Positions 1-39,132 of a stretch of 39,132 nucleotides of DNA are shown in pieces; position 1 is the first letter of the stretch; every line of letters begins with the position of its first letter. Made by a program: the position numbers and the translations under genes. The stretch comes from Candidatus Daviesbacteria bacterium (lineage in GTDB: Bacteria; Patescibacteriota; Microgenomatia; Daviesbacterales; UBA10151). The notes under the pieces are model-generated. The model was not told the DNA's origin, did not search any database, and saw only the letters and a program-made list of their open reading frames with translations. The stretch spans positions 1 through 39,132 of the forward strand of contig DAIDIY010000012.1 of the NCBI GenBank assembly GCA_027451625.1, written 5' to 3'.

Positions 1-39
1 AGCGGTATCCAGATAAGGGGTATAAATTGCAATTTTCAT
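1..39 (-). CDS. 5'-partial CDS, probable glycosyltransferase (family 4-like N-terminus)
   Basis: Reverse complement of 1-39 reads ATG...: MKIAIYTPYLDTA, then runs off the window; resembles GT4 N-termini. Not in the ORF track because it is truncated. Confidence 0.5.
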   Translation of the reverse strand, partial: MKIAIYTPYLDTA

Positions 40-43
40 AAGG

Positions 44-850
44 TTAAAATGAAAAATTATTTTTTAGAAGTTCATTATCTATTTCTTCATACTTAACTGA
101 TATCTTTGGATTTTGTTGATATTCCCAAAGCCGAATATAACTCAAAAGTAAACTAAAAGTCTGCAGTAAAGAATCTACTGTACCGACAGTTCCCGATAAA
201 AAACCCTGTCTTTTAATACCCTGATTAAAAGTTTCCGTTATTAAAATTCTAAGTAATCTCCAAGATGAAATTTTTGGATGATCTGTTTCATATCTAAGTT
301 TAGAGTCAATCTTAGACCATTCTAGACTCTTTTTAACGATACTGTCTAAATCACGATGAGTCAGATGTAAAAGAGAGTTTTTAGTATACCCCAACTTCCC
401 AGTAAAATCAGGCTGTTCATGAATCTTTCCTCTCCATCCTTTAAGCTCACTTGTTTTAAAAAGACGAATTACCCAATCAGGCCAGAAAGGAGAATACCTT
501 ACCTCCTCTCCGAAAATAATATTTCTGCGCGAAATAGCCATAGCAGCATACTCCCCTTTAGTAGCCTGAGCCAAAACCTCTTCTTTTAAAGGTTTAAGCA
601 CCCTTTCGTCTGCATCTACACAGAGTAACCAATCGCCAGTTATTTTTTGTAAAGCTTTATTTCTAAGTTCAGCAAAATCATTTCCTTTGTATTCAATAAC
701 AATCGCTGAATACTTTTTTGCAATCTCAACTGTTTTATCTATAGAACCATTATCACAAACTACAATTTCATCAGCCCATTTTATAGATTCCAAGCATGGT
801 ATAATCATCTTTTCTTCATCTTTAGCAATCACCATTACGGATATTTTCAT
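44..850 (-). CDS. GT2 family glycosyltransferase (WaaE/KdtX-like)
   Basis: MKISVMVIAKDEEKMIIPCLESIKWADEIVVCDNGSIDKT, DADERV motif. Confidence 0.88.
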   Translation of the reverse strand: MKISVMVIAKDEEKMIIPCLESIKWADEIVVCDNGSIDKTVEIAKKYSAIVIEYKGNDFAELRNKALQKITGDWLLCVDADERVLKPLKEEVLAQATKGEYAAMAISRRNIIFGEEVRYSPFWPDWVIRLFKTSELKGWRGKIHEQPDFTGKLGYTKNSLLHLTHRDLDSIVKKSLEWSKIDSKLRYETDHPKISSWRLLRILITETFNQGIKRQGFLSGTVGTVDSLLQTFSLLLSYIRLWEYQQNPKISVKYEEIDNELLKNNFSF

Positions 851-964
851 ATTATGCCTTCTTCGTTTAAGCAGCTAATTGTAGTATAGCAAAAGTTAGG
901 GATTAAATCCCGAAGCATAAACGTTCCTCCCCGCATATAGAAAGATTAATGATAAAATAGGCAC

Positions 965-2032
965 GTGAACAGAATTAAAAGACTTCAGCAAAATTTAAAA
1001 CTCAATAATCTAGAGGCAATCTTAATAACAAATCCTGTAAATATCTACTATCTAGTAGGATTTAAAGGTTTATCTCCCGAAGAGAGAGAAGTGGTTTTAA
1101 TTATAGATAAAGCTAATACATATATATTTGTTCCACGAATGTACCAAGCCGAAGTGAAAAAGATAGGCGATATAACCATTCGCTTGCTTACTGAGAGAAA
1201 TGGAATTTTTGATCAGCCCATCAAGCACCTATCAAATTATAAAGGGAATATCGGATTTGAATCGGATGATATTACTGTTTATGAATTCAACTCATTTAAA
1301 TTAATTAAAGATAAACTTATTGATTTCTCCTTCTTAGTTAAAAACATGCGATTACAAAAAGATAAAGGAGAAATAGATTTTATTAAAGAGGCAGTAAGAA
1401 TTGCAGATGAAGCATTCTATAAAATAATTCCAAAATTGAAACCAGGTATAACTGAAATCGAAGTTTCCAGAGAACTTATTAAAATCATGGAAGAACTTGG
1501 TTCTGAAGGACCCTCTTTCTATCCGATAATAGCTTCAGGAGAAAACACTGCTTTACCTCATCATTTTACCAGCCGTAAAAAGATTAACATGAATGAACCT
1601 ATTCTAATGGATTTTGGAGCTTTGGTGAAAGGATATTGTTCTGATCTTACCCGAGTTATTTATATAGGAAAAGCACCTAATAAATTTAAAATGTTATATG
1701 ATTTAGTTTTAAAAACAGAGGAATATCTGCTTCAAGAAATCAAAGCTAAACAAAGAGTTGATCAAATACATCAGATTGCCTTAGATAAATTTGGAGAAAA
1801 GTCCAAATACTTTATTCACTCGACTGGACACGGAGTTGGACTTGATATTCATGAAAGGCCTTATATCAGGAATCAAGAAAAAGAAATTTTACTTGAAAGA
1901 ATGGCGATAACTATAGAACCAGGACTTTACTTAGAAGGTCAGTTCGGAATTAGAATAGAAGATTATGGAATTGTTTCAAAAGAAGGATTCAATGTATTGT
2001 CGAAAGCTAAAAAAGATTTAATTCAGATTTAA
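965..2032 (+). CDS. M24 family metallopeptidase / Xaa-Pro aminopeptidase
   Basis: MDFGALVKGYCSDLTRV, HSTGHGVGLDIHERP, TIEPGLYLEGQFGIRIEDYGIV: M24 metal-ligand motifs; GTG start. Confidence 0.92.
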   Translation: MNRIKRLQQNLKLNNLEAILITNPVNIYYLVGFKGLSPEEREVVLIIDKANTYIFVPRMYQAEVKKIGDITIRLLTERNGIFDQPIKHLSNYKGNIGFESDDITVYEFNSFKLIKDKLIDFSFLVKNMRLQKDKGEIDFIKEAVRIADEAFYKIIPKLKPGITEIEVSRELIKIMEELGSEGPSFYPIIASGENTALPHHFTSRKKINMNEPILMDFGALVKGYCSDLTRVIYIGKAPNKFKMLYDLVLKTEEYLLQEIKAKQRVDQIHQIALDKFGEKSKYFIHSTGHGVGLDIHERPYIRNQEKEILLERMAITIEPGLYLEGQFGIRIEDYGIVSKEGFNVLSKAKKDLIQI

Positions 2033-2054
2033 AAGTTATCTAAGTAAATAATCT

Positions 2055-2954
2055 TTAAAAAACTTGATTAATTACTCTTTTGAACTTTTCGATGAATTTA
2101 TTATCTTGGAAGTTATTTTTTTTAAACCACCAATTAATCTCTTTGCCTTTTTTATTAGCAAGATCTGAGAGTAATTTATAATCTACGTCGCTCTTTTTGA
2201 AACCTGATCTCTCCCAAATCTTAATATAAATAAGCAGTATCGAAAAAGACTGTAAAAGGGATAAAACTAGTCCGTGTAATCCTGCTTTAAAACCAAAATA
2301 AGCAAAATAGCGGCTGAAGAACTCATCGACAGGCTTTACTATAAAATCTTCCCATCTTAAAATGTAGCCTGAAGCAATCATCTCATCAGCCTGAATTGAT
2401 GAATATCTATTCATGCTCTCAAGATATTCATTGACTGTCTGATAGTTGTTATGAATAATCGCCAGATCCTCACTTGAATTTAATGTTAGCTTAACTCCTT
2501 CTATCTTTGGCTTTGAATGGATTTTATCTGACCATAAGACTTTTCCTTTTCTAAATAATCTTATATTATAATCAGGCCACCACATAGCTTCCTTTATCCA
2601 TTGATTAAAAATAATATTTTTTCTTGGAATCTCGACTACGTCAATATTTGTATCTTGGATAATTTCTAAAATTTTATCTTTTAAAGTAATTGGAATTTCT
2701 TCATCAGCATCAAGAATTAATATCCAATCTGTTTTCACTTTACTAACAGCAAAATTTCTAGCTGGCTCTACATAGCCCATCTGCTTATAAAATATAATCC
2801 TCGCCCCTAGCTTTCTTGCTATTTCTACCGTTTGATCATTTGAATACATATCACAAACGAGTACTTCATCCGCCCAGCTGACTGATTCTATAGCCTTCTT
2901 TATATTATCTTCCTCGTTAAAAGTATGTACGATAGCTGTTATTCTTTTGTTCAT
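2055..2954 (-). CDS. GT2 family glycosyltransferase, paralog of 44..850
   Basis: ITAIVHTFNEEDNIKKAIESVSWADEVLVCDMYSNDQT; LDADEE; shared RKNIIF and WxPDxxIRLF segments with 44..850. Confidence 0.88.
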   Translation of the reverse strand: MNKRITAIVHTFNEEDNIKKAIESVSWADEVLVCDMYSNDQTVEIARKLGARIIFYKQMGYVEPARNFAVSKVKTDWILILDADEEIPITLKDKILEIIQDTNIDVVEIPRKNIIFNQWIKEAMWWPDYNIRLFRKGKVLWSDKIHSKPKIEGVKLTLNSSEDLAIIHNNYQTVNEYLESMNRYSSIQADEMIASGYILRWEDFIVKPVDEFFSRYFAYFGFKAGLHGLVLSLLQSFSILLIYIKIWERSGFKKSDVDYKLLSDLANKKGKEINWWFKKNNFQDNKFIEKFKRVINQVF

Positions 2955-2955
2955 A

Positions 2956-4623
2956 TTAAAAGGTCTTTACTAAATAAAAAGCAACTTCTTGATTAGGAAA
3001 ATACACTTTATCAATTATTTTAGCACGATTTGTACCCAGCGCATTCGGATCTATCTTGTCTGGCGGAATTACAAGCAGAACGTTTTTTAAATTTCTGTCA
3101 GCGATCCAATCGATTGGACGAAAGACAAAGTTATCAAAACCGGCACCTTCTCCTAAGCACCCTTGACAATAATAAACAAGTTCTGCTTGAGTCTGATATT
3201 TCTGAGGAGGATATTTTTCATAAAATAAAAAATAGATATATGGACCTTGATACTCAGTATCTACAATAATTTTACTATACTCATTTTGTATCTTTGAAAC
3301 TTTTTGGACTAATTGTTTATATCCATACTGCCACCCTCCGCTTCCTTTGAATGTTTTAAGAGGAGTTAGAATATAATAACTAAAAAAATAAAACCCAAGG
3401 CAATAACCAATTAAATAAGTATATATAATACCAACAACTATCTTCGTCGATCTTTTTAACCTAGAAAATTTATTCCAAAGTAAATCAGTACCTAAAGCTA
3501 GAATTACCATGAGCGGACCAATCATCTCAAAAGCTCTTCTCGGATGAAATTCATCTCTAGTTATTGCAGCAGGTAAAGGAGCTATCAATAACCAAATGAG
3601 AATAAACTGGAGTCTTTTATCTCTTTTTTTAAACAATAGATAAAGTCCTCCCAATAGTAATGGAAGATCAAAAAAATACATCATTCCCATCCCAAAAATT
3701 CTCTGACGATTATCTGGTGGACCTTTAACAAACATATAACCTGGAGAGAAATAATTCCCATATCTTTCTAATATCAACCATGAATAGAAAACAAAATCAT
3801 TGTGAAACAATGAATAAAATACGGTCCCGCTATCTTCTTTTTTAAGTTGGTTTATATAAGACAGCGGCGGATGGTAACCCAAAAGAGTAGTATTTAAAAT
3901 TTTATTCTGGCTACCGTGGGAAAAGAAAGGTAATATTAAAGGAACTGTAAGTAGAAAAAAAATTAAAGATGCGATGATAAATTCCTTAAGATGAGATAAT
4001 AGCTGTTTATAAAATAAGATAAACAGTACTGTTATCATCATAGGTATAAAAAACCTATCACTATAATAACTATAAAGACCTAATCCAAACGCCAAAGCTG
4101 TAATATATAAAAATTTCATATTCTTCTCAATCGATAAAATAAAAAAATAAATTGCTGTCAAGGTAAGAAATAAGCTTACGGGAATTTCTAATCCAGCTCT
4201 CGAGAATTGCAAATGCCAAGGAGAGATAGCAAGAAAGGAAGCAGAAAGGAGTGCAATATTACTTTTATTAGTTAACCTTTTAGTCAAAAGGTAGATTATT
4301 AAGATAGATAATGATCCCAGCAGTGCACTTGGTAAACGTACTGAAAATTCATTAAGTCCGAAGACAGCAATAGATGGAACCATCAAATATACCATCAAAG
4401 GATTTTTATAGTCACCTATTGATTTAAATATTAAGGGTAAAAATGAACCATATTCATCTCTTCCAGTCTTTAAAATTGAATAAGCATTATATCCAAATGT
4501 AGCCTCATCCCAATTTAAGCTTATCGGTACTTTAGAAAGTAAGAAAAAACGCAAAAAAACACCAATTGAAAATATTAAGATTAAAATTAAAATTTCGTGT
4601 TTTATTAAATTAAATTTATTCAT
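2956..4623 (-). CDS. GT-C membrane glycosyltransferase (PMT/ArnT, GT39/GT83-like)
   Basis: Many TM segments; NWDEATFGYNAYSILKTGRDEYGSFLPL periplasmic loop with acidic motif. Confidence 0.85.
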   Translation of the reverse strand: MNKFNLIKHEILILILIFSIGVFLRFFLLSKVPISLNWDEATFGYNAYSILKTGRDEYGSFLPLIFKSIGDYKNPLMVYLMVPSIAVFGLNEFSVRLPSALLGSLSILIIYLLTKRLTNKSNIALLSASFLAISPWHLQFSRAGLEIPVSLFLTLTAIYFFILSIEKNMKFLYITALAFGLGLYSYYSDRFFIPMMITVLFILFYKQLLSHLKEFIIASLIFFLLTVPLILPFFSHGSQNKILNTTLLGYHPPLSYINQLKKEDSGTVFYSLFHNDFVFYSWLILERYGNYFSPGYMFVKGPPDNRQRIFGMGMMYFFDLPLLLGGLYLLFKKRDKRLQFILIWLLIAPLPAAITRDEFHPRRAFEMIGPLMVILALGTDLLWNKFSRLKRSTKIVVGIIYTYLIGYCLGFYFFSYYILTPLKTFKGSGGWQYGYKQLVQKVSKIQNEYSKIIVDTEYQGPYIYFLFYEKYPPQKYQTQAELVYYCQGCLGEGAGFDNFVFRPIDWIADRNLKNVLLVIPPDKIDPNALGTNRAKIIDKVYFPNQEVAFYLVKTF

Positions 4624-4630
4624 TTATAAA

Positions 4631-5281
4631 TTATTGAAAACTTTGTCCTTGGTTTTCCAATCTTCTCGGATAATGCCTTATAAGATCATGACCAAATTGT
4701 GCTATCTCAAAAATCAATAATATGAGCAATAATACAGTTATTAATCTTCTCTTTTTTAACAGCCATATAAAACCAACAGCTGCAATATAAGTAAGAACAA
4801 GTAAAAAAGGAATTCTAATTAAAGTTTGGTAATGAGGTTTAATAAAGGCTGCTGGAATAGGTGATATTAAAAGAATCCAAATTACAGTTTTGCTTCTTAT
4901 ATTTTTATAGCTTTCGATCAGAATAAAAAGTCCTACTAAAATCATTGGAAGAAAGCTTAAATATAAAGCGCCTGCTGTCTGTGTACTCCATTGTAAATCT
5001 ATATCTCCATGGAAGAAAAGGAAGGAAGTATCGAAAGATTCTAAATAGCGCCCAAGTAGTGATTTTAAATAATTATTATATTTATTAACAATTGGTCTAC
5101 TAGTCTTTCCTAAATGGGCATCTCTTAATTGTGTTTGCTCCAAATTTAGTTCATCTATATTTTCATTCAATTTTACTAAATCAGTAAAGCTGAAAGTATC
5201 CGTTCTGTAATTTCTGACTAAAACTAGAAACCAAGGTGATATACATACGAATATTAGAGCGATTATTAATGTTACCTTCAT
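4631..5281 (-). CDS. N-terminally truncated GT39-like membrane protein
   Basis: SFLFFHGDIDLQWSTQTAGALYLSFLPMILVGLFIL and SPIPAAF match the C-terminal half of PMT-like proteins; no N-terminal acidic loop. Confidence 0.6.
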   Translation of the reverse strand: MKVTLIIALIFVCISPWFLVLVRNYRTDTFSFTDLVKLNENIDELNLEQTQLRDAHLGKTSRPIVNKYNNYLKSLLGRYLESFDTSFLFFHGDIDLQWSTQTAGALYLSFLPMILVGLFILIESYKNIRSKTVIWILLISPIPAAFIKPHYQTLIRIPFLLVLTYIAAVGFIWLLKKRRLITVLLLILLIFEIAQFGHDLIRHYPRRLENQGQSFQ

Positions 5282-5307
5282 ACTTAAGATCTCTGAGATT
5301 TTAAAAT

Positions 5308-6723
5308 TTATATCTGGTGAGATACTTTTAAATTTAACATTTTATACTTTAATCTGGAAGTCATAAATTTAGTTTTTGATACTTTTATAATTTCGGTTGG
5401 TTCTACAAGTCTCCACACAAAAACTATAAACACTAGAATATTTAATGCGGATGATATTCTAACAACCGTATCCAATAAATTATTTTGAATAAAATATGAA
5501 AGAATAAATAAATTACTAGGATATTTCCAGCTTAAATACAAATTGAAAGAAAAAATTATTGCCAAAATCAATCCAAAAATAAAAACTCTTTTATAGATTC
5601 CTGAAACTATCAATCCACATACAACACCAGCAAAATAATATCTTTCTAGCATATTAGTTAAAAACAGTATGCTGCCAAACCCCACTATAAATAAAGATTT
5701 AAAATAATTTTTCATACTCGATTCTCTTACTACAAAAAAAGCCAAAATATTAATCAGTAGATAACCTATATAACCCCAAAACTTGGTTGGAAGAATAAAT
5801 AAAACAGTATTTTGATCAAGTACTCTCTGCCCTATTACCATTTCCCAAAAATTTAATGCACTTCCACCAATTCGCATCTCTGATTTCAAAAATACTTTTC
5901 TGATTAATTCATATTGAATAAAATGAAAAACATTCTGACTAGTCATTAATTGAACGGAGATAATAAAAATATACAAAGATACAATTATTCCTACAGATAA
6001 ATTCCAAATATTTGGTTTTTGACGCAAATATAAAAAGACAAAAAGAGGTATAAATATTAACGACGTTGGCTTCATTTCAATACTTATCATTAGAAGCAGA
6101 GGAGACAGAATAAAGTATTTTCGGAATACAGCTAGAAATGAGAACAATAATATTAGAAAACTAACTTGATCATATTGTCCCCATAAACTAGATATATACC
6201 AACTAAATGGAAATAAAAGATATACACTAGCCATCACAAAAGCTGACTTGGGACTAAGTCTAGATATTAATTTATATACAACAGAGGCAACTAGAATATC
6301 AGTCACTATCGGTATCATTTTATAAGTCAATAAAAGTCCAGTGTTATATGAAGTATTTTTATAGCCTACTCTTCCAAACCAATAAACAAAGTTAAATAAC
6401 CAAAGGAGCTTAGAAGGAATAATTCTATGATAAGCAATAAATGAAGTAATGCTTACAAAAAACGTATTCAGCTCGCGGTAAAGAAAAGAATTAAATCCGT
6501 AAACTATATTGATCATTGGTAGTTGAGTAGGAGTAGAGTATAACCAAGGGAGTGAATTTCGATAAAATCCAATAAGCCCATTATGGTATATCCACTCTCC
6601 CCAGCCTGAATTACTTAGAATATCTACATGAAAGGCTTGTCCTGCAAGATAGAATCTCATTATCAATGAGATTAAAATAACTATTCTAAATAATTTTAGG
6701 TATTTTAATCTTTTAAGTTCCAT
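5308..6723 (-). CDS. multi-TM mannosyltransferase-like (GT87/GT-C) protein
   Basis: Multiple TM; SSLWGQYDQVSFLILLFSFLAVFRKYFILSPLLLMISIEMKPTSLIFIPLF. Confidence 0.65.
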   Translation of the reverse strand: MELKRLKYLKLFRIVILISLIMRFYLAGQAFHVDILSNSGWGEWIYHNGLIGFYRNSLPWLYSTPTQLPMINIVYGFNSFLYRELNTFFVSITSFIAYHRIIPSKLLWLFNFVYWFGRVGYKNTSYNTGLLLTYKMIPIVTDILVASVVYKLISRLSPKSAFVMASVYLLFPFSWYISSLWGQYDQVSFLILLFSFLAVFRKYFILSPLLLMISIEMKPTSLIFIPLFVFLYLRQKPNIWNLSVGIIVSLYIFIISVQLMTSQNVFHFIQYELIRKVFLKSEMRIGGSALNFWEMVIGQRVLDQNTVLFILPTKFWGYIGYLLINILAFFVVRESSMKNYFKSLFIVGFGSILFLTNMLERYYFAGVVCGLIVSGIYKRVFIFGLILAIIFSFNLYLSWKYPSNLFILSYFIQNNLLDTVVRISSALNILVFIVFVWRLVEPTEIIKVSKTKFMTSRLKYKMLNLKVSHQI

Positions 6724-9700
6724 TTAAATCACTTTGAATATTTCTACTTGAGGGTTATCAAAAATTTTTACTGTCCCCAATTTACCATCATCTTCCTGAA
6801 ACGGAATGCTTTTTAGAATATAAATATACTTAATATCATTATTTCTTAAAATATCTTTGGCATTACTTTCTTCATTAAGAACCGCCTCGCTTAAATTCAA
6901 TCTAGAATTATAATCAATTCCTAAAATATTCAAATTTATCAAATCTTCTAAAAATACTGGATGACCGGAATAAGCAGCAACATATCCAGTCGAAGTATAG
7001 GCATAAAGTGGAATTGGCTCTATAAGCCCTTGTTTAAATTTTTGATCAAATGGTTGAGTTAATACTATTCCTTGAGGTTGCATTTTCAAAAAGTTTAATG
7101 CTGAGATCTCATCCTTTGGTAGCTCAGCTGGAGGGCGAATTGGCAAGTAGTTACCTAACGTTCCATAAGTTGTAGGCAAGGTAAAAAGTAAAATAACAAT
7201 TAAAAATATCAGATTCGATATATTCTTCCATCTTTTCAATAAAGAACCTATTACAATCCCACCGAAGATACAACTTATTGTTTGTGAATAATAGAAAAAC
7301 TGTATAATATTCCAATCATTTCCCTTCTGAATAAAAAGGAGTGAGATTATAATACCTCCTCCAAAGATAGACCAAAGAAATATATTTATTAAATTATTTT
7401 CTTTCAAATCTTTATAGATATCTTTAATTTTAAATAATCCCAAAGCTCTAGTTCCCAGATTTCCAAATATAAAAAAGGCTAATCCCGCAATCTCGACTTC
7501 AAGCAGCTTATATAAACTTCCGGTTGCAAAATATGCTTGTCTAGCAAGTGATAGTCTCTGCCAGCCTAATCTATCCGGAAAATCTATCATTGAATTGACA
7601 AGCCAAAGAGGAGACCAAACGACTAACTGGTTGCTTCCTAAATTATTCGGCAAAAACACGAGTAAGGACAATCCTAAACAGAGTACAAATACCTTAATCA
7701 AGTCTGTTTCTTTTTGTTTTATCAACCGAAACAGCGACACTACACCCAAACCCCCTAAAAATAAAAGCCCTGCATAAACTTTAAATTCAATAAGAGTACC
7801 TCCAACGATGATAAAAGAAAATAAAAGAAAAAGGCCCGATCTCTTCCTTTCTAGTTCGTAAAAAATTAAAAATAATACAAAGAGCAAAATTAAAGATATC
7901 GCAAAGGGAGGATTGAGCAGCGTTGAGATTGCTTGCTGAGACCAGAAGGCTGATTCTCCTCCTATAGTCCTATCTTTTAGATAAGAAACTATCCATCCAA
8001 AACTTCCACCAAAATAAAACAGAAAAATAGTCGCTAAAGAAGCCGCTTTATTTTGCCAATACTTATTTACTACTTGATATAAAAGTAATCCCCCCAAGAG
8101 AGAAAAACAGATTGGGAAAAGACGAAAAAATAAATCTTGCTCATCAATTTGAAACAACTGAGATGATCGAGCTATTAATAAATCAAAAAAGTAGTGATAA
8201 TTATGCAAATATACTCCTGAAAAAAATGGATTTTGTGGAGGAATCTCTTTTTTGAGTGCTGATATAAGCCCTAAGTGCCAGATTGCATCATGCCCATTTG
8301 GTCCCCAAAACGATAACCCATATGAATAAACCAAACCGCTTCTAAAAATAGTTGCCAACCAAGTTACACTGCCGGAGAGTATTATAACGATGAGGAGAAC
8401 ATTTTGCTTTATATTAATATAAGTTGATTTTATATCAAAATAAATCTTTTTTACCTGTATAAGGCCCACTAAGGGTAATATCCAAATCATCCAAGATAGA
8501 TTTAAATATCCAAAAACAAAACTTAAAAGAGTAAATACTGACCAGCCAACAGGTATTGAGAGTAATTTTCTTCCTGTTAGGAACCATCCAGGCAAGAAAA
8601 AGAAAAAAAATGTTAATAGAATAAACTTAGCTGAATCCAAGAAGAAAGTCTTTATAAAAGAAAAATAATCAAATTGAGGATGAAAATTTGATTCCTTGTT
8701 CGGATTTAAATTCTTTTGAGACTGAACAGCATTTAAGATAGCAAAAGATATCGGCTGGATTTTATTATTTACAGAGATGTCGTTAGGTAATAGCTTAATT
8801 TGTCTTGTTAATCCTGCCTCAGTTTGGTAATTTATTGTCAATGTATCTTGATTAAGATTAGTCGATAAATGTGAAATCTTTCCATCGTCGAGCAGCCATC
8901 CATTTTGAAATGTAACATCATCCAATACTTCATTTTGCCATAGAGCCATGTCTAGATTTTGACACGATATCTGATAACATTTTTCTCTGTTGCTATCATT
9001 AAATAATCTTAAATCTCGGATTTTTGTTTGGTTATTCTGATAAAACAGACCAAATCTATAACGAGGTGTCATGTACCAAATAACTTTTCCATTACTACCT
9101 AACGGATCGCTTGCTGAAATTAGAATATTTGGTGAAATATTAGGATACACACTTTGGTATCTTTGGCTGAAACCAGCCATAGTTTGAGCATCAAATGTTC
9201 CTTTACTTATACCATCTTTTATGATTTGCAACTGATGACTGTACTCAGATCCAACCTTATCCCAAGAGAAATCATTTTCAATTCCAACGGTGACTTGATT
9301 TAAAGTGGTATTTTTACTATTTAAATAAATATTAAGTATCTTTTGGAAATATGTATAATTCAATCCTCTTAATAAATAATCATTCGCTTGAACACTGTAA
9401 GTACTTGCATAAGTACCACTTCCATAAGCATTAAAAGGATCACGAGTTGCCCATTGAAGAGTAATTAACCCAATCTTGGTTTGAATACTCTGCGCCGGCA
9501 TTAAAGCATTAAACTTCGAAGGATAAAAAGGTTCAGAGTAGTATTGGCCCCAGACTTGGTATCCATCTGTACTATATTGATCAGAAACATCTAAGTTAGC
9601 AGTTACACCGTACTTATCGTGAAGATAAGTTAAGGAGTAAGCGTCTATCCACCATGCCCCTACAGATTTAGGATAATATCCAAAGACAGATTTAAATTTA

Positions 9701-10128
9701 CTCATAGCTGCATCTATCAGTTTTATCCTGTCTGCAGGTGAGTATCCACTTAAAAAAACTGATCCGGGAAGATGCCAGCTTGAGCTTTTGTTATAATTTA
9801 CTCCTGCTGCTTTTGTTAAAGAAGGAGTCACCTCAAAAAATAGACCTATCTCTTGTTGAGCGTTTAAGTTCTTAAGAAATCCATCAATAGCATCATCAGT
9901 TAATGCATCATATCGAACAAGCCAGGTTGCAGGAAGATTATATTTATTAATCAACTCATATTGATTCTGCGGTGTCTGAAGTGGAGAAAAATTGTGACTC
10001 CAAAAATCTTTCCCCCTAATAGGGTTAATAATTGTTACTGATCCTTTCTCAAATGCTTTGCTAGAGCTAGGAATCAAAAAAAATAAACTAATAAAAGATA
10101 GAGCCAGGACTGCTTTAAACCAACGCAT
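6724..10128 (-). CDS. secreted polysaccharide-deacetylase-like domain fused to multi-TM GT-C module
   Basis: Signal peptide; N-terminal ATWLVRYDALTDD, QEIGLFFEVTPSL, YYPKSVGAWWIDAYSLTYL; C-terminal ~600 aa hydrophobic with NGHDAIWHLGLISAL loop. Confidence 0.65.
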   Translation of the reverse strand: MRWFKAVLALSFISLFFLIPSSSKAFEKGSVTIINPIRGKDFWSHNFSPLQTPQNQYELINKYNLPATWLVRYDALTDDAIDGFLKNLNAQQEIGLFFEVTPSLTKAAGVNYNKSSSWHLPGSVFLSGYSPADRIKLIDAAMSKFKSVFGYYPKSVGAWWIDAYSLTYLHDKYGVTANLDVSDQYSTDGYQVWGQYYSEPFYPSKFNALMPAQSIQTKIGLITLQWATRDPFNAYGSGTYASTYSVQANDYLLRGLNYTYFQKILNIYLNSKNTTLNQVTVGIENDFSWDKVGSEYSHQLQIIKDGISKGTFDAQTMAGFSQRYQSVYPNISPNILISASDPLGSNGKVIWYMTPRYRFGLFYQNNQTKIRDLRLFNDSNREKCYQISCQNLDMALWQNEVLDDVTFQNGWLLDDGKISHLSTNLNQDTLTINYQTEAGLTRQIKLLPNDISVNNKIQPISFAILNAVQSQKNLNPNKESNFHPQFDYFSFIKTFFLDSAKFILLTFFFFFLPGWFLTGRKLLSIPVGWSVFTLLSFVFGYLNLSWMIWILPLVGLIQVKKIYFDIKSTYINIKQNVLLIVIILSGSVTWLATIFRSGLVYSYGLSFWGPNGHDAIWHLGLISALKKEIPPQNPFFSGVYLHNYHYFFDLLIARSSQLFQIDEQDLFFRLFPICFSLLGGLLLYQVVNKYWQNKAASLATIFLFYFGGSFGWIVSYLKDRTIGGESAFWSQQAISTLLNPPFAISLILLFVLFLIFYELERKRSGLFLLFSFIIVGGTLIEFKVYAGLLFLGGLGVVSLFRLIKQKETDLIKVFVLCLGLSLLVFLPNNLGSNQLVVWSPLWLVNSMIDFPDRLGWQRLSLARQAYFATGSLYKLLEVEIAGLAFFIFGNLGTRALGLFKIKDIYKDLKENNLINIFLWSIFGGGIIISLLFIQKGNDWNIIQFFYYSQTISCIFGGIVIGSLLKRWKNISNLIFLIVILLFTLPTTYGTLGNYLPIRPPAELPKDEISALNFLKMQPQGIVLTQPFDQKFKQGLIEPIPLYAYTSTGYVAAYSGHPVFLEDLINLNILGIDYNSRLNLSEAVLNEESNAKDILRNNDIKYIYILKSIPFQEDDGKLGTVKIFDNPQVEIFKVI

Positions 10129-11575
10129 TCCGAAAAGTTTTGACCTCCTCTAATACTTTATTTTTTGCTAAAACAATCATTAGTCCTAAGTAAATAAGTA
10201 CTCCCAATATGATCACTACAATCAAAGTAAATAAATTCGTAACGAAATAAGAGCTTATTAAGTACACAGTACCTGCCATAAGAAAGGATGCGGTAAAAGG
10301 TTCCCAAATACTTTTAAAGACCTCAACGTTAATAACTCTCTTTATCGCTATGATTGTCGCCACCGACGTAAAAGATATGATAGCGGAAGTCAATGCTACT
10401 CCAATCATCCCAAATTTTAAAGTTAAAATAGGAGTTAATATCCATGTTAATGCCGTCCACATGACCATCAATTTTAATGTCGTCTTAACTTTACCAACCG
10501 CATTTAAAGTATTGGTAAAGGTAGTAGACAAAGTAGCCCACAAACTACTCAGACAAAACAAATAAAACAGTGGCAGTGCTGGCTGCCATTTTGAAGAGAC
10601 TATATATAGAACAATTTTAGGAATTATCGCTGCAAGCCCAAACAGTGCTGGATAAATAAGTGCAGTCGTAATAAAGATTGATCTTTCAAGTGCCTTTTTT
10701 AGCAAAACTTTATCATCTTGCATCCGTGCATAGGCTGGAAAAGTTACTGTAATTAAGATGTTAAGAAAATCAAGAGGTTTTAAAGCCCAGCTTTGCGCCC
10801 AAGTGATAAAACCAACCCCTGTACTACCGACCATTCCGGCTATTATCAAATCGACTAAGTTGTCTTTAAGAAGCGCCAAAAGTGAGTTAACTTGGAAAGG
10901 TATTCCAAAAGATAACATCTTGCTGTATGACTTTTTCGAAAAACCAAAACCAACCTGCCACGGAGCTAATATATAAATCGCTATTGTCCCTATCACAGAT
11001 CTTAGAAGTGAGGCAATAATAAATGCCAGCAGACCAAAATGAGAAAACACCAAAACTACTAAAGCAACGTTAAAAATAACTGACTCTAAAGTATCAACTA
11101 TTACTAAAGGCTGAAATTTTAATTCTCGTTCCAGGAGTACTGCAGGAATTGATTTTAAAGAACTTAATATAAAAGCAATTGCTAATGTTCTTATCAGCCA
11201 CATCCCCATCACCCCTAATTTATAGTTAGCACTAAAGTATGGCGCAGCAAACCAAACAGAGATTGTGATAATAGTCGCTAAAATCTCTTGAATTGTAAAA
11301 GTTGTCGTTACATCTTCTCTTAAGAGAGCATCTTTTTTTTGAATTAATGCAGCCCCTAATCCAATATCAGAAAAGAAAGTAAAAAAAGACAAAACATAAT
11401 TGGCGATATTGAATGTTCCCAAAAGAGAAACCGGCAGAACTCTTGCAAGTAATACATTAATAGTTGCAAAGCCAATAATTTGGAGTAGAACCTGTCTTGT
11501 AACTAAAACTAAAGCCCCATAAACCGACCTTCTTACGATCTGCTTAACGTTAACCTTACCTTCTTGATTTTCCAT
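10115..11575 (-). CDS. Wzx-like lipopolysaccharide/oligosaccharide flippase (PST family)
   Basis: LARVLPVSLLGTFNIANYVLSFFTFFSDIGLGAALIQKKD; ~12 TM; overlaps upstream ORF by 14 nt. Confidence 0.88.
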   Translation of the reverse strand: MENQEGKVNVKQIVRRSVYGALVLVTRQVLLQIIGFATINVLLARVLPVSLLGTFNIANYVLSFFTFFSDIGLGAALIQKKDALLREDVTTTFTIQEILATIITISVWFAAPYFSANYKLGVMGMWLIRTLAIAFILSSLKSIPAVLLERELKFQPLVIVDTLESVIFNVALVVLVFSHFGLLAFIIASLLRSVIGTIAIYILAPWQVGFGFSKKSYSKMLSFGIPFQVNSLLALLKDNLVDLIIAGMVGSTGVGFITWAQSWALKPLDFLNILITVTFPAYARMQDDKVLLKKALERSIFITTALIYPALFGLAAIIPKIVLYIVSSKWQPALPLFYLFCLSSLWATLSTTFTNTLNAVGKVKTTLKLMVMWTALTWILTPILTLKFGMIGVALTSAIISFTSVATIIAIKRVINVEVFKSIWEPFTASFLMAGTVYLISSYFVTNLFTLIVVIILGVLIYLGLMIVLAKNKVLEEVKTFRNALV

Positions 11576-11576
11576 C

Positions 11577-13097
11577 TTATTTTTTAGATTGTTGATTAGG
11601 GAAGACCTGATAAAACAAGATCTTATCTACATATCCATTTGGTTGAGTAGCCTTTGGATAGGAGGAAATTAAATTAGTATTCGGCTGGGCTTCTGAATAT
11701 CTGGAAAAATTAGCGACAAAATATGTTGGATGGGTCAGCGCCGCCTGACGTAGTTGTGCGGAAATGGTTGCTCCCCCACCTATTACCACGATATTAGGAT
11801 TTCTATTAAGATAAATCCAAAGCCCATCTGGCAAAGTTCCAAAACTTCCCTCTGTTCCTACAACTACCGGTTGGAATTGTGCCTGTTTTTCTAAATATTG
11901 AGCAATTTGTGGAAAGCCATAACCTGCAGTCCAATCTTCTAAATATCCATGCCTCTCTTCTACTGGAAGAGGGGCTTTGGCAGGGTTTGTAATTAGGAGA
12001 AAGTCAAACCATAAAGGTAAAATTCCTAATATAAGTATTAATATAGATATTTGCCACCATTTAACAATCTTAAGAGATTCTAAGAGCTTATTTACAGAAA
12101 AACCGCCAAGAAGCAGAAGAAGCGGAATACTCGGCAAAAGATAACGAGCGGTAAATGTTTGCAATAAAAACATCTGCGCAAGAATTGGCCAGATTGCCCA
12201 GGTAAATATATAGATCGCTTTAAAATTCTTATAAATAAAAGATAAAAAGACTCCCGCTATTATAAAAATTAAGATTGGCCATGTAAGAAGCTTCGTAAAC
12301 CAATCTGTCAAATCATGAAGATGAGGTACAAAAGGATCCAATGGATGGGAGAGTACAGATAGGGGAGATCTAATATAATCGTCATTCCTTCGAGTCAAAT
12401 TATCAAAACCAGGGCCTAATCTTAGAATATTATACAGAACCAGCGCGATAAAGATTGACAGCATCCATAAACTGAAAATCTTTAGCAGTTTTTTTTCACG
12501 ACTTTTTACTCTCCAATTGGTAGCTAGTGCACTTAAAGGAATCGAAATAATTGAGAATAAACCTGGAGGTTTAGTTAACACAGCGCCGCCTAAAAGATAT
12601 CCAAGGATCATCGCTACATCTACCCTTTCAGTTTGGACGAGAAGAATTGCTAAATCTACTGACCAAACATTAAAGGCAGAAAGCATTGAGTCCACAAGAG
12701 CCATACGATCAAAAAATATAATATAGGGAGTAATCGCAATTAATAATGCTCCCCATAAGGCAGTTTTAATATCAAAAGCTAAAATTCCTAGCACAAAAAT
12801 CCCTAAAAGAGTGAAAAGACCGCTTAATACAGAAAGAAATCTACCCGCAAAGAGTGGATCTTTTATAAATTTAAAAAAAGGAATTACTACCCACATATAA
12901 AGAGGTGTTTTGCCATCTGAGAGAGGTAAAAATCGTAAAGTCGGTTCAGCACGCATTACCTGAGCCCATCTAAGGTAGATTGCTTCATCAGCAAAGATTG
13001 GTTGTAAAGTAAGATGGGGTAATCTTAATATGAAAAAGAGTGCAACTATCGGAATTAATATAAAAAGTATTTTTGGCTTAATTATAGTCTTTAACAT
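11577..13097 (-). CDS. GT39-like membrane glycosyltransferase
   Basis: LQPIFADEAIYLRWAQVM acidic loop; multi-TM. Confidence 0.82.
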   Translation of the reverse strand: MLKTIIKPKILFILIPIVALFFILRLPHLTLQPIFADEAIYLRWAQVMRAEPTLRFLPLSDGKTPLYMWVVIPFFKFIKDPLFAGRFLSVLSGLFTLLGIFVLGILAFDIKTALWGALLIAITPYIIFFDRMALVDSMLSAFNVWSVDLAILLVQTERVDVAMILGYLLGGAVLTKPPGLFSIISIPLSALATNWRVKSREKKLLKIFSLWMLSIFIALVLYNILRLGPGFDNLTRRNDDYIRSPLSVLSHPLDPFVPHLHDLTDWFTKLLTWPILIFIIAGVFLSFIYKNFKAIYIFTWAIWPILAQMFLLQTFTARYLLPSIPLLLLLGGFSVNKLLESLKIVKWWQISILILILGILPLWFDFLLITNPAKAPLPVEERHGYLEDWTAGYGFPQIAQYLEKQAQFQPVVVGTEGSFGTLPDGLWIYLNRNPNIVVIGGGATISAQLRQAALTHPTYFVANFSRYSEAQPNTNLISSYPKATQPNGYVDKILFYQVFPNQQSKK

Positions 13098-13107
13098 TTA
13101 TTAATAT

Positions 13108-13881
13108 TTATGTTTTAGCGGTATTTTGATATTTTCCGAACAAATCATTTATTCTAATTCTTATCATTCCTTTAACTGCTTCAGTAGAATCTTTAAAAAA
13201 ATGTACTCTTTCTGATCCTACATAATGCCATTCTACTGGAATTTCTCCTATTTTAAAGCCTAATTTTTTTGCATAGAACAAAAATTCCACATCAAATCCA
13301 GCGTTTACTGCGGCTTCTTTAGACTCAAATTTTTGCCATTCATCTAAGATTGGTGGGAATATCGCCTTTACAGCCTTTTGATCAAACGCTTTAAAACCAC
13401 ACTGGGTGTCCGTAAATGGCAACCCCAAGATAAAATTTCTTAAGATAACAAAACCCCACGCTGTAATTTTTCTCAGAACCGGTGCTCCTTGACGGCCTTT
13501 CCGTGAGCCAATAACAATATTATATCCTGAGTCAAACTTAGACAAAAAATTATTAACCTCTACAATAGGTGTTGCCTGGTCCATATCGGTAAATAAAATG
13601 ATATCACCCGCAGCTTTTAAAAGACCTGTCATTACAGCAATTGCTTTCCCACCATGAGAGTTTTCAATAAGATTAAATTTAGGCCATTTTTTAATCTGAT
13701 TCTTTATAATTTGTTTTGTTTTATCCTTGGATCCATCGTCTACAATTAATACCTCATAATTATATTTCTGAATCTCTAAGAACTCATAAACTTGGGAAAG
13801 CACACCACTGTTTAGATTCTTCTCTTCATTATAAGCTGGGATAACAACTGAAAGTTTCTTCATAATTAACACATTATACAT
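13108..13881 (-). CDS. GT2 glycosyltransferase (dolichyl-phosphate glucose synthase/Alg5-like)
   Basis: KKLSVVIPAYNEEKNLNSG, VDDGSKDKT, DMDQATP, TDTQCGFKAF; start is likely the internal MKK (about 13863). Confidence 0.88.
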   Translation of the reverse strand: MYNVLIMKKLSVVIPAYNEEKNLNSGVLSQVYEFLEIQKYNYEVLIVDDGSKDKTKQIIKNQIKKWPKFNLIENSHGGKAIAVMTGLLKAAGDIILFTDMDQATPIVEVNNFLSKFDSGYNIVIGSRKGRQGAPVLRKITAWGFVILRNFILGLPFTDTQCGFKAFDQKAVKAIFPPILDEWQKFESKEAAVNAGFDVEFLFYAKKLGFKIGEIPVEWHYVGSERVHFFKDSTEAVKGMIRIRINDLFGKYQNTAKT

Positions 13882-15352
13882 GCCTGGGTGTATTAGGTAC
13901 TAGCTTATACACCTTAACTCCCAAAATCTGCCACATTTTTACTTCTTTCGCCCAACCAAAAGCAGCAATTTCATATTTCGGATTACCTATTGGCTGACAA
14001 TTCTTATCTTCGCAAACTACAAATAACTGATCCGTCTTTTTAAAAGGTAGCATGGCAGGAGGATGGCTATAGACTTCTAGATAGTATTTATACGCCGCAT
14101 CATAGTTATTCTTTGCCAACAAAGCGAAATTGAAAGGTTTATTTCCAGAAAGACTAATAATAAACTTATCAACCTCTTGAGTCCTTTGAAGTTCATTATT
14201 GGGAGGTAGTAGCAACGGATTTTTAATTAAATTAAAATATGCCACAACTACTATAAAAAGAGAAAATGATACCTTTTGCCATCTTTTATTCAATAAACTA
14301 GCAAACGCAGCCAGCAATAAATAAGGAACTGGAGATAAAAAACCTAAATAATGATCATAAATAGTTTGTTTATAAAGCGAAAGGCCGAGTAGACCGATAA
14401 TTAACCATATTCCAAGACAAAGGTATATCCATTCCTTTTTTTTAGAGATCAACCATTTAAGAAGTGGAATAATAACTATTAATGATAATATATAGGCGAT
14501 AATATTATTATCTCCCCCAATGTATCGTTCTAATAAGTTCCAAATGTAAACATGTGGAATACGACTTAAGGAGTTGAATGGATTTAAATTAACTGTTGTC
14601 TGACGTTGTGAGAAAAAGGCAATTATTGCTTTAGTGTTCATAAAATTATGCCTTAGATCAAAAATAGCTAGTGGAGACATTAACAAGAGAAATGATCCTA
14701 TTCCTAATACTGTCCCAGATAATATATATTTTCCCTTCTGATGAATTTTTTTTTGAGAAATTACTTCAACTAACCAAAGAAGATAAAAAACCGGCATTAG
14801 AAGTAAAGCAAGATAATGCATCTGGACAGCAAAAGCTAATGCTATATTTGATAATATAAACCAGTAGAAATTATGACTCTGATGTAACTTATATAAACTA
14901 AATATACCAAGAACAGCAAAAAATGGTGCCGGATTAGGATTCCAGGAAGATCTCGAATAATAAATGACTACGGGAGAGATAGCATATAAAAAAGCTGCTA
15001 TTGACGCTGGAAAGAATCCAAACCATTTATTAGATAAATAAAAAATCAATCCCAGAGCAAGTAGACTAACAAAAGCTACCATTATTGCAGCTCCTACTGG
15101 ATTAAGCCAGATGATCGCCATAGAAACTGCCATCATATAATAATAAAGAGGTCCTAGATACATATTGCCTATTGAAGTAACTGGACCAAGTAAGGGGAAA
15201 TGATGAGATATTAATATACCTCTTACGACTAAGGCATCTCTCCCCTCGTCTCCTAAAAAAGTCATATATTGATTGATTTTATAGAGTTTAAAAAAAGCAG
15301 CTAGCAAAAAAATAATAATGATAGTCGCCTTTTTTAAATATTTGAAATTCAT
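13874..15352 (-). CDS. GT39-like membrane glycosyltransferase
   Basis: MTFLGDEGRDALVVRGILISHHFPLLGPVTSIGNMYLGPLYYYMMA; multi-TM. Confidence 0.85.
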   Translation of the reverse strand: MNFKYLKKATIIIIFLLAAFFKLYKINQYMTFLGDEGRDALVVRGILISHHFPLLGPVTSIGNMYLGPLYYYMMAVSMAIIWLNPVGAAIMVAFVSLLALGLIFYLSNKWFGFFPASIAAFLYAISPVVIYYSRSSWNPNPAPFFAVLGIFSLYKLHQSHNFYWFILSNIALAFAVQMHYLALLLMPVFYLLWLVEVISQKKIHQKGKYILSGTVLGIGSFLLLMSPLAIFDLRHNFMNTKAIIAFFSQRQTTVNLNPFNSLSRIPHVYIWNLLERYIGGDNNIIAYILSLIVIIPLLKWLISKKKEWIYLCLGIWLIIGLLGLSLYKQTIYDHYLGFLSPVPYLLLAAFASLLNKRWQKVSFSLFIVVVAYFNLIKNPLLLPPNNELQRTQEVDKFIISLSGNKPFNFALLAKNNYDAAYKYYLEVYSHPPAMLPFKKTDQLFVVCEDKNCQPIGNPKYEIAAFGWAKEVKMWQILGVKVYKLVPNTPRHV

Positions 15353-15361
15353 TTCTGGATT

Positions 15362-16105
15362 TTATAGCTGTGATGCAGTTTTAAGATTTGACATATGAGC
15401 TTTGACTTTTATCTTCCACCACAGCCTAAATAAATCGGCAAACGATCTGATTATGACTTTTAAATTCGATCCTGTTTGTTTTCCAGATTCCCTTGGAAAA
15501 TGATGGACTCCAACTTCAGCAATTGTAAATCCAGAATTTTTAGTTCGTGCTAAAAGCTCTGGTGAGATCATACCTCCTCTTGTTGATTCAAGGTGAGGGA
15601 TGGAATCAATGACTTGCTTTTTAGTCAACTTAAATGCACAGTCCACATCTCGAATGGAGATACCAAAAAGAATATTCGCCAGTAGAGTCCATCCCCAGCC
15701 ATTAATTTTTCTAAACATGGGATCTTTTCTATCTATCCTGTAACCCACAACCATGTCCGCCTGATCTATTTTATCAATCAGTTTAGTCACCTCGGCAAAA
15801 TCAAACTGTCCATCAGAATCGATAAATACAATATAATTATATTTACAGTTATAAAATCCTGTTTTTAAAGCCTCACCATAACCTTTATTTGGGGAGTGAG
15901 TAATCATCCGTAGCTGAGGATACTTCTTTATAAATTTTTTAACGATCGTTTCTGTTTTATCTGTGGAACCATCATTGACTACAAGCACTTCATAACTCTT
16001 CAGACCTAATTTCTTTAAGACAGTAAATATCTTTTCAATAGCCGCTCCTATATTCCCTTCCTCGTTATAGGCTGGCATAAATACAGACAAACTGTCTAAC
16101 TTCAT
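15362..16105 (-). CDS. GT2 glycosyltransferase (dolichol-phosphate mannose synthase-like)
   Basis: LSVFMPAYNEEGNIGAAIEKI, VNDGSTDKT, IDSDGQFD, DVDCAFKL. Confidence 0.9.
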   Translation of the reverse strand: MKLDSLSVFMPAYNEEGNIGAAIEKIFTVLKKLGLKSYEVLVVNDGSTDKTETIVKKFIKKYPQLRMITHSPNKGYGEALKTGFYNCKYNYIVFIDSDGQFDFAEVTKLIDKIDQADMVVGYRIDRKDPMFRKINGWGWTLLANILFGISIRDVDCAFKLTKKQVIDSIPHLESTRGGMISPELLARTKNSGFTIAEVGVHHFPRESGKQTGSNLKVIIRSFADLFRLWWKIKVKAHMSNLKTASQL

Positions 16106-16133
16106 GCTAATATGCTAACATCAAATTATCTGT

Positions 16134-17315
16134 ATGAAAAGATTACCTTTCGATAAGGATAATTTTAATATCATTTTTCTGGTAGCTATTACCCTTTTTA
16201 TTACTTTACTCATCTGGCTCCCCTATATTTTAAGGATAAATTTTTTTGGCCTTAATTTTAGCAGCGGGTTTGAGACTATATATAGAAACTATGATGGAAT
16301 AGAATACATTATAATTGCAAAAACTTTATATAACACCCAATTAATTGCAAAGCTTCCTCAATCACTATCAGCAAATTACTATGCTTCTCATTTTCCAGGA
16401 TTTTCTCTTGCAATGATGCCTTTTGCTGCCGTTTTGGGATATCTAAAATCAATGATATTAGTCTCAGTTATTTTTACAGTATTTTCTACTATAGCTTTAT
16501 ATTATCTGGCTAAAGAAATCTTATTAATAAAAAGTCCAGTATGGCTTGCCTTTGTATCTTTGATTCTTCCTGCCCGATGGCTAATTGTCCATAGTGTAGG
16601 CACTCCTGAACCAATGTTTATATTCTTTACAATCCTTACCTTTTATTTTTTCTCCCGATTTGAACGATTAGACAAACGGCGAGATCTACTTTTAGCTTCA
16701 CTCTCAGGATTCTTCGCTCAGCTCGCTAGACCCCCAGGAATTCTTATTTTTATAAGCCTTTGTTGTTATATTCTTTGGAAAATAGCAAGATCTAAAAATG
16801 GAGATTTTTTAAGTAAGATATGGGCGAGCATCAAAAGATACTATCCGATACTTTCTATCCCTTTAATGTTATTTTTCATTTTTATCTGGTATCAAATAGC
16901 ATTTCATAACTTTTTTGCTTACTTTCATAGCGGTGATAATATTCATCTCACTCTACCTCCCTTTGCTGTATTTAATAAAAACCAATACTGGGTAGGTGAT
17001 ATTTGGCTAGAAGATATTGTCTATATTTTTTTGCTTGGATTTTTTGCTACATTTATTCTATTTAAAAAGAAACTTTATCCAATCGCTTTTTTTACTCTTA
17101 TCTATTTAACCGCTACAGTATTTGTCGCTCATAGAGACATAAGCAGATATACTCTTCCTGTAGTACCATTTGTTTTACTAGCCTACGAAAAAGCAATAAA
17201 CAGTAAAGAATTTAAAATCGCACTTATAATTATTGCCTTGGGTATCTATCTTTATGCTCAAAACTTTATTCTAAATAATACTGGACCTTATCCCAATTTA
17301 GGATACTTCAATTGA
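16134..17315 (+). CDS. multi-TM GT-C-like mannosyltransferase family protein
   Basis: NYDGIEYIIIAKTLY, FPGFSLAMMPFAAVLGY; multiple TM; opposite strand to the surrounding cluster. Confidence 0.65.
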   Translation: MKRLPFDKDNFNIIFLVAITLFITLLIWLPYILRINFFGLNFSSGFETIYRNYDGIEYIIIAKTLYNTQLIAKLPQSLSANYYASHFPGFSLAMMPFAAVLGYLKSMILVSVIFTVFSTIALYYLAKEILLIKSPVWLAFVSLILPARWLIVHSVGTPEPMFIFFTILTFYFFSRFERLDKRRDLLLASLSGFFAQLARPPGILIFISLCCYILWKIARSKNGDFLSKIWASIKRYYPILSIPLMLFFIFIWYQIAFHNFFAYFHSGDNIHLTLPPFAVFNKNQYWVGDIWLEDIVYIFLLGFFATFILFKKKLYPIAFFTLIYLTATVFVAHRDISRYTLPVVPFVLLAYEKAINSKEFKIALIIIALGIYLYAQNFILNNTGPYPNLGYFN

Positions 17316-17322
17316 CGGACGT

Positions 17323-18504
17323 TTATTTTTCATGTCGCCATGTAATCAGATGATTCATCACAAAATTCCAGCTCCATACAGGAGGGACTGTAGCAAAAAA
17401 ATATAAGTTATAAAAAGCTACATGAAGCCCCAATATTTGAGCTGTTCCATCTCCATATAAGATATGCAACATTCTGACAATTAAAACAGCTATCAATAAT
17501 CCTCCAAGACTGACCATATTAAAGGTAACAAACTTTCTGCTTAAAGAAGTTGAAGTCTTACGATGTCTAAAAGTCCATTTGTTATTCCAGGTAAAATTAT
17601 TAATAATTGCTATCTCAGATGAAAATCCTTTAGATACTGCCGGCTGTAAGTGTAAAAATAGAATAAATAAATTATAAAATGTAAAATCCAAAGTGGTCCC
17701 TGTAACACCTACTAAACCAAATTTGACAAAAGTTTTTACTTTACGGCTAGCTCTAAAAAATGGAATATTTATACCCAACTGGTGAGCTCTCGCATCAATT
17801 GAGTAAGCTATAATATCATAGATATAATTTGCTACTTTATTTTTTGAATATCCTTCATTTCTATCTTTGAATACAAGAGGAACTTCTGCGTATTTTGCCC
17901 CTGATATCACAGCTTCATGAAGAAAAGCTGGCTGAATGATGAATGTTCTTTCTTTCCAAGGAAGTCTATTTAAATCAATCTTTTTAAAAAGACTTGGAGT
18001 AAATGCTCGAGCAGAATTAGTAAATTCACCTATATTCCATGGTCCCATTACTATCTTACAAAAGATACTAGCTCCAAAAGTAAAAACCTTTCGGGAGAGA
18101 GATAGGTTATTCTTTCCTCCTTTAATCATCCTCGAACCAATAATCAAATCATATCCCGCCTCGTAGTATCTGATCATTAATCTAATTACATTAGACTCAA
18201 CCTGTCCGTCAGCATCCATTTGAGCCATAAGATCAGGATGAAGTTTATCAAGTGCATATAACTGACCCTTAATAATTCCTACGCCTATTCCCCTCTCGAC
18301 ATCAATGTAATGAATTTTTGAATTATGAGAAACCAGCTTTTTTGCTATCTCGGCTGTACCATCTGATGAATGACTATCGGCGATAATTATCTCAAAGATC
18401 CAGTTGGGGTTATTTTTCTCTTCAGCTAATATTTCATTTACTGAATTTTCTAAATTATCTTTTTCATTATAAGTCGGTAAGACTATAGACAACCTTTTAA
18501 ACAT
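17323..18504 (-). CDS. GT2 (polyprenol-phosphate mannose synthase-like) fused to GtrA-like domain
   Basis: LSIVLPTYNEKDNLENSV, MDADGQ, then VKFGLVGVTGTTLDFTFYNLFILFLH...NNFTWNNKWTFRHR (GtrA signature). Confidence 0.9.
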   Translation of the reverse strand: MFKRLSIVLPTYNEKDNLENSVNEILAEEKNNPNWIFEIIIADSHSSDGTAEIAKKLVSHNSKIHYIDVERGIGVGIIKGQLYALDKLHPDLMAQMDADGQVESNVIRLMIRYYEAGYDLIIGSRMIKGGKNNLSLSRKVFTFGASIFCKIVMGPWNIGEFTNSARAFTPSLFKKIDLNRLPWKERTFIIQPAFLHEAVISGAKYAEVPLVFKDRNEGYSKNKVANYIYDIIAYSIDARAHQLGINIPFFRASRKVKTFVKFGLVGVTGTTLDFTFYNLFILFLHLQPAVSKGFSSEIAIINNFTWNNKWTFRHRKTSTSLSRKFVTFNMVSLGGLLIAVLIVRMLHILYGDGTAQILGLHVAFYNLYFFATVPPVWSWNFVMNHLITWRHEK

Positions 18505-18551
18505 GCAACGATTGTATTTAAAAAAAATATAATTCGCAATGGGTAGTAGTT

Positions 18552-19406
18552 TTAATAGCTTTTTTCAATAGCAGGTTTATATAGCTTAGCATATCTTACC
18601 ATTGTATCCTCCATAGCTTCCTTAATCGGCCGCATTTTAATTTTGAGTTTAGATAAATTATCGGATTGTAAAAAATTGTTTGATCTCTCTTTTTTAGCTA
18701 GACCAAGATTTACTAAATCTTTATCTGTAATCCATTCATTTTTATGGCTAGGATCAACATATTTTTCATATAAGGCAAGAATCTCCTTATGCTTAATTGT
18801 TCCAGGATTGGTAACGTGAAATATGCCAGACGCTTGAAGATTTAAAAGTTGGTAAAAAGCATTTACCATATCCTCTACAACAGTTACACTATTTTCTACA
18901 TCAATCACTTTAGAAAAGCTTGCTAACTTAGTAATCAGGTTCTCTGCAGATGGAACGTAATCTATAGGCATTCTGATTCTTGCGATAGCAACATTTGGTA
19001 AAGTCGAAAGGCATAGATCTGTTGCCCATTTTGCTCGGGAATAAACTGCTTTTGGATTCCCAAAGTCATCTTCTTTCCAGCCCTTCGGATCTGGGGAAGG
19101 ACCGTAAAAAATACAACCTGATCCTACGTGCAAAAGATATATATTTTTAGTAGTACATGCTTCAGCTAAAAATAGAGGCATAATAGTATTCCCTTCTATT
19201 GTCTCTATTTGATGCGTTTCACACCAATCAACATTTGGTTTACCTCTGACTCCAGCCGCATTTAATATAACATCGGGTGTATATTTATCCAAAAGATTAA
19301 ACGCATCTTCTCGGCTAAATATTTTTGTATCAGCCACCTCCGCTTCAGGCCACATTTGGGCACATTTTCGGCCTATAAATCCTTTACCAATAATTAAAAT
19401 TTTCAT
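18552..19406 (-). CDS. RmlD-superfamily sugar-nucleotide reductase, similar to eukaryotic NRS/ER (3,5-epimerase/4-reductase)
   Basis: ILIIGKGFIGRK Rossmann motif; NAAGVRGKPNVDWCETHQIETIEGN; GCIF; YSRAK; RIRMPI; FHVTNPGTIKHKEIL. Confidence 0.8.
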   Translation of the reverse strand: MKILIIGKGFIGRKCAQMWPEAEVADTKIFSREDAFNLLDKYTPDVILNAAGVRGKPNVDWCETHQIETIEGNTIMPLFLAEACTTKNIYLLHVGSGCIFYGPSPDPKGWKEDDFGNPKAVYSRAKWATDLCLSTLPNVAIARIRMPIDYVPSAENLITKLASFSKVIDVENSVTVVEDMVNAFYQLLNLQASGIFHVTNPGTIKHKEILALYEKYVDPSHKNEWITDKDLVNLGLAKKERSNNFLQSDNLSKLKIKMRPIKEAMEDTMVRYAKLYKPAIEKSY

Positions 19407-20413
19407 CTATTACCTTTATAACTTTTTTGAGCCACTCTATCAACAACTGGTCTATTTTTTATATCTTTTTCCCACCAACTTGTATTTTTAGTATACCAAT
19501 AGACAGTTACTTTAAGATAGGATTCAAAACCATACTTTGCTTTCCACCCCAATTTATGTAATTTTGTACTATCAATTGCATATCGAAAATCATGTCCTAA
19601 TCTATCATCTACGAATTCAATCATTGACTCATCTTTTCCTAAAATCTTTAGAATCTGCCTGGTTACTTCTAAGTTAGATCTCTCTTCTCCCCCTACGCAA
19701 TAAGACTCTCCTATAACACCTTTTTTGATTACTGTCTCTATTGCAGATACATGATCTTCAACTGAGATCCAATCTCTGACATTTGCTCCTTTCCCCATAA
19801 GTGGTACTTTTTTATTTTGCAGTAAATTTGTAATAAAACGAGGAATTAATTTCTCTATGTCCTGAAACGGACCAAAATTATTTGAACAGTTAGTAATAGT
19901 TATCGGAAGATTATATGTTTTAAAATATGATTTAACTAAAAGGTCGGCAGCTGTTTTAGATGATGCATATGGGGTTTGGGGGTTATAGGGAGTAGTCTCT
20001 GTAAACGGAGGGTCTTCCAATTGTAGTTGTCCAAAAACTTCGTCTGTTGAAATTAAATGAAATCTTTTAATATTATATTTCAGAGCCGCTGTTAAAAGGA
20101 CTGCAGTTCCCAAAATGTTTGTTTTAATAAAAACAAGAGGATCTATGACTGATCTATCTACATGAGATTCAGCGGCAAAGTGAACAATTAAGTCTATATT
20201 AGGTACTATTTTATCTAAAAGCAAAGGATCACAGATATCACCCTGTATAAATTTATATCTACTGTTAGAGGAAAAGTCATCGGTAGAAGATAGATGTCCA
20301 GCATAAGTGAGTTTATCCAAATTTATAATATTATCATTAGGATAATTGAGAAGATGATTTCTTATAAACCAAGACCCTATAAAACCACACCCTCCAGTAA
20401 CTAAAATCTTCAT
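19403..20413 (-). CDS. rmlB: dTDP-glucose 4,6-dehydratase
   Basis: MKILVTGGCGFIGSWFIRN, HFAAESHVDRSV, STDEVFGQL, YASSK, RVRDWI-like NVRDWISVEDH. Confidence 0.95.
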   Translation of the reverse strand: MKILVTGGCGFIGSWFIRNHLLNYPNDNIINLDKLTYAGHLSSTDDFSSNSRYKFIQGDICDPLLLDKIVPNIDLIVHFAAESHVDRSVIDPLVFIKTNILGTAVLLTAALKYNIKRFHLISTDEVFGQLQLEDPPFTETTPYNPQTPYASSKTAADLLVKSYFKTYNLPITITNCSNNFGPFQDIEKLIPRFITNLLQNKKVPLMGKGANVRDWISVEDHVSAIETVIKKGVIGESYCVGGEERSNLEVTRQILKILGKDESMIEFVDDRLGHDFRYAIDSTKLHKLGWKAKYGFESYLKVTVYWYTKNTSWWEKDIKNRPVVDRVAQKSYKGNR

Positions 20414-20422
20414 ATTTATAAA

Positions 20423-21292
20423 TTATCGACCTTTATTAACCAAATTTAAAAGATACTCACCATATCCGCTCTTTACAAGAGGTTCAGCTAATCTGACTAG
20501 CTGCTTTTTATCAATAAATCCCTGTTTATAAGCTATCTCTTCTACACATCCTACTTTCATCCCTTGTCTCTCTTCGATCACCTGAACAAACTGTGAAGCT
20601 TGCATCATACTGGGGAATGTTCCAGTATCCAGCCAAGCAGTACCACGATCGAGTAAACACACCTTAAGTCTACCTTTTTTTAAATAAGACTCTAAAACTG
20701 AGGTTATTTCCAACTCTCCTCTTTTACTAGGAGTAACGCTTTTAGCGATTTCTATAACATCATTATCGCAAAAATAAAGTCCCGCATTTGCAAAATTAGA
20801 TTTAGGATTTGCTGGTTTTTCTACAATCGATACAACATTCATTTTCTCATCAAACTCGTAGACCCCATATCGTTGGGGATCTTTAACTGGCGCAGCAAAT
20901 CCTACTGCACCGTCAACATCTAAAAACTGCTCCAATTGAGATCCCATCTCTGATCCATAAAAGATGTTATCTCCCAATACCATAGCTACTTTATCTCCCC
21001 CTATAAAATCTTCTCCTATGATAAATGCCTCAGCTAATCCACGAGGATAATCTTGAACTTTATAAGAAAATTTACAACCCAGCTGAGAACCATCTCCAAG
21101 AAGAGATTCAAATCGAGGTAAATCTTTTACTGTAGAGATTACAAGAATATCTCGTATGCCCGCTAGCATTAAAGTGGAAAGAGGATAATAAATCATGGGT
21201 TTGTCATAAATTGGCATTAATTGCTTACTAACAGCAAGAGTAAGAGGATACAGTCTAGTACCTGAACCGCCCGCCAATACAATACCTTTCAT
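20423..21292 (-). CDS. rmlA: glucose-1-phosphate thymidylyltransferase
   Basis: [50 protein letters not shown]. Confidence 0.97.
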
Positions 21293-21295
21293 AAA

Positions 21296-21559
21296 TTAAA
21301 AGAGGAAACTTTGAGATAATACCACTATTAAACAAAGCAAAGCAACTAGTGCGTATTCGATCATAATTTCAATTGATAAAGTTTTAAGATTATGATGGTG
21401 CAGTAAAGCTACCACCATATAGACTATCGCTGCAAGAACTACTACCTCAAATGAGATATTTGGAGAGTAGTCAAAGGTTACAAGTAACGAGACAAAAAGA
21501 GGTACAAGAAGAACTATAATCCATATCGGATTGATTGATGTTATCTTTTTCTTTCTCAT
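21296..21559 (-). CDS. small (87 aa) membrane protein
   Basis: About three predicted hydrophobic helices; tightly packed between rmlA and CAP gene. Confidence 0.6.
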   Translation of the reverse strand: MRKKKITSINPIWIIVLLVPLFVSLLVTFDYSPNISFEVVVLAAIVYMVVALLHHHNLKTLSIEIMIEYALVALLCLIVVLSQSFLF

Positions 21560-21567
21560 CTTAGTAA

Positions 21568-22434
21568 TTAAATTATAGCCCCTACTTTAGCTACAAGTAT
21601 TGCAACAATTGCTAATACTAATAAACTTAGTTGGGCAAAGTGGTGTGCTGAAATTCTAATTACTCCGCGCTTTCTGAGTATTAAATAATCCAGGATTATT
21701 AATATACCTAAACCACCCAATATAATTAGACTAAACATTTTAGAAACCATAGACGGATCAACTAAAGGCCGCCCCTGGTAATTATTATTTACAGTTATTG
21801 GTTTATTTTGAGCGATAAGATGAATAGGTACTGGAGTAATTTGAGGCACAGCCGAGATCGGTGAATATGGAGTACCAAACATCTGTACTACTAAAGTAGT
21901 TTTCTCTCCTAGTAGGGTACCTGGTACAACAGCAATCCCAATATCTTGATAATGAGGATTTAAAATATTCTCTCTATGGGATGGAGAATTCATCCAAGCT
22001 GTAACGACATCTGCGGAATTATAAAAATTTCTAGCTAAATTCTCTCCTGCATAAGAAAATTTATATCCTGAAGAAAGAATAAAACTCCATGGATCTTTTC
22101 CTGAGGGAGAATAATGAGCCCAATAATCTTCGGCAAACATATCTTTAGCTTTCGAATAAGCTGCCGAATCTAAATCTTTACTCTCCTTAAGTGGATTAAG
22201 TCCATTTTTTTCTCTTTGAATATTAGTATCATTAATAATCTGCGGCACAGTAATGCTTGATTCAATTCCTAGAACTCCAGGCTTATACAAATTAACAAGA
22301 TTAATTCCAACTTGTAGCAGCATAAACAGTAAAATGTAAATAATAAAATAATGCCAATGAAGTAGTTTTGCTTTTTGATGGGTATGCGGATGAGGAATAA
22401 AATAACTCAGAACACTTTCATTATTGATAATCAT
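21568..22434 (-). CDS. CAP/SCP (YkwD-like) domain membrane protein
   Basis: INDTNIQREKNGLNPLKESKDLDSAAYSKAKDM, HYSPSGKDPW, AGENLARNF, WMNSPSHRENILNPHYQDIGIAV; flanking TM segments. Confidence 0.92.
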   Translation of the reverse strand: MIINNESVLSYFIPHPHTHQKAKLLHWHYFIIYILLFMLLQVGINLVNLYKPGVLGIESSITVPQIINDTNIQREKNGLNPLKESKDLDSAAYSKAKDMFAEDYWAHYSPSGKDPWSFILSSGYKFSYAGENLARNFYNSADVVTAWMNSPSHRENILNPHYQDIGIAVVPGTLLGEKTTLVVQMFGTPYSPISAVPQITPVPIHLIAQNKPITVNNNYQGRPLVDPSMVSKMFSLIILGGLGILIILDYLILRKRGVIRISAHHFAQLSLLVLAIVAILVAKVGAII

Positions 22435-22460
22435 CTTTAAACAATCAAAGTAATAAAAAC

Positions 22461-22480
22461 AAGTATACTTAAGTATACTT
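22461..22480. repeat. 20-bp perfect palindrome made of two palindromic AAGTATACTT decamers
   Basis: AAGTATACTTAAGTATACTT read directly; spans the tsaB stop codon. Confidence 0.9.
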
Positions 22481-22777
22481 TACTTGTAATATTTTGTTAA
22501 TTTGGCCATTTACAGGAATATTCAACGCAAATCCTAATGCTTGGGCTACTGAAACCCCAACCCTTATTCCCGTAAAAGATCCTGGTCCAATTTCTACTTC
22601 TACTGCAGTCAAATCGGAAGAGTCAAGATTATTTTTTTTTAAAATTCTATCAATTAACCCGAGCAAAACTTGCGAACCGTGTTTATTAACAGCCTCCATT
22701 TGATCTATGACCAAACTTCCATTTTTAATAGTTATCTCTGTTTTATCTTTTTCCTTAGTATTTATATAAAGAATCAT
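22469..22777 (-). CDS. tsaB: short TsaB-like t6A biosynthesis protein (N-terminal domain only)
   Basis: EVEIGPGSFTGIRVGVSVAQALGFALNIPVNG; ORF only 102 aa. Confidence 0.75.
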   Translation of the reverse strand: MILYINTKEKDKTEITIKNGSLVIDQMEAVNKHGSQVLLGLIDRILKKNNLDSSDLTAVEVEIGPGSFTGIRVGVSVAQALGFALNIPVNGQINKILQVKYT

Positions 22778-22832
22778 ATTATAATTTTAACAAAATACCA
22801 GTAGTCTATAAACATAGTAGACTTTAAATTTG

Positions 22833-23723
22833 ATGAAAAAATTCGTATTAGTTTCTATATTCCTAATATTAATATTGTTTATTTTTTCCCTCATCCCTAA
22901 ATCTACTGCTCCTACTCCGACTGCTAATAATTTGAATGCCATCCATAATTTAAAAATTAAACATATTTTTTTAATTGTCATGGAGAACAAATCTTACTAT
23001 CAAATTATTAACAATCCCAGTGCGCCATTTATCAACAACTTAGCAAAAAATAATTTTTTAACAACAAATTATTCAGGAGTTACACATCCGAGTCTACCAA
23101 ATTATCTATCTTTAATTGGCGCTAATACTTTTGGTATACATAGCGATTGCAACAACTGCTCTGTCAACGCTAAAAACTTAATAGATCTATTAGAAGAAAA
23201 AAACATAACATGGAAGGCGTATATGGAAAATATGCCAAATAGCTGCTTTCTAGGCAACAGTTACCCTTACGCTCAAAAACACAATCCTTTCATTTATTTT
23301 AATGATATTAAAAATAATACTAGAAGATGTAATAACATCGTTTCTTTACAAATTCTAGACAAAGATCTAAAAAATGATTCAACTACCCCAAATTTTGTCT
23401 GGATTACTCCTAATTTATGCAATGATATGCACGACTGTCAAATAACAATCGGTGACAATTGGCTAAAAAATGAGGTCAATCAAATTCTTTCCTCTCCTGC
23501 TTTCACACATCAATCTTCCCTTCTTTTTATAACTTGGGATGAAGGAGAGATCCTAAATAATCATATTCCTTTAATTGTCGCCGGATCGGTTGTCAAACAT
23601 TCAACTTCTAATACTTCATATAATCACTATTCTTTACTTCACACAATTGAGGTAATCTGGAATCTTCCTCCTTTAAATAATAATGACCGCAATGCTCCAA
23701 TTATTTCAAACTTTTTTTCTTAA
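22833..23723 (+). CDS. secreted phosphoesterase (PF04185, phospholipase C/acid phosphatase-like)
   Basis: IKHIFLIVMENKSYYQII...THPSLPNYLSLIGANTFGI...LLFITWDEGE; N-terminal signal anchor; ATG at 22833 preferred over the TTG at 22830. Confidence 0.85.
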   Translation: MKKFVLVSIFLILILFIFSLIPKSTAPTPTANNLNAIHNLKIKHIFLIVMENKSYYQIINNPSAPFINNLAKNNFLTTNYSGVTHPSLPNYLSLIGANTFGIHSDCNNCSVNAKNLIDLLEEKNITWKAYMENMPNSCFLGNSYPYAQKHNPFIYFNDIKNNTRRCNNIVSLQILDKDLKNDSTTPNFVWITPNLCNDMHDCQITIGDNWLKNEVNQILSSPAFTHQSSLLFITWDEGEILNNHIPLIVAGSVVKHSTSNTSYNHYSLLHTIEVIWNLPPLNNNDRNAPIISNFFS

Positions 23724-23736
23724 TATACTTTAGTAA

Positions 23737-23745
23737 TGATATAAT
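23737..23745 (+). promoter_or_regulatory. extended -10 promoter element (TGATATAAT) directly upstream of prfB
   Basis: TGN-TATAAT, 6 nt before ATG at 23752. Confidence 0.5.
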
Positions 23746-23751
23746 TTGAGC

Positions 23752-24834
23752 ATGGACGAGATACAAAATAAATTAAATAATCTAGAAAAACGATTCTTCA
23801 CAATTAAAGACCAATTCGATCAGGATTTGCTACAAAAACAGATAAGAGAGATGGAAGCAGAGATGAATAAGCCAAATTTCTGGGAGGATATTCAAAGAGC
23901 AAAGACAATATCTCAGAACCTTTCAGAAAAGCAGAAACTGCTAGAAAAAATCGAAACAATATCTGAAAGATTAAAAACAGTTAAAGAACTATCTTATGAA
24001 CCTAATTTAGAAACAGAGATTAAGGAGGAAGCGACTACAATAGAAGAAATAATTAACAATTTAGAATTTAATTTATATTTAAATGGACCTTATGATCAAA
24101 CAGAAGCTATACTCTCGGTTCATGCAGGAACTGGAGGAGTAGAAGCTATGGACTGGGCAGCGATGCTTGCTCGAATGTATCAACGGTATTTTGAAAAATC
24201 TGGATGGAAATATGAAATAACCGATGAGAGTTTTGGTGAAGAAGCGGGATATAAATCAGTATCTATGGTTATACATCAACCAATTGCTTATGGATATTTA
24301 AAAGGAGAAATGGGAACCCATCGTCTAGTCAGACAATCTCCTTTTAATGCCGATAAATTACGTCAGACTTCTTTTGCATTAGTTGAAGTCCTTCCAGTTA
24401 TAGAAAATGATCAAGAGATACAAATAAATGATGCTGATTTGGAGTTTGAGGCATTTAGATCAGGGGGTGCGGGTGGGCAAAACGTTAACAAAGTAAACAC
24501 TGCAGTAAGGCTAAAGCATATTCCAACTGGAATTGTTGTCACCTGTCAAACAGAGAGATCTCAACTGCAAAATAGAGAGAATGCTCTAAAAATGCTCAAA
24601 GGAAAATTATGGCTTCTTCTACAAGATGAGAAGAAGAGAAGAACAGAAGGCTTAAAAGGTCAAACTAAACAGGCTTCATGGGGAACTCAGATTCGTTCTT
24701 ATGTTCTACATCCTTATCATTTAGTCAAAGATTTGCGGACAAATGTAGAAACTTCAGACACTGAAGCTATATTAAATGGAGATTTGAGCAATTTTATAGA
24801 AGCCGAGATAAAAAATTACTCCGTTGAAAAATAA
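23752..24834 (+). CDS. prfB: peptide chain release factor 2
   Basis: RF2 SPF tripeptide ([15 protein letters not shown]) and [28 protein letters not shown]. Confidence 0.95.
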
Positions 24835-24905
24835 TATAATAAAGTACAAACCAATACTGGACAAACTTAGTTTTACATGTATAGAATAGTAACAATAGAT
24901 TGAAA

Positions 24906-25340
24906 ATGAATAAAAATCTAAATTTTTTCAAATCTTTAAACCTTATTCAGATCTTCTTAGGGGTTCTAGTTTTATCAGTTATTTTAGGTATAATAGCGGG
25001 ATATTTATTATCTAGAAATGGAAGTAATTCTTCATTAGTTGCTACAAGTACCAGCTCTTCAACAAACTCTATTCCTAAAAGCCCTCAACAAGACACTCAA
25101 ACATTCCGCGACTTCGCTGAAGGTGTTATCGAACCTATGCCTACACCCAAAAATCCAGATACTTATGTAGAAGGAACTCACCTTTTAATAAGAACTGGGG
25201 CTGTACCTGTAGCGCTGACATCTTCTGTAGTTGATTTAAACCAATATAATGGAAAAAAAGTAAAAGTATATGGTCAAACACAGAAAGCACTTAAAGTGGG
25301 GTGGCTTATGGATGTTGGCAAAGTAGAAGTTGAACAATAG
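24906..25340 (+). CDS. single-TM protein with C-terminal small beta/OB-like domain
   Basis: One N-terminal TM; conserved-looking TSSVVDLNQYNGKKVKVYGQTQKALKVGWLMDVGKVEV. Confidence 0.6.
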   Translation: MNKNLNFFKSLNLIQIFLGVLVLSVILGIIAGYLLSRNGSNSSLVATSTSSSTNSIPKSPQQDTQTFRDFAEGVIEPMPTPKNPDTYVEGTHLLIRTGAVPVALTSSVVDLNQYNGKKVKVYGQTQKALKVGWLMDVGKVEVEQ

Positions 25341-25368
25341 CCATATCTTCTCCATTTAGTAAACTGCC

Positions 25369-26052
25369 ATGATTTCCTTTAAAAACGTTTATAAAAAATT
25401 TAATCTCAATATAAATGCACTAGATGATGTGAGTTTGGATATTGAAAACGGTGAATTCGTATTTCTAGTTGGTCAATCAGGCGCAGGAAAATCTACAATG
25501 CTGCGACTTTTAGCACGAGAGTATGTTCCCACATCGGGAACAATTCTGATTGATGGTGTCGATATCTCTAAGTTAAAATCAAGCCAAGTTTCAGAATACC
25601 GCAGGAAGATCGGTTTTGTTTTTCAAGATTTTAAATTATTAGATGATAGGACTGTCTTCGAAAATGTAGCTTTAGCTCTTGAAGTGAGAGGAATTAAAGA
25701 AGTAGAGATAAATAAAGAGGTAGAGAAAACACTTAAAATGTTTGAAATTTGGGAGAGAAGAAAACTTTTTCCCCGCCAATTATCAGGAGGAGAAGCTCAA
25801 CGCACAGCAATTGCTCGGGCTACAATCGGAAAACCATCTCTTCTTTTAGCAGATGAGCCAACTGGAGATTTAGATCCACAAACCTCTTGGTCAGTTCTAC
25901 AATTACTTTTAGAAATCAACTCCTGGGGAACTACCGTTATTATGGCTACTCATAATAAAGAGATTGTTGATTCCCAAAAACGTCGAGTTATAGCCTTAAA
26001 GGCTGGAAAGATAGTAAAAGATAAGCATCAAAGTTTATATGAGATACATTAA
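25369..26052 (+). CDS. ftsE: cell division ATP-binding protein FtsE
   Basis: GQSGAGKST Walker A, LSGGEAQRTAIARA, LLADEPTGDLD; followed by ftsX. Confidence 0.95.
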   Translation: MISFKNVYKKFNLNINALDDVSLDIENGEFVFLVGQSGAGKSTMLRLLAREYVPTSGTILIDGVDISKLKSSQVSEYRRKIGFVFQDFKLLDDRTVFENVALALEVRGIKEVEINKEVEKTLKMFEIWERRKLFPRQLSGGEAQRTAIARATIGKPSLLLADEPTGDLDPQTSWSVLQLLLEINSWGTTVIMATHNKEIVDSQKRRVIALKAGKIVKDKHQSLYEIH

Positions 26053-26062
26053 TTAAAAAGTT

Positions 26063-26941
26063 ATGTCGATTTTTTTTAGTTTTGTCAAAAAGAATATTCG
26101 CCGTACACCATATCAGGCATTTGCGGCAACAATGGTAATGTTTTTTACATTCTTTTGTTTATCAACATTCCTGATTGTTGCTGTTGGTTCACAGCAGATA
26201 CTCAAATATTATGAGAGTAAGCCTCAAGCTATTGCCTTTTTTAAAGATGGTACTAACCCAGCGGATGTACAGCGAATCGAAGATGTTTTAAATCAAACAG
26301 GAAAAATTAAAAGCTTACATTATGTCAGTAAAAACGAAGCCCTTCAGATTTATCGTCAAAATAATAAAAACAACCCCCTTCTTCTTGAATTGGTTACTGC
26401 TAGTATATTACCCGCTTCTTTGGAAATCTCAACTGTATCTCCCGATGATTTACAACCTATAGCTAACCTGGTACAAAAAGAACCTACTGTTGAAGAAGTA
26501 GTATTCCCGGCTGATGTTGTATCTTCTTTAACCCAAGCAACGAGGATTATTAGAATTATTGGCGGAAGCGTGGTAGGATTCTTAGCTGTTTTCTCAACAC
26601 TAGTAATAGTTATGATTATAGGTTTTAAGATTCGTATTAAAAGAGCTGAAATTGAGACAATGAAGCTTTTGGGAGCACCAGTTTGGTTTATTCGCATACC
26701 TTATCTACTTGAAGGTATTATCTATTCTTTAACAGGAGCTATCTTAGGATGGGCTTTCAGTTTTGCTATATTATGGTATGTATCTCCGCTGCTCTTAAAC
26801 GGCCTTGGCGAGGTCTCGTCCCAAGTTTGGCCTCCCTCTATCTTATTTATAACAGGGCTTTTAGCCGCCCAAGTAATCGCAGCTTTGCTAGTAGGGGGAT
26901 TAGGCTCATTCACCGCTTTACGTCGTTATCTGAAGATTTAG
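26063..26941 (+). CDS. ftsX: cell division permease FtsX
   Basis: Four-TM FtsX architecture, IRIKRAEIETMKLLGAPVWFIRIPYLLEGIIYSLTGAILGW. Confidence 0.93.
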   Translation: MSIFFSFVKKNIRRTPYQAFAATMVMFFTFFCLSTFLIVAVGSQQILKYYESKPQAIAFFKDGTNPADVQRIEDVLNQTGKIKSLHYVSKNEALQIYRQNNKNNPLLLELVTASILPASLEISTVSPDDLQPIANLVQKEPTVEEVVFPADVVSSLTQATRIIRIIGGSVVGFLAVFSTLVIVMIIGFKIRIKRAEIETMKLLGAPVWFIRIPYLLEGIIYSLTGAILGWAFSFAILWYVSPLLLNGLGEVSSQVWPPSILFITGLLAAQVIAALLVGGLGSFTALRRYLKI

Positions 26942-26952
26942 CTTAAGAATTT

Positions 26953-28122
26953 ATGAAAAAATTCTTTGCTTTTTTTGTGTTGCTACTAATCGTTTTAGTA
27001 GTTTTTTTATCCCCTATTTCCACTTCTGCACAAGTTAATCCTCAAGATCTTCAAAATGTAGAACAGCAAATCAGTGATCTGACTTCTAAATTAAATACGG
27101 CAAAAGATCAAGAAAAAACGCTTCAATCTCAGCTTGACTATATCAATACCCAGTCTAAGCTTACGGAGCTAAAAATTACACAGACAAACACAGATCTGGA
27201 GCAGCTTCAAAGCGAGATATCAGATCTTTCTGGAAAGATAACTCAACTATCCAGCACAATAAGTACTTTAACCCAAATACTTTTAAATAGAATTATTGAG
27301 ACTTACAAATATGGTAACCCCTCCCCTCTTGAACTGATATTTTCATCGAAAGGTTTTTCTGATCTTCTGATGGCAACAAAGTATCTGGAAGTAGCCCAAG
27401 AGAACGATAAAAGAATTCTTTACCAACTTCAAGCTACAAAAAGCGCCTATCACGATCAGAAGATAAATAAAGAAACTCGGCAACAACAGGTTGAAAAACT
27501 AAAAGCTGATTTACAAAGTTACCAGAATCAACTTAACCAAAATGAAGCTGCTAAAGCAGCGTTATTAAGAATGACTCAAGATAACGAAGCAATCTATCAA
27601 CAGAAGTTAAAAGCGGCTCAGGAAGAGCAAAATGCAATTTTAGCAATCATTAATGGTCAAGGAAATGAAGTACAAGAAGGTCAAGTCCATAAAGGAGATA
27701 CAATAGGCACAATTATATCTGGCCCTAGTCCTTGTTCGACTGGAACCCATCTACATTTTGAGGTTCACCAGAATGGAAATATAATGAATCCTACCCGATT
27801 TTTAGCAAATCATTCCGTAACTTTTGCAAATTCTCCAGATGGACCATTCTCTTTTAGTGGAAGTTGGGACCTTTGGCCAGTATCTGATCCTATTATTATT
27901 ACTCAAGGCTTCGGTAATACTTGGTGGGCACAACATGGTTGGTATACAGATCCTCCGGGACACACTGGAGTAGACATGTACTCTTCAATCAGTCTTTCTG
28001 TGAGGGCTGTTCAGGATGGAACGTTATATGTAGGAGGTATAAGCTGTGGAAGCGGTATTTTACATTATAAAAGAGTTGACCAAGGTAATGGCATATCAAC
28101 TTACTATCTTCATGTGCTATAA
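26953..28122 (+). CDS. FtsEX-linked coiled-coil murein hydrolase (EnvC-like) with rearranged M23/LytM domain
   Basis: Signal peptide, long coiled coil, then STGTHLHFEV before HTGVDMY and terminal YYLHVL. Confidence 0.88.
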   Translation: MKKFFAFFVLLLIVLVVFLSPISTSAQVNPQDLQNVEQQISDLTSKLNTAKDQEKTLQSQLDYINTQSKLTELKITQTNTDLEQLQSEISDLSGKITQLSSTISTLTQILLNRIIETYKYGNPSPLELIFSSKGFSDLLMATKYLEVAQENDKRILYQLQATKSAYHDQKINKETRQQQVEKLKADLQSYQNQLNQNEAAKAALLRMTQDNEAIYQQKLKAAQEEQNAILAIINGQGNEVQEGQVHKGDTIGTIISGPSPCSTGTHLHFEVHQNGNIMNPTRFLANHSVTFANSPDGPFSFSGSWDLWPVSDPIIITQGFGNTWWAQHGWYTDPPGHTGVDMYSSISLSVRAVQDGTLYVGGISCGSGILHYKRVDQGNGISTYYLHVL

Positions 28123-28127
28123 ATAAA

Positions 28128-28166
28128 TTACCTCTTTTTCTTGTCTGATAGAGAGAAAAGAGGTAA
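28128..28166. other. intercistronic inverted repeat (hairpin)
   Basis: TTACCTCTTTTTCT / AGAGAAAAGAGGTAA: 14 bp with one bulged G, 10-nt loop. Confidence 0.75.
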
Positions 28167-28177
28167 CATAACCTCGT

Positions 28178-28606
28178 ATGATATACCAATCCTCATCTCA
28201 GGAAGAAACTGCCCGGATAGCTCAAAATCTAGCTAAAAGATTAGAAGCTGGAGCAATAATTTTAATGACAGGTCCTCTTGGCGCAGGAAAAACCACCTTT
28301 GTTTCATCATTTGCCAAAGAGCTAGGAGTTAAAAAGCATATCATCTCACCTACATTTACTTTAATGAGAAGTTATTCGCTCTCTGAGGGAAAAAAACTTT
28401 ACCATTTAGATCTATATCGGCTTGAGTCCCCTGAAGATATTTTAGGAATGGGAATTGAAGAGATACTCAGAGATAAAGAAAATATAGTTATTATTGAATG
28501 GGGAGAACGGCTAGGATTTCTTAAGCTTCCTAAGGCTCTATTGATAAATATTTCCCCAACTGGTGAAACTTCTCGGACTATAGAGATTACTCAAGTTGGA
28601 AGTTAA
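28178..28606 (+). CDS. tsaE: tRNA t6A biosynthesis ATPase TsaE
   Basis: MTGPLGAGKTTFVSSFAKELGV, SPTFTLMRSY, YHLDLYRLESPEDILGMGIEEIL, IIEWGERLG. Confidence 0.95.
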   Translation: MIYQSSSQEETARIAQNLAKRLEAGAIILMTGPLGAGKTTFVSSFAKELGVKKHIISPTFTLMRSYSLSEGKKLYHLDLYRLESPEDILGMGIEEILRDKENIVIIEWGERLGFLKLPKALLINISPTGETSRTIEITQVGS

Positions 28607-29889
28607 GGAGAAGTAGCGCTTTGAGAAGAACTATTTCTATTTCTTAATATATCTAAAGCTGAAGTCCCAGAGCTAGAGCTTGCTTCTGTTGGAGATGGTG
28701 ATCCAACAACACTACCAAAAGTCGCAGAAGATGATGCACTATTTGTATCCATCGGAGTAGGAGTAACAATAGTTAATGGCTTACTTGGAGTAGTCAGCGG
28801 TTGTTGAGATGTTTGAGACGCTGATGGAACTTTAGCTTTTCCAATCCCCAAAATAAAATAAGCTGAACTCCCAGCTACTAGTAATAATAAAACTGCACCT
28901 ACCGCAAATAACCATTTTGGAAACCCTGAAGAACCATTAGTAGTAGGAGTCTCCACCCCTTGTTGAGGAGTAGGGACAATCAAATTTTCTGTTTGAGAAA
29001 CGACTGCCGGGTTAGTCTGAGCTGCTGAAGGAGGCATCGGTGCAGGTGATGACTGAGAAGGATCTATAAGATGAGATAGATCTGTCGGAGCTGCGTCTGT
29101 AGGAGTTGGGTTAGATTGTATTCCAGGTATTGATGTTCCAAACCCTTCTTGGGTGTTTGTATCTCCTGCCGGAGAAGTATCAGAAGTTCCGAAATTAGAT
29201 GTAGGTAGAGAAGATCCGAGTTCAGGCTGCATCTCTCCAACTCCTTGAGGAATAGATGGTTGAGAGATCGAAGGATTTCCTAATGGAGATGAAGGCTCAG
29301 TATTATTGGCAAATGATGGAGGTTGGGAGATGTTATTTGCAGAACTATCTAATCCATTAGCTGAAAAATTTCCAGGATTAATCTGTGTATTCGCAGGTTC
29401 AGAAGATGCAGAACCTAATCCTCCACCCATAGCTAAACCTGAAGAATCCACCAAATTTTCTCCCCCTCCTAAATTAGAAGTATCTGTAGGTAAGCTACTA
29501 TTTCCCCCAAAATCTGAAGCTGAAGGAAATGCACCTCCTCCATTTGTATTTTCCATACTATTAGAAGAAGGCAAATTACTATTATCTCCGATTGGATTCG
29601 GCCCAGAAAATGATCCAAGAGCACTAATTGGATCAGTTGGAGGAGATGATATATCCTCACTTTGAGGAGATAGCTCTTGAGTCTCGCCTAAACCAGATGG
29701 ATTATTAGACACTGGGGTCGTAAGAGGAGAATTATTATCAGCAGGGAGTGTACTTGATAACGCAGGATCCTGATTATCTGACATTCCCGGAGTTGGTTGA
29801 GCATTAGTAAAGGGGGGTGTTGTATCCCCTACTGCATTGGGACCTCCAAGGGGATTTGAAGGGTTGTTTTGATTATTATTTGGATCCAT
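28603..29889 (-). CDS. low-complexity S/N/P/G-rich protein with one C-terminal-half TM helix
   Basis: Long disordered N-terminal region; FPKWLFAVGAVLLLLVAGSSAYFILGIGKA TM; P/S/T-rich tail. Confidence 0.75.
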   Translation of the reverse strand: MDPNNNQNNPSNPLGGPNAVGDTTPPFTNAQPTPGMSDNQDPALSSTLPADNNSPLTTPVSNNPSGLGETQELSPQSEDISSPPTDPISALGSFSGPNPIGDNSNLPSSNSMENTNGGGAFPSASDFGGNSSLPTDTSNLGGGENLVDSSGLAMGGGLGSASSEPANTQINPGNFSANGLDSSANNISQPPSFANNTEPSSPLGNPSISQPSIPQGVGEMQPELGSSLPTSNFGTSDTSPAGDTNTQEGFGTSIPGIQSNPTPTDAAPTDLSHLIDPSQSSPAPMPPSAAQTNPAVVSQTENLIVPTPQQGVETPTTNGSSGFPKWLFAVGAVLLLLVAGSSAYFILGIGKAKVPSASQTSQQPLTTPSKPLTIVTPTPMDTNSASSSATFGSVVGSPSPTEASSSSGTSALDILRNRNSSSQSATSP

Positions 29890-29972
29890 AGGCAGGTTTA
29901 TTTATTAACTTAATTTAGTGTAAGTGAAAAGGATAGCTTAGTCAAGATAGTTACAATCTAACTTTTATAAGT

Positions 29973-29978
29973 TATAAT
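29973..29978 (+). promoter_or_regulatory. candidate -10 box (TATAAT) for secA
   Basis: TATAAT 14 nt upstream of ATG at 29993; weak -35 TTACAA at 29951 with 16-nt spacer. Confidence 0.4.
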
Positions 29979-29992
29979 ATTGAGGCTAAATT

Positions 29993-32710
29993 ATGTTAAA
30001 TATTTTATCAAAAGTTTTTGATTCAAATCAAAAAGAGATCTCAAGACTACAAAAGATTGTAAATATTATAAATAGTAAAGAAGATCACTACAAAAAATTA
30101 AATGATAAGGAGCTTTTACAAGCATCTCTGTCTTTTAAAAAAGATGCTTCTAAAGGAGATAACCTCGATCAACTCTTACCTGATGTTTTTGCTTTAGTTA
30201 GAGAGGCTAGCCGCCGAAAATTAGGAAAAAGGCATTTTGATGTACAACTGATTGCAGCTATTGCTCTCCATGAAGGTAAAATTACAGAACAAAAAACTGG
30301 AGAAGGAAAAACTCTTTCAGCAGTCCCAACTTTATTTTTAAACTCTTTATCCGGCAAAGGCGTACATTTAGTGACAGTTAATGATTACTTGGCTAAACGT
30401 GATTGTGGATGGAATGGACCTATTTATAGCGCTCTTGGTGCAACTTGTTCAGTTATAGCTCATGAGTCTTCGTTTATTTATGATCCTGAATACACAGATC
30501 CTACTCATACTGATGAACGATTAGCTCATCTGCGTCCTGTTACCCGTAAAGAAGCCTACAACGCAGACATTACATACGGAACAAATAATGAGTTTGGGTT
30601 TGACTATCTTCGCGATAACAGAGCCTGGACCCTTGAGCAGCAAGTTCAGAGGTCTCACAACTTTGCCATAGTTGATGAAGTTGACTCAATATTGATTGAC
30701 GAGGCACGGACTCCTTTAATAATATCGCAGCCTGCTCAAGAACCAACAAAAAAATATTATGAATTTGCCAAAATTATTGACACCTTATCCCAAGATGATT
30801 ATGTAATAGACGAAAAACAAAGGACTTCTCATTTAACCGAAGAGGGGATCGCCAGAGTCGAAAAACTTCTTGATACAGAAAATCTATATGAAAAAGACTT
30901 TTCGATATTACATCATATAGAACAAGCATTAAAGGCAAGAACTTTATTTGTCAAAGACCGAGACTATGTTGTTCGAGATGGAGAGGTAATCATCGTTGAT
31001 GAATTCACTGGAAGATTAATGCCAGGAAGACGATATTCCGAAGGACTACATCAAGCAATCGAGGCTAAAGAAGGTGTGGAGATTCAACAAGAATCCCAGA
31101 CTTTAGCGACAATATCTTTCCAAAATTATTTTAGAATGTATGACAAATTAGCAGGAATGACTGGAACTGCGGCTACCGAGGCTGAAGAATTTCATAAGAT
31201 ATACAAATTAGATGTAATTATAGTTCCCACCAACAAACCAATGGTTAGAGCTGACCTGCCAGATGTTATATTCAAAACACAGATTGCCAAATATGAAGCA
31301 GTTGCTAAAAAAATAGAAGAACTCCATAAAAAGGGTCAACCAGTCTTAGTTGGTACTACATCAATTGAAAAAAATGAGCTACTCTCTGAAATTCTAAAGA
31401 AAAAACGAATTTCCCACGCAGTTTTAAATGCTAAAAACCATGAAAAAGAGGCTGAAATTATTGCAAAAGCAGGACAAAAAGGAGCAGTCACAGTAGCTAC
31501 TAATATGGCCGGAAGAGGTGTTGATATTCAGCTTGGTGATGAGGTAAATAAATTGGGTGGACTGTTTATAATCGGTACAGAAAGACATGAATCAAGAAGA
31601 ATAGACAATCAGCTTAGAGGTCGATCAGGACGACAAGGAGACCCTGGAGCATCGCAATTTTATTTAGCTTTGGATGATGATTTAATGCGTATATTCGGAG
31701 GTGATCAAGTCGCTAAAATAATGAATTTCCTAAAAATTCCTGAAGACATGCCTATTGAGCATTCTATGGTTTCAAGAGCTATAGAAGGAGCACAAATAAA
31801 AGTTGAAGGACATAATTTTGATATTAGAAAAACAACTGTTGAATATGATGACGTAATGAATCAACAGAGACAGGTTATTTATAAAATTCGCAAACAAATT
31901 CTTGAAGCGGCATTCTCGATTAAAGATTCGACAAATCCTGGTTTAAAAGATACTATTTTGTTAAAAATAAAGGAAGATATTGAGAGGATAGTTTCTCTTT
32001 ACTCTATTGAAGGGGTAGATATTGAAAAAATAATTGAAGAATTTATCGACATAATTCCACTAGATCCTCAATCATTAAAAGAGCTCTCAGATCATCTTAA
32101 AAAATCAAATACAGTCGATCAATTAACTGATCAGTTAGAACATATAGCTCATGACCTATATGAAGAGAGAGAAAAACAAATTGGTTCAGAGGTAATAAGA
32201 CAAATGGAGATATTTGTTTACCTTAACACAATTGATACTTTATGGGTTGAACATTTAGATACTATGGATGATCTAAGAGCTGGTATAGGACTTCGGGGTT
32301 TTGCTCAAAGAGATCCATTAATTGAATATAAAAAAGAGGGATTTGATCTATTTGAAAAGCTTGTCAAAACTATCGATTATCAAGTAGTACACCAAATATA
32401 TAAATTAAATGTTCAACAGCCTTCTTCTGGCCCTAAACCAGTAACTGAGATTGAACGCTACCCAGTTCTAGAAACAGGAATTAAAGTGGAAACAGAAGAG
32501 CTGAAGGAGGAGAAACAAGGCGTTCCGTTATCTGAGATCTTAGAAGAAGAAGGTGCCATGACAAAGGTAACTATTGAAAGAGGAAACCAGGTAATTTCTC
32601 AACAATTACTGGATAATAAAGGATCTTTGAAAAAAACGAAGATAGGACGAAACGATCCATGCTGGTGTGGTTCAGGAAAAAAATATAAAAAATGCCACTA
32701 TCCTAACTAA
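29993..32710 (+). CDS. secA: preprotein translocase ATPase SecA
   Basis: EQKTGEGKTLSAVPTLFL, VDEVDSILIDEARTPLIIS, TNMAGRGVDIQLG, C-terminal RNDPCWCGSGKKYKKCH zinc motif. Confidence 0.98.
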   Translation: MLNILSKVFDSNQKEISRLQKIVNIINSKEDHYKKLNDKELLQASLSFKKDASKGDNLDQLLPDVFALVREASRRKLGKRHFDVQLIAAIALHEGKITEQKTGEGKTLSAVPTLFLNSLSGKGVHLVTVNDYLAKRDCGWNGPIYSALGATCSVIAHESSFIYDPEYTDPTHTDERLAHLRPVTRKEAYNADITYGTNNEFGFDYLRDNRAWTLEQQVQRSHNFAIVDEVDSILIDEARTPLIISQPAQEPTKKYYEFAKIIDTLSQDDYVIDEKQRTSHLTEEGIARVEKLLDTENLYEKDFSILHHIEQALKARTLFVKDRDYVVRDGEVIIVDEFTGRLMPGRRYSEGLHQAIEAKEGVEIQQESQTLATISFQNYFRMYDKLAGMTGTAATEAEEFHKIYKLDVIIVPTNKPMVRADLPDVIFKTQIAKYEAVAKKIEELHKKGQPVLVGTTSIEKNELLSEILKKKRISHAVLNAKNHEKEAEIIAKAGQKGAVTVATNMAGRGVDIQLGDEVNKLGGLFIIGTERHESRRIDNQLRGRSGRQGDPGASQFYLALDDDLMRIFGGDQVAKIMNFLKIPEDMPIEHSMVSRAIEGAQIKVEGHNFDIRKTTVEYDDVMNQQRQVIYKIRKQILEAAFSIKDSTNPGLKDTILLKIKEDIERIVSLYSIEGVDIEKIIEEFIDIIPLDPQSLKELSDHLKKSNTVDQLTDQLEHIAHDLYEEREKQIGSEVIRQMEIFVYLNTIDTLWVEHLDTMDDLRAGIGLRGFAQRDPLIEYKKEGFDLFEKLVKTIDYQVVHQIYKLNVQQPSSGPKPVTEIERYPVLETGIKVETEELKEEKQGVPLSEILEEEGAMTKVTIERGNQVISQQLLDNKGSLKKTKIGRNDPCWCGSGKKYKKCHYPN

Positions 32711-32720
32711 TTAAACTATT

Positions 32721-32746
32721 AGAGTTATCTCTCTACTCTCTTTTTT
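32721..32746 (+). terminator. weak candidate intrinsic terminator after secA
   Basis: AGAGT / ACTCT 5-bp stem followed by CTTTTTT, 11 nt after the secA stop. Confidence 0.3.
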
Positions 32747-32867
32747 ATACCTCATAAACAGTATCTTTAATATAAAATCTACACAAAAAAAGTATCTGGA
32801 AGAAATAAAAACATAAATTACTTTAAAAAGACGTCATCTTAAAAATCTAGAAGATAAAAATAATACT

Positions 32868-33260
32868 TTAACGATCTAATAACCAGTCCATAGCTTCTTC
32901 TAATGAAACACAAAATCTAAATTTAAAGTTCCTTCCAGCTGCTAAGGCTAAAGTCTCAACGAGCTTTTGAAAGGCGAATGGATTTCCAAAAACTGCAACC
33001 TTATCATAATCCAAGTTACGTATTAGATCTAATCCTGATTTCTTAGCAGATAATGTAATACGACCAATTTGAGTAATATCACCGACAATAAATACCTGTT
33101 TATTTTTTTTTCTTAATTTACCAATAAGCTTTTCTGTCTCTATCCCTGATTTTTTAACAGACTCTCCATTCTGATCTCCAACCCAGAGCATGTATATAAT
33201 TCCATTATTTGTTAAAAAAATATTGTTTAATCTTTTTTTGCAATTTGAATCTGAACTCAT
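32868..33260 (-). CDS. SpoIIAA-like (STAS/SEC14-type) small protein
   Basis: VFIVGDITQIGRITLSAKKSGLDLIRNLDYDKVAVFGNPFAFQKLVETLALAAGRNFKFRFCVSLEEAMDWLL. Confidence 0.55.
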   Translation of the reverse strand: MSSDSNCKKRLNNIFLTNNGIIYMLWVGDQNGESVKKSGIETEKLIGKLRKKNKQVFIVGDITQIGRITLSAKKSGLDLIRNLDYDKVAVFGNPFAFQKLVETLALAAGRNFKFRFCVSLEEAMDWLLDR

Positions 33261-33428
33261 CCTTTAACAATTCATATATTAACTAAATCCTTCAGAGATG
33301 TCTATAGGATATAGGTGACTGTAAATTATTTTTAATTGTTAAATCTTTTTCCATTAAAATTAATAAAATTTTTTAACTATTCTGATTGATTATCAGCTCT
33401 TATTGGCTTATCATAACAACCATCAAAC

Positions 33429-34748
33429 ATGAAGATCGCAATCGTTGGAACTGGTTATGTAGGTTTAGTTACGGCAGCTGTTTTTGCTTCAAAAGATCAT
33501 CAACTGTATTGTATCGACATAGACCAGAACAAAATTGATAATTTAAAAAAAGGTATAATACCTTTTTTTGAACCAGGTTTAGATGATTTGATTAAAACAA
33601 GCCTACAAGAAGGATCTATTACTTTTACAAACGATTACTCTATCGCTATACCTCAAGCAGATATTGTATTTATCTGTGTTGGAACCCCCAAACAAAGTAA
33701 TGGTAATGCAGATCTATCTTATCTTGAAGCAGCTTTTGCCTCAATCATACAACACATAGAACATTTTACCATTATAGTTATCAAAAGCACAGTCCCTATC
33801 AACTCTCATATAAAAATAATGAAAGACCTACATATTGATACAAAAAAAGTTGAGCTTGCCAGCTGTCCTGAATTTTTAAGAGAAGGAAATGCCTTATCAG
33901 ATGCATTCAATCCAGACCGAATCATAATAGGATCCTCGAGCGATAAAGTTACCAAGACTTTACTTAAACTTTTTGAAGATTTTCAAAGTCCAAAACTTGT
34001 TACTGATATAGTCTCCGCCCAAGTTATAAAGTATGCAGCTAATTCTTTTTTAGCTACAAAGATTTCATACGCCAATATGATTGCCCATCTTTGTGAATCA
34101 ATTAGTGCTAATGGAATAGATGTTCTAAAAGGCATTGGATATGACCCAAGAATCGGTGATAGATTCTTAAAACCAGGAGTGGGATACGGGGGGTCGTGCT
34201 TTCCCAAAGATCTTTCAGCTTTTATATCACTATTTAAAGATTACTCCCAAGATCCATCTCTTCTTCAATCGACTCAACAAATTAACAATTTACAACCGTA
34301 TCTATTTATTAAAAAAGTTTTAAATAAACTTGGTAATCTAGAAAATAAAAATTTAACTCTCTTCGGGTTATCTTTTAAACCTGACACAGATGACATTCGT
34401 GAAGCTCCATCAATCAAAATCATCGAACTTCTTTTAAAATATAAAGCAAATATTAACGCTTATGATCCTGCAGCAAACATAAATATAGAGAAAATTTTCG
34501 GTAAACAGATTCGATTGTTTAATGATCCATACAAAGCAGCAAATAAAAGCGAAGCTTTACTTTTAGTAACTGAATGGCCTGAATTTATCCATTTAGATTT
34601 TTCAAGAATTAAATCATTGATGAAATCAGCAAATATTTTTGATGGGAGAAATGCACTGGAGAATCAAAAATTAAAACTGCAAGAATTAGGTTTTTTCTAT
34701 CAAGGGATAGGAATTAATCAAGAATACAAAGAACTTCTTTTAGTTTGA
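33429..34748 (+). CDS. UDP-glucose/GDP-mannose 6-dehydrogenase family protein
   Basis: MKIAIVGTGYVGLVTAAVFA, SCPEFLREGNALSDAFNPDRIIIG, GYGGSCFPKDLSAF, LFGLSFKPDTDDIREAPS. Confidence 0.95.
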   Translation: MKIAIVGTGYVGLVTAAVFASKDHQLYCIDIDQNKIDNLKKGIIPFFEPGLDDLIKTSLQEGSITFTNDYSIAIPQADIVFICVGTPKQSNGNADLSYLEAAFASIIQHIEHFTIIVIKSTVPINSHIKIMKDLHIDTKKVELASCPEFLREGNALSDAFNPDRIIIGSSSDKVTKTLLKLFEDFQSPKLVTDIVSAQVIKYAANSFLATKISYANMIAHLCESISANGIDVLKGIGYDPRIGDRFLKPGVGYGGSCFPKDLSAFISLFKDYSQDPSLLQSTQQINNLQPYLFIKKVLNKLGNLENKNLTLFGLSFKPDTDDIREAPSIKIIELLLKYKANINAYDPAANINIEKIFGKQIRLFNDPYKAANKSEALLLVTEWPEFIHLDFSRIKSLMKSANIFDGRNALENQKLKLQELGFFYQGIGINQEYKELLLV

Positions 34749-35386
34749 AAGAAGATCCTACTGACTAACCAGCCTAAGCTAAAACCACCAATATGCGCAA
34801 AATAAGCAACTCCCCCGTTATTAAATGACTGATTTGAGATAGCTGCGGCAGATGAAAAAATTTGAATTATAAACCAATAAAACAAGATTAAGGTCGCAGG
34901 AATGTTTACAATTGTGACAAATATAATTATAAATACTAAAGTTTTAATTCGATTATGAGGATAAAGTGCAAAATATGCACCCAAAACACCTGCGATTGCA
35001 CCAGAAGCCCCTAGATTAGGTAGAGTAGAATGAATGATTGTCACATATTGAAGTATTCCTCCAACAAATCCTGACAAAAGGTAAAATATAGGGAAAAAAA
35101 CTAATCCAAATTTACGAGCAACACTATTACCAAATACCCAAAAAAATAACATATTAGAAAAAATATGAATAAACCCCGCATGTAGAAATTGGCTTGTAAT
35201 GAAAGGAAGTAATGTAGCAGGATGAGAAAAACTAATTCTTGAAGGGATCAAAGAATACTTTAGGATAAAAGCATCAGGATTAGGGGAAGTGATCTCCAAA
35301 TAAAACACATAAACATTTATCAGGATAATAGCAATAACCCAAAATGCAGGCGGGCCATGACTATCAACATCTTCTAGAGGAAGCAT
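34718..35386 (-). CDS. rhomboid family intramembrane serine protease
   Basis: FLHAGFIHIFSNMLFFWVFGNSV, NLGASGAIAGVLGAYFALYP (Ser), AHIGGFSLGWLVSR (His); overlaps the dehydrogenase 3' end by 31 bp. Confidence 0.93.
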   Translation of the reverse strand: MLPLEDVDSHGPPAFWVIAIILINVYVFYLEITSPNPDAFILKYSLIPSRISFSHPATLLPFITSQFLHAGFIHIFSNMLFFWVFGNSVARKFGLVFFPIFYLLSGFVGGILQYVTIIHSTLPNLGASGAIAGVLGAYFALYPHNRIKTLVFIIIFVTIVNIPATLILFYWFIIQIFSSAAAISNQSFNNGGVAYFAHIGGFSLGWLVSRIFFQTKRSSLYS

Positions 35387-35457
35387 TTACTTATATTAAG
35401 AATTGATAATCAAAAAAAATAATTTAAACGAGTAATAGAAGAGAAAGTAAGAATTTG

Positions 35458-35474
35458 TTACATAATCCTTACAC
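35458..35474 (+). promoter_or_regulatory. direct repeat TTACAT-N5-TTACAC upstream of sortase
   Basis: 11-bp-period hexamer repeat read directly; matched at 36276-36292. Confidence 0.45.
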
Positions 35475-35521
35475 ACTGCTTGATTGTATCCTTTTGATTA
35501 TGTTAATAGTACATACTGTGT

Positions 35522-36265
35522 ATGTATAAAAAATCAAAAAGAAAAACGAAATCTTCCAAATCTTTTCAAAACAGATCCAATTCGGGTTTTAAAAATTTTT
35601 TTACCCATCAAAAAATTATAACTTTATATCAGGCAGGAATTAATAAAACCTTCTTCGGGAATTTTATTCCATATCATATATCAAGAAAGTCATATATATT
35701 TTCTCGTATAGCTCTGGCTCTATTTTTAATATCTATTATAAGTTTCTCTTATATTTCAGCTCCTATTATTTTTGCCCAAATAGAGTTAAATAATTCCTCC
35801 CATTTGAAGTTAGGAAGCCCAACATTCCCAGTCAAACCCAAAATATACCAATTCCAGTTGATTATTCCTAAAATAGGATTAAACGCTCCTGTTATTCCTG
35901 GAGTAGATATAAATTCTGTCCCCGATTATACTGCTGCATTAAAAAAAGGCATCGCCCAAGCTAAAGGATCTTATCTACCCGGAGAAAAAGGACCAGTCTT
36001 TTTGTTCTCTCATTCTACGGATACAGTCGCTGATATCGCAACATATAACGCTAAATTTTATGGACTTAAAAATTTAGTTATAGGTGATCCAGTGGAAATA
36101 GTTTTTAATCACAAAATTTTTCACTATAGAATAACAAAGATGAATATTATTCCTCCGGATAATATCAAAATAATTCAAGATAGTCATCAAAGTTTAATCA
36201 TGCAAACATGCTGGCCTCCAGGTACAGATCTGCAAAGATTAATTGTTTATGCCAATCAGACTTAA
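35522..36265 (+). CDS. sortase family transpeptidase
   Basis: TM then LIIPKIGLNAPVIPGV, VFLFSHST (His), LIMQTCWPPGTDLQRLIV (Cys and Arg). Confidence 0.93.
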   Translation: MYKKSKRKTKSSKSFQNRSNSGFKNFFTHQKIITLYQAGINKTFFGNFIPYHISRKSYIFSRIALALFLISIISFSYISAPIIFAQIELNNSSHLKLGSPTFPVKPKIYQFQLIIPKIGLNAPVIPGVDINSVPDYTAALKKGIAQAKGSYLPGEKGPVFLFSHSTDTVADIATYNAKFYGLKNLVIGDPVEIVFNHKIFHYRITKMNIIPPDNIKIIQDSHQSLIMQTCWPPGTDLQRLIVYANQT

Positions 36266-36275
36266 TTCGTTGCTC

Positions 36276-36292
36276 TTACATTTCTCTTACAT
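36276..36292 (+). promoter_or_regulatory. direct repeat TTACAT-N5-TTACAT upstream of LPXTG protein
   Basis: Part of CTCTTACATT-T-CTCTTACATT; matches the repeat upstream of the sortase. Confidence 0.45.
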
Positions 36293-36366
36293 TAACCTAG
36301 CTATTCTCTTTTTTGTTTATATTAGTCTCGCTATAGGGTTGCTCAAGCTCTAGGTTTGGTTGAAAA

Positions 36367-37005
36367 ATGAAAAAAATTCTTTTTTTAGGACTGTTAATTA
36401 CTTTTTTATTAATATCCCCTCAAATAATCTTTGCTCAGTATAACCCTTCCTGTCCATCAGTTTATGGAGCCCAATGCCCAACTGGAAATATCGCTATAAA
36501 CAAAACTATCCAGAATCCTCAAACTGGAGAGTATGTTGATTCCTTATCTGCCAATGGCCCAAATTTTCTACCAGGAGAAAAAGTTCACTTTAAAATTCAA
36601 GTTTCAAACACAGGCAGTAGTGAGATCGATAATATTACTGTTACTGATAAATTTCCGCAATTTCTTAATTTTGTTTCAGGACCGGCCCAATTTGATACAA
36701 ACAATAATTCTTTAAGCTGGAATATTAATAAACTTTCTCCAGGAGATTCATTATATTTTGATATTACAGCCCAAATTGCTAGCAAAAATTTACCAGACGT
36801 AGGAATTTCCTGCATTACTAATTTTGCTCAAGCTCAGCAAGGACAACAGACTTCTCAAGACACAGTACCTTTTTGCTTTCAGACCAAAGTTTTAGGTACA
36901 GCTACTACTCTACCTAAAACAGGTCCAAACTCAACATTAATTATTTTAGGAATAACAATCACATCATTAATCGGAGCATCTTTAATTATAATTAAATTTA
37001 TTTGA
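36367..37005 (+). CDS. LPXTG-anchored surface protein with DUF11-like repeat domain
   Basis: Signal peptide; FLPGEKVHFKIQVSNTGSSEIDNITVTDKFP; C-terminal LPKTGPNSTLIILGITITSLIGASLIIIKFI. Confidence 0.92.
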   Translation: MKKILFLGLLITFLLISPQIIFAQYNPSCPSVYGAQCPTGNIAINKTIQNPQTGEYVDSLSANGPNFLPGEKVHFKIQVSNTGSSEIDNITVTDKFPQFLNFVSGPAQFDTNNNSLSWNINKLSPGDSLYFDITAQIASKNLPDVGISCITNFAQAQQGQQTSQDTVPFCFQTKVLGTATTLPKTGPNSTLIILGITITSLIGASLIIIKFI

Positions 37006-37019
37006 GAGGGGGTGATAAT

Positions 37020-38120
37020 ATGCAAGAAAGATCTGTAGATAATGGTTCTATAACGGACCGAAAAATTATAAGTAGACGGCAATTCACTAGTGCATTAGCA
37101 CTATCATTATTAGGACCAACACTTTTGGCAGCTTGCGGGAGTCCATCAACAGAGATACCTAAGCCAACTGTTAAGCCTACTCCTGGATTATTACCTACAC
37201 CAGATAGTCCAGCTACTGTAGTAGCACAACAGACGGAAATAAGTAAGCTACAAGATCAAGTTAATTCGCCTAAAGGACAATTAAAACAGTCTGAACAAGG
37301 AGGACCTGCTCCTACTGATACTGCTGTCTCTGAGGTACCAACAGTTGGACCGACTCAAGTTCCACTTCCTGCACCAACAGCAGTTCAGGCATGCAGTGAG
37401 CTTGTAATTCCAGCCCAAAAAGATCCAGATGGTAGATGGGAACTAGCAAATCCAGATGATATGACTAAAACAAAACCACTTGCTTTACCAGACGGATTTA
37501 CTCCTGATGTGAGTTTATGCTATGCGACTGATATAAAACCGCGTCCGATTAGCTCTGATCTAAGCAGCTATGCTGATTGGGAAAAAGCATTAAACACCAA
37601 ACGTCCAGACGGAGTCCCACTAGCTGGATATAATTATGACTATAACGATTGGTGTTCTGTTCCCGGTTTTTTATGTAATGTCCAAGCAGATTTATTTGGA
37701 TGGTCTACTTTTCAGGGGGAGACTCTAAAAGTACCTAAGATAGGCGAATTAGATGGTAGTGTTAGACGTTCTGTGGTTTTAAACGTTTTGAATTTAGACA
37801 ACACAGTGGAAGCTTGGGATTTAGATGGAGATTGTCCTGTTTACGCCAAAAGAGGGTTTAGAGCAACTGGAAGAATCTTTAATGGACAAAAAAATGTTGA
37901 TTTACTAGAAGAGAACTTAACAGGTCATTGGTTGAGTACTCAATTCTATGGTGAACCATCTAAAAGTTATATCGGTATTACCGGAAATCCTGATAATGCT
38001 CTTAGCACACTCGTTGTTAGTGTCCAAAGGAAACAATGGGGTAATAACCCAGATGGATCAAGAAGAATAGAATTTCAGTTAATACGTGCTGAAATTTTTA
38101 ATCGTCCAAGTCCTAAATAA
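37020..38120 (+). CDS. Tat-signal lipoprotein of unknown function
   Basis: SRRQFTSALALSLLGPTLLAACGS (twin-Arg plus lipobox), P/T-rich linker; strong SD AGAGGGGGTGATAAT before ATG at 37020. Confidence 0.8.
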   Translation: MQERSVDNGSITDRKIISRRQFTSALALSLLGPTLLAACGSPSTEIPKPTVKPTPGLLPTPDSPATVVAQQTEISKLQDQVNSPKGQLKQSEQGGPAPTDTAVSEVPTVGPTQVPLPAPTAVQACSELVIPAQKDPDGRWELANPDDMTKTKPLALPDGFTPDVSLCYATDIKPRPISSDLSSYADWEKALNTKRPDGVPLAGYNYDYNDWCSVPGFLCNVQADLFGWSTFQGETLKVPKIGELDGSVRRSVVLNVLNLDNTVEAWDLDGDCPVYAKRGFRATGRIFNGQKNVDLLEENLTGHWLSTQFYGEPSKSYIGITGNPDNALSTLVVSVQRKQWGNNPDGSRRIEFQLIRAEIFNRPSPK

Positions 38121-38124
38121 TATT

Positions 38125-38160
38125 TAGTAAGAAAGGGATTTTCAGATCCCTTTCTTACTA
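38125..38160. other. perfect 15-bp inverted repeat (hairpin) between the two Tat genes
   Basis: TAGTAAGAAAGGGAT-TTTCAG-ATCCCTTTCTTACTA. Confidence 0.9.
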
Positions 38161-38180
38161 TGTCAAGGAGGTGATAATTA

Positions 38181-38765
38181 ATGAATATTGAGAATTTAGA
38201 TCGGAGACGCTTTTTGAAAAAAGCTGCTCAGACTGCTATCGCAGGAGGAGCAGTAATGCTAGAGGCACAACCAGCAGTTGCTAAAAGTACAACTCCATCA
38301 GAGTTAGGGGATCGTATAGGATATTTTCCTCCGACAGCTGAGAGTATTCAATTTATAAATGATAGAATCGTCTTTACTCGGGGTTTATCTAAACAGGAAA
38401 TTTTAATAGTATTTACATCAGATATTGAAATCGCTGGGCAGAATTATTCTATTGATTCTACCAATCATCCTGAGTCAGGACAAGTCCTGGCTGTTGCTGC
38501 AGCAACTCCTCTTCCAGAGTTAAGCTATTCTGTCTCTAGGTTACCGACAACATGGCAAGCAATTGAGTATTCAAAGGCTCAATCATATGCAGAGCTTTTG
38601 CAAGATTTGAAACGCGCTGGTGAAGTACAAATAACTAGATCGCGACAACCTGGCCAGTGTGGTCTACCTAATGGGTGTACAAATACTCGATTAGTTTTAC
38701 TTTCTGCTCATACAGATAATAAAAGGATACTGTTTGAACCTGTCCTAGATCAACAATATACCTGA
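38181..38765 (+). CDS. Tat-signal secreted protein of unknown function
   Basis: DRRRFLKKAAQTAIAGGAVMLEAQPAVAKS; SD AAGGAGGTGATAATTA before ATG. Confidence 0.8.
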   Translation: MNIENLDRRRFLKKAAQTAIAGGAVMLEAQPAVAKSTTPSELGDRIGYFPPTAESIQFINDRIVFTRGLSKQEILIVFTSDIEIAGQNYSIDSTNHPESGQVLAVAAATPLPELSYSVSRLPTTWQAIEYSKAQSYAELLQDLKRAGEVQITRSRQPGQCGLPNGCTNTRLVLLSAHTDNKRILFEPVLDQQYT

Positions 38766-38782
38766 TCAGTGAATTGACGCAT

Positions 38783-39132
38783 ATGGATCAAGGCAGGATA
38801 AAAAAAATTTTTAATTCAAAGGCAGCGTTTTTCCCACCGCTGCTTTTGTTTGTTATAACTCTTTTTATCATTATTAGAAATTATTACTCCGGAACATATC
38901 TTTCCGGCTGGGACACACTAAATCCTGAGTTTAACTTTTCTTTAAACCTTACTAGACTGCTGTCTGATGTTTTCAACTCCTCTGAGGGTTTAGGAGCTGT
39001 AACTGCGCATGCACAGATCTCTGACCTTCCTAGAGTAGTCATTCTATATATCCTCTCTTTTATACTTCCAAATAATATTTTACGATTTACCTTTATTTCA
39101 TCTAATTTAATCATAGGGATCTTAGGAGTCTA
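38783..39132 (+). CDS. 3'-partial large multi-TM membrane protein (GT-C/YfhO-like N-terminus)
   Basis: MDQGRIKKIFNSKAAFFPPLLLFVITLFIIIRNYYSGTYLSGWDTLNPEFNFSLNLTRLLSDVF...; open to window end, absent from ORF track because it has no stop. Confidence 0.75.
   Translation, partial: MDQGRIKKIFNSKAAFFPPLLLFVITLFIIIRNYYSGTYLSGWDTLNPEFNFSLNLTRLLSDVFNSSEGLGAVTAHAQISDLPRVVILYILSFILPNNILRFTFISSNLIIGILGV

Follow-up and report, generated by a model that had tools for sequence, protein, structure and literature searches.

Is the M23/LytM domain encoded directly after ftsX in this candidate-phylum (Patescibacteria) genome circularly permuted, as the original prediction claimed, and what could such a head do under the control of FtsEX? 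M23/LytM is among the most widespread cell-wall hydrolase folds, and its canonical members carry their motifs in the order HxxxD, YxH, HxH. The window (the whole stretch of 39,132 nucleotides analysed) holds a gene in which these motifs run in another order.

The ftsEX locus and the layout of the encoded protein

All three genes of the locus lie on the plus strand. ftsE (25369..26052) encodes the FtsEX ABC ATPase (Pfam ABC_tran E 4.5e-37; gene order kept in relatives), and ftsX (26063..26941) its membrane partner with the FtsX extracellular domain (Pfam FtsX_ECD E 1.6e-14, FtsX E 8e-12). After a gap of 11 bases comes the gene of the putative FtsEX-linked hydrolase with the circularly permuted M23 domain (26953..28122, 389 aa), assigned from its sequence, Pfam and homologues; tsaE is the next gene directly after 28122. 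Synteny supported the predicted FtsEX linkage, both in the source genome and in most relatives: among 92 permuted entries, 81 stood directly after ftsX and 4 further ones were cut by a contig edge (loci L059 onward; some entries share a genome). A promoter and terminator scan gave a signal no better than chance. The source genome also encodes Mur ligases. Elsewhere in the window, two long ORFs on the minus strand (471 and 1134 aa, 5308-10128) had no Pfam match at E 1e-5 and sit in a cluster with PMT-type glycosyltransferases and a polysaccharide biosynthesis protein.

Three parts make up the protein: first a signal peptide, then a coiled coil of the EnvC/PcsB type and, at the C-terminus, an M23 (LytM) domain (coordinates below are all on the plus strand). 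The predicted signal peptide covers approximately residues 1-26 (26953..27030; sequence MKKFFAFFVLLLIVLVVFLSPISTSAQ; helix 2-19 in the model). Residues 30-233 (27040..27651) form the coiled-coil hairpin and the helix that follows it, as indicated by AlphaFold2 helices 30-52, 57-119 and 135-233 and by Foldseek matches to EnvC and PcsB. Pfam CC_PcsB matched the coil at E 9e-5, with a whole-protein score under the CC_PcsB cut-off. The hairpin tip (residues 118-140, 27304..27372) is probably the region gripped by FtsX, judging from the model and the analogy with EnvC and PcsB (PMC7668044).

Circular permutation of the M23 domain

Within the head of ∼150 residues the motifs run HLH, then HxxxD, then YxH. 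Half A (residues 239-285, 27667..27807), assigned by half-profile and by Pfam M23 positions 50-96, corresponds to the canonical C-terminal half and carries the HLH motif (H266 and H268, 27748..27756). A linker of residues 286-309 (27808..27879) joins the canonical C- and N-ends. Half B (residues 310-389, 27880..28119), also assigned by half-profile, corresponds to the canonical N-terminal half and carries HxxxD (H337 and D341, 27961..27975) and YxH (Y385 and H387, 28105..28113). The codon positions originally given for the three motifs were correct, as was the statement that the new termini fall between YxH and the VxxGxxIG strand. YxH does lie close to the stop codon, but the distance of four residues was slightly loose: the His387 codon (28111-28113) is followed by two residues and then the stop. 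The zinc ligands, which we take to be the HxxxD histidine and aspartate and the second histidine of HxH (here H337, D341 and H268), are all present and conserved, as are the two presumed catalytic histidines, that of YxH and the first of HxH (H387 and H266). In LytM, His260 and His291 activate the water (PMC4594094). We equate these two residues with the YxH histidine and the first HxH histidine.

The whole protein scored 41.4 bits against Pfam Peptidase_M23 (cut-off 28.7), yet the match was split into two pieces whose order was reversed, the best of them placing profile positions 50-96 on residues 233-280. phmmer against the PDB gave the same reversal, with query 335-388 on 3slu 244-295 and query 242-282 on 3slu 302-340. 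The halves were then rewritten in silico in canonical order and rescored against the PDB and, for four proteins, against Pfam M23. The rotated source head matched as one Pfam stretch (positions 2-96 of 96) and rose from 43.5 to 54.8 bits. Single stretches were likewise obtained for three relatives: L095 (2-96 of 96, 53.6 to 63.8 bits), L110 (2-96 of 96, 64.5 to 73.6 bits) and L117 (3-91, 55.7 to 63.4 bits). Thus rotation turned two broken matches into one in 4/4 proteins, with a gain of ∼8 to 11 bits. Against the PDB, the rotated head matched 23 sequences vs. 9 for the unrotated one, and the 3slu score increased from 27.1 to 37.4 bits. Order-dependent annotation shows only broken M23 fragments in such proteins.

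Across the loci covered by the half-profile run, A preceded B wherever a coil-family protein possessed both halves. The exception was L121 from Bacilli, which matches the coil weakly and whose head is canonical. The remaining M23 proteins in this run were all canonical, including L001-L003 of the source genome. The source head does not show the canonical linear order HxxxD, YxH, HxH, and since its motifs are permuted we file it as a permuted variant and not as a canonical M23 member.

The same motif order beside ftsX was found widely in related genomes. Among 103 distinct permuted domains aligned, HLH was kept in 102/102 with letters there, Asp341 in 103, His337 in 98 and His387 in 101, so that the metal and catalytic residues are close to invariant. 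The chain ends 2-5 residues past the YxH histidine in nearly all 103, and the linker between the canonical ends measures 6-33 residues (median 18, leaving out one gapped sequence). L117-L119, L197 and L199, of a Dojkabacteria type, are divergent permuted members in which the HxxxD histidine is longer-spaced, shifted or lost (replaced by Arg in L118 and L119); these five may be inactive or altered.

An assembly error or frameshift could in principle bring about the permuted order. The source is a draft assembly of 51 contigs, and one relative, itself a Daviesbacteria draft genome (L033/L050/L082), has a copy of the permuted gene without most of half A, including HLH. However, the order recurs in 103 distinct homologous domains from independent genomes, some of them single-contig (e.g., G003/CP066688.1 and G011), which speaks against chance or misassembly, and tsaE directly follows the gene; a hidden canonical half was sought after 28122 and none was found. 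Such an artefact was ruled out on these grounds, and we give it a negligible probability. Half-profile order, in-silico rotation, conservation and structure prediction agree with the original claim, and we conclude that the permuted M23 domain is a real variant and not an assembly error.

Predicted fold and proposed function

The full protein was modelled by AlphaFold2 with an alignment of 52 sequences from the permuted family. Its long helices span 57-119 and 135-233, with strands from residue 240 onwards; pLDDT is >90 over most of the head and dips at ∼200-240. Modelled alone, the head reached pLDDT 92 and pTM 0.89, which means that halves A and B are confidently placed relative to each other. 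As the original prediction had expected, the two halves are thus confidently predicted to fold as one domain. Foldseek of the full model against the PDB gave the V. cholerae FtsEX-EnvC complex (8tzl), PcsB (4cgk) and EnvC-FtsX (6tpi) as best matches, and RipC in FtsEX-RipC (8idc) at lower rank. The isolated head matched no M23 structure in the PDB by Foldseek, an aligner that depends on sequence order.

The permuted order could also be satisfied in trans, with the halves of two chains completing each other in a domain-swapped dimer in which each active site is canonical. The confident single-chain model and the occurrence of linkers down to 6-7 residues argue against such a dimer, which we regard as quite improbable; linkers this short are what one would expect if a single domain holds the canonical ends near each other.

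Our preferred reading, which we consider likely, is that the protein is an FtsEX-gated, catalytically competent peptidoglycan hydrolase with a permuted M23 head. Catalysis, FtsX binding and gating are all putative, with FtsX binding suggested by synteny and coil similarity. The hydrolase would be secreted and would act on peptidoglycan under FtsEX control, its coiled-coil hairpin being held by FtsX in the manner of EnvC, PcsB and RipC. Its head would be an M23 zinc endopeptidase in which a short linker joins the canonical ends, new chain ends have opened in the loop just past the catalytic YxH histidine, and the halves fold into one M23 domain without loss of any metal or catalytic residue. 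Driven by ATP, FtsEX would move so as to bend the coil and raise the helix that precedes the head, which would free the active site to cut septal peptidoglycan.

According to PMC7668044, the LytM groove of EnvC stays blocked by a helix behind the coil, the restraining arm, until FtsEX moves that helix; PcsB, CwlO and RipC, whose heads are active, are presumed to be controlled likewise. The permuted hydrolase has a coil, a coil-to-head helix and an intact active site, and by analogy direct FtsEX-gated cleavage would be the simplest mechanism for it. The permutation alters the entry point of the arm into the head. In the model the coil helix ends at 233, and strand 240-245, the canonical successor of the YxH histidine, begins about seven residues further on; residue 389, where the chain ends, is next to the catalytic His387. 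This proximity makes a different activation, as originally proposed, anatomically plausible, and coil motion could possibly act directly on the catalytic cleft.

The head might instead be an EnvC-like activator of another hydrolase and no working enzyme. EnvC, the best-known FtsEX-linked LytM protein and a top structural match, is not itself active as a hydrolase but activates amidases, and the Arg substitution in L118 and L119 would fit an activator. Against this, almost all 103 domains have kept their metal and catalytic residues, and the source head, with all residues intact, does not have the degenerate LytM active site that is a trait of the EnvC type. The EnvC client family is Amidase_3. 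It had no match in the source genome (98% complete) and was present in only 9/57 genomes searched (the source and its relatives). We therefore consider an activator role unlikely and retain the FtsEX-gated hydrolase.

Distribution and possible exchange of heads

Matches to the hydrolase were found in 56/57 genomes searched (the source and its relatives), many of them extending to the C-terminus; the named ones are from Daviesbacteria, Levybacteria, Curtissbacteria, Gottesmanbacteria, Woykebacteria, WWE3 and Dojkabacteria. Of the 381 Patescibacteria genomes sampled, at least 98 match nearly the whole permuted profile. Two other phyla, those of the Anaerolineae record L131 and the Bacilli record L121, gave full-length permuted matches at E 1e-14 in 0/301 and 0/291 genomes, respectively, with half-domain matches only; the cut-off in both searches was strict, and the candidates scored in each genome were limited in number.

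Two coil-M23 genes stand in tandem behind ftsE-ftsX in one lineage (L180, L181 and L195), the first encoding a permuted protein and the second a canonical one, and in other Patescibacteria (L190, L191 and L193) the gene beside ftsX is canonical. Most permuted heads cluster together in the trees, and neither the heads (p 0.34) nor the coils (p 0.126) rejected a single clade of permuted proteins. The coil of the permuted protein in the tandem lineage groups with that of its neighbor (support 97), and the head data reject both head sets as one clade (p 0.02, in a test with few columns and a group picked after viewing the coil tree). Together these two results point to head swapping in this lineage. 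The permutation itself most likely arose by partial tandem duplication of an M23 domain and subsequent loss of the outer halves.

The same coil also bears a C39-like cysteine peptidase head (PF13529), without permuted M23, in several relatives (L039-L044 and L048). These proteins are often encoded directly after ftsX; the source genome has such a paralogue elsewhere (G000:C50:9311-10021, L036), and locus L065 has both head kinds, permuted M23 and C39-like, apparently in tandem. PMC7143001 interpreted a secreted Microgenomates C39 peptidase as bacteriocin-type; it may be a C39-headed division protein.

A further reading, which we offer tentatively and hold to be possible more than probable, combines two proposals. 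The permutation would be functional, with the coil entering beside the YxH histidine to shape or open the cleft in a geometry unavailable to canonical LytM, and the head would be a transferable module swapped between Patescibacteria division coils alongside the C39-like head. The permuted M23 domain is fixed beside ftsX in a large part of Patescibacteria, sometimes in tandem with a canonical one on a homologous coil, and thus provides a natural experiment on the coupling of FtsEX to the head. This experiment also bears on division in reduced-genome cells.

Comparison with known systems

The literature searched on permuted M23, LytM and lysostaphin, with most subscription papers beyond the reach of the search, contained no report of this kind, and the FtsEX-linked permuted M23 variant is apparently undescribed there. 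The "permuted endopeptidases" of PMC12667903 were considered as a prior permuted M23 and rejected, since the citation concerns NlpC/P60.

EnvC of proteobacteria shares the signal peptide, coiled-coil hairpin, ftsX partner and M23/LytM head with the permuted hydrolase (8tzl and 6tpi being top Foldseek matches). It differs in its canonical order and its role as an amidase activator, whereas the permuted protein has intact residues and no Amidase_3 was found in its genome. LytM/lysostaphin-type M23 enzymes have the same ligands and catalytic histidines and are homologous by profile, but run HxxxD, YxH, HxH vs. HxH, HxxxD, YxH here. PcsB, CwlO and RipC likewise combine a coil with a catalytic head beside or under FtsEX, and the coils of PcsB and RipC match the model. 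The heads of CwlO and RipC are NlpC/P60 and not M23. That of PcsB is CHAP (PMC7668044). Circularly permuted NlpC/P60 enzymes are already known (PMC6403190, PMC3142127); the LRAT-like, YaeF/YiiX group (PMC3142127) is also a naturally permuted cell-wall hydrolase fold, but of the unrelated papain-like type and without FtsEX link.

Phage occurrence was surveyed in viral models (BFVD) and a collection of phage records. tblastn of the whole hydrolase against phages gave no match. By Foldseek against BFVD, cyanophage virion proteins matched across the length of the head, and those of S-TIM5, S-TIM66 and S-TIM54 carry, in this order, HLH (HAH in S-TIM54), HxGxD and AHL, the motifs being intact in S-TIM5. 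Phage P60 and its kin have a degenerate permuted M23 (HLD) and end shortly past FVH or FLH. In P60 gp33 (L203:7778-10780) and S-TIM5 AEZ65701.1 (L205:7128-10121) the M23-like domain adjoins a phage tail-lysozyme domain. S-TIM5 AEZ65701.1 and its relatives thus share a permuted M23 domain with the hydrolase, and both structure and profile align it along its length. In AEZ65701.1, however, the domain belongs to a large virion protein that also has a tail-lysozyme domain and gave no coil-profile match, and the sequence similarity is very weak. The permuted topology is therefore not unique to the FtsEX-linked family.
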